Assembly (NCBI GenBank): GCA_902784965.1 | Contig: CACZWU010000029.1 | Coordinates: forward strand, 1-38,110 | Direction: 5' to 3' | From: an uncultured Bacteroidia bacterium | GTDB taxonomy: Bacteria; Bacteroidota; Bacteroidia; Bacteroidales; UBA932 | DNA length: 38,110 nucleotides | Shown: positions 1 to 38,110 of the stretch, piece by piece | Position numbering within the stretch: the first letter of the stretch is position 1 | Layout: every line of letters begins with the position of its first letter | Notes under the pieces: model-generated | The model's database searches: none | Told to the model about the DNA's origin: nothing | What the model saw: the letters and a program-made list of their open reading frames with translations, nothing else | Program-made: the position numbers and the translations under genes

Positions 1-185
1 TGTAACGCGCTTTCGCTCATGCTGTCGAAAAAGGAGCTCACCCGGTCGCTTGACGGCGAACTCCTCCTTATACGGGCCCGAGGGCCCGTAACGTTCGTCA
101 AACATGCGCCGTCATGCGGAGCACCGCTCCCTGCTCAGGCCCTCCCACGTTCCTTTTTCGACAAAATCGCTCAAGCGTCGTTACA
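1..185. repeat. MITE-like long imperfect inverted repeat
   Basis: No credible gene lies here. The left arm begins with TGTAACG (1-7) and ends with a 13-base block at 23-35. The right arm holds the exact complement of that block at 151-163 and of TGTAACG at 179-185. A further 5-bp pairing joins 8-12 to 173-177. Inside lies a near-perfect palindrome at 71-90 (9-bp arms around GA), an imperfect hairpin at about 33-64, and a short hairpin GGAGC/GCTCC at about 118-129. Terminal inverted repeats of about 35 nt on a 185-nt non-coding body resemble a miniature transposable element. The left end coincides with the window edge, so the true boundary and any target-site duplication cannot be seen. A folded RNA is the alternative. 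Confidence 0.5.
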
Positions 186-197
186 TCCCTCCTGAGC

Positions 198-287
198 ACA
201 CAAGAGCGCCATCAGGCGCTAGCGGAGACCGAGCGGGAGAGCCTTGTGTAATAGCCGGTCGTAGCGGCGGGTCTGGGCAGAGCCCAG
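198..287. other. Cluster of small hairpins in non-coding DNA
   Basis: Three short perfect stems are visible. ACACAAG (198-204) pairs with CTTGTGT (243-249). Nested inside it, AGCGCC (205-210) pairs with GGCGCT (215-220) across a 4-nt loop. CTGGGC (273-278) pairs with GCCCAG (282-287) across AGA. The nested AGCGCC hairpin followed by AGC has a close relative at 26660-26677. No coding potential was recognised. The stretch lies between the long inverted repeat and the structured element at 297-430. Confidence 0.4.
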
Positions 288-296
288 TAAGCGCAG

Positions 297-430
297 GCGC
301 GGGTGGGATATTGCTTCGAGGACCCTAACCACCCTCGGTTGATAGAGGGAGGGGCCCGGAATCGGCGTAGCCGATTTTGGGAAGGAGACGAGCCTTGGCG
401 AGTCGGTCCGAGAAGCAATTCCCAGAGCGC
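297..430 (+). repeat. Structured repeat element, copy 1
   Basis: The sequence folds as a long basal stem closing three hairpins. The basal stem pairs 305-308 and 310-317 with 412-423, and 320-324 with 405-409. T309 is bulged and a symmetric GA/GA internal loop (318-319 with 410-411) interrupts the stem. Inside are a hairpin CCCTC/GAGGG (332-336 with 349-353), a 12-bp hairpin with two G-U pairs and a GTA loop (355-366 with 370-381), and a 7-bp hairpin with a CTTG loop (387-393 with 398-404). GCGC at 297-300 and 427-430 may extend the base. A second copy at 26526-26643 keeps the same layout with different arm sequences. Whether it acts as RNA or DNA is unknown; the GA/GA loop favours folding of the plus strand. 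Confidence 0.6.
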
Positions 431-459
431 CCAAGCACAAGCCGATAAAAATCGTTTTT

Positions 460-486
460 GTAATTTGCTGTGAATCAGCAAATTAC
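460..486 (-). terminator. Probable terminator hairpin after the DUF5686 gene
   Basis: A perfect 11-bp stem (460-470 with 476-486) surrounds a 5-nt loop. It lies about 45 nt past the stop codon of the minus-strand DUF5686 gene. On the minus strand it is followed by A5-CG-ATTTTT, so the T-run starts several bases after the stem, which is not ideal for an intrinsic terminator. It may simply be a stable 3' end. Confidence 0.45.
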
Positions 487-530
487 ATATTTCTCTCTGT
501 CCCCAACGGAACAGAAAGACGAAAGAAAAG

Positions 531-3014
531 CTAGAATTGGACGTCGAAGCCGAAGGTGACGCGGAAGTTGCGACGGGGGTCTTCGAGGCGGTGGGTCAGA
601 CGCCAGGTGAAGTCGACGCGGAGGACGCGCAGGATGTTCGACAGGCCGGCGCCGACCTCGACATACGGCACTTCCAGCGTCGACAGCCCTTCGATGGGCA
701 GGATACCCGCGCCGCCGGCTTTGTTTGCCGCCGACAACGTGCCATAGGCCGCCTTGACCGTGATGATCTCGCGCAGGTCGAGCTCCTTGATGAGCGGGAT
801 CCGCCCCAGGATCAGACCATTGAGATTGTGCTCGTACAGGACGCTCACCCAGCGGTCCGACGCGAATTCATAGTAGTCCATGCAGGTGAACGCCGTCTTG
901 TCGAGGAAGAAAGAACGGTTGCCCTCGTGCAACTTCAGGAAAGGATACGGCACCTCCCCCAGGATGGCCCCTGCTCCAATGTGCACGTTGCTGAAACCGA
1001 AGGCCCCCGCCGGAATCTTCCAGTCGAATGAGAACTCCCCCCGCAAATAACTGCAGTCATCGCTGGTCACCCCCTTGATGCCCGCCATCAGGTCGATGCC
1101 GATCACCGGATAACGCGTGAAAATGTGCGCCTTGTCGAAGTGTCCGCGATTGATGCGCTCCTGCCAGGAGAAACGCGCCGTATAGCGGATCTGGTTGGCC
1201 GAGACCGACTTGACCCAGGTGCTGTCGGGACGGTAGAGCGGCACCATCTCGTTGCCGTAGAGCCGCCGCGATTCTATCGACAGGAAACTGGTGAAACTGG
1301 GCGAGAATTCGTGCTCATATTCCAGCAGCAGGTTCCGCATGAGCGTCTGCTTGTCGCCGCCGCCAAACGAGAACAGCGAGTTGAACATGTTGGGCTGCGC
1401 GATGGTGGCACTTCCCTGCCCCAGCTGATGATAGTCGTAGTCGCCCTGGAAGAGGATCTTGCGGGTCTTGTCGCGCCGGATGGTGTATTCCACGGAACCG
1501 CCGCCCTTGATCAGATGGTCGCGGAAACCATAGCCGACGTTGCCCGTGATCCGGAGACTCGGATGGAAGAACTTCGTGGTGCGGAAGCCCACTCCCACGT
1601 GCCAGCCCTCCGTTGCGTTGTATTTGACCGTCTGCGCCCAGGGACCATAGGCAACCTCCGTGTGCTCCCCCTCGATGTAGCCCACGATCAGCGAGCGGAA
1701 AACCGTGTACCAGGCCCGGAACGAAGGCTTGTTCTTGATCTCGTCGACCATGGTGTAGATGCCCTGCTCGCGCGCAGTCAGGGGCACGGGCCGGGCCGAC
1801 TCCCACACGTCCTCGTCCAGGTCCACCGCCCGGGAAGTGACGACTACATCGGGATTCTCCAGCGCTTCCACGGGAGGCTGCCGCTTGCCGGGCTCCCCAT
1901 AATGCAGCTCGCGGTTGCCCAGGAACGAGATGACCCTCGAACTGTCGCTCACCGCGATGGAAAAGTCGATGAACAGCTTCTCCTCTTTCGGAAACCAGTT
2001 CCCCTCGTCGGTCTTCCGGTTGTCTGTGTCAATGTTGATGTGCCGGATCCAGTTGACGTTCGACCCCTTGGACAGGGCCACGTGCGCGCTGCGGATGCCG
2101 TAATCTTCGGCGTCGATGTAGAGTTCCCCGTCGAAGGTCGGCGAAGTGACGCCGCGCTTGGGATGGAAGCGCAGGCAGTAGCTCTTGCGCCCGTCCATTT
2201 CGAGGCTGTCGACCAGGAAATAATTGTAGAAAGCATGGCCGTAGGCCGCGGCGGGCGAAGGTACGTCGAGGTTGAACAGCGTGATGGTGCTCTTGTAGAA
2301 ATTGGTCTTGAGCAGATAGGAACCGGCATACTGCCGCATGAAATTGTCAGGGTCGATGCCGGAGATGCGGTTGGCCAGGATCACTTCCTTTTCGAGCGGC
2401 GGATCCAGGGCATGGTATTTTTCGGAGAAGGTCTCGGAGATCAGGATGGGAATGTACGATGCGCCGGTGACGGCAGAAGTGTCACGATATTTGACCACGT
2501 CGCGCAGCAGTCCCTTCAGGAAGGAGCGGGTGGCCAGCCATTCGGCATGGGTGGCGTCGAGTTCGATCTTGGAGTAGATGCGCACCGACCAGTCGTCCGC
2601 CAGCTCAGGATCGTGCCGTTCTCGGTTTTCGTCAATCAGACGGAGGATATGGCGGAGGTAGCTGTCGTCGGGGCGGATGCGCGCGGCGGTCAGCAGGTCG
2701 GCGTCGAGTTCCAGCGTAAAGTTGATTTCAGAGAAGGCGCCGTAGGAGACGCGGGCTGAGCTGGAGGTATAGCCCAGTATCTGGGCGGTCAGCACCACGG
2801 CGGCGGTGTCGCGGGTTTCGATATAGTAACGGCCGTCTTCGTCGGTCGAAACGCCGATGCTGGTCCCGTCGAAGGACACGGAAACATACGGGATGGGACT
2901 GCCGTCGCCGGCATCGATGACCCGGCCGCGGACCTTGGTCATCTGGGCCGGAAGCGTAGCGGGCAGCAGTCCCAGAAGGACGGCACAGAGAACGATGCGG
3001 GCGAATCGGATCAT
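531..3014 (-). CDS. DUF5686/CarboxypepD_reg-like outer-membrane protein
   Basis: This predicts an 827-residue protein with an N-terminal signal peptide (hydrophobic stretch about 6-22, cleavage near ALPAQ). A carboxypeptidase-regulatory-like beta-sandwich follows (about 27-110, beginning VRGRVIDAGDGSPIPYV). The long remainder matches what I know of Bacteroidota DUF5686 proteins. The chain ends in phenylalanine (FDVQF) after alternating aromatic and hydrophobic segments, as expected for an outer-membrane beta-barrel. The reading frame stays open upstream to 3917, but that part is antisense to mutY. The start at 3014 was chosen because it begins the signal peptide and lies 5 nt after a TATTTTTG promoter box. 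The gene stands alone, divergent from mutY. The substrate or role is unknown; the barrel and plug-like domain only suggest surface or transport work. Confidence 0.85.
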   Translation of the reverse strand: MIRFARIVLCAVLLGLLPATLPAQMTKVRGRVIDAGDGSPIPYVSVSFDGTSIGVSTDEDGRYYIETRDTAAVVLTAQILGYTSSSARVSYGAFSEINFTLELDADLLTAARIRPDDSYLRHILRLIDENRERHDPELADDWSVRIYSKIELDATHAEWLATRSFLKGLLRDVVKYRDTSAVTGASYIPILISETFSEKYHALDPPLEKEVILANRISGIDPDNFMRQYAGSYLLKTNFYKSTITLFNLDVPSPAAAYGHAFYNYFLVDSLEMDGRKSYCLRFHPKRGVTSPTFDGELYIDAEDYGIRSAHVALSKGSNVNWIRHINIDTDNRKTDEGNWFPKEEKLFIDFSIAVSDSSRVISFLGNRELHYGEPGKRQPPVEALENPDVVVTSRAVDLDEDVWESARPVPLTAREQGIYTMVDEIKNKPSFRAWYTVFRSLIVGYIEGEHTEVAYGPWAQTVKYNATEGWHVGVGFRTTKFFHPSLRITGNVGYGFRDHLIKGGGSVEYTIRRDKTRKILFQGDYDYHQLGQGSATIAQPNMFNSLFSFGGGDKQTLMRNLLLEYEHEFSPSFTSFLSIESRRLYGNEMVPLYRPDSTWVKSVSANQIRYTARFSWQERINRGHFDKAHIFTRYPVIGIDLMAGIKGVTSDDCSYLRGEFSFDWKIPAGAFGFSNVHIGAGAILGEVPYPFLKLHEGNRSFFLDKTAFTCMDYYEFASDRWVSVLYEHNLNGLILGRIPLIKELDLREIITVKAAYGTLSAANKAGGAGILPIEGLSTLEVPYVEVGAGLSNILRVLRVDFTWRLTHRLEDPRRNFRVTFGFDVQF

Positions 3015-3019
3015 CTTTG

Positions 3020-3027
3020 CAAAAATA
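3020..3027 (-). promoter_or_regulatory. -7 promoter box of the DUF5686 gene
   Basis: TATTTTTG on the minus strand matches the Bacteroidota -7 consensus TAnnTTTG. Its last base is only 5 nt from the ATG at 3014, so the transcript would have almost no leader. No convincing -33 TTTG is seen at the usual distance. Confidence 0.5.
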
Positions 3028-3049
3028 GCAAATCCTGATGGAAAAACCG

Positions 3050-3057
3050 TAACTTTG
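3050..3057 (+). promoter_or_regulatory. -7 promoter box of mutY
   Basis: TAACTTTG matches TAnnTTTG and ends 8 nt before the mutY ATG. It diverges from the box of the DUF5686 gene within a 51-nt spacer. A leaderless or nearly leaderless mRNA is implied. No clear -33 element is visible. Confidence 0.45.
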
Positions 3058-3065
3058 TCGAAGAT

Positions 3066-4055
3066 ATGAAAGATCCCTTTTTCACGCGGACCGTCCTGGA
3101 CTGGTATGCCGCCTACGGGCGCGACCTGCCCTGGCGCCGTACGCGCGATCCCTATGCCATCTGGCTGAGCGAGATCATCCTTCAGCAGACACGGATCGCA
3201 CAGGGGCAGGCCTACTGGGAGCGTTTTATGGCGCGTTTCCCCGATGTACGGTCGCTGGCGGCGGCCAGTGAGGACGAGGTGCTGCGACTCTGGCAGGGGC
3301 TCGGCTACTACAGCCGGGGACGGAATCTGCTGGTGGCTGCGCGGCAGATCGAGGCGCGGGGCGCTTTTCCCGATACGCTGGCGGAGATCCGGGCCCTGAA
3401 AGGCGTGGGCGATTACACGGCCGCGGCCATCGCTTCGTTTGCCTTCGGCATCCCGGCCGCTGTGGTCGACGGCAATGTCTACCGCGTGCTGGCGCGTTTC
3501 TACGGCATAGCCACGCCGGTTGGCACGACGGCGGCGAAGAAGGAATTTACAGCGCTGGCACAGGCCCTGCTGCCGGATGACAACCCGGGCGATTTCAACC
3601 AGGCGATGATGGATTTCGGTGCGATGCAGTGCACGCCGGCTGCTCCGCTCTGTCCGACCTGTCCGCTGGCCGCCCGCTGCGAGGCGCTCCGTAGCGGACG
3701 CACGGCCCTGTTGCCGGTCAAAAAGCCGTCGGTAGCGGTACAGACGCGCCATCTGCGCTATGTGTACATCCGCTGCGAAGGAAAAGTCGCTTTCCACCGG
3801 CGCGGAGCGGGCGACATCTGGCAGGGCCTGTGGGAGCCCTATCTGGAAGAGGGGGATTTCCGGGGATTTCCGGGCATGCAGCTGGTCCGGAAAGCCGTGA
3901 AACACCAGCTCACCCACCGCACGCTGATCGCCGATTTCTACCGGCTGGACTGCGCAGAAAGGCCTTCCCTCCCCGACGGATATGTCTGGATTAACGAAAC
4001 GGAGCTTGACCGTTACGCCAAGCCCCGTCTGATTGAAATCCTATTGGATGATTGA
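3066..4055 (+). CDS. mutY: A/G-specific adenine DNA glycosylase MutY
   Basis: The 329-residue protein removes adenine mispaired with guanine or 8-oxoguanine in base-excision repair. Visible family marks are the catalytic glutamate in SEIILQQTR (E36), the helix-hairpin-helix LKGVGDYTAAAI (about 111-122), and the catalytic aspartate in VVDGN (D135). The iron-sulfur cluster loop has cysteines 189, 196, 199 and 205 in the C-x6-C-x2-C-x5-C spacing. A C-terminal NUDIX-like 8-oxoG recognition domain covers about 220-329. The length is near the usual 330-370. The start is the first ATG after a TAACTTTG box. The 3' end overlaps the 3' end of the convergent permease gene by 15 nt. Confidence 0.95.
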   Translation: MKDPFFTRTVLDWYAAYGRDLPWRRTRDPYAIWLSEIILQQTRIAQGQAYWERFMARFPDVRSLAAASEDEVLRLWQGLGYYSRGRNLLVAARQIEARGAFPDTLAEIRALKGVGDYTAAAIASFAFGIPAAVVDGNVYRVLARFYGIATPVGTTAAKKEFTALAQALLPDDNPGDFNQAMMDFGAMQCTPAAPLCPTCPLAARCEALRSGRTALLPVKKPSVAVQTRHLRYVYIRCEGKVAFHRRGAGDIWQGLWEPYLEEGDFRGFPGMQLVRKAVKHQLTHRTLIADFYRLDCAERPSLPDGYVWINETELDRYAKPRLIEILLDD

Positions 4056-5195
4056 TTCCGTCTTTTCCCGATCTATGTCGGGCATGAGCCTTCGTACCAG
4101 TTTCTTGTTCGAGTAGAAGCGCGCCGCGATGACACGGATGACGGTATAGGCCGGAATGCCGACCAGCAGGCCCACCGTGCCGCCGATGCGGCCGGCCATC
4201 AGCAGGACGAGGAAGATCTCGAGCGGCCGGGCCTTGATGCTCGTTGAATAGATGAGCGGCTGGTATACGAAGTTGTCGATGAGCTGCGCGAACAGCATGA
4301 CAGCCAGCACGATCAGGGCGAATGCCCAGATCGGCACGTCGAGGCCGACGCCCGTTCCGTATTTCAGCACCACGGAGAGCAGGATGCCGATGACATAGCC
4401 CAGAAGCGGACCCACATACGGGATGACGTTGAGCAGACCGGCGATGAACGCGATGCCAAGCGCATAGCTGACGCCGATCCGCGCCACGAACCAGAGGCCC
4501 AGGAAATCGATCAGGAACACCCCGAATACCTCGATGATCAGTCCTATGAAATAGCGCGACAGCAGGTGCGTGATATCTCTGATGGTCGAATCGACCGACG
4601 GTTCGATCCTGTCGGGGACGAACGAGCAGATGATTTTCGAGAAGAGCTTTTCGTCCTGAATGAAACAGAACGAAATGAACACCACGGCGAAGGCCCCGAT
4701 GCCGAAGTTGGCCACCACCGTCGCCACCGAGCCGAGCACCGACGAAACGTTCGACATGTTGAGGACGCCGCGGATTTCGTTGAGGAGTGTCGAAACCAGG
4801 TTGAAATCGGGTCCCAGAGAAGGAATCAGGCCGGTAACCCACAGGTTGAACTGGTCGAGCCAGCTGTTGTAGGGTATGTCCACCGCATTCATCACCGAGG
4901 CATCCCGGATGATGTTCGACACGATCGGGATGAGTTGCGTGATGAAAAGGAGAATAAACAGAATGATAAAGACCAGGCTCAGGACCGACAGCAGGCCGTT
5001 GGGCAGCGATTTGCCCCGGATCTTGATCTTGCCCAGCAGCCGCTTGACCGGATGCCCGATGAGCGAGATCACGAAAGCGAGGATGACATAGACCAGTACG
5101 CTGCGGAAATACCAGCAGAAGAAGCAGGCGATGGCGATGGCGCCCAGTTTGATCAGCAGACCGGCCAGCCGGTCGACGTTGCGTTCTTGTTCCAT
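4041..5195 (-). CDS. AI-2E family (PerM/UPF0118) membrane permease
   Basis: This 384-residue inner-membrane protein has hydrophobic segments at about 12-55 (two), 90-120, 180-205, and several between 235 and 360. The family pattern is two helices, a soluble middle region, then a helical bundle. Members have been linked to export of autoinducer-2 or to Na+/H+ exchange, so the substrate is not fixed by sequence. The start at 5195 (MEQERNVDRL) was chosen because the longer frame runs back through the tRNA gene and its terminator. The ATG begins just after the terminator's T-run and no separate promoter is evident, so expression may depend on readthrough from the tRNA. Confidence 0.85.
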   Translation of the reverse strand: MEQERNVDRLAGLLIKLGAIAIACFFCWYFRSVLVYVILAFVISLIGHPVKRLLGKIKIRGKSLPNGLLSVLSLVFIILFILLFITQLIPIVSNIIRDASVMNAVDIPYNSWLDQFNLWVTGLIPSLGPDFNLVSTLLNEIRGVLNMSNVSSVLGSVATVVANFGIGAFAVVFISFCFIQDEKLFSKIICSFVPDRIEPSVDSTIRDITHLLSRYFIGLIIEVFGVFLIDFLGLWFVARIGVSYALGIAFIAGLLNVIPYVGPLLGYVIGILLSVVLKYGTGVGLDVPIWAFALIVLAVMLFAQLIDNFVYQPLIYSTSIKARPLEIFLVLLMAGRIGGTVGLLVGIPAYTVIRVIAARFYSNKKLVRRLMPDIDREKTESIIQ

Positions 5196-5200
5196 AATAC

Positions 5201-5225
5201 AAAAAAAGCAGGCTTTGCCTGCTTC
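5201..5225 (-). terminator. Intrinsic terminator of tRNA-Ala
   Basis: An 8-bp stem AAGCAGGC/GCCTGCTT with a 3-nt loop is followed on the minus strand by a run of seven T. It sits 3 nt past the tRNA 3' end and just before the permease ATG. This is a textbook rho-independent terminator. Confidence 0.85.
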
Positions 5226-5228
5226 TTG

Positions 5229-5301
5229 TGGAGTATAGGAGAATCGGACTCCTGACCTTTTGAATGCCATTCAAACGCTCTACCAACTGAGCTAATACCC
5301 C
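5229..5301 (-). tRNA. tRNA-Ala (anticodon GGC)
   Basis: The minus strand gives a complete 73-nt cloverleaf. The acceptor stem GGGGTAT/ATACTCC contains the G3-U70 wobble that identifies alanine tRNA. The D-loop has AGTTGGTAGA. The anticodon stem is TTTGA/TCAAA with loop ATGGCAT, giving GGC, which reads GCC and GCU. The T arm is AGGAG/CTCCT with loop TCCGATT, whose sequence is slightly unusual (TCCGATT instead of TTCGAnt). The discriminator is A. The terminal CCA is not encoded in full, as is usual in this phylum. Confidence 0.95.
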
Positions 5302-5313
5302 AACTGTTCGATG

Positions 5314-5344
5314 CAAAAATACGGATAATTTTCGAATTTGCAAG
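5314..5344 (-). promoter_or_regulatory. Promoter of tRNA-Ala
   Basis: On the minus strand CTTG (5341-5344) is followed after 19 nt by TATTTTTG (5314-5321), matching the Bacteroidota TTG/TAnnTTTG arrangement. The -7 box ends 12 nt before the first tRNA base. Confidence 0.65.
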
Positions 5345-5360
5345 CAAGAACAGAAAAAAA

Positions 5361-6035
5361 TTACAGAAATAGGACATGAATCAGGTCGGGAGAAGCGTGC
5401 ATGTCCTGGGGATTGGTGCCGAGTTCCCCCTGCGGGATGGGTTCGCCCAGCTTTTCGAAAAGCCGCACCCAATAGGACGGATACTCCCCTTCCTTGTTCT
5501 TGAAATTCATTGGAACGGGCACGAACCACTGGTGACCGTCGGCATCGACATAGGCATCAGAAATCAACTCCGTGCAATAGTGGCGGCCGTTGAAGGTCAT
5601 GAAATACTCGTCGTAATTCTCACCCAGAAACTCTTTGGCCTGTTCCACATAGGTAGCCGCATGCTGATTGTCCCTGAGGCGCATCACCTCGAACGTGGCG
5701 CGGCCGCCCCGGTGCAGCGTAAAGTCGCTCAGCAAGGTGTCGAGCGGATGCCGGTCTACGCCGCGCCGAATGGTGGCATCGATGACCCAGATGGCCCCCT
5801 GCTCATCCACTTCCAGGATGGCGGTATGGATGAAATTGGTTGTATCGCCACTTGAAGTAGCATCGGCAATTGCCTGTGCCATAGAATCATCACCGTAGTC
5901 CATCGGGATCCCCACAAAGAGCAGGTCGCCCGTTTCCACGTGCGGCGTCTCCACGACCGGTGCCGGGGTTTTCTTACAAGAGAACCCTGCCAGCAGCATC
6001 AGCGCCAGCAGGGATATCTGTAACGTACGCTTCAT
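5361..6035 (-). CDS. YiiX/YebB-like NlpC/P60-superfamily lipoprotein
   Basis: This 224-residue protein has a lipoprotein-type signal peptide with the lipidated cysteine likely C20 (AGFSC-KK). The rest resembles the permuted papain-fold YiiX group. An early histidine sits in FIHTAIL (H70) with a nearby acidic residue (E75), and a later cysteine in RHYCTELI (C154) serves as nucleophile. Relatives are thought to be amidases or peptidases acting on cell-wall or lipid substrates; the true substrate is unknown. The ATG at 6035 shares a base with the stop of the rubredoxin gene (TAATG), so the two are translationally coupled. A longer frame to 6083 exists but lacks the signal peptide at its start. 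Confidence 0.8.
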   Translation of the reverse strand: MKRTLQISLLALMLLAGFSCKKTPAPVVETPHVETGDLLFVGIPMDYGDDSMAQAIADATSSGDTTNFIHTAILEVDEQGAIWVIDATIRRGVDRHPLDTLLSDFTLHRGGRATFEVMRLRDNQHAATYVEQAKEFLGENYDEYFMTFNGRHYCTELISDAYVDADGHQWFVPVPMNFKNKEGEYPSYWVRLFEKLGEPIPQGELGTNPQDMHASPDLIHVLFL

Positions 6036-6196
6036 TACTGGGCCGGGCTGAAATCCTCTTTGCCCACACCGCAGAGCGGGCATACCCAGTCGGCGGGAAG
6101 TTGTTCGAAGGGGGTGCCGGGGGCTACGCCATTGTCCGGATCACCTTTTGCCGGGTCGTACTCGTACCCGCAGATGTCACATACATACTTTGCCAT
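6035..6196 (-). CDS. Rubredoxin
   Basis: This 53-residue one-iron electron carrier has the two CxxCG motifs, [10 protein letters not shown] near the start and [11 protein letters not shown] near the end, and an otherwise standard rubredoxin layout. The start MAKYVC at 6196 gives the normal family length; an upstream in-frame start at 6247 would add 17 unrelated residues. A TATCTTTG box lies 27 nt upstream. Rubredoxins in anaerobes usually serve oxygen or peroxide detoxification, but no partner reductase or rubrerythrin lies in the window. It is followed by the YiiX-like lipoprotein through a TAATG overlap, with no evident functional link. Confidence 0.95.
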
Positions 6197-6223
6197 GTCG
6201 TATTGGATTGAAGGTTTGTCTTG

Positions 6224-6231
6224 CAAAGATA
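6224..6231 (-). promoter_or_regulatory. -7 promoter box of the rubredoxin gene
   Basis: TATCTTTG on the minus strand matches TAnnTTTG, 27 nt before the rubredoxin ATG and just past the stop codon of the C10 protease gene. A TTTG at 6245-6248 is closer than the usual 19-21 nt, so the -33 element is uncertain. Confidence 0.5.
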
Positions 6232-6243
6232 ACGAAAGGTTCC

Positions 6244-8052
6244 TCAAAAAGCAATCGTCAGTTCCATCTCCTCGTCGAAATTGCGCACGACGAGGCGGTA
6301 GTTTCCGGAAGGATAGTAGAACAGGTACTGCGTCCGGCCGGACGTCTCGTCACGGAAAGCCGGGAACGAACTGTAATACACGCCGCCGATCTGCTCGTAG
6401 AAGCTCTCGCTGGCGCTGGTGGTCAGGCAGCGGCCCAGGTCGTCCGACCAGATTTCCCAGTAGAAATCCTTGGGTCCGTCCAGATAGAAACCCGGATAGC
6501 CATCGGCCGTTGGCGACGCAGGGTCGCCCAGCATACAACCCACCGACACCAGCTCGGCCAGCGGGCGGCGGTTGAAATGGACGCACGACTGGCGGCTCTG
6601 CGGCAGCGGTTCCCATTCACCATTGTTGCAGCGGGCCAGCATCATCCAGTCGCCGTCCCCGATGGAAGCGGCCGGATGGCACTGCAGCGCCGGCACCGAA
6701 TCTTCCCCTTTGAAAACCACCGTCTCACTGAGCTGTTCCTTGAAATTGAACGCCTTGTCGAACTGAACATAGGCAATCTCCACGTTGACCCACTCCGGCG
6801 CGGTGAAGCACCAGATCCAGGTTTCCGGCACCGTAAAGGACTTGCTCCGGAAATCCCAGGGGAACGGGATGAAATACTCGGCCACCTCCAGGCTGGCATA
6901 GGGCTCGCCGCCCTGGTCGGGCATGATGCGGCAGACCATGCCCTGCCAGTCGGTGAATTCCGACATCTGGTCTTCCTTGCCGTCAATCGAAGGAGAGAGC
7001 CGGAACAGGGCGCTTTCGCCTTCCCAGCCATAGTTCAGGCTGAAATACTCGCCATCGTAGCCATCCACGACGAAGGCATGCCCTCCTTCCCAGGAGAAGC
7101 CGGCATAGAACACCGGCAGGCCGTCGTTGATGTCCTGGCGGATCATCCGTTCCCAGTGCTCCGTGTCAAAAATGCTCCGGTCGAGGTAACGCATCTGCTT
7201 GTCGTAACCGAAGTAGGTGGCCAGTTTGAGCGGGGCGTCGCCCGCGGCGCCCGATCCCTCCGGCTCATAGTCCATCTCGCTCATCACGCCCAGGTCGAAC
7301 ATCAACTGTGCGACCTGCGCGGCCTGCTCGTCCGTGTATTGTCCCTTGACATACCGCAGGGGCATCTGGTCCCAGTCGTAGCTGTGTCCCAGTGCGTGGC
7401 CGTCCATATACCGCGTATACTTGTTCGTGAAGTCATTCCAGTCGAAATAGTAGCCGGGGAGTTCCCCGGTCCCGTGGTCGGGATACCGGTGATAGCGCAG
7501 GATGATGGCCATGGCCGTGGCCACGCAGCCGGCTGGGCACTCCAGGAGGCTGTTCTTCTTGGGAACCAGGTTGTTGTAAGGAGCACCCTGCCCCCAGCGC
7601 GCCGTTTCCAGGATGACCCGGCCGTTGTCGGACTCCGTTTCGGACACGTCGGAGGTCCAGCCCTGCGCACGGGCATATTCGATCACCGAAGCATGCCACT
7701 CGAGCAGGCTTCTCAGGTTGACAGGCAGATTGTCGGCCGGGAAACGGCCGGAAAGCGAATAACCGATCACCGGCTTGGACACGTCGTCGCCCGCCACCAC
7801 CACATAGCCGCCATTCGATCCTTCGTAAACATAGAGCGCCGGATCCTGGCCCGGTGCCTTGGTCGGTACCGAAGGAAACGTCGCCACCAGATCAACGGAA
7901 AGCGGACGGCCGGCAGTCAACAAGCCGCTCTGATGCTTCGACAGAAAAACGGAAGCCACCGCCGCGGCCCGTGTCGGAGGAACCACCGAAGCCAGGCAGG
8001 AGACGCTCAGCGCCACCAGCCAGCACGCAACCAAACAGAACTTTTTCATCAT
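6244..8052 (-). CDS. C10 family (streptopain-like) cysteine protease
   Basis: This 602-residue secreted protease precursor has a signal peptide at about 1-22 and an N-terminal propeptide containing [10 protein letters not shown] (about 81-90), like the inhibitory prodomain of SpeB relatives. The papain-like catalytic domain covers about 145-360. The nucleophile is C176 in [16 protein letters not shown], the histidine is H325 in [12 protein letters not shown], and N340 and W343 lie in SLNYGWEG. An extra region of about 240 residues follows, probably beta-rich adhesion or sorting domains. The start is the first of two ATGs (MMKKF), placed 6 nt after AGGAGG; a TTG at 8070 is less likely. It follows the BACON lipoprotein gene by 14 nt, so co-expression is likely. 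C10 proteases of gut Bacteroidales degrade host or dietary proteins. Confidence 0.9.
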
Positions 8053-8058
8053 ATGGAT

Positions 8059-8064
8059 CCTCCT
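8059..8064 (-). promoter_or_regulatory. Strong Shine-Dalgarno site of the C10 protease
   Basis: AGGAGG lies 6 nt before ATGATG at 8052. Clear Shine-Dalgarno sites are uncommon in Bacteroidota, so it stands out and supports the chosen start over the TTG at 8070. Confidence 0.6.
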
Positions 8065-8066
8065 CG

Positions 8067-9497
8067 TCAATGTATCTCCTTGAAATCAAAATGCATCCCG
8101 TTCTCCGGTCCTGTCACCAGCACCCGATAGACATTCGTGCCTTCTACCTGAACCGTGTGAGGACCGGCCGCCTCATAGTGGTGGACCAGGTCGGCCCGCC
8201 AGGGCTCGAAGCAGCCGTCGCCCCAATAGACCCACGCGCTGCGGGCTTCGGGATTGAGCGCCGGTGCGGTAACGGTATCGCCCCGCTTGACGAACGAGAA
8301 GATGGGCTGATGCCCCAACTGGTTGAGCGTCACCACGTCGTGCGTTCCCGCGCCACTGCGGAATACGCCGAATTTCACGCTCCGTGCCTTGCCGTCCGGA
8401 TTGTCCTGGACCCGGAAATGCAGCCACAGGGACGCTTCGTCCGGCGTGATCTCCGTGAGTTCCACCCACTTCACCGGGCAGTCGACGGAATAACTGTCGG
8501 GCTCGGTACCATAGACCTCCAGCGCAAAGTCCACGCTGTGGCTCGGCACGTTGACCAGCGAGTCCGAAAGCAGGATACGGTCGCAGAGCTGACGGACGAA
8601 GACGGTATCGGACAGTTTCCTGGACTGGTTGCGGAATACGATCTGCGCCTGGCGGTCGGACCGCTCCGCATTGACGGCCACATTGAAAAAATAGGTGTTG
8701 GTCGAAATGGTCTTGGTCTGGATCTCTTCCAGCCAGGTGCAATCGGCCGGCAGGAGCACTTCCACGTCGAGGTTGCTGGTTACCTGCACGTCGAGCGTAC
8801 CGCCCGTCGCAGGAAACTCGGCCTGATGCTGGCTGACCACGAGCGTGGGTGTCTCACCCGGCTGATAGACCGTCACCGACCGTTTGCCGAGCGTACTTTC
8901 CACGGCCACATAGGCCTGGCGCGGTTCCACCGTGGTATTGGCATCGACCGAAAAGGTTTTCAGCGTAGTCACCAGACCCTTGGTCCCGACAGGATGGATC
9001 CAGTCGCAGCCCCCGTCGGGCGTGGCGGTAAAATCGATGTTGGCCTGGACCTGTACTGTAAAACTGCCGCCTTCCTGCGGAATTTCCACCCGTTCGGGCG
9101 ACAGGAGCAGGGCGTCTTTCTGCTTCTGCGTGACCACGATGGTACGGGTCAGGTCTTCGCAGGTCAGGATGATGGAGGCGGAACGTTCGTCATACGATTC
9201 GTTCCGGGTCACGTCGATGGTCAGGGTATAGACGCCCTTCTTCCCTTCTTCGGACGGAATGGTGCACCATTCCGCGGCCCGGTCGTTGACAAAGGCCGCC
9301 GTCCACGACTTGTTGGACTCGAATTCCAGTGTGGCGCGTCCGTTCTGGTCGGTAAACAGGATGGAAACCCGGTCGGCTGCCAGGGTCGCCTCGGCGCTCG
9401 ACGACCGGAACGAGTCCTCTATGAAATGAAGGTCCGGCTGGCACGCACAAAGCAGCGCCAGCAGGGCCGTACAGACAAAGGTGTAGCGTAGTCTCAT
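8067..9497 (-). CDS. BACON-domain lipoprotein
   Basis: This 476-residue lipoprotein has a signal peptide ending in the lipobox LCAC (C19). The body is a series of about four immunoglobulin-like repeats of 80-95 residues. They carry the recurring pattern of BACON domains: a strand ending in V or F, a Trp near S-W or D-W-I, and a closing strand such as RTIVVTQKQ, RSVTVYQPG or DTVFVRQL. A final 80 residues include WVYWGDGCFEPW. BACON domains are Bacteroidota carbohydrate- or mucin-binding candidates. Its ATG overlaps the CobW stop (ATGA) and the C10 protease gene starts 14 nt downstream. It may be a surface binding partner of the protease, which is inference only. Confidence 0.85.
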   Translation of the reverse strand: MRLRYTFVCTALLALLCACQPDLHFIEDSFRSSSAEATLAADRVSILFTDQNGRATLEFESNKSWTAAFVNDRAAEWCTIPSEEGKKGVYTLTIDVTRNESYDERSASIILTCEDLTRTIVVTQKQKDALLLSPERVEIPQEGGSFTVQVQANIDFTATPDGGCDWIHPVGTKGLVTTLKTFSVDANTTVEPRQAYVAVESTLGKRSVTVYQPGETPTLVVSQHQAEFPATGGTLDVQVTSNLDVEVLLPADCTWLEEIQTKTISTNTYFFNVAVNAERSDRQAQIVFRNQSRKLSDTVFVRQLCDRILLSDSLVNVPSHSVDFALEVYGTEPDSYSVDCPVKWVELTEITPDEASLWLHFRVQDNPDGKARSVKFGVFRSGAGTHDVVTLNQLGHQPIFSFVKRGDTVTAPALNPEARSAWVYWGDGCFEPWRADLVHHYEAAGPHTVQVEGTNVYRVLVTGPENGMHFDFKEIH

Positions 9498-10711
9498 TCA
9501 AACAAACATTTATCCAGTTCGGTACGGAGATAGTCGGCATCGAGCCGCTGCCCGATGAATACGAGTTTCTGCATCCGGTCGCCATAAGTGGCATCCCAGT
9601 CGTGCAGCAGATCGGGCTCCTCCCGCAGTTTCTCGATGAGTTCGTCCTCGGGCATGGTGGCAAACCACTGGCCGATGTTGCGGAGCACGAACTGGCGGCC
9701 CGCCTGCTCGAAGAGGTAGCACTTGTCGAATTCTTCGCTGAAATAACAGATTCCCTTGGCCCGAATCACGTTTTTGGGCCATTTCTTCGCCACGAAGTTG
9801 TCGAAACTGTTGAGGTCGAACGGTCGGCGCGCCTGATAGACAAAGGTGCCGATGCCGTATTCCTCCGCCTCCCCTTCCTCATGGTCGTGATGATGATGGT
9901 GATGGCCGTGTTCTTCATGTTCATGTTCATGTTCATGTTCATGTTCCTCCTCATCATCATCGTCATCGTCGTCATCGTGGTGCTCAACGGCCTGGATCCA
10001 GGCAGCGGAGGAAGCCACGTCATCGAACTGGAACAGGCCCGTATCGAGGATTTCCTCGAGATCGATCTTGCCGTAGTCGCATTCGATGATGCGGGCCTTG
10101 GGCTGCAGGGTGTGCACGATGGCCCGGATGCGGCCCAGCTCCTCGGGCGTCACCTCGGAGGCCTTGTTGAGCAGCACGATGTTGCAGAACTCGATCTGCT
10201 GGATCACCAGGTTCTCGATGTCATCTTCCTCGATATGCTGTTTCTGGAGCGATTTGCCTTCGGCGAATTCATCGCGCATGCGCAGGGCGTCGACCACCGT
10301 CACGATGCAGTCGAGCACGGGAACGCCGTTCTTCACGTAGGCATAGCCCAGGGCGGGTATCGAGCAGATGGTCTGGGCGATGGGTTCCGGTTCGCAGATG
10401 CCGCTCGCCTCGATCACGATATAGTCAAACGTCTGCCGCGAGGTAATCTCGCAGAGCTGCTCGATCAGGTCGGTTTTCAGGGTGCAGCAGATGCAGCCGT
10501 TCTGCAGCGCCACCAGGCTGTCGTCTTTTTTGCCCACCACGCCGCCTTTCTGGATGAGGTCGGCATCGATGTTCACTTCTCCCAGATCGTTGACGATCAC
10601 GGCAAAGCGGATACCCTTGCGGTTGTTCAGAATCTGGTTGACCAGGGTGGTCTTGCCGCTGCCCAGGTAGCCGGTCAGCAGGAGGACCGGAATTTCTCTT
10701 ACTTCTTCCAT
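9494..10711 (-). CDS. CobW/COG0523 G3E GTPase, putative metallochaperone
   Basis: This 405-residue cytoplasmic P-loop GTPase has the Walker A motif GYLGSGKTT (14-22), the metal-binding CxCC motif of COG0523 proteins (C73, C75, C76), IEASG (about 100-104), and an NKAS base-specificity motif (182-185) in place of NKxD. The CobW C-terminal domain covers about 285-405. Between the domains an unusual linker (about 244-284) holds eight Asp in a row, Glu-His repeats and a run of six His, a likely Zn/Ni/Co buffer. Family members insert zinc or cobalt into client enzymes. Possible local clients are the zinc enzyme Kce, the M15 peptidase or the B12-dependent KamDE pair; none is proven. It abuts the DHHW-M15 gene (TAAATG) and overlaps the BACON gene (ATGA). 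Confidence 0.88.
   Translation of the reverse strand: MEEVREIPVLLLTGYLGSGKTTLVNQILNNRKGIRFAVIVNDLGEVNIDADLIQKGGVVGKKDDSLVALQNGCICCTLKTDLIEQLCEITSRQTFDYIVIEASGICEPEPIAQTICSIPALGYAYVKNGVPVLDCIVTVVDALRMRDEFAEGKSLQKQHIEEDDIENLVIQQIEFCNIVLLNKASEVTPEELGRIRAIVHTLQPKARIIECDYGKIDLEEILDTGLFQFDDVASSAAWIQAVEHHDDDDDDDDEEEHEHEHEHEHEEHGHHHHHHDHEEGEAEEYGIGTFVYQARRPFDLNSFDNFVAKKWPKNVIRAKGICYFSEEFDKCYLFEQAGRQFVLRNIGQWFATMPEDELIEKLREEPDLLHDWDATYGDRMQKLVFIGQRLDADYLRTELDKCLFE
9914..9943. repeat. Hexanucleotide tandem repeat (TTCATG)5 in the CobW gene
   Basis: Five exact copies of TTCATG encode alternating Glu-His on the minus strand, next to imperfect Asp-codon and His-codon runs. Unit changes would add or remove Glu-His pairs without shifting the frame, so linker length may vary between strains. 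Confidence 0.85.
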
Positions 10712-12649
10712 TTATCTTTTCTCAAAATGTTGATAATCTTTCACGGAGTTCCAGGCGCCGCCCCATTGGAAGCCGCGCTGCCGGAACAGCTTGCAGCACA
10801 GGTCGTCTTCGGTGATCTTGTGTGCGAAATCCACGCTCCGGTCGGCATACGGCGCCGCGGAAGCCGGTTCCACGGTCTCGCCCTTGACATACGGGTTCTG
10901 GAGCGGATTGACGTCCACGGCCATGCCCCGTGCGTGCGCCGACAGCGAAGTGCCGGAGGTTTTCGTCCGGTAGTTGAAACAGGAGGTGTTGTTATCCTCC
11001 ATCGAACGCAGGTCATCGCCGTCGTAGTCGTCGATGAGCCGGATGCCGGCAATCTGGTATTTTGCCTTGTACAGTTCCTTGAAAATATAGATCAGGTCGT
11101 CGGAGATGGCTTTGTTGCAGACCATCTCCCCCTTCCGTACCCGGCCGTTGAAATCGTAGTAGAGGAGCTTGAGATAGCGGAGGTCCGACCATCCGATTTC
11201 AGCACCTTCCTCGGGATACGATCGGCCCGTCATCCGTTGCCTGAGCGATTCGGGAATCGTGTCGCAATGGAAGGCCGAAAGCCCCGGATCGCTGGGATTG
11301 AGGAACTTGCGGTAGCGGCTGTAGGTATACGGGACACAGGTGTTGGTGATGTTGTTGGCGAAGAGGATGTCGGTGATGTGGTTTTCGTCCACAAAATCCA
11401 CCACATTCTTCGTAAAGTAGCGGAAGTCCGCCACATGGATCTCCTCGAAGGAATGGAACAGGTAACCGGGCACGGCGTTGCCGAAACTGTCCTTGATGAC
11501 CAGCAGCCGGCGGCCGTTGCGGGTGGAGGTCTCCACCTTGGTCTGCTTGATGTCGCCGCCCATGAAGGTCGTGTAGGCCGCGCCGCTGCCATCCTTGAAG
11601 GAGAAGAAATACTTGCTCTGGAAAGGACGGGACTCGCCCACCACGTGGAACTCCTCGTCCAGTTCATAATTTATATAGGTGGTCGTGTAGTCCACGTCCG
11701 TCGGGATATAATACACGAAGTCTTCGGGCGCCCGCTTGATGGCGGCGTTCTGGGTATAGCCGTACATGCTGCCCACGAAGCGGTGGACCGTGTCGGCCTG
11801 GTAGTGCGACAGGTCTTCGAAGGGGACGCCGGCCACGCGGGCAAACTCCCGGGCGGCGTAATAGGCGCCCAGCGGCGCCCAGTGATGGTCGGTGCGCAGG
11901 TAGATGGGTTCGTCGGTATGCTCGGCGAGCACCGAGTAGATGTCCACGGGCCTGACCCCGTTGGAAAGGTTCGAGAAAATGCTGTTGAACACGGGCCACT
12001 GCCGCTTCGTGAACTTGGCGGCTTCTTCCGGGCAGTAGAACTCCGTGGAGGTCGGGATGGGCATGCACCACACGTGCACGTTCCTGCCGAAGGCGGCCCC
12101 ATACTGATTGACCACGTCGGCATATTTCTCTCCGCCGTTCTCCGTTCCGAAGAATCCCATCAGGGCGCGCACGTTCTCACCGCTGCCCACCAGGATGATG
12201 CCCGACGAAGAGACCTTGGCAATGTCTTCCGCACCACCTTCCCCGGCGGCATAGTCTACGGCCTTGACAGCCTTGACAGTATCCGGCTTTTCTTCCTGCT
12301 TTTCAACAGCTTCCACAGGATCTTCCTCGGCGGTGGGCTGGGTTTCCAGCGGCGTGTCACCGGCCAGGTATTCGATGTTTCCTTCCCCGGTCCGCACGCC
12401 CTGCAGGTGCCGGAACTGCATGCTGAGTTCCATCAGCGTATCGCGGTAGGGCTCCGTATCGCCGTACCACGACGAGACGGCGGCCGTGAACGAGCCGTCC
12501 GCGAGCGAATCGAGGGTAAAGGCCGGGAAATGCCGGAGGTCCCGTTTCTCGAGCGCCGAATAGCGCGTACGGGGCAGCAGGTTGAACCCGACGCTCAGCG
12601 TCAGGTACACCAGCGAAACCACCGAAACGAACAGAATCCCCTTTCTCAT
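10712..12649 (-). CDS. DHHW (AlgJ/AlgX-like) protein fused to M15 peptidase
   Basis: This 645-residue envelope protein has one N-terminal membrane anchor (about 4-23). The first part (about 30-450) is a DHHW/AlgX-type SGNH-like acyltransferase domain. It carries the signature D254-H255-H256-W257 and a later KDSFGN (S388) that would supply the serine nucleophile. The last part (about 485-645) is an M15-type D,D- or L,D-peptidase. It carries SAHARGMAVD with zinc ligands H572 and D579, and DYQHFE with D638 and ligand H641. A linker rich in Glu, Lys and Pro (about 100-145) interrupts the first domain. Its gene starts 1 nt after the MBOAT stop. DHHW proteins normally pair with MBOAT proteins to O-acetylate extracellular glycans, and M15 enzymes cut peptidoglycan peptides. 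The fusion suggests peptidoglycan or a peptide-bearing glycan as substrate. Confidence 0.85.
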   Translation of the reverse strand: MRKGILFVSVVSLVYLTLSVGFNLLPRTRYSALEKRDLRHFPAFTLDSLADGSFTAAVSSWYGDTEPYRDTLMELSMQFRHLQGVRTGEGNIEYLAGDTPLETQPTAEEDPVEAVEKQEEKPDTVKAVKAVDYAAGEGGAEDIAKVSSSGIILVGSGENVRALMGFFGTENGGEKYADVVNQYGAAFGRNVHVWCMPIPTSTEFYCPEEAAKFTKRQWPVFNSIFSNLSNGVRPVDIYSVLAEHTDEPIYLRTDHHWAPLGAYYAAREFARVAGVPFEDLSHYQADTVHRFVGSMYGYTQNAAIKRAPEDFVYYIPTDVDYTTTYINYELDEEFHVVGESRPFQSKYFFSFKDGSGAAYTTFMGGDIKQTKVETSTRNGRRLLVIKDSFGNAVPGYLFHSFEEIHVADFRYFTKNVVDFVDENHITDILFANNITNTCVPYTYSRYRKFLNPSDPGLSAFHCDTIPESLRQRMTGRSYPEEGAEIGWSDLRYLKLLYYDFNGRVRKGEMVCNKAISDDLIYIFKELYKAKYQIAGIRLIDDYDGDDLRSMEDNNTSCFNYRTKTSGTSLSAHARGMAVDVNPLQNPYVKGETVEPASAAPYADRSVDFAHKITEDDLCCKLFRQRGFQWGGAWNSVKDYQHFEKR

Positions 12650-12650
12650 G

Positions 12651-14051
12651 TCAGAAGCGCGTGTAGATGAATGGATTGTTGGTGGCGCCCACCAGCAGCG
12701 CCGTGCTGACGGCCAGCAGGGCCAACGCTACAACAATCTTGCCCAAAAACAGCATGTCATAACCCAGGGCCCGCTTCCCGTCGCCGAACAGGCGGCTGAG
12801 CCAGCGGCCCAGCGGCAGGCAGCAGAAGATGGCCGCGACCCAAAGCCAGAAACGCGAGAGGACGGCGCTGCGCACCGTAAAGTCGGTCAGGGTGGCCGCC
12901 TTGCCGAACAGGACCGGGAAGAAAGCCGTCATCTGCCCGAAATCCACGTAATAGAAAATCCCCCAGCCCAGCACGACCAGAACCAGGCTGTAGACATGCA
13001 GCAGCCAGTCGGGGACCTTCCAGCGCAGGAGGGTGTATTTCTCCAGCGCCACGATGAGCCCGAAATACAGGCCCCAGACGATGAAATTCCAGCTGGCACC
13101 GTGCCACATGCCGGTCAGGAACCAGACCACCAGGATATTGAAGAACTGATGCTTCCGGTTGCCGCCCATCGGGATATAGACATAGTCCCGGAAGAAACTG
13201 CCGAGGGAGATGTGCCATCTGCGCCAGAAATCCGTGATGGAGTTGCAGCAATAGGGATGGTCGAAGTTCTCCCTGAAATGGAAGCCCAGGCAGCGGCCGA
13301 TTCCAATGGCCATGTCGGAGTAGCCGGAGAAGTCGAAGTAGATCTGCAGCGTGAAGGCCAGCAGGCCCACCCAGGCCCCCGCCGTGGAGAGTTCCGCCAG
13401 GTTGCCGGCCAGGAACTGGTCGGACACTTCCGAGAGCTGGTTGGCCAGGATCACCTTCTTGCCCAGGCCCACCAGGAAGCGGAAACTGCCGTCCGCGAAA
13501 TCGCTGACCGTCACTTTGCGGTGATGGATCTCCCGGGCGATGGTCCCGTAGCGCACGATCGGACCCGCAATCAGCTGCGGGAACATCGCGATATAGAGCA
13601 GCAGGTCGCCGAAGCGCTTCTGTGCCGGACTCTCCTTCCGATACACGTCCACCAGGTACGAGATGGACTGGAAGGTGTAGAAACTGATGCCGATCGGCAG
13701 GGCGATTTCGGGAACGTGGACTTCCAGGCCCAGGCGCGTCAGCAGACCGGCGAAGAAACCCAGGTACTTGAAGGTGCCCAGGATGGCCAGGTTGCAGATG
13801 AGCCCCAGCACGAGCCAGAAAGTCCGGTTCTTTTTGGACCGGTCTATTCCCCTGCCAAACAGAAAGTTCAGGAAAGCACACGCCAGCAGCAGGAAGACAT
13901 AGACAGGTTCTCCCCAGGCATAGAAGACCAGGGAGAACAACACGAGGACGCCATTCTTCACTCCATTGCCTTTCGCCAGCCCCGCGAGCAGATAGCAGAG
14001 GGCAAAGGCCGGCAGAAAGGCAAAGAGGAAGAAAAGATCGGCAAATACCAT
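12651..14051 (-). CDS. MBOAT-family O-acyltransferase (AlgI/PatA-like)
   Basis: This 466-residue inner-membrane protein has about ten or more hydrophobic segments. It moves acyl groups across the membrane for O-acylation of an extracellular polymer. The family marks are [19 protein letters not shown] with H280 and the near-invariant GMWHGASW with H317. Length and layout match AlgI, PatA and DltB relatives. The ATG directly follows the etfA stop codon (TAAATG), and the DHHW-M15 gene starts 1 nt after its own stop. MBOAT plus DHHW is a standard two-part acetylation machine. The acceptor is probably cell-wall glycan given the M15 fusion, which is inference. Confidence 0.92.
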
Positions 14052-15021
14052 TTATTTGGCCAGCTCCTTCTTCAGGCGCTCGGTAAGCAGCGGCACGACC
14101 TTGTTGAGGTCGCAGACGATGCCCAGGTCCGCCACGCTGAAGATGGGCGCGAACTTGTCCTTGTTGACCGCAATGATGGTCTCGGACTCCTCCATACCGG
14201 CCAGGTGCTGGATGGCACCCGAGATACCGAGGGCGAAATACACCGCGGGACGGACCGTCTTGCCGGTCTGGCCCACCTGACGGTCGTGCGGCATCACGCC
14301 GGCATCGACCATCGCGCGGGACGAGGACACTTCCCCACCCAGCACGCTCGCCAGGCCCTGCAGCATGTCGAAACCTTCCTTGCAGCCCACGCCGCGGCCG
14401 CCGGAGACCAAGATCTTCGCGTCGGCGATGTCGACGGCGGTCTTCTGGGCCTTGACGGTCTTGACAAGCTTGACGACGAATTTGCTGGCATCGAACTTCG
14501 GCTGGAACGGCACGATCTCGCCCTTGCGGTTGAAGTCGGGCGTGGCTTTCGGCATCACGCCGGGACGCACGGTCGACATCTGCGGACGGTGCTCGGGGCA
14601 CTTGATGGTCGCCATCAGGTTGCCGCCGAAGGCCGGACGGGTCATCTCAGTCGGCCGTCAGGCCGGTGCCCAGGCGGGCGGCGATACGCGGTGCCAGGTC
14701 ACGGCCGATGGTCGTGGCGCCGTACATCAGGATCGACGGCTTGAAGGCGTTGACAGCCTGGAAAACAGCCTGGGTATACTGTTCGGTGACATAGTCTTTC
14801 AGTTCGGGCGCATCGATGACGACGACCTTGTCGGCACCGTAGGCCACGAGGGTCTGCGCCTTGTCGGCAATGCCACAACCGGCGAGGATGGCGACGACCT
14901 TCTCGTCGGTCACCTTCGAAAGTTCCTTTGCCTTGCCGATCAGTTCAAGGGCAACAGGCTGGATCTCACCGTCACGCTGCTCTGCGAAAACATAGATGTC
15001 TTTATAATCAGAAAAATCCAT
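14052..15021 (-). pseudogene. etfA: Electron transfer flavoprotein alpha subunit, interrupted
   Basis: Two adjacent frames together make most of EtfA. The first (14647-15021, 124 aa) begins MDFSDYKDIYVFAEQ and ends GTGLTAD then TGA. The second (14052-14645, 197 aa) begins MTRPAFGGNLMATIKCPEHRP and contains the FAD-binding [17 protein letters not shown] and LGISGAIQH segments. In intact EtfA the GLTAD segment continues with a cysteine and about a dozen residues before TRPAFGGN. Those are missing here and the frame shifts, consistent with a deletion of roughly 40 nt. Both halves otherwise look conserved, so the lesion is recent or an assembly error. Re-initiation at the ATG one base past the stop could make two fragments, but the lost residues lie inside domain I. 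EtfA with EtfB would carry electrons for Bcd. Confidence 0.8.
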
Positions 15022-15041
15022 AGCAATACAGTTTTAGACGG

Positions 15042-15827
15042 TTAGATAATGTGTTTCTCCTTGAGTTTGGCAACGATCAGTTCCACAGCCTCTTCGGCAT
15101 CCACTTCGTGGACCTGGCCGGGTTCCTTGAGCTCCTTGGTGAACGACTTGACCACCTTGGTCGGCGAACCTTTGAGGCCGAGTTCGGTCTCGGGCACGTC
15201 AATACGGTCGGCGCCCCATACCTCGACTTCCTTGCCATAGGCATCCACGATGCCGCCCACGGTCATGTAGCGCGGCTTCACGGCCGATGCCAGGCAGGTC
15301 AGCAGGGCCTTGCCCTGGAATTCCAGGATCTGGCAGCCATCTTCGGTTTCCTTGGTCACAGTGAATTTCTTCGTGACCGGGTCATATTCCAGACCGGCGA
15401 CATAGGAAATCTGCGGGATACCCAGGTGTTCGGAAATCTCGGGGCCCACCTGTGCGGTGTCACCGTCGATGGCCTGGCGGCCGGCGATGATCAGGTCCCA
15501 TTCGAGCTGGCGGGCCACACCGGCCAGCGCCTTGGAGGTAGCCAGGGTGTCGGCACCACCGAGCTTGCGGTCGGTGAGCAGGATGGCACGGTCGGCGCCC
15601 ATGGCGAAGGCCTCGCGGAGGATGACTTCCGCAGCCGGGATACCCATCGTGACGACGGTCACCTCGGCACCGAACTGGTCTTTCAGTTGCAAGGCGAATT
15701 CAAGGCCGCCTTTGTCGTCCGGGTTCATGATGGCGGGAACGCCTTCGCGGACCAGGGTCTTGGTGACCGGATCGATTTTGATCTCGGTCGTATCGGGAAC
15801 TTGCTTGATACAGACTAAAATTTTCAT
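15042..15827 (-). CDS. etfB: Electron transfer flavoprotein beta subunit
   Basis: This 261-residue partner of EtfA begins MKILVCIKQVPDTTEIKID, as typical EtfB does. It has the nucleotide-binding DLIIAGRQAIDGDTAQVGP segment (about 111-129) and the C-terminal helix that contacts EtfA. Length is normal. In butyrate-forming anaerobes EtfAB with Bcd can bifurcate electrons from NADH to crotonyl-CoA and ferredoxin; this role is inferred from context. It lies between bcd (12-nt gap) and etfA (20-nt gap). It is intact while both neighbours are broken. Confidence 0.95.
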   Translation of the reverse strand: MKILVCIKQVPDTTEIKIDPVTKTLVREGVPAIMNPDDKGGLEFALQLKDQFGAEVTVVTMGIPAAEVILREAFAMGADRAILLTDRKLGGADTLATSKALAGVARQLEWDLIIAGRQAIDGDTAQVGPEISEHLGIPQISYVAGLEYDPVTKKFTVTKETEDGCQILEFQGKALLTCLASAVKPRYMTVGGIVDAYGKEVEVWGADRIDVPETELGLKGSPTKVVKSFTKELKEPGQVHEVDAEEAVELIVAKLKEKHII

Positions 15828-15839
15828 CTGGGGGCTCTC

Positions 15840-17029
15840 CTACTTGATTTTACCGAACAATTTACCTGCGATGACCATGCGCTGGACCTCGGAGGTACCT
15901 TCATAGATCTCCGTGATCTTGGCGTCGCGCATCATGCGCTCCACCGGATACTCACGGGTGTAGCCGTAACCGCCGTGGTACTGGACGCACTTGGTCGTGA
16001 CTTCCATCGCGGTCTCGGCGGCAAAGAGTTTCGCCATGGCGGCGTCGGCCGAGTAGTTCACGCGCGGATTGACGTTGTGCTCGTCCTCCCGGAAGGCTGC
16101 GCTGCGCACCAGCAGGCGCGCTGCCTCGATCTTGGTCTTGAGGTCGGCCATCTGGAACTGCGTGTTCTGGAACTGGGCGATCTTCTTGCCGAACTGCTTG
16201 CGCTCCTTGGTGTACTTGACGGTCTCGTCGAGCGCGCCCTGGGCGATGCCGAGGGCCTGCGAGGCGATGCCGATACGGCCGCCGTCGAGCGTCATCATGG
16301 CAATCTTGAAGCCCTCACCCACCTTGCCGAGCAGGTTGGCCTTGGGAACACGGACGTTGTTGAAGATCAGCTCGGCCGTGGCACTGCCGCGGATACCCAT
16401 CTTCAGTTCTTTCTTGCCGATGGAGAAGCCCGGCGTCGTCGCCTCGACGATGAAGGCGGAGATGCCTTTCGTGCCCAGCGACTTGTCGGTCATGGCGATG
16501 ACGATGTATACATCGGCGTGGCCGGCGTTGGTGATGAAGATCTTGTTGCCGTTGATCACCCACTCTTCCCCGTCGAGGACGGCCGTCGTCTGCTGGCCGG
16601 CCGCGTCGGTACCGTCTGCTGGCCGGCCGCGTCGGTACCGGCGTTGGGCTCGGTCAGGCCGAAGGCACCGATCCACTCACCGGAAGCAAGTTTCGGGACA
16701 TATTTCATCTTCTGCTCTTCCGTACCGAACTGGAGAATCGGGGACATGCACAGGGAGGTGTGTGCCGACACCACGACGCCCGTCGTAGCGCAGCAGCGCG
16801 AAAGTTCCTCGACTGCAATGGAATACATGATATTGTCACCACCGGCGCCACCGTACTGCTTGGGTACGGGGATGCCGAAGATGCCGAGTTTCGCCATCTT
16901 GTCGACCGTTTCCTGGGGGAAACGCTCCTGTTCGTCGATCTCGGCGGCCAGCGGTTTGACCTCCTTCTCGGCAAACTCGCGGATCATCTGGCGGAACAGT
17001 TCCTGCGTTTTGTTGAGATTGAAATTCAT
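15840..17029 (-). pseudogene. bcd: Butyryl-CoA (short-chain acyl-CoA) dehydrogenase, frameshifted
   Basis: The first frame (16556-17029) begins MNFNLNKTQELFRQMIREFA and stays homologous through LTEPNAGTDAAGQQT, then runs into an unrelated 18-residue tail. The second frame (from 15840 up to the same point) continues TAVLDGEEWVINGNKIFITN to the end. The break is an exact 26-bp tandem duplication at 16587-16638. Removing one copy leaves 1164 nt, which is a clean 387-residue acyl-CoA dehydrogenase of normal length. The repaired protein keeps the catalytic base E368 in IYEGTSE and the flavin-binding ERKQFGKKI segment. It would reduce crotonyl-CoA to butyryl-CoA using EtfAB. As read, the product would stop at 157 residues and be inactive. 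A recent mutation and an assembly error are both possible. Confidence 0.85.
16587..16638. repeat. 26-bp exact tandem duplication in bcd
   Basis: The 26-nt unit at 16587-16612 is repeated without change at 16613-16638, and the first two bases of a third unit follow. Since 26 is not a multiple of three it shifts the frame. The unit itself contains CTGGCCGGCC, a local palindromic GGCCGGCC that may favour slippage or misassembly. Confidence 0.95.
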
Positions 17030-17050
17030 GGTTTATCGGGGGTACTTCTG

Positions 17051-17887
17051 TTAATACTTGTAGAAACCTTCTCCGGTCTTGCGGCCCAGCAGTCCGGCAC
17101 GGACCATCTTGCGGAGCAGCGGATGCGGGCGGTACTTGGGATCGCCGAATTCTTTGTACAGCACTTCCATGATGGCCAGGTTGACATCGTTGCCGATCAG
17201 GTCGGCCAGGGCCAGCGGGCCCATCGGATGGTTGGCGCCGAGCATCATGCACTTGTCGATGTCTTCGGCCGTGGCGATGCCGTCGGCCAGGATGCCGACC
17301 GCCTCATTGATCATCGGGATGAGGATGCGGTTCACCACGAAGCCGGGGGCTTCCTTCACCTCGACGGGCTGCTTGCCGATGGAGGTGGCCAGTTCGACGA
17401 CGCATTTCGTCACCTCGTCGCTGGTCAGCTGGCCGCGGATCACCTCGACCAGGGCCATGCGGTCGGCAGGATTGAAGAAATGCATGCCGATGAAGCGGGC
17501 CGGACGCTGGGTGCAGGCGGCAATCTCTGTGATGCTCAGCGAGCTGCTGTTTGTGGCGAAGATCGTCTCGGGCTTGCAGATGCCGTCCAGGACGGTGAAG
17601 ACGCCTTTCTTCAGCTGCATATCCTCGACGGCGGCCTCGATCACGAGGTCGGCATCGGCGAAGCTGGCATAATCCGTAGTGGTCGTAATGTTGGCCATGA
17701 TGGCATCCATCGCGTCCTGTGCAATCTTACCCTTCTCGACGAGCTTGCTGTAGCCCTTCGAAATGGAGGCCATGGCCTTGTCCAGGCTGGCCTGGGTACG
17801 GCTTTTCATGACGACGGGCATCTTGGCGGCAAACGCCTTCACAATACCCTTGGCCATCGTACCGGTTCCAATAACGCAAATTTTCAT
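17051..17887 (-). CDS. hbd: 3-hydroxybutyryl-CoA dehydrogenase
   Basis: This 278-residue cytoplasmic NAD(P)-dependent enzyme interconverts 3-hydroxybutyryl-CoA and acetoacetyl-CoA. The Rossmann motif is [10 protein letters not shown] (5-14). The substrate region has ATNSSSLSI (about 111-119), the catalytic histidine lies in [10 protein letters not shown] (H136), and the C-terminal dimerisation domain has [12 protein letters not shown] and [11 protein letters not shown]. Length is typical. It sits between crt (32-nt gap) and bcd (21-nt gap). The enzyme is not needed for the core lysine route but joins crotonyl-CoA, via crt, to acetoacetyl-CoA. Confidence 0.95.
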
Positions 17888-17919
17888 ATTGCAGAATGGT
17901 TAATTAAATATTGTATGAT

Positions 17920-18699
17920 CTATTCTTTCCTGAATACGGCGGGCCGCTTGTTCAGGAAGGCGTCCATGCCTTCCTTCTGGTCGGCCGTCGCAAAACATTT
18001 CGCGAAATACTGGTTCTCGAGGGCGATCGATTCATCGATGTCCAGGTCGTAGTTCTCGTTGATGCAGGTCTTGGCGAAACTCACCGCAATCGGAGCGTTC
18101 TTCAAGATGAGGTCTACCGTCGCGTCGACGGCGTTCATCAGCTCCTCATGCACGACCACGCTGTTGACCAGTCCGATGCGCAGCGCCTCGTCGGCGTCGA
18201 TCATCTTCGCGGTGTAGATGAGTTCCTTGGCCATCCCCTGCCCGACCAGCTTGGCCAGCCGGTAGGTGCCGTTGAAACCGGGGATGATGCCCAGCTTGAC
18301 CTCGGGCTGCCCGAAGCGCGCTTTCTTGGAGGCGATGCGGATGTCGCAGGCCATGGCCAGCTCGCAGCCGCCGCCCAGGGCAAAGCCGTTGACCGCGGCG
18401 ATCACCGGGAACGGCAGGTCCTCGATCTTCTTGAACACGCGGGAGCCGCGCTGCCCGAAAGCCAGTCCTTCGGCTTCCGACAGATGCGCCATCTCAGAGA
18501 TGTCGGCGCCCGCCACGAAGGCCTTTCCCTCGCCCGTGATCACGAGCACGCGGGTATGGTCGATGTCGATGGCGTCGACAAAAGCTTCGAGTTCGCGCAG
18601 CAGGGTCGTGTTGAGCGCATTGAGCGTAGCCGGCGAATTGATGGTCAGCCGGACGACGCCCTGCGGCTGCTCAGCCACTTTCAGAAACTGAAAATCCAT
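17920..18699 (-). CDS. crt: Enoyl-CoA hydratase (crotonase)
   Basis: This 259-residue crotonase-fold enzyme hydrates crotonyl-CoA to 3-hydroxybutyryl-CoA. The oxyanion-hole segments are FVAGADISEM (about 61-70) and NGFALGGGCELAM. The two catalytic glutamates are E113 (GGGCELAM) and E133 (GQPEVKLGIIPG), in the spacing of rat crotonase E144/E164. Length is normal. It lies 12 nt after atoA. With Hbd it would let crotonyl-CoA from lysine be oxidised to acetoacetyl-CoA, or run in reverse for butyrate synthesis from acetyl-CoA. Confidence 0.95.
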   Translation of the reverse strand: MDFQFLKVAEQPQGVVRLTINSPATLNALNTTLLRELEAFVDAIDIDHTRVLVITGEGKAFVAGADISEMAHLSEAEGLAFGQRGSRVFKKIEDLPFPVIAAVNGFALGGGCELAMACDIRIASKKARFGQPEVKLGIIPGFNGTYRLAKLVGQGMAKELIYTAKMIDADEALRIGLVNSVVVHEELMNAVDATVDLILKNAPIAVSFAKTCINENYDLDIDESIALENQYFAKCFATADQKEGMDAFLNKRPAVFRKE

Positions 18700-18711
18700 C
18701 GTCTGCCTGCT

Positions 18712-19371
18712 TTACTGGGCCATCGGCTTGAGGTCCTTGGCGATGATGAGCTTCGCCTCGGTGGCTTCCTGCACCTGCTCGACCGTGAATTCCGGATTGA
18801 TCTCCCGGAGCACGAGGCCTTCGGGGGTCACGTCCATCACGCCCATTTCGGTGATGATCATGTTCACCTGGTGGGCGGCCGTCAGCGGCAGGTTGCATTC
18901 CTTCATGATCTTGTGGTTGCCTTTCTGGGTATGTTCCATCGCCACGATCACGCGTTTGGCACCCACCACGAGGTCCATGGCGCCACCCATGCCCGGCGTC
19001 AGCTTGCCCGGGATCATCCAGTTGGCCAGGTTGCCCTTTTCGTCGACCTGCATGGCGCCCAGGAAGGTGCAGTCCACGTGGCCGCCGCGGATGATCAGGA
19101 ACGAGTCGGCCGAAGAGCAGGCATACGCGCCCGGATAGGCCGTGATGTAGGCACCGCCGGCGTTCACGTAGTCCTTGTCCTCCTTGCCGGGTTCGGGAGC
19201 CGGGCCCATGCCCACCAGGCCGTTCTCGGACTGGAGCGTCACGTTCACACCTTCGGGAAGATAGTTCGGAATGGCGGTCGGAAGACCGATACCGAGATTC
19301 ACCACGTCACCGTCCTTGAGTTCCAGGGCGGCACGGCGTGCAATCGTTTCTCTGATTTGAGCTTTGTCCAT
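18712..19371 (-). CDS. atoA: Acetate/butyrate-acetoacetate CoA-transferase beta subunit
   Basis: This 219-residue subunit of a class I CoA transferase carries the catalytic glutamate in QSENGLVGMG (E49), which forms the glutamyl-CoA thioester. Further conserved blocks are GGHVDCTFLGAMQVDEKGNLANW and PGMGGAMDLV. The start MDKAQIRETIARRAA at 19371 gives the normal length; the frame runs further upstream only as a shadow of kamE. Its partner subunit AtoD is at the other end of the operon, about 8.5 kb upstream. The pair would move CoA between butyryl-CoA and acetoacetate or acetate. Confidence 0.95.
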   Translation of the reverse strand: MDKAQIRETIARRAALELKDGDVVNLGIGLPTAIPNYLPEGVNVTLQSENGLVGMGPAPEPGKEDKDYVNAGGAYITAYPGAYACSSADSFLIIRGGHVDCTFLGAMQVDEKGNLANWMIPGKLTPGMGGAMDLVVGAKRVIVAMEHTQKGNHKIMKECNLPLTAAHQVNMIITEMGVMDVTPEGLVLREINPEFTVEQVQEATEAKLIIAKDLKPMAQ

Positions 19372-19391
19372 AATACGATAGTTTTGATCTG

Positions 19392-20186
19392 TTATTTCTT
19401 GGTATTCATTCTCTTGACAAATTCCTGCGCCACGAACGAAGCCACGTCGTCGGCATAGGTGCCGGCGCCGAAACCGGCGTCGAAGCCCAGTTCCTTGGCC
19501 AGTTCGTGCGAGATGCGCGGGCCACCGCAGACGACGATCATCTTGTCGCGGAGGCCTTCCGCCTCGAGCAGTTCGATGAGTTCCGTCATGTTCTTGATAT
19601 GGACGTCCTTCTGCGTCACCGTCTGGGAGACCAGCAGGGCGTCGGCATGGAGTTCCAGCCCCTTGGCGATGAATTCCTCGTTCGGCACCTGGCTGCCCAG
19701 GTTGTAGGCTTCGAACATGTCGTAGCGCTCGATGCCGTAGTGGCCGGCATAGCCCTTCATGTTCATGATGGCATCGATGCCCACCGTATGCGCGTCGGTG
19801 CCGGTCGAAGCACCGACCACCACCAGCTTGCGGCCGATGTTCTGCCGGATATATTCGTCGGTTTCCTTCATCTCCATGACCGTCGACTCCACCTTGGGAA
19901 CATAAATAGAGGTATAATCGACCGTATGGATTGTACTGCCGTAGCAATTGAAGAAGGTATAGCCGGGCGTCAGCTCCTGGTAGAACACCACCAGCGGGTT
20001 GTTGAAGCCCATTTCCTTGAGCAGTTGCTTGGCCGCTTCCACCGCTTCGGGTCCGCAGGGAACGGGCAGCGTGAAACTCAGCTGCACCTTCCCGTCGTTC
20101 ATCGTATCGCCGTAGGGTTTTACTTTGGTCAGATCCAAGGTCTTGTCGAAATCCTTGGCATCCATGGAATATAGTCCGCCGCTCAT
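19392..20186 (-). CDS. kamE: Lysine 5,6-aminomutase beta subunit
   Basis: This 264-residue small subunit of the adenosylcobalamin- and PLP-dependent enzyme migrates the terminal amino group of beta-lysine, giving 3,5-diaminohexanoate. The B12-binding motif is GTDAHTVGIDAIMNMKG. The cobalt-binding histidine is H133 and the PLP-binding lysine is K144, the same numbers as in the characterised clostridial enzyme as I recall it. The C-terminal Rossmann-like domain ends with CGGPRISHELAKELGFDAGFG. KamD ends 2 nt before this gene starts, so the subunits are made together. Confidence 0.96.
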   Translation of the reverse strand: MSGGLYSMDAKDFDKTLDLTKVKPYGDTMNDGKVQLSFTLPVPCGPEAVEAAKQLLKEMGFNNPLVVFYQELTPGYTFFNCYGSTIHTVDYTSIYVPKVESTVMEMKETDEYIRQNIGRKLVVVGASTGTDAHTVGIDAIMNMKGYAGHYGIERYDMFEAYNLGSQVPNEEFIAKGLELHADALLVSQTVTQKDVHIKNMTELIELLEAEGLRDKMIVVCGGPRISHELAKELGFDAGFGAGTYADDVASFVAQEFVKRMNTKK

Positions 20187-20188
20187 CG

Positions 20189-21745
20189 TTATCTCCTCCC
20201 TTTCATCAGGTCAATAAATGGATTGGAATAGTTTTCGCCCTTGACGGCCACGCCGTCGAGGCCCTTGCCACCGTTCTTCGGCCGTTTCACGTCGCCGAAC
20301 TTGCCCTTTTCGAGCGCATTGAACAGACCTTCCTTGACCAGGTCTTCCAGCAGCGCCACAGCATTGTCGAGCACGAGGGCCGCCCGCTGGCGGATGATGC
20401 CGCCCTCCTTGAATTCCACTTCCTCGCCGATGTCCTTCAGGTTGTTGAAGATGTAGCGGGCGTTCTCAATGGAGAGATAGCGGTCGCTCATGAACGGGGT
20501 GTGGATGGCCTCGGTGGGCATGCCCAGCAGCTGGATGCCCTGGTGGGTCCAGATGCCGATGATGTTGAACAGGGCGTCCTGGATATGGCCGCGGAAAATG
20601 TTGCCGGTCATGAATTTGGTCGGCGGCATGTACTTCAGCGTGGCCTTGGGGAAGATCTCGCGGGTCATCTGGGCCTGCGCCAGCTCATAGAGGAAGCCGT
20701 TGGTCAGCATCGGATCCATTTCGAAGGCGTGGCCGAGGCCCATCTGCTCTTCGGGCAGGCCGGCCAGCAGGGCCAGCTGCTCGTTGATGATGTCGGAGGC
20801 CAGCACCGTGTGGGCGGCTTCCACGGCGTCGGCCGTAGTCAGGTAGTTGTCTTCGCCCGTATTGATGATCACGCCGGCGAAGCCGTTGATCACGCGGGAG
20901 AAGTATTGGTCGACCAGCGTGCGCTGCATGTTGATGTCGCGGAACAAGATGCCGTAGAGGGCATCGTTGAGCATCACGTCGAGGCCCTCGAAGGCGCCCA
21001 TGATGGCGATTTCCGGCATACAGAGGCCCGAACAGTAGTTGCACAGGCGGATGTAGCGCCCCACTTCCTCCCCGACCTTGTCGAGGGCGGCGCGCATGAT
21101 GCGGAAATTCTCCTGCGTGGCGAACGTGCCGCCGAAACCCTCGGTCGTAGCACCGTAGGGTACGTAGTCGAGCAGCGACTGGCCCGTGGTGCGGATCACG
21201 GCGATGACGTCGGCACCCTGACGGGCACCGGCTTCGGCCTGCACCACGTCTTCGTAGATGTTGCCGGTGGCCACAATGATATAAAGGTATGGCTTGGGGC
21301 CTTCTCCCAGGGTGTTGAGATAAGCCTCCCGGCGGCTCCTCCGCTGGCGGATGCGCTCCAGGGAGCCGTCCATCACGGGCTTGAGCGCCTCTTCGCGTTT
21401 TTTACGGTCCGATACAGGGACTTTCGTCAGGTCGAGCGAGCCGTCGGCGACCGCTTCTGCAATCTGCTGCGGCGTCTTGCCGGTGGCCACCATCGCATTG
21501 CCGACATAGAACATCACCCCCTGCCCCAGAACGCCGGCGGCCTTGAGGGAGTCCACCACGACGTTCGGCAGCGGGACCTCATTGGCGTCCACGCCGTCGA
21601 TACCCAGCAGGCGGCAGATGGTACGTTCCACCGCCACGGTGGTATACCCGTCGGCGAACGACTGCACGTCTTCGGCAATCTTTCGCGCCAGTTGCCGTGC
21701 CCGGTCGACCTTCCGCTGGTCCAATCCTAGTTTGCTTTTATTCAT
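20189..21745 (-). CDS. kamD: Lysine 5,6-aminomutase alpha subunit
   Basis: This 518-residue large subunit forms the TIM-barrel active site of the B12/PLP-dependent aminomutase that acts with KamE on beta-lysine. It is recognised by overall family similarity, including EAGARQGADVIAVIRTTGQS, DYVPYGATTEGFGGT and RLCNYCSGLCMPE. Length matches the family (about 515-520). The gene overlaps the end of kamC by 8 nt and precedes kamE by 2 nt, so translation is probably coupled. Activity needs cobalamin, but no B12 riboswitch was seen in front of the operon. Confidence 0.96.
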   Translation of the reverse strand: MNKSKLGLDQRKVDRARQLARKIAEDVQSFADGYTTVAVERTICRLLGIDGVDANEVPLPNVVVDSLKAAGVLGQGVMFYVGNAMVATGKTPQQIAEAVADGSLDLTKVPVSDRKKREEALKPVMDGSLERIRQRRSRREAYLNTLGEGPKPYLYIIVATGNIYEDVVQAEAGARQGADVIAVIRTTGQSLLDYVPYGATTEGFGGTFATQENFRIMRAALDKVGEEVGRYIRLCNYCSGLCMPEIAIMGAFEGLDVMLNDALYGILFRDINMQRTLVDQYFSRVINGFAGVIINTGEDNYLTTADAVEAAHTVLASDIINEQLALLAGLPEEQMGLGHAFEMDPMLTNGFLYELAQAQMTREIFPKATLKYMPPTKFMTGNIFRGHIQDALFNIIGIWTHQGIQLLGMPTEAIHTPFMSDRYLSIENARYIFNNLKDIGEEVEFKEGGIIRQRAALVLDNAVALLEDLVKEGLFNALEKGKFGDVKRPKNGGKGLDGVAVKGENYSNPFIDLMKGRR

Positions 21746-23051
21746 ATTGTTGCTTCATTATAGTGTCTGCCAGATCAATCCAGCGCGCATCGATACCCAG
21801 TTCGCGCGCGATGTTGAGTGCCTCGTGCGGCACTTCGTGGCTCGTGGTCTGCACGAGCCGGTAGTCCATGGTCCGTCCTTTCGTGCCGGGCACCAGTCCC
21901 AGGACCCGCCAGCAGACGCCGGCGTGTTCCACGGTATAGTGTGTCGTCATGACCAGCGCCAGCTCCGGTTTGCCGGAGAGGCGTTCCAGCAGGGCCGCCA
22001 CCAGTGCTGTCCCTTCCACGGGATTCGTGGTCCGGGCCGGTTCGTCGACCAGCAGCAGCACCCGGATCCCCGTCTCCACGACGGCGATGGCCTGGTCGAT
22101 GCGCTGCATCTCGGCGGCAAAGGATGACAGTCCCGTCTTTTCGTCCTGTTCGTCGCCGATACAGAAGCGGATGTCGTCGAACGGCGTCATCACGGCGGAA
22201 GCCACCGGCAGTCCAAAACCAAACTGCCAGAGATACTGGATCATGCACAAAGTCTTGAGCGCCACGGTTTTGCCGCCCATGTTCGCTCCGATCACCGTCG
22301 CGGGCACACCGCGCCGGAAAGAGAAATCAACCCGCTGGAAATCCCGCCCTTTCGCCTTGAGGGCCGCGCGGACGCCGGGATGGAACATCCCGATGATGTC
22401 CGTTTCGCAGCCGGAAGAAGGGATTGTCAGGCCTTCCACCTGCATCTGGACGGCCATGGCCAGGGAAATATCCAGCTCGGCCATGTCCCGGAGAGTCTTT
22501 CGCAGTGAAGCCGCATACGGACGGAGCATGTCGCTGATGGCTTTTTTCAGCCGGTCTTCCTCGTTGGCGAGGTCTTCCTGCAGCTGGCTGTCGTCCGGGT
22601 CCTGCTCCACGGCATCGCGCAGCCGCCGCAATTCCACGGAATAGGAATCGTACAGGTAGAAAGTACCGATTTTCAGCCCGTCAGGATCCAGGATGCCGAT
22701 CACCGCATCCATCTGCTCGCCCATGGCCAGCGATTCGGCCAGGATGGCCATATGCTTGATCTCGAAGAACTCGATCTCATCAAGCGTGGCACCATCGGCC
22801 AGTGAGGCCAGCGTGCCGGAGATATCGCGGAGCCCCTGCAGGCGGAAGCGCATGTCCTCCACGCGGCGACGGTCGGCCAGTACCAGGTCGGCATACGTGC
22901 GCAAGCGGGCGTAAGCCGCGTCAATCTGACTGGCATCGGTCATCATCTCCCTGTCCAGCAGCACTTTGCGGGCATAACCGCTCTGCAGTTCGAGTCCATC
23001 GAACAGATAGCGGATTCCGCAAGGACTATCAACGATCTCTCTAAATTTCAT
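21738..23051 (-). CDS. kamC: KamC, MutS-like ATPase of the lysine cluster
   Basis: This 437-residue protein resembles MutS core and ATPase domains but lacks the mismatch-binding N-terminal domain. A helical lever-like region covers about 25-220. The ATPase has Walker A GANMGGKTVALKTL (about 258-271), a signature-like GLSSFAAEMQRID (about 313-325), Walker B VLLLVDEPARTTNP (about 338-351), and a switch histidine in MTTHYTVEH. It overlaps kamB by 11 nt and kamD by 8 nt. Its conserved place in lysine fermentation clusters argues against DNA repair. A chaperone or reactivation role for the radical B12 enzyme KamDE is a reasonable inference, not shown by the sequence. Confidence 0.85.
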   Translation of the reverse strand: MKFREIVDSPCGIRYLFDGLELQSGYARKVLLDREMMTDASQIDAAYARLRTYADLVLADRRRVEDMRFRLQGLRDISGTLASLADGATLDEIEFFEIKHMAILAESLAMGEQMDAVIGILDPDGLKIGTFYLYDSYSVELRRLRDAVEQDPDDSQLQEDLANEEDRLKKAISDMLRPYAASLRKTLRDMAELDISLAMAVQMQVEGLTIPSSGCETDIIGMFHPGVRAALKAKGRDFQRVDFSFRRGVPATVIGANMGGKTVALKTLCMIQYLWQFGFGLPVASAVMTPFDDIRFCIGDEQDEKTGLSSFAAEMQRIDQAIAVVETGIRVLLLVDEPARTTNPVEGTALVAALLERLSGKPELALVMTTHYTVEHAGVCWRVLGLVPGTKGRTMDYRLVQTTSHEVPHEALNIARELGIDARWIDLADTIMKQQYE

Positions 23052-23991
23052 AGTCGTTCTTTACAATATCATACACCGGGAGTCCGATCTTTTCGGACAG
23101 TTCCCGGCACAGCAGGTCGGAATCGAGTACGATTCCGTTGGGCGCCTTCGGGTTGACGCATACGGCCAGCAATTCGCTTTTCATCCGGACGGAAATCTGT
23201 CCGCCGCGGCGGACGAACGCACGATAGAGTTCCTGGGAACAGAACACTTTCGTGAAATCGCCCACGACCAGTTCCAGGCCATCTTCGTCGAGCGCGTTCT
23301 TGGCCAGCTGGAGCAGCCGGTCGGTGAGCGCTCCTTCCACCTCGACCACCCGCCGCCCCTTGAGCGTCGCGGCATCGAGCGAAGAGAAGGAAGACACCCG
23401 CACGGAGGGTTCCCCGCCGACATAGAGCGGCAGCCGGATCAGCTCCACCACGAAGGCCGTCTTTCCGACCAGTTCCCGGATATTGGCCGAATAGGCCGCA
23501 CCGGTCGACAGCACCATCGCCTCGCTCACGGCAGGCGACGCCGTGCTCAGGCGCGAAAGCGCCCCGTCGACCAGGATCAGGTCGATCCCGAAATCTTTCA
23601 ATGAACGCATCCACCGCTTCAGGGCCACGGCGCTGGAAGGGCCGCTCAGCAGCACTTTCCCCTCCTGGAGGGCCTTAGCCGTCACGATACGCCCGAGGGC
23701 CGTATCTTCCTCCCCCACATCGTACAGTTCGGAGAGGGGACGTTTCTGTCGGAAATGCTTCTCGCTCGTTGCAAAGAACATCCCCTCACGGACCGTAATC
23801 TCGGGTTTCGCGGTTCCCGTCACCTGGTCGGTGGTTTCCCCGTCGATCCCGATCGAAGTCACCGCCACGCTGAAATAGTCGAGCGGCAACCGTTTGATGA
23901 TGTAGTTGAGACACTCCGTCTTGCCGGCATTCTTCGCCAGTCCGACGATCGACACGCTGCGATGCTTGAGTATCTCCCCTACGAAAGGCAT
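23041..23991 (-). CDS. kamB: KamB, P-loop protein of the lysine cluster
   Basis: This 316-residue protein has an N-terminal P-loop in SIVGLAKNAGKTECLNYII (GLAKNAGKT, about 17-25) and a later DLILVDGALSRLS (about 136-148) that looks like a Walker B segment. The rest has no function I can name. The gene ends 11 nt inside kamC and begins right after the kamA stop, so it is part of a tightly coupled kamABCD set. By position it matches the ORF called kamB in other lysine-fermenting bacteria. It probably works with KamC, perhaps in maintaining KamDE. That is inference. Confidence 0.75.
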   Translation of the reverse strand: MPFVGEILKHRSVSIVGLAKNAGKTECLNYIIKRLPLDYFSVAVTSIGIDGETTDQVTGTAKPEITVREGMFFATSEKHFRQKRPLSELYDVGEEDTALGRIVTAKALQEGKVLLSGPSSAVALKRWMRSLKDFGIDLILVDGALSRLSTASPAVSEAMVLSTGAAYSANIRELVGKTAFVVELIRLPLYVGGEPSVRVSSFSSLDAATLKGRRVVEVEGALTDRLLQLAKNALDEDGLELVVGDFTKVFCSQELYRAFVRRGGQISVRMKSELLAVCVNPKAPNGIVLDSDLLCRELSEKIGLPVYDIVKNDYEI

Positions 23992-25236
23992 TTATCTGCG
24001 TTTTTTACTGCGCTCCTTGCGCTCCAAGTGCGCCGGTTCGATGGCCATGCGCTGGCCTTCCAGCAGGCCGGCCACGCCTTCGAGTTTCTTCCGGCACTCG
24101 GGGCAATGGCACTCGTTGTGATACTCTGCCGGCTCGGTGTAGGTAGTGATCACGCCTTCGAAGTTGCGCAGGACCACCTTGCCCGGTGCCTGCGAGATCA
24201 CGTACTGCGGCATGACCGGGGTCTTTCCGCCGCCGCCCGGGGCGTCGACCACAAAAGTCGGCACGGCATAGCCGGAGGTATGGCCGCGCAGGCCCTCGAT
24301 GATCTCGATGCCCTTGGAAACGGGGGTACGGAAGTGCTCGAGGCCCATCGACAGGTCGCACTGGTAGATGTAGTACGGGCGTACGCGCATCTTCACCAGC
24401 TCGTGGACCAGGTGCTTCATCACATGGACGCAGTCGTTCACGCCGCGCAGCAGCACGCTCTGATTGCCCAGCGGAATGCCGGCGTCGGCCAGGCGCGCGC
24501 AGGCGGCCGACGATTCGGCCGTCACCTCGTTGGGATGGTTGAAATGCGTGTTGAGCCAGATGGGATGATACTTCTTGAGCATGTTGCAGAGCTCGGGCGT
24601 GATGCGCTGCGGGCACACCACGGGGGTGCGGGTGCCGATGCGGACGATTTCCACGTGGGGAATCTCGCGGAGCCGGCGGATGATGTCTTCCAGCCAGGCG
24701 TCGCTCACCATCAGGGCGTCGCCGCCCGACAGGAGCACGTCGCGCACTTCAGGGGTATTGCGGATGTATTCGATGGCCTTGTCGATGCGCTCGCGCGGGC
24801 TTTCATCGTCTTTCTGGCCGGCGAAGCGGCGGCGGGTGCAGTGGCGGCAGTACATCGAGCACATGTCGGTGATCAGCAGCAGCACGCGGTCGGGATAGCG
24901 GTGCGTGAGGCCCGGCGTCGGGCTGTCCTCATCTTCGTGCAGCGGGTCGAGCAGGTCGGCGGCTGCCTGATGGGTTTCGGCGGCGGTGGGGATGCACTGC
25001 TTCCGCACGGGGTCGTGCGGGTCGTTCGGATCGATGAGCGAGATATAGTAAGGTGTGATGGCCATGCGGAGCGTCGAAAGGCATTTCTTCACGCCCTCCT
25101 CCTCTTCCGGGGTCAGCTTCACATACTTCTTCAGTTCATCGAGGGTCTCGATCCGGTTTTTGACCTGCCATTTCCAGTCGTTCCACTGGGCGTCGGTCAC
25201 TTCCGGAAAGAGTTCTTTTCTTCTGGATACGTTCAT
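23992..25236 (-). CDS. kamA: L-lysine 2,3-aminomutase
   Basis: This 414-residue radical SAM/PLP enzyme converts L-lysine to L-beta-lysine, the first step of the pathway. The iron-sulfur motif CSMYCRHC has C126, C130 and C133. GGGGKTPVMP holds the PLP lysine K338. The zinc site of the clostridial enzyme is kept as C269 together with C376, C378 and C381 (ECHCPEC). All positions are one residue from those I recall for the Clostridium subterminale protein. Length is normal. It lies 6 nt after kdd and abuts kamB. Confidence 0.97.
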   Translation of the reverse strand: MNVSRRKELFPEVTDAQWNDWKWQVKNRIETLDELKKYVKLTPEEEEGVKKCLSTLRMAITPYYISLIDPNDPHDPVRKQCIPTAAETHQAAADLLDPLHEDEDSPTPGLTHRYPDRVLLLITDMCSMYCRHCTRRRFAGQKDDESPRERIDKAIEYIRNTPEVRDVLLSGGDALMVSDAWLEDIIRRLREIPHVEIVRIGTRTPVVCPQRITPELCNMLKKYHPIWLNTHFNHPNEVTAESSAACARLADAGIPLGNQSVLLRGVNDCVHVMKHLVHELVKMRVRPYYIYQCDLSMGLEHFRTPVSKGIEIIEGLRGHTSGYAVPTFVVDAPGGGGKTPVMPQYVISQAPGKVVLRNFEGVITTYTEPAEYHNECHCPECRKKLEGVAGLLEGQRMAIEPAHLERKERSKKRR

Positions 25237-25242
25237 ATGTCC

Positions 25243-26319
25243 TTAAGCGTAGAGTTCTTCGAAAATCTTGCGGAGCTCGGGGCTTTCGCGGAGTTCCTGC
25301 AGGGTGAATTCGGCGTGGCCCTTGGTGTAGCCGTTGCCCATGATCATATTGACGTCGGCACCGATGCCTTCGGCACCGAGTGAAGCCTTGGTGAAGCTGG
25401 TGGCCATCGAGAAGAAATAGACGATGCCGTCGTCCTTCGTGCAGAGGATGGCGGTCATTTCCTGGTCGGGCACGTTGACGCAGTTGATGGTCACGTCGGC
25501 CATCTTGCCGTCCGTCAGGCTATTCACCATCTCATACACCTGCACCGGGGTCATGCCGGCGGCGCTTTCCACGATGTCGCAGAAGCCCAGGTCCTTGATG
25601 CGCTGGGTGCTCTTCGGGCTGTTGGCGATGCCGATCACTTTGCCGGTCACGCCGACGCGTTTCTTGGCTTCGTAGCAGCAGAGCATGCCGCTCTTGCCGC
25701 CTGCGCCGAGGATCACCACGGTCTGGCCGTACTGGCAGAGCTTGGCGGTCTGTGCGGGGGCACCGGCCACGTCAAGTGCGCTGAGGGCGAGTTTTTCGGG
25801 CATATCGTTCGGAATCTTGGCGTAGATGCCGCTCTCGAAGAGGATGGCTTTGCCTTTGATGTCGACCTGGTCGACCTCGGGACGGATTTCAAGGATCTCG
25901 TCGATACGGAGCGGGGTGAGGCTGAGGCTCACGAGCGTCGCGATACGGTCGCCCTCCTTGAGGTCAATCTTGCCCTTGAGGGCGTCGCCGATCTTCTCGA
26001 CCTTGCCGAGGAGCATGCCGCCCGAGCCGGTGCGGCGATTACGGTGCTTGCCCTGGAGCTCGACGTTGTAGAGCATTTCTTTCTTGACCTCTTCCATGAT
26101 CTTCTCCTGGCTGGCGCCGGGGCCGGCCTGTTCTTTGGCGTAGTTATGGATGTCGGTGAACGAGGCGGAGTCGATGTTGAGGGTCTGGACGTCGATCAGG
26201 ATCTCGTTGTCCCAGATCTCGTCCATGTTGTTATCCAGTTTGTTTGCAGGTTGCGGAAGGACGCCCTTGGGTTCGATGACGCGGTGCGTTCCGTACTTGT
26301 TTCCGTGTTTTTGTGCCAT
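25243..26319 (-). CDS. kdd: L-erythro-3,5-diaminohexanoate dehydrogenase
   Basis: This 358-residue NAD-dependent enzyme oxidatively deaminates 3,5-diaminohexanoate to 3-keto-5-aminohexanoate. The N-terminal catalytic domain has the family block GKHRNRRTGSGGMLLGKVEKIG (about 94-115). The Rossmann domain starts TVVILGAGGKSGMLC (about 203-217). Length fits known Kdd proteins (about 340-360). It is the first gene after the 360-nt non-coding gap, and no promoter box was found in that gap near its start, so readthrough from atoD is assumed. Confidence 0.93.
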   Translation of the reverse strand: MAQKHGNKYGTHRVIEPKGVLPQPANKLDNNMDEIWDNEILIDVQTLNIDSASFTDIHNYAKEQAGPGASQEKIMEEVKKEMLYNVELQGKHRNRRTGSGGMLLGKVEKIGDALKGKIDLKEGDRIATLVSLSLTPLRIDEILEIRPEVDQVDIKGKAILFESGIYAKIPNDMPEKLALSALDVAGAPAQTAKLCQYGQTVVILGAGGKSGMLCCYEAKKRVGVTGKVIGIANSPKSTQRIKDLGFCDIVESAAGMTPVQVYEMVNSLTDGKMADVTINCVNVPDQEMTAILCTKDDGIVYFFSMATSFTKASLGAEGIGADVNMIMGNGYTKGHAEFTLQELRESPELRKIFEELYA

Positions 26320-26361
26320 ATCGTCTGTATTGTGTTTTTATTGTTTGTTATCGTTTTTGCG

Positions 26362-26385
26362 TCATTCCGGGCTTGACCCGGAATC
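26362..26385. repeat. Short REP-like palindrome
   Basis: TTCCGGG (26365-26371) pairs with CCCGGAA (26377-26383) over a CTTGA loop, set in TCATTCCGGGCTTGACCCGG context. This short palindrome type is scattered in many bacterial genomes. It lies between kdd and the long hairpin at 26404-26483. Confidence 0.6.
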
Positions 26386-26403
26386 TATTCGTTTTCGTCT
26401 TCT

Positions 26404-26483
26404 GCGGGCTTCTTGGCTCTGGGATCTCGTTCCGCTCGCGAAAAAATGCTCCCGGAACGAGATCCCACCCGCCTGGGAAGCCC
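26404..26483. repeat. Long stem-loop in the kce-kdd gap
   Basis: A perfect 15-bp stem (26420-26434 with 26453-26467) encloses an 18-nt loop containing A6. GGGCTT (26406-26411) pairs with AAGCCC (26478-26483) to add an outer stem. An alternative outer pairing GCGGG/CCCGC (26404-26408 with 26468-26472) is also possible. No T-run follows on either strand, so it is not a simple terminator. It may stabilise or process the operon mRNA, or be a mobile hairpin. Confidence 0.55.
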
Positions 26484-26525
26484 TAATAGCCATCGGAATT
26501 GCTTAAGCTTATGCCGGAGCGGAAT

Positions 26526-26643
26526 GGTATGTGGATCTGAAACACATAGCCACCCTCGGCTTGTAAGAAGGAGGGGCCCGAAATCGGCTTGCCGATTTTG
26601 GGAGGGGTCGCGCCCTGGCGCGACGGTTTCAGAGACACATACC
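26526..26643 (+). repeat. Structured repeat element, copy 2
   Basis: It folds like the copy at 297-430. The basal stem pairs 26526-26533 with 26636-26643 and 26536-26543 with 26626-26633, with the same GA/GA internal loop (26534-26535 with 26634-26635). Inside are CCCTC/GAGGG (26553-26557 with 26571-26575), an 11-bp hairpin with loop CTTG (26577-26587 with 26592-26602), and a perfect 7-bp hairpin with loop CCTG (26607-26613 with 26618-26624). The core sequence near CCACCCTCGG and GGGGCCCG is nearly identical to copy 1, but the basal arms are different and still pair. It lies between kce and kdd on the strand opposite to the operon. Confidence 0.6.
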
Positions 26644-26659
26644 TGGAGCGGCAGGCAAA

Positions 26660-26677
26660 AGCGCCGATGGTGCTAGC
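26660..26677. other. AGCGCC hairpin next to the kce stop
   Basis: AGCGCC (26660-26665) pairs with GGTGCT (26669-26674) with one G-T wobble, followed by AGC. It closely resembles 205-223 near the window start, where the second arm is GGCGCT, a paired-state-preserving difference. It ends 3 nt before the kce stop codon. Confidence 0.4.
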
Positions 26678-26679
26678 TG

Positions 26680-27507
26680 TCATCGCTTCAGATTGAGGAT
26701 TTCGCGGGCGTCGGAGGAAGTGGCGATGGGACGGCCGAGCTCGTTCGCGAGACGGACGACCTTGGCCACCAGCTCGCCGTTGCTCTGGGCCAGCACCCCC
26801 TTCGACAGATACAGATTGTCCTCGAAGCCGACCCGGACATTGCCGCCCATTGCAATCGCCGCAGCAGCCATCGGGAAGGCGCTGCGGCCTACTCCGGTCA
26901 CCGTCCACGTGCTGCCAGCCGGAATCTTGTTGACCAGCCAGCAGAGATTGTCGACCGTCGCGGGCGTGCAGCCCGGGACACCCAGCACGAAATTGAACTG
27001 CATCGGAGCCCCCGGAACCTGCCCCTTGCGGGCCATTGTCAGGATCGTGTCGAGATGACCCATCTCGAAACACTCGTATTCCGGCTTGATGCCGCGCTCG
27101 AGCATGCGCTTGCCGAAGGCACGCATGGTCGGCATCGTGTTGTCGAAGATCTCGTCACCGAAATTGCAGGTACCGCAGTCCAGCGTAGCCATCTCCGGGA
27201 GCGGGTTGGTATCGGTCGACTGCAGGCGCTCGTCGGGCGTCATGCCGACGGCACCGCCCGTCGAGGGAATGAGGATGACATCGGGGCACACCTTCAGAAT
27301 GGCCTCCTCGCATTCCTGGAAACGGTCGCGGCTCTGGGTCGGCGTACCGTCGTCCCAGCGGACGTGCAGGTGGACGATGGCGGCACCGGCGTCAACGGCA
27401 CTTTTGGCTTCGCGGACGATTTCTTCTACGGTGTAGGGAACGTTGGGATTCTGTTCCTTCGTGACTTCAGCGCCGCAGATGGCGGCGGTAATGATCAGCT
27501 TATCCAT
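26680..27507 (-). CDS. kce: 3-keto-5-aminohexanoate cleavage enzyme
   Basis: This 275-residue zinc enzyme of the BKACE family condenses 3-keto-5-aminohexanoate with acetyl-CoA, giving acetoacetate and 3-aminobutyryl-CoA. Zinc ligands are H46 and H48 in IVHLHVR and probably E229 in VRVGFEDN. E14 (CGAEVTK) and S82 (PSTGG) match active-site residues I recall from the Cloacimonas enzyme. Length is standard. It follows kal by 5 nt. After it comes a 360-nt non-coding gap with several hairpins, which splits the operon into a promoter-proximal atoD-kal-kce part and the rest. Confidence 0.96.
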   Translation of the reverse strand: MDKLIITAAICGAEVTKEQNPNVPYTVEEIVREAKSAVDAGAAIVHLHVRWDDGTPTQSRDRFQECEEAILKVCPDVILIPSTGGAVGMTPDERLQSTDTNPLPEMATLDCGTCNFGDEIFDNTMPTMRAFGKRMLERGIKPEYECFEMGHLDTILTMARKGQVPGAPMQFNFVLGVPGCTPATVDNLCWLVNKIPAGSTWTVTGVGRSAFPMAAAAIAMGGNVRVGFEDNLYLSKGVLAQSNGELVAKVVRLANELGRPIATSSDAREILNLKR

Positions 27508-27512
27508 GGGCG

Positions 27513-27905
27513 CTACGATTTACGCTGGCATTTCTTGGGGGTGACGCAGGTTCCGCTTGCCCGGCACACCACGACGGGTTCTTCGAGCAGGTCGGCTGCA
27601 GAGTCGGAAATGTCGGGGCGCGGTGCGATGACCTTGCGGGCCTCGAAGACCATCTTGCGCGAGGTATTGCCCTCCGAGACGATCTCGCCCGTGGCTTCGA
27701 TAAAGTCGCCGGCATACACCGGAGCGATGAATTCGACCATGTCATAGGCCTTGAACAGGCCCTCGTCGCCGTCGCGCAGGATCAGGAGCTCGGTCGCCAC
27801 ATCTCCGAAAAGATGCAGCATATGGGCACCGTCCACCAGATTGCCGCCGTAGTGCGCATCCTTGGCGCTCATACGGACACGGATCATCGATTTGTATTTA
27901 GCCAT
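27513..27905 (-). CDS. kal: 3-aminobutyryl-CoA ammonia-lyase
   Basis: This 130-residue hot-dog fold enzyme removes ammonia from L-3-aminobutyryl-CoA to give crotonyl-CoA. The conserved segments [23 protein letters not shown] (about 13-35) and [18 protein letters not shown] (about 59-76) are typical of the family. The C-terminus is Cys-rich ([16 protein letters not shown]). Length is normal. It lies between atoD (12-nt gap) and kce (5-nt gap). Confidence 0.95.
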
Positions 27906-27917
27906 CTTCGCTTGTGC

Positions 27918-28568
27918 TTATTGTTCCACATAGATGTAGTCGACGAACAGGGCCGGCGTATGCACGGCCTCCGGTTCAATCTCCCCTACCTTCACGAGTT
28001 TTTCGGCCTCGACGATCACGGTGTCGGCGGCCTGTGCCATCATCGGGTTGAAATTCTTGGTGGTTCCGCGGTAGAACACGTTGCCCGACTCATCGACGAT
28101 GCTGCCGCCCAGGAGCGCGAAATCGGCGCCGAGCGGTTTCTCGAGCAGATAGTCCTTGCCGTCCACGTTGATCACCGGCTTGCCTTCCTGGACCACGGTA
28201 CCCAGTCCGGTCGGGGTCAGCACGCCGCCCAGACCAGCACCCTTGGCACGGATGCGCTCGGCCAGCGTGCCCTGCGGCACGAGGTTCATCTTGAGCTGGC
28301 CCGTATTCATCTGTTCGATGGAGGCCTTGCTGCCGCCAATGTAGGAGGCGTAGATCTCCTTTACCTGGTGATTCTCGATGAGCTTGCTCCAGCCCTTGCC
28401 GTCGAAGACGGTATCGTTGCAAATGATGGTCAGGTTCTTGACGCCGCTTTCGACCAAAGCGTCAACAATCTGTTTCGGCGCACCTGTTCCCAGGAAGCCG
28501 CCAATCATGATCGAAGAGCCGTCCTTGATCATTCCGACGGCTTCTTTCAACGAGATGTTCTTTTTCAT
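27918..28568 (-). CDS. atoD: Acetate/butyrate-acetoacetate CoA-transferase alpha subunit
   Basis: This 216-residue subunit pairs with AtoA, which is encoded far downstream at 18712-19371. It has the class I CoA-transferase block SIMIGGFLGTGAPKQIVDAL (about 19-38) and VVQEGKPVINVDGKDYLLEKPL (about 125-146). The start MKKNISLKEAV at 28568 was chosen over an upstream in-frame start because it gives the usual N-terminus and leaves a leader of about 45 nt after a good promoter. It is the first gene of the lysine operon. Confidence 0.95.
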   Translation of the reverse strand: MKKNISLKEAVGMIKDGSSIMIGGFLGTGAPKQIVDALVESGVKNLTIICNDTVFDGKGWSKLIENHQVKEIYASYIGGSKASIEQMNTGQLKMNLVPQGTLAERIRAKGAGLGGVLTPTGLGTVVQEGKPVINVDGKDYLLEKPLGADFALLGGSIVDESGNVFYRGTTKNFNPMMAQAADTVIVEAEKLVKVGEIEPEAVHTPALFVDYIYVEQ

Positions 28569-28622
28569 ATGGCTTGAATTGATAATAATATTGATTTTTG
28601 CAGTATCAGTTTCACTAATCTG

Positions 28623-28653
28623 CAAATTTAATCAATTTTGTTATCAAAACAAA
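28623..28653 (-). promoter_or_regulatory. Promoter of the lysine fermentation operon
   Basis: On the minus strand TTTG (28650-28653) and TAAATTTG (28623-28630) are separated by 19 nt, an excellent match to the Bacteroidota consensus TTTG-N19-21-TAnnTTTG. The atoD ATG follows about 54 nt later. No riboswitch-like fold was recognised in the leader. Confidence 0.8.
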
Positions 28654-28667
28654 GAGAAAAATAGGGT

Positions 28668-29789
28668 CTATGCCTCCTTTCGCAAGACCGGCTCCGCATA
28701 AATGCGGAGGAAGATGTCGCGGATGGCCCGGCGGAGGGCCTGGTTGCGCGGCAGCGTATCGAGCTCTTCCTTCAGATACTCTTCGAATTGCGTACGCAGG
28801 CGGCTGTCGGAAGGCGCCTCCCCCTTCAGCATTTCCGCCGCCACGACATTGGTCGGCCAGATCCGCCAGGCCTGGTGGATGCGGCTGTCGATGATGCGGG
28901 CCAGCGCCCGGAAACGCTCATTCTTTTCCAGGGCAGCACAAGCCGCCAGGTCAGCGTCGCTGACGGGCTCGCAGAACGACACGTGGATGTGCCCTTTCTG
29001 CTGGATGATACCCAGCACGATGCTCTCGAGATCCTCGCCCGGACGCTTGATGTAAACACCTGACTTTTGCTTGATATAAGTCTCGTAAGCCTTTTTGATT
29101 CCGCAAGTTTCGTACTCGTAAGAAATGGCGACAGGCATCAGGTGCAGGCTGGCCATATTGGCCGCGAAGTCGCTTTCCCCACTGATGGAAAGCATCTTCA
29201 GCAGGCCCTGCTCCGTCGCGTCGTTGCCGTCTTTCGTGCGGCCGTTCCGGTGCGAAATCCAGACGGAAGCGGGATCGTCCGGATCGCTCACCCGCATGCG
29301 GATGTACGACGACAGCTGCCGGGAAACCTCGTACAAGTCGCGCGGCTGGCCACCCCGGATCACTTTGATCATCCGGTTGGAACGCATCAGATCTTCCACG
29401 AACTGATTGTAAATCAGGTTGTCACCTACCGCAATCTCGGACAGGGGCAGATTGTTGTCCTTGAAAATATACTGGATGAATGCCGAATCGAGCACGATGT
29501 CGCGGTGCGACGAGACCATCGTGTAGGCCCGTCCGCCCTCAAACCACTCCAATCCCTGATAACTCAGGCCCTTTGAGGTTTTGGCCAGGATAGACCGGAT
29601 GGCCGGAAACATCACCCGCGACTGGAAGTCGTCCACGCCGTGGATGGTATTGAGCGTATTCCGCAGGATATCAGGATCTTTCCCCGGAAACAAAAAAGCG
29701 GAGATCGGTTCCAGCAGCCGGTTGTTCGACGCCCTTTTCAGGGCTGCAGAGGCTTCGGCGTCGTTGTAGGGTCGGATATTCTCGTACAT
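28668..29789 (-). CDS. Lysophospholipid (PlsC-superfamily) acyltransferase
   Basis: This 373-residue protein is similar to the glycerophosphate/lysophosphatidate acyltransferase superfamily, which adds acyl chains to lysophospholipids at the inner membrane. The active-site motif is read as SSHRDIVLDSAF (H95, D97, D101). The usual H-x4-D spacing is not present; it is H-x5-D. A later block SVWISHRNGRTKDGNDATEQG may bind the phosphate. No strong membrane segment is seen. It follows the membrane protein gene by 6 nt and ends 15 nt before the divergently read signals of the lysine operon promoter. The exact substrate is unknown. Confidence 0.75.
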   Translation of the reverse strand: MYENIRPYNDAEASAALKRASNNRLLEPISAFLFPGKDPDILRNTLNTIHGVDDFQSRVMFPAIRSILAKTSKGLSYQGLEWFEGGRAYTMVSSHRDIVLDSAFIQYIFKDNNLPLSEIAVGDNLIYNQFVEDLMRSNRMIKVIRGGQPRDLYEVSRQLSSYIRMRVSDPDDPASVWISHRNGRTKDGNDATEQGLLKMLSISGESDFAANMASLHLMPVAISYEYETCGIKKAYETYIKQKSGVYIKRPGEDLESIVLGIIQQKGHIHVSFCEPVSDADLAACAALEKNERFRALARIIDSRIHQAWRIWPTNVVAAEMLKGEAPSDSRLRTQFEEYLKEELDTLPRNQALRRAIRDIFLRIYAEPVLRKEA

Positions 29790-29795
29790 AACAAC

Positions 29796-30506
29796 TTATC
29801 GCTTTGCGGTTCCCAGGGCAAAGAGCGGCAGGATCTCCGATAAAAAGAGCGGGATCATCGCCAGCAGCGGCATATAGCCGAATTGCGTGGCCGCCAGGAC
29901 GGACTGCAGCCATACCAGCGCATAGCAAAGCACGAGAAGGCCGCCCAGAAAATACCAGAACTTCCAGGAAGTCAACAAATAAAGGAGTAGAGAGACAAGC
30001 GTCACAACCATGGGGACCAGCAAGTGGATGACGCTGTCTCCGCAGCAGAAACGAACGCCGCAGATGACGCTGGAGACGAACATGCCGGCGAAAAGCAGGG
30101 CGTAGCAATACTTGGAAGCACCGCTGCCCGCCGCGCTGCGGCGGATGGCCGTGGCGGAAACCAGGTCGGCATAAAATTTCTTACGGCGATGGAAATACCA
30201 GATATACAGCGAGATAATCACAATGGCCGCCCCCAGCCACACATACATGGGCTGCCCGGGCTTCCAGAGCTGCTTACCGTCGGGTGACCAGGCCAGGCGT
30301 CCCAAGGCGAACAGGACCGCATACCAGAGCGCCAGCCATCCCGATTCAATCAGGAAGATACGGGGCTTCATCCGGCCGCGCCGGACCGTCAGCACAAAGC
30401 AGAGACACAGCAGCGCAAAGACGATCGAGGCCGTCAGGAGCCAAAGGCCATCCGAAAAACCTAAACGACTGACCAGGAATCCATTGACATCAAAAATCGT
30501 TTTCAT
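29796..30506 (-). CDS. Hypothetical multi-pass membrane protein
   Basis: I do not recognise this family. The 236-residue protein has about seven hydrophobic segments, at roughly 20-42, 52-70, 87-105, 132-152, 160-178, 182-205 and 208-230. Charged loops include RRGRMKPR and HRRKKFYAD. Cysteines cluster at 149-156 (CGVRFCC). It lies between queA (18-nt gap) and the acyltransferase gene (6-nt gap) and is probably co-transcribed with both. Confidence 0.7.
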   Translation of the reverse strand: MKTIFDVNGFLVSRLGFSDGLWLLTASIVFALLCLCFVLTVRRGRMKPRIFLIESGWLALWYAVLFALGRLAWSPDGKQLWKPGQPMYVWLGAAIVIISLYIWYFHRRKKFYADLVSATAIRRSAAGSGASKYCYALLFAGMFVSSVICGVRFCCGDSVIHLLVPMVVTLVSLLLYLLTSWKFWYFLGGLLVLCYALVWLQSVLAATQFGYMPLLAMIPLFLSEILPLFALGTAKR

Positions 30507-30524
30507 ATTTGTTCAAAACTTTTT

Positions 30525-31766
30525 CTATTTGTTCAATTTTCGTTGTAAGAGAGAGGAATCACCATAGCTCAGGAAACGATAATCGTTATCGAGGGCGAAA
30601 CGGTAGATCTCATGCCACGCCTCCCCTACGAAGGCACCGATCAATAGCAGGAGCGTACTCTTCGGCTGATGGAAATTGGTAACCAGATAGTCGATAACCC
30701 GGAAGGTGTAGCCCGGAACGATGATAATCTGCGTCCGGGAGCTCAATTCCGACAGTTGGTGTGCCTCCATATAGGCCAGCAAGGCCTCGATGGCTTCGCG
30801 TAAAGAATAGGTATAGCCGGCTTCCCGATAGGGTTCCCATTGGTCGACCATCCCAGGCTCTCCGCGCTCAATACAGTGAATACCAAGGTAATAGAGCGAT
30901 TCCAGGCAGCGTGTGGAGGTCGTTCCGACCGCTGTCAGCGGGGTCTCGCCCTTGTCGGCGAGAGCCTGCAGCAGCTCACGGGACACAGAAAAAGGCTCGC
31001 TATGCATCGCGTGGTCGCCGATCGTGTCGCTTTTGACGGGCAGGAAAGTCCCTGCGCCCACGTGCAGACAGAGGTTGAAACGCCGGATACCTTTGGCGTC
31101 GATATCGTCCAACTCCCTCTGTGTGAAGTGCAAACCGGCCGTAGGAGCCGCTACGGAGCCCTCTCGGCGGGCATACCAGGTCTGGTAGCGTTCCAGGTCG
31201 ATGGCTTCCGTATCGCGCTTCAAATAGGGCGGAATGGGAATCCTTCCCGCATGTTCCATCACTTGGGAGAAAGATGCGCCCCCTTTCCAGGTAAAGCGTA
31301 CCCAGAACGCCCTGCCTTCGTGCCGGATGAGTTCCGCCCGCAGGTCGATGGCGCGAAGATAATCAGTATTTTCCTGATCTTCAGCGATGTAAAGGCTGAT
31401 CAGGCCGTCTTTCCAACGCTTGGCATTGCCCACGATCGCCTTCCAGACGCAGGATGAAGTGGTCGCAAAACACTGCTCATAGTCCTGAGGATCAGCTGGT
31501 TCCAGGCAGAAAACCTCAATCAGGGCCCCGGTATCCTTCTGGAAGAACAAGCGGGCCGGTACCACCTTGGTATTATTGAAGACCATCAGCGATTTTTCCG
31601 GGAGACAGTCCGCCAGGTCCCTGAATTTTCGATTCTCAGGCACTCTTCCGCTCGCATTTGTGTACACAAGGAGCTTGGAATCATCGCGCTGGGAGAGCGG
31701 ATAACGGGCTATACGGGCCTCCGGGAGGGGATAATCGTAGTCTGCGATGCGAATTTCCTGGACCAT
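30525..31766 (-). CDS. queA: tRNA preQ1(34) S-adenosylmethionine ribosyltransferase-isomerase
   Basis: This 413-residue cytoplasmic enzyme transfers the ribosyl part of S-adenosylmethionine to preQ1 in tRNA, giving epoxyqueuosine. Family blocks visible are FNNTKVVPARLF (about 61-72), EGSVAAPTAGLHFT (about 201-214), LCLHVGAGTFLPVKSD (about 231-246), VGTTSTRCLES (about 281-291) and VTNFHQPKSTLLLLIGAF (about 365-382). It is about 50 residues longer than the E. coli protein, an insertion around 80-130. It is the first gene of a three-gene minus-strand run and has its own promoter box. Confidence 0.95.
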   Translation of the reverse strand: MVQEIRIADYDYPLPEARIARYPLSQRDDSKLLVYTNASGRVPENRKFRDLADCLPEKSLMVFNNTKVVPARLFFQKDTGALIEVFCLEPADPQDYEQCFATTSSCVWKAIVGNAKRWKDGLISLYIAEDQENTDYLRAIDLRAELIRHEGRAFWVRFTWKGGASFSQVMEHAGRIPIPPYLKRDTEAIDLERYQTWYARREGSVAAPTAGLHFTQRELDDIDAKGIRRFNLCLHVGAGTFLPVKSDTIGDHAMHSEPFSVSRELLQALADKGETPLTAVGTTSTRCLESLYYLGIHCIERGEPGMVDQWEPYREAGYTYSLREAIEALLAYMEAHQLSELSSRTQIIIVPGYTFRVIDYLVTNFHQPKSTLLLLIGAFVGEAWHEIYRFALDNDYRFLSYGDSSLLQRKLNK

Positions 31767-31786
31767 GGATCAATCAAAAGGCAGTG

Positions 31787-31818
31787 CAAAAATACGATTT
31801 TACAGGGTCAAATACAAG
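31787..31818 (-). promoter_or_regulatory. Promoter of queA
   Basis: On the minus strand CTTG (31815-31818) and TATTTTTG (31787-31794) are 20 nt apart, a good Bacteroidota promoter. The queA ATG is 20 nt past the -7 box. One of the TTTACA motifs (31799-31804) lies inside the spacer, so a protein bound there could block queA. Confidence 0.6.
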
Positions 31819-31936
31819 TTTATCTGACGAAGCCGATTCGTTTACATTTGTTTCACTCAAATGCGTGTTTACAGGAGTACAAAGCGATAAGTGTTAAACA
31901 GCGCGCTATATTGTTTACAAGTTGTATCATTTTACA
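31799..31936. promoter_or_regulatory. Five TTTACA direct repeats, candidate operator cluster
   Basis: TTTACA occurs at 31799, 31841, 31868, 31914 and 31931, always on the plus strand, three of them as GTTTACA. A sixth copy at 32244 overlaps the -7 box of the regulator gene, and an inverted copy lies at 32184-32189. Such density is not expected by chance in about 140 nt. Binding by the adjacent XRE-type regulator is plausible but unproven. Confidence 0.45.
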
Positions 31937-32245
31937 AGATTCGGGATAACCCTTTCTGCATTTATATTTTATTTAACTGATACCCAGTGATTTATAACAC
32001 ATAAACACAAGTAATACTTTGCTAAATACTCTAAACAATGGGGGACATTTCCCCGAAAACAGTAGTATAATATATATTATTATATTGTTATCCAGCTAAT
32101 TACATAAATTTCCTTTATTAAAACTTCAACTGTTTTCATTTCAATTCCCCTATCACTTTTGTAATTCCAGATTTGTATACAATTGTAAATGTTGAAACTC
32201 GTGAAAATTCAGCTAATTTTTCTTTCCCGTCTCGTTTATTCTTTT
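31937..32245. other. AT-rich intergenic region
   Basis: No gene is supported here. The stretch is far more AT-rich than its surroundings. It holds a small hairpin GGGG/CCCC (32041-32044 with 32051-32054), an AT-only inverted repeat (32066-32072 with 32078-32084), and a near-palindrome TTTGTATACAATTGTAAA at 32172-32189. These could be regulatory sites or curved DNA serving the divergent queA and regulator genes. The low GC may also mark foreign or regulatory DNA. Confidence 0.4.
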
Positions 32246-32253
32246 TACATTTG
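32246..32253 (+). promoter_or_regulatory. -7 promoter box of the XRE regulator
   Basis: TACATTTG matches TAnnTTTG, 21 nt before the ATG at 32275. It overlaps a TTTACA motif (32244-32249), which would suit autoregulation. The -33 region (around 32222) is only T-rich, without a clear TTTG. Confidence 0.55.
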
Positions 32254-32274
32254 TATATCGTAAAAAATGGCCTT

Positions 32275-32727
32275 ATGCACGAGCGTCTCAAACAATTTCT
32301 CACCATGGAGAATCTCTCCCCCGCCCGTTTCGCCGAAGAACTGGGCATCCAGCGTTCCGGTATCTCCCATCTCCTGTCGGGCCGCAACAAGCCGAGCTTC
32401 GAATTTCTCCAGCGGATGATGAACGCCTACCCCGACGTCAACTACGAATGGCTCATCCTCGGCAAGGGCCGACCCTTCAAAAGTGACCGTCCCATCCCCG
32501 AATTACCGGCTGAACCCCCGTTTTTTACAGAACCTGACGATTTCGATGTCGCCGAAAATGATGCGATTGTTTCTGATTATCAGTCGTTTGATACCGAAAT
32601 CCCTGCTTCACAACTCACTGAGAATCGCGTAAACACAGTTCCTACTGCCTCTCCCCGGCCAGAAACCGACAAAAAAATCGCCCGCATCATCGTCTTTTTC
32701 AACGACGGAACCTACGAAGAGAAATAA
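32275..32727 (+). CDS. XRE-family helix-turn-helix regulator
   Basis: This 150-residue protein has an N-terminal Cro/CI-type DNA-binding domain (about 3-65). The helix-turn-helix lies at about 16-37 (ARFAEELGIQRSGISHLLSG), followed by KPSFEFLQRMMNAYPDVNYEWLI. The rest is acidic and Pro-rich, probably flexible, with a short beta-like end IARIIVFFNDGTYEE. The start MHERLKQF at 32275 was chosen because it begins the domain and follows a TACATTTG box; an in-frame start at 32173 lies before that box. The next gene starts 20 nt downstream with its own box. Target genes are unknown. Confidence 0.85.
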   Translation: MHERLKQFLTMENLSPARFAEELGIQRSGISHLLSGRNKPSFEFLQRMMNAYPDVNYEWLILGKGRPFKSDRPIPELPAEPPFFTEPDDFDVAENDAIVSDYQSFDTEIPASQLTENRVNTVPTASPRPETDKKIARIIVFFNDGTYEEK

Positions 32728-32731
32728 TCGG

Positions 32732-32739
32732 TATATTTG
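32732..32739 (+). promoter_or_regulatory. -7 promoter box of the PyrD-like gene
   Basis: TATATTTG matches TAnnTTTG and ends 8 nt before the ATG at 32748, so a transcript from it would have almost no leader. No clear -33 box is seen. Confidence 0.45.
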
Positions 32740-32747
32740 TAGTCGTT

Positions 32748-33482
32748 ATGACGGACCGACGATCGCTCTCTGCATTACGCCTTCTGAAAATCGCTCCTTT
32801 TTTGCGGCCGCTTGCGGATACCTTATTTAAAAGAAGTTCGCCGTCGCTCGAAAAGGACCTGATGGGCCTGCACTTCTCCAGCCCCATCGGAGTGGCTGCC
32901 GGCGTCGACAAACGCGGCGAATATACCGACATCATCGACTGCTTCTCTCCCAGTTTCATCGAAATCGGTCCGCTGCGCGACGTGCTGTATTCCATCAAGC
33001 ACCTGCAGGAACGGGAAAGGGACATCCGCGTACTGGGCAATCTGAGCAATACCAAGGAGATCGAGCGCTCCTTCTCCCTGATCTATGACTTTGTCGATGC
33101 CATCGTGCTCAACATCTCACTCAATACCTCCGTGTCGAAGATCATCGATCACCTGCTGGAACTGAGACGGTACAACGATACCTATAAACCCATCATTTTC
33201 AAGCTTTTCCCCAATCTCACCCCGGATGTGCTCGATGAACTGGCCGACTATATGCTCTGTAGCGGCATCGATGCCGTGATGGTCCAGGCCGAATTCGTTC
33301 CCCTCATCCGCGAAAAGACCCAGGGGCTGATGCCGGTCATCGCCATCGCCGAGATCAGCACGCCGGAACGGGCCGCGCAACTGCTCGACACGGGCGCAGA
33401 CCTGATCGCCGTCAGCAACTCCCCCTTCCACTACGGTCCCGCACTCATCAAGAAACTCATCAAATATCTGGATAAGAGATGA
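32748..33482 (+). CDS. Dihydroorotate dehydrogenase-like protein (degenerate PyrD)
   Basis: This 244-residue protein is similar to class 2 dihydroorotate dehydrogenase but about 90-100 residues shorter. Recognisable pieces are FSSPIGVAAGVDKRGEY (about 43-59; compare NPVGLAAGFDK), SFIEIGPL (69-76), LNISLNTS (121-128; compare NVSSPNT) and IIFKLFPNLTPDVLDELA (about 149-166) with the lysine K152 equivalent. The AVSNSPFHYGP end resembles the phosphate-binding region only weakly. Several FMN and orotate contacts, including the NTT block, are not seen. It may be an inactive paralogue or a flavin-binding protein with another role. Its stop overlaps the cinA ATG (ATGA). Confidence 0.65.
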   Translation: MTDRRSLSALRLLKIAPFLRPLADTLFKRSSPSLEKDLMGLHFSSPIGVAAGVDKRGEYTDIIDCFSPSFIEIGPLRDVLYSIKHLQERERDIRVLGNLSNTKEIERSFSLIYDFVDAIVLNISLNTSVSKIIDHLLELRRYNDTYKPIIFKLFPNLTPDVLDELADYMLCSGIDAVMVQAEFVPLIREKTQGLMPVIAIAEISTPERAAQLLDTGADLIAVSNSPFHYGPALIKKLIKYLDKR

Positions 33483-34729
33483 AAACCGCTTCGATCTGTA
33501 CCATCGGCGATGAAATACTCATCGGCCAGATCGTCGATACCAACTCCTCTCACATCGCCCGCGAACTCAACCTGCTGGGCATCCAAGTGAAATACATGAC
33601 CTCCATCGGCGACGACCGTGCCCGGATTCTTTCCGAGCTTGGCAACTGCCTGGACCACACCGATATCGTTATCGTTACCGGCGGCCTCGGCCCCACCAAG
33701 GACGACATCACCAAAGATGCGCTCCGCGAACTCTCCGGTGCGAAGGGATACAAGCATTCGCCCGAGCAGATGGCACACATCGAGCGCATCCTGGGCGCAC
33801 GCGGCATCCCCCTGATCGACACCAACCGGGCCCAGGCCCTCGTTCCCGACACTTGCACGGTGATTCCCAACAAATTGGGGACGGCGCCCTGCATGGCCTT
33901 CTACGGCTTGGGTAAGCACCACACCGCGGCGCTTTATTCCCTGCCCGGCGTGCCTTTCGAAGCCCTCGGGCTGCTGCCCGACGTCATGGCCGACATCCGG
34001 CAGCACTTTGAACTCGAGGAGATTACGCACCACACCGTCGTTACCTTCGGGATCCCGGAATCGACCCTGGCCAAACAGATCGAGCCCTGGGAAGACGCCC
34101 TGCCCGCCAACATTCACCTCGCCTACCTGCCCAACCCCACCCTCGGCGTCCGCCTGCGGCTCACGCAGTTCGGCGGAAAAGCCGATTTTACGCCGTATAT
34201 TACTGAACTGCAGCAGATGCTGGGCGATGCGATCTATGGAGAAGGCGACGATACGCTGCAGAGCGTCATCGGCGACAAGCTGCGTGCCGCCGGCAAGACC
34301 CTGGCTCTGGCCGAGTCCTGCACGGGCGGTCATCTATCCGAGCTGATTACCTCGGTCGCAGGTTGCAGCGACTATTACAAGGGCTCCGTTACCTCCTACT
34401 CCAACGAGGTGAAAATGAAGGTATTGGGGGTTCGTCCCGAAACGCTGGCACAGTTTGGTGCGGTGAGCGAGCCCTGTGTCCGGGAGATGGCCTCCGGCGT
34501 GCTCCGTGCCCTCGACACCGACTATGCCGTGGCGACTTCGGGCATTGCCGGTCCCGGCGGCGGATCGCCGGAAAAGCCGGTCGGCACGGCCTGGCTGGCG
34601 GCCGCGAAAAAACTGCCCGACGGCAGCGTCCGGGTGGCCACGCAGTGTGTCCATTTCGCTTCGTCGCGGGCCGTCAACATCGAGCGCTTCGCGTCCTACG
34701 CCCTCGACCTGCTCCGAAGAAATTTATAA
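33479..34729 (+). CDS. cinA: CinA-family nicotinamide-nucleotide amidase
   Basis: This 416-residue two-domain protein carries an N-terminal molybdopterin-binding-like COG1058 domain (about 1-170; SICTIGDEILIGQIVDTNS and IVTGGLGPTKDDITKDAL) that hydrolyses ADP-ribose in relatives. The C-terminal PncC domain (about 255-416) deamidates NMN in NAD salvage. The PncC serine is in LALAESCTGGHLSELI (about 275-290), and a glycine-rich GIAGPGGGSPEKPVGTAW follows. Length is normal for the full form. It is translationally coupled to the PyrD-like gene by an ATGA overlap and lies 12 nt before the serine hydrolase gene. Confidence 0.93.
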   Translation: MKTASICTIGDEILIGQIVDTNSSHIARELNLLGIQVKYMTSIGDDRARILSELGNCLDHTDIVIVTGGLGPTKDDITKDALRELSGAKGYKHSPEQMAHIERILGARGIPLIDTNRAQALVPDTCTVIPNKLGTAPCMAFYGLGKHHTAALYSLPGVPFEALGLLPDVMADIRQHFELEEITHHTVVTFGIPESTLAKQIEPWEDALPANIHLAYLPNPTLGVRLRLTQFGGKADFTPYITELQQMLGDAIYGEGDDTLQSVIGDKLRAAGKTLALAESCTGGHLSELITSVAGCSDYYKGSVTSYSNEVKMKVLGVRPETLAQFGAVSEPCVREMASGVLRALDTDYAVATSGIAGPGGGSPEKPVGTAWLAAAKKLPDGSVRVATQCVHFASSRAVNIERFASYALDLLRRNL

Positions 34730-34741
34730 ATAACAATAGGT

Positions 34742-35908
34742 ATGAAAAAACTGGTTTTCTTCCTTCTGATTCCGCTCCTACTTATGGTATCTTGCAAGAA
34801 AAACCCTGAAAAAGAACAAATTGCGAAGCTCGACCGACTCTGTGCCTCGCTCTTCCCGGCCGATGAGCCCGGGGCGGCCGTTCTGGTGCTGAAAGGCGAC
34901 GACATCCTTTTCGACAAGGGCTACGGCATCGCCGACATCGACACGAAGGTGCCCATCGACGGCAACACCTTCTTCAACATCGCCTCCGTCTCGAAGCAGT
35001 TCACGGCCGTGGCTATCCTGCAACTGGCCGAGCAAGGCAAGCTTTCGCTGGAAGATCCGGTTTCCAAGTATTTTCCGGAGTTCAAGGCGCCGTTCTGGAA
35101 GGACATCCAGATCAAGCACCTCCTCTCCCACTGCTCCGGCGTCCCCGATGCCCGCGGCGGCATTCCGCGCGAGCTGAAGATCAAGGGCGACGAAGCGCTG
35201 GCGATGTCGTATCTGCCCGACCTCGATTTCCTTCATTTCGAGCCGGGTACGGCCTACGAATACATCAATCCCACCTTTGTGCTCTGCGGGGCCATCGTCG
35301 AAAAGGTGACGGGCAGGCCGTTCGCCGAATACGTGGCCGAGAACATCTTCCGGCCGGCGGGCATGGCCCGGACGCTCTATTTTGACCCCGAGCACCAGGA
35401 TCTGATTCCGAACATGTCGCACGGCTACGAGTATGCCGACGTGGAGGACATGCCGGAGGAGCGCACAGCCGATAGTGCGCCCTCCGATACGCCGAAGAAC
35501 TGGTATGAATACGATTACGGCGAGGAGACCTTCTTTGCCACGAAGCCGGACGGTGGCGTTTACTCGTCGACGCACGAATTTGTCGAGTGGGAGAAGGCGT
35601 TACGGGCCAACAAGGTGATTTCGGAGGCTTCCCGGGTCGACGCGCAGTCGCCGCACACCTATATCAGCGGCAGTCCGTGGAGCGATTATCAGAACCGGCC
35701 GAACACCTGGTATGGCTATGGTTGGTTCATCGAACCGAAGACGGACGCAACCAAGGAGGTGATTTATCACACAGGCGACAATGGCGGTTTCAAGATCCTG
35801 GCCGCGCGTTACCCCGAGGACAAGGCCCTCGTGCTGATCTTCGCCAACCGCGCCGACTGGGACCGCTACCCCCTCATGCAGCAGATCGAAGAAATTTTCG
35901 GGTTCTAG
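34742..35908 (+). CDS. Serine beta-lactamase-like lipoprotein
   Basis: This 388-residue exported protein of the class C beta-lactamase/PBP superfamily has a lipoprotein signal peptide with the cysteine at C18 (LMVSCKK). The catalytic S-x-x-K is S82-V-S-K85, the Y-x-N motif is Y174-I-N176, and the third motif is HTGDNGGF near residue 341 in place of KTG. Such proteins are often peptidases or esterases acting on D-amino-acid peptides or wall fragments, and only rarely true beta-lactamases. It follows cinA by 12 nt. A set of non-coding hairpins follows its stop codon. Confidence 0.9.
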   Translation: MKKLVFFLLIPLLLMVSCKKNPEKEQIAKLDRLCASLFPADEPGAAVLVLKGDDILFDKGYGIADIDTKVPIDGNTFFNIASVSKQFTAVAILQLAEQGKLSLEDPVSKYFPEFKAPFWKDIQIKHLLSHCSGVPDARGGIPRELKIKGDEALAMSYLPDLDFLHFEPGTAYEYINPTFVLCGAIVEKVTGRPFAEYVAENIFRPAGMARTLYFDPEHQDLIPNMSHGYEYADVEDMPEERTADSAPSDTPKNWYEYDYGEETFFATKPDGGVYSSTHEFVEWEKALRANKVISEASRVDAQSPHTYISGSPWSDYQNRPNTWYGYGWFIEPKTDATKEVIYHTGDNGGFKILAARYPEDKALVLIFANRADWDRYPLMQQIEEIFGF

Positions 35909-35909
35909 G

Positions 35910-36008
35910 TGCGGGCCTTCCCTGAGGCGTGTTCAGAACCCTCGTTGCGCCGAGAGCGTCTGCAACGAGTAACACTGAACACTCCACCAGGCCACCCCAC
36001 GGCCCGCA
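35910..36008. repeat. Long hairpin element between convergent genes
   Basis: TGCGGGCC (35910-35917) pairs with GGCCCGCA (36001-36008). Further in, GTGTTCAG (35929-35936) pairs with CTGAACAC (35975-35982), and CTCGTTGC (35941-35948) pairs with GCAACGAG (35962-35969). CCT (35921-35923) and AGG (35989-35991) also match. The three 8-bp perfect stems nest in one extended imperfect hairpin of about 99 nt. No gene is present. It may be a mobile hairpin or a processing signal at the end of the serine hydrolase mRNA. Confidence 0.55.
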
Positions 36009-36019
36009 AGATGCTCACG

Positions 36020-36060
36020 AATGTCGTCGATGTCCCCGATTTAGGGACATCAACGACGTT
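36020..36060. terminator. Bidirectional terminator-like hairpin
   Basis: A 14-bp stem (36023-36036 with 36044-36057) surrounds a 7-nt loop. The single mismatch is C-A on the plus strand and becomes a G-U pair on the minus strand. It lies between the ends of two convergent genes, 8 nt after the carboxylesterase stop. No T-run of note follows, so the terminator role rests on position and stem strength. Confidence 0.45.
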
Positions 36061-36067
36061 TAAGCAC

Positions 36068-37402
36068 TCATTCTATATCCAACAGTTCCTTATAGGGGGC
36101 GTCGTGGCGGAAGGCGGACCAGCCGGGGTTGCCATTGCAGCAGAAGGCGGTCCAAGCATCAAGCATACGTTCCGAAAGGGCGTGGTCAGCCTCGGTGAAA
36201 GGACGCCAGCTACGATCGAGCGTACCGAACATATACCAGAGTTCTGCGGAATGGAAGGCCCCGGCTGCAGAAGCGGGATGTGCCTCGTCGGTGGGAAGTT
36301 CGCGCAGGAATTCATATTCGTACACGGGATGTCCCAGTGAGTCCCAGACCGCGCAGAAACGGTCGACAGCGGCACCGCCCAGCATCCCCATATCATCCTT
36401 GTTGTAGCCGATCATCACGGGAACCTGTGAAGCATCACCACTCAGAACAGCGTCTTCGAAGGTCTGGGTGAGCACGCTGCCGTCAAGGTGCGGGAAGAAC
36501 CAGCCGCCCGCCTGCAGGATGATTTCAGGCGAAGCGGCACGCAGGTCGGCAAGGGTCTCCAGACCGGCCTTGTCCATCGTTTCCTTGCCCTGTGCATCGT
36601 AAAAGGCCTGTGGGACATCGTTTTCCGGGCTGAGGCCCCGCGTGTCGAGGCCGCCGCCACTCTGAATGATGGCACCGGCAATCAGATTGCGGGAGCCGGG
36701 TGCGGCCATCAGGGTCTTGACGCTCATCGCCCCGGCGCTCTGGCCGAAGATGGTGATCCGGGCAGGGTCGCCGCCGAACTGGCTGATGTTGTCGCGGACC
36801 CATTGCAGGGCAGCAATCTGGTCCATCGTGCCGTAATTGCCCGACTGCCCCTGTTCGGCCGTCAATTCCGGATGGCTCAGGAAGCCAAGGGTGCCCAGAC
36901 GGTAGTTGATGGTCACCAGGATCACGCCGCGCCGTGCCCAGGCCTCGCCATCCATCGTTACTTCGTAGCCATATCCGTTCATGTAGGCGCCGCCGTGAAG
37001 CCACAGGGCTACGGGCAGTTTGGCGTCGGGTTTGCCCACGGTGGCGGCAGGCGCCCAGACATTCAGGTACAGGCAGTCTTCGTTCTCTTCGGGGGTTCCC
37101 GCCCAATAGAATTCATCGCCGTAGAAGGTACCGGGCTTGTTGCCCGGCTGCGGCGCGATGGGACCGAACGTATCGCACACGCGTACGCCTTCCCAGGACG
37201 TGACGGGCTGCGGCGCCTGCCAGCGTAGTTCGCCGATCGGTGGTGCAGCATAAGGGATTCCCTTGAAAATCAATACGTCAGGCGTTCCGCTGGCGGGTAC
37301 GCCTTGGATGCGTCCGCCCGAAATGGTCAGGACGGGATTCTGCTGTGTGCAGCTGCAAATGACCAGCGCCAGCAGAAAAGTGAGGAAGGAAAACGGTTTC
37401 AT
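36068..37402 (-). CDS. Type B carboxylesterase lipoprotein
   Basis: This 444-residue exported alpha/beta-hydrolase of the carboxylesterase family has a signal peptide ending ICSC (C18). Family blocks are FKGIPYAAPPIGELRW (about 46-61), EDCLYLNVWAP (about 108-118) and the oxyanion-hole WLHGGAYMNG (about 134-143). The nucleophile is S222 in FGQSAGAMS, the acid is likely D336 or D337 in IGYNKDDMG, and the histidine is H384 in AFHSAELWY. It is shorter than the usual 500 residues. It probably cleaves esters of plant-wall or host molecules, for example acetyl or feruloyl groups. The acyltransferase gene ends 21 nt upstream, so they may form one unit. Confidence 0.9.
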   Translation of the reverse strand: MKPFSFLTFLLALVICSCTQQNPVLTISGGRIQGVPASGTPDVLIFKGIPYAAPPIGELRWQAPQPVTSWEGVRVCDTFGPIAPQPGNKPGTFYGDEFYWAGTPEENEDCLYLNVWAPAATVGKPDAKLPVALWLHGGAYMNGYGYEVTMDGEAWARRGVILVTINYRLGTLGFLSHPELTAEQGQSGNYGTMDQIAALQWVRDNISQFGGDPARITIFGQSAGAMSVKTLMAAPGSRNLIAGAIIQSGGGLDTRGLSPENDVPQAFYDAQGKETMDKAGLETLADLRAASPEIILQAGGWFFPHLDGSVLTQTFEDAVLSGDASQVPVMIGYNKDDMGMLGGAAVDRFCAVWDSLGHPVYEYEFLRELPTDEAHPASAAGAFHSAELWYMFGTLDRSWRPFTEADHALSERMLDAWTAFCCNGNPGWSAFRHDAPYKELLDIE

Positions 37403-37423
37403 ACGATTAAGCTTAAAAAAGAA

Positions 37424-38110
37424 TCATCCCATCAGGAACTTCCCGATTTTGGGAATCTTCCGGATCAGGACGCTGAAGAGGGCCACGACGATAAAGGAGA
37501 GGATGGCGGTGGCGAGGATCTCGACCGGGGTGGTCCAGATGCCCAGGACGCCGGCATCGCCTAAGCCGAGCCAGCCCCGGATCCAGCCCGAGACATAGAC
37601 CAGCAAAAGCAAGTGGCACAGGTACATCCCGTAGCTGGCCTTTGAAACCGGCAGCAGAATCTTCTCGTAGAAACGACCGCCCGATTCAATCTTGCGGAAG
37701 ACCAGGATCCAGCCCAGGGCCATCAGCGCAACGCCAAAGGTATCGTTGAGCCAGGGGCCCTCCCAGAGCGCGGCCATGCCGACAGGCCCTTCCACCGGAA
37801 AATAATTCTTCGAATCGAGCAACACGTGATGGAGGAAGCCACCACAGCAGACGGTGAAGCCGCACAAAAAGGCAGGAATTGCCATAGCCAGCGTCCTGCC
37901 CCACGACAACCTTCCCACAAACTTCCTGAAATACAGCCCCAACAGCAGATAGCCGATGAAGCCGCTCAGGTAATAGAACGTTCCGTAAGTATTCCAGCTG
38001 GCCTCGCCCCAGAGTGGATACTTGGCCGCATTGGGGATGCCGGACGGGCCGTAGATGACCGGCGCCGGGCCACCCACCCACTGCCGGATGAGCGGAATCA
38101 GGGTCGTAAA
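37424..38110 (-). CDS. Acyltransferase family 3 membrane protein, partial
   Basis: The visible C-terminal 228 residues contain about six or seven hydrophobic segments and end KIPKIGKFLMG. KASYGMYLCHLLLLVYVSG resembles the conserved late segment of OafA/WecH-type acyltransferases (family 3), which acylate sugars or polysaccharides. The frame is open to the end of the window, so the N-terminal part with the catalytic His-Arg motifs is missing. The carboxylesterase gene follows 21 nt downstream. Confidence 0.8.
   Translation of the reverse strand, partial: FTTLIPLIRQWVGGPAPVIYGPSGIPNAAKYPLWGEASWNTYGTFYYLSGFIGYLLLGLYFRKFVGRLSWGRTLAMAIPAFLCGFTVCCGGFLHHVLLDSKNYFPVEGPVGMAALWEGPWLNDTFGVALMALGWILVFRKIESGGRFYEKILLPVSKASYGMYLCHLLLLVYVSGWIRGWLGLGDAGVLGIWTTPVEILATAILSFIVVALFSVLIRKIPKIGKFLMG

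Follow-up and report, generated by a model that had tools for sequence, protein, structure and literature searches.

The closest described systems to the element reported here are the REP and REPIN palindromes with their RAYT (TnpA-REP) transposases. According to the available part of PMC6006769, Bacteroidetes RAYTs of subclass 2.6 have atypical flanking secondary structures with further copies in the genome, and subclass 2.4 is associated with long or double-foot REPs. The available part of PMC3733652 describes RAYTs with long inverted repeats, REPs lying within genes, and CGTC-tagged REPs, which are multi-copy palindromes of 20-40 bp with a conserved tag and stem and, in that part of the source, no dedicated transposase. 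The same text covers MITEs such as ERIC and bcr1, short non-coding mobile elements beside genes whose 15-30 bp terminal inverted repeats are recognised by a transposase. A further comparison is offered by the STAXI motif, a repeated pseudoknot for which the same question of RNA or single-stranded DNA arises (PMC2864571, available part).

The element resembles the REP/REPIN and RAYT systems in several respects. It is a dispersed and mostly intergenic palindrome with some intragenic copies, it forms inverted pairs, its stem has internal mismatches, the main arm types of the genus carry a GT[AG]G foot, and the same genomes also contain RAYTs with palindromes of their own, one insertion site being common to both. 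Unlike in REPs, the stem sequence is not conserved and the apex is a conserved pseudoknotted core. The element is also larger, with uncut covariance-model matches of 85-164 nt, outer arms excluded, compared with 21-65 nt for a REP. None of 88 loci with Y1/RAYT matches, part of a larger set of 150, has the element on both sides, and some carriers have no detected RAYT. The element appears from its sequence to work like a REP, but formal REP membership is not claimed because neither its size nor its position relative to RAYT genes agrees with that class. It shares with the CGTC-tagged REPs the occurrence of many palindromic copies without a dedicated transposase, but those have no core. Like MITEs it is short, non-coding, apparently mobile and found beside genes, but its ends are the variable part: the arms differ between copies, even within one genome, where a MITE would have conserved terminal inverted repeats. 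STAXI differs in being a tandem motif near DNA-handling genes, and the element matched no Rfam family. We found no description of it in open-licence PMC papers on REP/RAYT, MITE hairpins, pseudoknots or Bacteroidales.

Anatomy and distribution of the element

The window, the whole stretch of 38,110 nt that was analysed, is part of a draft genome of 1.87 Mb that is 78% complete. The original prediction described a two-copy folded element at 305-423 and 26526-26643, and a direct sequence check found both copies there. The features of the window are as follows.

297..430, + strand: copy 1, whole element, closed by an outer GCGC helix (297-300 with 427-430)
301-304 and 424-426, + strand: internal loop of copy 1, GGGT opposite AGA
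304-424, + strand: covariance-model match to copy 1
305..324, + strand: 5' stem of copy 1, comprising GGGA (305-308), ATTGCTTC (310-317), a GA loop (318-319) and GGACC (320-324); pairs with 405-423
405..423, + strand: 3' stem of copy 1, comprising GGTCC (405-409), a GA loop (410-411), GAAGCAAT (412-419) and TCCC (420-423)
327-330 with 337-340, + strand: pseudoknot helix of copy 1, AACC with GGTT (direct reading; covariation across copies)
332..349, + strand: hairpin P2 of copy 1, CCCTC (332-336) with GAGGG (345-349) (fold and covariation)
355..381, + strand: hairpin P3 of copy 1, CCC...GGG, the second hairpin of the original prediction (fold and covariation)
387..404, + strand: hairpin P4 of copy 1, the third hairpin of the original prediction (fold and covariation)
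26526..26644, + strand: copy 2 (locus L014), architecture as in copy 1 with other arms
26548-26551 with 26558-26561, + strand: pseudoknot helix of copy 2, AGCC with GGCT (direct reading)
26553-26557 with 26567-26571, + strand: P2 of copy 2, with one mismatch
26406..26483, - strand: companion minor hairpin adjoining copy 2, with the same basal GGGT/AGA loop and a different apex
26360..26386, + strand: short CGTC-tagged palindrome, with a great many occurrences in the related genomes that were searched

The element consists of a core of about 75 nt, made up of an H-type pseudoknot and two hairpins, atop a stem that varies between copies. In copy 1 the pseudoknot reads AACC-A-CCCTC-GGTT-GATA-GAGGG, with a 1-nt spacer; it is followed by GGGGCCC-hairpin-GGG (P3) and then by the further hairpin P4. 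The pseudoknot helix is present in both copies and had been overlooked in the original prediction. Both copies folded better than all 200 dinucleotide shuffles, with folding z-scores of -6.6 (+ strand) and -6.1 (- strand) for copy 1 and of -5.8 and -5.5 for copy 2.

Direct reading agrees with the changes originally noted between the two cores, namely an A-T to T-A swap and pairs in place of G/A mismatches in the third hairpin, and G-U in one copy against A-U in the other in the second. The arms pair in both copies as predicted. Within the core, P2 of copy 2 has a single C-A mismatch (26555 with 26569) in the register of the family; the predicted fold of this hairpin adopts another register. 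The GA/GA internal loop noted in both window copies is indeed there but is not a general feature of the family. Among the unpaired purine loops in a first set of 107 copies, GA/GA occurred 41 times, GGG/GA (part of GGGT/AGA) 35, GGA/GGA 11 and GGA/GAA four times; the corresponding counts in a broader second set of 75 were nine, two, three and two. In copy 1, another repeat just upstream seems to have taken the place of the left outer arm (compare L002). A second dispersed repeat adjoins copy 1 at about 200-296 of the window. Elsewhere in the same genome it interrupts the element twice, leaving two matched halves each time (L009/L022 and L017/L020), and at L016 it comes after the 5' part of the element; it is probably itself mobile. 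The palindrome at 26360-26386 fits, by its sequence, the definition of a CGTC-type REP given in the available part of PMC3733652.

A DNA search of the same genome returned 27 places at E up to 10, a figure that includes fragments and chance matches. Among 41 genomes, matches were found in 13, all of one genus, and there was no match in 16 other genera. A covariance model was then available from 38 of the 45 trimmed copies in a first alignment (L002, L009, L030(+), L035, L038, L039 and L050 were left out). The search proposed with the original prediction, of this genome and related Bacteroidales with such a model, returned many further copies, most with paired arms; those at L009, L015, L017, L019 and L174 are truncated, interrupted or mismatched. 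Within the genus there were 446 matches (table sum) in 33 of 40 genomes, with 19 in the window's own genome and a maximum of 47. "Two-copy" thus describes the window, and a two-copy family was rejected on these counts. A matching arm lay within 260 nt for 156 of 227 distinct 5' halves under an exact-match rule; inspected by eye, the remaining 71 are apparently either compact elements that the rule overlooked or elements that are cut or truncated.

Relatives outside the genus are patchy across the Bacteroidales. In an order-wide sample the model matched five of 295 genomes: the window's own, one from another genus of the family (five copies), and one from each of three other families (11, three and three copies). 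An exact pattern of the core matched at least 120 stretches of a genome collection and no viral contig. Among the 80 matches listed, 78 were from Bacteroidia, with rumen, omasum, reticulum and horse faeces as frequent sources; the covariance model matched 71 of the 80 loci. The other two, in Phycicoccus and Azospirillum, had no model match and look like chance. Distant relatives are under-sampled in all of these counts, because copies were found through similarity to copy 1, the model or one exact core pattern. At the gathering score, Rfam had no family for the element in the window, the sole match being a tRNA elsewhere. With E up to 1 at eight loci, only MIR1223 appeared; it scored 41.6 bits, where the gathering score is 77, and lay on L185, a near-perfect hairpin.

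The statistical test of covariation that had been proposed gave a score of 0.516, compared with 0.151 in shuffles, for 104 distinct copies in a structure-fitted alignment. In the same alignment 91% of the cells were paired, and double-changed cells numbered 667, compared with 205 in shuffles and 71-136 for the slid controls. Without fitting, an alignment of 38 copies scored 0.387 against 0.144. Helices P2 and P3 covary among the 104 distinct copies, and P4 is the weakest helix at 72%. The pseudoknot was parsed in 169 of 183 copies, giving 77 distinct contexts (copy 2 of the window is among the 14 unparsed). Its helix had a mean of 4.3 consecutive pairs, compared with 2.5 (maximum 2.9) in 2000 shuffles; at least four consecutive pairs were present in 71 of the 77 contexts, and none or one in two. 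By hand count, 17 fully Watson-Crick four-base combinations occur. A conserved folded single strand is well supported by this strong covariation, pseudoknot included, and to this extent the reading of the paired changes as selection for structure is supported.

Insertion sites and genomic context

At all five orthologous sites read at sequence level, the element was polymorphic, being occupied in some species and empty in others. The flanks are too diverged between species to fix exact boundaries or target duplications. Copy 2 is present in the window's own genome and absent from six of six relatives that have both flanks; G003 and G054 have only the minor hairpin at this site, with quite different arms. 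At site G000:C9:21752 the element is found in G000, G052 and G003 and is missing in G023 and G042, and in G003 the element, together with the minor hairpin, lies the other way round. At site G000:C9:26190 the element is missing in G023, G042 and G052, and in G003 there is a RAYT gene with its own palindromes, next to the doublet of element and minor hairpin around an inverted gene. The two sites on G023:C35 are filled in some relatives and empty in others, one of them with other arms in G003. Some insertions are common to several species (three for L006, L049 and L050). One further site has an unbroken match through a doublet in G003 and G054 in the match table, and this insertion is probably shared.

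Three conserved genes contain a copy of the element in frame, in one or the other sense, and family matches flank the insert on either side.

L073, gene sense: class I fumarate hydratase, element at residues 255-291
L079, opposite sense: ABC-F ATPase, element at residues 355-390
L039, opposite sense: TilS, element at residues 266-310, the C-terminal match being above the cut-off in NCBIfam and just under it in Pfam

The other long frames through copies (24 in all, L035, L038 and L076 among them) were ambiguous or apparently spurious and were not counted. The frame at L038 runs from a GreA-type domain through the element to a NUDIX domain, which could reflect either insertion in frame or the joining of two genes across the element.

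The copies are mainly intergenic, as are REPs. After frames overlapping the element were set aside as assumed non-genes, 71 of the 107 copies of the first set passed the filters; 32 lay between convergent and five between divergent genes, and of those between co-directional genes 19 had the same sense as the genes and 15 the opposite sense. These 71 showed no sense bias to neighbouring genes (p 0.61). Most copies are close to stop codons: the median distance from the model match was 35.5 nt to a stop codon (98 flanks) and 50 nt to a start codon (44). A cis-acting 3' UTR or promoter RNA was rejected because orientation to genes is unbiased.

Eleven distinct close neighbours, 24-126 bp apart, were found; ten are inverted, all with their 5' ends facing, and one is direct, an arrangement of the REPIN/BIME inverted-pair type. 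The minor hairpin, with its GGGT/AGA base and other apex, adjoins several copies head to head. It belongs to a family with a T-rich apex seen at 26406-26483 of the window and at L003, L004, L007, L014, L019, L023, L025, L029, L058, L086, L087 and L228.

Candidate enzymes for mobilisation

Divergent RAYTs escaped detection by Pfam models of Y1 transposases, and a profile built for the genus was used instead. RAYT-type Y1 transposases of about 300-340 amino acids were found in 29 of the 40 genus genomes, with 150 profile matches (table sum). The element is present in 28 of the 29 RAYT-positive genomes and in five of the 11 RAYT-negative ones (Fisher p 7e-4). Copy numbers of RAYT and element have a rank correlation of 0.62, or 0.47 (p 0.0025) after genome size, in a comparison that ignores kinship although the two counts share a phylogeny.

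A guide tetranucleotide GT[AG]G is known from REPs (PMC6006769 and PMC8266576, available parts). Of 97 distinct arm pairs in the first set, 52 have it at the 5' foot and two have it mirrored at the 3' foot. The foot marks only the main arm types of the genus, because the broader second set gives 15 against 10 of 75. Many RAYT genes with printed flanks carry palindromes of their own. Among the RAYT loci L101-L168 and L300-L319, many of these palindromes are long and several have GTGG and CCAC at their two feet, and at L145 a tandem array of near-identical hairpins lies downstream of the RAYT gene. The element model matched three of the 88 RAYT loci (L115, L300 and L301), at L300 about 150 bp upstream.

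Mobilisation by a RAYT is, on sequence grounds, the likeliest single explanation. We place just over half of our confidence in a non-autonomous element of the REP type that is active in the form of a folded single strand and is mobilised in trans by a probable RAYT, with template switching helping to re-pair its stems. In the single-stranded state, such as on the lagging strand, the long chromosomal palindrome would fold into a hairpin with the pseudoknotted three-hairpin core as its cap. An enzyme acting in trans, most likely a Y1/HUH transposase of the RAYT superfamily, would recognise the folded strand and move or copy the element. Insertion would occur chiefly in intergenic sites downstream of genes and occasionally in frame within a gene. 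The stem would be required to pair and be nearly free in sequence. Template switching between the arms could restore pairing after mutation and would account for the fast paired changes, and conversion could exchange cores between elements.

More tentatively, the element may represent a class of chromosomal elements defined by a genetically selected pseudoknot of single-stranded DNA; the enzyme would read the knotted apex, and the ends could be any long pairing stem, remade in each copy by arm conversion. If the enzyme does read the apex, recognition by the tip rather than by the ends would be unusual for a mobile element. The RAYT-rich genus is a ready system for the co-evolution of palindromic repeats and transposases.

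The mobile DNA could instead be moved by something other than a RAYT, either another enzyme of single strands or hairpins or host replication and repair alone. This would explain the carriers outside the genus, G217 (11 copies), G165, G247 and G067, in which the genus profile found no RAYT at E 1e-10, the 17 copies in five RAYT-negative genomes of the genus, and the absence, among the 88 RAYT loci examined, of any flanked on both sides by the element; the CGTC-type REPs are a precedent for palindromes described without a dedicated transposase (PMC3733652, available part). We regard it as rather unlikely, given that RAYT and element are associated within the genus and that an insertion site is common to the element and a RAYT gene with palindromes. 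No gene-carrying autonomous form was seen in a non-systematic gene search of 444 loci. A reverse-transcriptase-driven retroelement was rejected, as PF00078 occurs in 12 of the 40 genus genomes, is absent from the window's own genome and shows no association with element copy number in the 40 genomes.

Paired changes in stems and core

It is customary to treat covariation as proof that an RNA is functional. In this element it is strong, pseudoknot included, in what appears to be mobile DNA with few wobble pairs in its stems, which makes the element a natural test case for distinguishing RNA selection, single-stranded DNA selection and template switching. The original prediction allowed the structure to be either an RNA or a protein-recognised hairpin of DNA, and the evidence favours a DNA hairpin of a mobile element over RNA.

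If the element were a selected RNA, the + strand would be transcribed and act as a structured molecule (a regulator, a processing signal or a ribozyme), and the copies would have spread in some unrelated way. An H-type pseudoknot with a 1-nt spacer that covaries over 77 contexts, the covariation of P2 and P3, and the better folding of the + strand as RNA would all be expected of such a molecule. One P3 position is frequently G-T (42 of 104 and 32 of 79 distinct copies), as could be the case if G-U were tolerated there. In the stems, hairpin alignments made without a G-U reward and without fitting gave 9 G-T, 6 A-C and 15 other isolated mismatches against 3649 Watson-Crick pairs in the first set, and 22, 9 and 23 against 2619 in the second. 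The excess of G-T over A-C, 31 to 15, is mild (p 0.026). Model-fitted alignments gave 104 to 32 and 50 to 16 in the stem, but their scoring favours G-U and their register is partly wrong there. Wobble pairs are otherwise rare, however, with G-U in one of 308 pseudoknot cells and few in the stems. The lack of orientation bias to genes, the presence and absence at orthologous sites, the in-frame copies inside genes on either strand, the identical core found on unrelated stems (below) and the absence of an Rfam match at the gathering score also argue against RNA, and we consider this explanation improbable.

The stems differ greatly in length of pairing. Perfect runs extend to at most 36 bp, with a median of 12 in the first set and 16 in the second, and runs of 20 bp are reached in 17 copies of the first set and 23 of the second. 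In genome G006, L072 and L171 have an identical stretch of 76 nt spanning the core and unrelated stems. In 118 pairs of copies whose cores are at least 95% identical, there were 220 double Watson-Crick changes, 113 single-sided changes and 15 other double changes, with paired changes running over up to six adjacent pairs; these pairs of copies often share history, and the events are non-independent. At L040, the left side of the basal GGGT/AGA loop has been turned into the complement of the right. These patterns are the expected footprint of template switching and of conversion between cores, and template switching has been described for RNA stems (PMC8794818, available part).

Stem covariation alone is not proof of selection, because template switching or conversion yields the same footprint. 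Slow selection on an RNA would not by itself be expected to leave the changes seen in the stems; conversion at the DNA level contributes, as the multi-base paired changes between recent copies and the identical core on unrelated stems indicate. A stronger argument for selection is that two crossing helices are jointly kept in a core common to several families. It is highly improbable that the fold is functionless, a set of long palindromes that spread once and have been kept paired only by template switching during replication, since this published mechanism accounts for the double changes and for L040 but leaves unexplained the joint upkeep of the pseudoknot and P2, the conservation of the core across Bacteroidales families and the recurrent unpaired purine loops.

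In L366, L334 and L402, P3 contains an extra inserted stretch of tens of nucleotides that is partly palindromic.

Follow-up and report, generated by a model that had tools for sequence, protein, structure and literature searches.

The window, by which we mean the whole 38,110-nt stretch of contig CACZWU010000029.1 (assembly GCA_902784965.1, an uncultured Bacteroidia bacterium) that was analysed, contains two folded elements whose basal arms pair within each copy and are unlike between the copies. The question raised by this locus is how arms can stay complementary while their sequence changes. The initial annotation regarded the pairing as the mark of selection for structure; events acting on the DNA itself are the other candidate cause.

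Fold of the two copies

Copies 1 and 2 share a common layout, a long, multiloop-closed stem with three hairpins. Copy 1 occupies positions 297..431 of the + strand (a match of 135.7 bits to model R1), and the right half of its outer stem extends to about 443. Its 5′ arm (305..324, + strand), GGGATATTGCTTC-GA-GGACC, faces its 3′ arm (405..423, + strand), GGTCC-GA-GAAGCAATTCCC, with the two GA strands of the internal loop at 318-319 and 410-411. The 88-nt core (321..408, + strand) contains hairpin 1 (329..352, + strand; CC-A-CCCTC / GAGGG-A-GG), hairpin 2 (355..381, + strand), in which CCC and GGG flank a variable stem, and hairpin 3 (387..404, + strand), all three assigned from the fold. Copy 2 (26517..26652, + strand; 64.9 bits) sits between two genes of the − strand and is antisense to both; we take these genes, from their appearance, to encode a 3-keto-5-aminohexanoate cleavage enzyme and a diaminohexanoate dehydrogenase. 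Its arms are GGTATGTG-GA-TCTGAAAC (26526..26543, + strand) and GTTTCAGA-GA-CACATACC (26626..26643, + strand).

Direct reading together with the fold confirms that the arms pair in both copies and differ between them. The letters also bear out two finer points of the initial annotation: in hairpin 3 an A-T pair is swapped to T-A and GA/GA is replaced by GC/GC, and hairpin 2 has a pair that is G-U in one copy and A-U in the other. The cores are related, as described, but at 82% identity over about 81 nt "near-identical" is too strong a term. Both copies have the GA/GA loop, at a distance from the multiloop of 5 bp (copy 1) or 8 bp (copy 2), but it is missing from some subfamilies and from the Candidatus Coprenecus copies described below. 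The limits first assigned, 305-423 and 26526-26643, are too narrow; the copy on contig C30, for example, adds an outer stem, GGCTTGTGC...GCACAAGCC. Copy 1 is without the left half of this outer stem, where another repeat is found instead.

The + strand folds with z = −6.6 for 297-430 and −5.2 for 26515-26655, and none of 200 shuffles is equally stable. The values for the − strand of the same two stretches, −6.1 and −4.7, are close to these, as palindromes would lead one to expect. Since both strands fold significantly, the z-score cannot name the strand.

The complete element and its core

The complete unit is about 165 nt long and consists of variable complementary arms around a three-hairpin core of about 88 nt. 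In a complete copy read from the outside inwards, the outer stem (such as GGCTTGTGC/GCACAAGCC) is followed by a short GC stem, a GGG/GA internal loop and a roughly 13-bp arm; next come the GA/GA loop, which many copies have, a closing helix and the core. Within the core, hairpin 1 (CACCC.CG...GGGAGGGG) precedes hairpin 2, whose stem varies freely above its CCC/GGG base; the stretch GGGAGGG and then hairpin 3 come after it. The core also holds purine stretches that are single-stranded and conserved. Invariant columns are confined to the core in 70 aligned copies, and the arms share no sequence across subfamilies.

Distribution

The element was at first taken to have two copies. About 20 are present in its own genome, which is itself incomplete (1.87 Mb in 59 contigs, 78% complete): a DNA search gives 19 matches at E<1e-4, and a covariance model built from 14 copies gives 22 at E≤1. 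Among 61 genomes searched, at least 30 of the 37 that belong to the window's genus carry the element at E≤0.01, with at least 406 matches, which could be annotated as a single family; the highest load in one genome of the genus is 47 among the matches listed. None of the 24 genomes from other Bacteroidales families has the element at E≤0.01 among the matches listed.

A scan of named genomes with the core pattern finds at least 118 stretches. The 80 titles listed are all Bacteroidales or Bacteroidia MAGs, many of them from ruminants; three Candidatus Coprenecus species and Candidatus Cacconaster scatequi are among them. The carriers are bacteria of the rumen and gut. Since Coprenecus belongs to the Rikenellaceae according to NCBI, the core probably occurs in more than one genus. 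In the four Coprenecus stretches read, the core is retained on nearly perfect arms of about 30 bp that are unrelated in sequence. The exact core pattern is missing from the viral contigs searched, and a phage origin was rejected on this ground. These repeats are not named in the literature searched, which consisted of open-licence papers.

Neighbouring repeats

Copy 2 lies beside a hairpin repeat of a second family, family B (26406..26483, − strand), which shares the base motif GCGGGTGG...CCAGAGC with the present element (family A) and has a different tip. Family B has 20 matches at E≤0.001 in the same genome, query included. The base motif is present in 17 of the 18 printed copies (18 of the 20 matches), and a few of the best folds are without the GGG/GA base loop. 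Leaving out the query, which was picked for its position next to a family A copy, three of the remaining 19 have a family A match no more than 50 nt away. The two families thus form a mosaic of the kind found in BIMEs.

Several further repeats occur nearby. The window positions 205-290 (...GGCGCTAGCGGAGACCG...GGGCAGAGCCCAGTAAGC) belong to repeat family D, with 22 matches in the genome, itself included; two of its matches lie inside family A copies (C15, C16), as does one in G033 (L358) by eye, and one fills the place of the left outer stem of copy 1. Positions 1-186 form, by eye, a long imperfect inverted repeat (TGTAACG...CGTTACA, TGTCGAAAAAGGA...TCCTTTTTCGACA), the first 93-96 bases of which exactly match the ends of contigs C30, C49 and C16; because these exact matches are contig ends, the repeat probably breaks the assembly. 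A short hairpin (cattccgggcttgacccggaatc) is located at 26362-26390. Similar CCGG.TTGACCGG hairpins, perhaps another small dispersed palindrome, are seen downstream of the 517-aa gene (site 1, below) in G006, G036 and G033; in G028 and G017 they follow the element.

A smaller relative, family C, shares the stretch GGGAGGGGCCC[hairpin]GGGAGGG and forms divergent pairs with a family A copy, with model edges 31-47 nt apart (L106 1836-1933, L100 2164-2261, L092 2185-2282, L101 1883-1980 and L056 1660-1761). A divergent pair of elements also precedes a gene that is presumably uvrB, named from its N-terminus, in four genomes (L082, L094, L103, L018). At this site in G026 the two element types are in exchanged positions and have different arms, while the short near flanks are 95-99% identical to those of G003 and G033.

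Gene context

Gene contexts were assigned by a simple open-reading-frame rule, not by a gene finder. Of 290 located elements, duplicates included, 177 passed; duplicates, elements at contig ends, those with a neighbour within 300 nt and those in gaps above 400 nt were dropped, and copies inside frames are excluded by construction. The usable copies lie between convergent genes in 68 cases, tandem genes in 94 and divergent genes in 15, compared with 55, 126 and 79 among 260 element-free gaps, so that divergent gaps are underused (15/177 versus 79/260). Copies lie a median of 26 nt from gene 3′ ends and 59.5 nt from 5′ ends. An earlier count under a cruder rule placed 37 of 104 copies inside predicted frames, which we take to be spurious frames in GC-rich DNA, and two of the rest between divergent genes. 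In tandem contexts 45 copies are sense and 49 antisense. With no strand preference, orientation-specific regulation in cis was rejected.

Reversal, gain and loss at the same locus

Eighteen clusters of copies have shared flanks, and 15 of them were lined up; the uvrB group, one place held twice and one cluster with a single shared flank were left out. Nine of these 15 same-locus groups contain at least one copy that faces the opposite way with respect to the adjacent genes. L021 in G000 and L085 in G003 are 96% identical once one of them is turned round, with flanks at 88-92%, and L016 and L084 are 97% identical after turning back, with flanks at 77 and 97%. Five other reversed pairs are 73-86% identical after turning back, and in these replacement by another copy is as likely; the remaining two of the nine are without a value. 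The close genomes G003 and G033 keep the same orientation in all six locus pairs compared.

Hand-picked same-locus pairs, 26 in number, fall into 15 with elements at least 95% identical and 11 at 76-88%, a split that conditions on the outcome and is made over pairs that share copies. In 12 of the 15 high-identity pairs identity is higher in the element than in either 600-nt flank, as in 98.8-99.4% against 88-92%, 98.8% against 85-87% and 100% against 85-93%. The Introduction of PMC8604942 cites an excess conservation of short inverted repeats among proteobacteria and gives recurrent template switching as its cause. On that account, excess identity of the element need not mean purifying selection.

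Presence of the element at a given site is variable. Site 1, downstream of a 517-aa gene, was read in 28 of the 30 fetched loci (L295 and L297, with the gene at a contig end, were left out; ten further genomes have the gene and no locus). Five loci contain the element (G000, G028, G017, G010 and G002, the last reversed), two are collapsed and 21 have none. Of the collapsed loci, that of G026 is reduced to a perfect palindrome that has the same outer arm, while that of G027 has inner arms but lacks a core. At the copy 2 site, one of 26 loci carries the element. G033 has a copy at a place where G003 has none, in flanks that are 97% and 94% identical; since G000 and G022 also carry the element there (reversed in G022), G003 has probably lost it. 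As a candidate target-site duplication, a possible 3-nt TAT repeat seen by eye in this presence/absence pair, whose flanks are above 93%, is indistinguishable from chance. Further presence/absence pairs at site 1 have flanks at 88-91%, and other G003/G033 regions, chosen by offset, mostly failed to align.

Core and arms

The core of copy 1 is identical at 88 of 88 positions to that of a copy at C9:41452 on contig C9, whereas the arms agree at only 18/31 and 20/32 positions. Conversely, C9:41452 and its orthologue in G017 agree at 23/30 and 26/30 positions in their arms and at 62/88 in the core. Over 395 same-genome pairs, from 62 of 84 copies that could be parsed, 43 have cores at least 97% identical; arm identity is below 70% in seven of these and at least 85% in 18. 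Four of the 35 same-genome pairs with arms at least 85% identical have cores below 80%. Exchange between core and arms is real. It is not free, because mean arm identity climbs with core identity and reaches 0.81 at cores of at least 97%.

Covariation and strand

The check proposed in the initial annotation, a search of related genomes for further copies with covarying stems, found both. In 71 distinct aligned copies 96.8% of cells are paired and 23 of 30 pairs change on both sides; for the arms, all 17 pairs change on both sides in some copy. The covariation score of 0.505 compares with 0.156 in shuffled and 0.04-0.08 in slid-partner controls, in an alignment of the 71 copies fitted to the structure. 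Such fitting favours the pairs of the model in both alignments used (A3 and A4), in which a few places are entered twice. Strong covariation alone does not demonstrate selection on an RNA, because DNA-level events at inverted repeats can keep arms complementary. The covariation first read as selection for structure is well founded, but selection is only one of its two possible causes.

The size of the changes bears on this choice. Among 21 same-locus pairs, hand-picked and sharing some copies, 26 of 30 runs of paired change are single pairs and not blocks, so that pure block-wise template switching is unsupported. These pairs contain 37 paired changes, 29 changes of G-U type and 39 that are one-sided or mismatched.

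The + strand gives the more stable fold in 92 of 99 copies. In the core hairpins, G·T mismatches outnumber A·C by 24 to 3 in A3 and by 19 to 1 in A4, where 17 of the 19 come from one column. The arms have 18 G·T and 10 A·C in A3 (p=0.18) and 19 and 6 in A4 (p=0.015); of 1188 arm cells in A4, the 19 G·T compare with 45 cells of other mismatches. The core bears a sign of constraint on a folded + strand, and the arms bear it weakly. Over the whole fold, G-U pairs do not differ between the + and − strands (1.87 and 1.70, p=0.47), and pure RNA selection is unsupported by this asymmetry.

A search of the whole window against 4227 Rfam families at gathering score returns only a tRNA, located elsewhere. 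Relaxed searches with copy 1 and with one Coprenecus copy give weak, unrelated matches (best E 1.1 and 1.8). Membership of an Rfam family was rejected, copy 2 being covered by the gathering-score search. The initial annotation knew no named family with this layout, and the Rfam result agrees.

What keeps the arms complementary

Dispersal, mosaic neighbours, placement and turnover together lead to the reading that we favour with some reserve: the element is probably one family in a set of dispersed, non-coding, REP/BIME-like hairpin repeats with locus-specific arms and a conserved three-hairpin core, in which the arms would be kept partly by template switching or gene conversion and the folded strand would be recognized by a putative protein. 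Reversal, collapse and shared cores imply that events at the DNA level, between arms and also between copies, occur often enough to leave their mark on the pattern. Template switching is described in a passage of PMC8604942 as homogenizing the arms of inverted repeats and inverting their spacer, and in a passage of PMC8794818 as making and maintaining RNA stems. In the present element, exchange between the two halves by template switching or gene conversion could preserve part of the complementarity and could likewise invert the spacer. Another part would be preserved if a protein recognizes the folded strand, and copies may spread as non-autonomous elements on a putative structure-recognizing enzyme supplied in trans. 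Since template switching predicts blocks of paired change and mostly single pairs are found, selection on the fold is probably at work besides it. Several points weigh against the favoured reading: the RAYT-like genes tested have no element beside them, core and arms are not independent, paired changes mostly come singly, the G·T excess in the core hairpins fits RNA selection too, the cruder context count put 37 of 104 copies inside frames, and in seven of the nine reversed groups, in which the copy is otherwise different (five measured), replacement may have occurred.

Two alternatives assign the element a function in RNA. Judged from the sequences, it might be a structured RNA transcribed from the + strand, with a core that binds a protein or ligand and arm pairing selected in the RNA. 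This would account for the covariation above controls, the greater stability of the + strand (92/99 copies), the preference for G·T over A·C in the core hairpins (24 to 3 and 19 to 1), the conserved single-stranded purines of the core, and the 15 of 26 hand-picked pairs with at least 95% identity, 12 of them above either flank. It is hard to reconcile with up to 47 copies per genome among the matches listed, with arms that are unrelated in sequence and almost purely Watson-Crick (G·T in 19/1188 arm cells of A4), with an orientation indifferent to transcription (45 versus 49), with copies reversed at orthologous loci or with an Rfam search empty for the element at gathering score, and we consider it unlikely. 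The elements may instead persist as useful 3′-end structures, as bidirectional terminators or as protectors of mRNA 3′ ends. Such a hairpin could act on both strands, which suits the orientation-independence, and the 26-nt median to gene 3′ ends, the scarcity between divergent genes and the high identity of some same-locus copies point the same way. Yet avoidance of promoters accounts equally well for the placement, and most relatives have no element at the same sites (21/28 and 25/26), so this role seems possible but somewhat doubtful.

The remaining alternatives concern how the core moves. The core of about 88 nt could itself be a mobile or converted unit that enters the tips of resident palindromes in either orientation, the arms belonging to the locus. 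Identical or near-identical cores on unlike arms speak for this, as do Coprenecus cores on unrelated, nearly perfect arms and the base motif that family B shares under another tip. At site 1, G000, G010 and G002 have the common outer arm GGATTGCGC with different or reversed cores, and G026 has the bare palindrome AGGATTGCGCTTTAAGCGCAATCCT; G027, however, has inner arms without a core there, so that G026 may be a further collapse. Arm identity also tracks core identity, the inner arm sequence follows the core subtype by eye, and cores as alike as those of L012 and L063 (70%, 62/88) may suffice for ordinary gene conversion, all of which makes an independent core improbable. A fuller form of the idea would be a modular hairpin-tip system, in which a core cassette enters the tips of resident palindromes, facing either way and irrespective of the arms, a putative enzyme reads it as a folded single strand, and a shared base module serves the tips of families A and B; we hold this to be quite improbable. 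Finally, the reversed copies in nine of 15 groups could be those of a phase-variable inverton, with a site-specific recombinase flipping the core between the arms. The arms offer no common sequence to a recombinase and the orientation is the same in six of six G003/G033 locus pairs (one assembly per species), and an inverton is very unlikely indeed.

The REP/BIME-like family preferred here supplies natural replicates, up to dozens in a genome, of a structure in which the two arms change together. It makes testable whether compensatory changes in stems come from selection on the fold or from template switching in replication. The element shows signs of both causes, with copies reversed and cores shared by different arms on the one hand, and a conserved unpaired core and one-strand tolerance of G·T on the other. 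It also carries a warning, in that covariation, which is relied on in RNA discovery, can arise in palindromic DNA repeats.

Relation to known systems

Miniature transposons of the MITE type are short and non-coding, have inverted-repeat ends and occur in many copies. The element resembles them in all these respects, but its arms have no common sequence across subfamilies, and lack the conserved terminal inverted repeats of the MITE kind, and no parent transposon was found. It resembles the structured RNAs of Rfam in its strong conserved secondary structure and differs in that the window has no gathering-score match to them and the relaxed matches are weak.

The closest likeness is to REPs, REPINs and BIMEs. 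Like these, the element consists of inverted palindromic arms that form a hairpin and are dispersed between genes (the REPIN definition is taken from part of PMC3116915); it lies mostly in convergent and tandem gaps, has mosaic neighbours, and in some subfamilies has imperfect stems with conserved mismatches. A similar placement of REPs, mostly in convergent and tandem gaps, is described in part of PMC3733652, and placement and bulge features in parts of PMC3733652 and PMC8266576. The element differs in its length, about 165 nt as compared with 20-50 nt per REP, and in having a conserved three-hairpin core with unconserved arm sequence. As to the GTAG/CGTC tag of REPs, no invariant column lies outside the core in the 70 aligned copies, an alignment that excludes the outermost ends.

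Y1 transposase genes, which we take to be RAYT-like, are present in 27 of 40 genomes of the genus (25 over the family cut-off). Unlike in REP/RAYT systems, the ten RAYT-like genes tested, in ten genomes other than the window's own, have no element within about 1.5 kb, and a RAYT-like gene as adjacent partner was rejected (0/10 loci). Copy number correlates with the number of RAYT-like genes (Spearman 0.48, p=0.003, n=37, uncorrected for kinship); seven of 30 carrier genomes have no such gene and three of seven non-carriers have one (Fisher p=0.16).

REP dimers nested in long palindromes, GTAG-15 of A. variabilis and CGTC-1 of H. neapolitanus, are described in part of PMC3733652. The element shares with them the arrangement of a repeat inside a longer palindrome; in the part of that source concerned, their palindrome has a consensus, whereas that of the element varies by locus.
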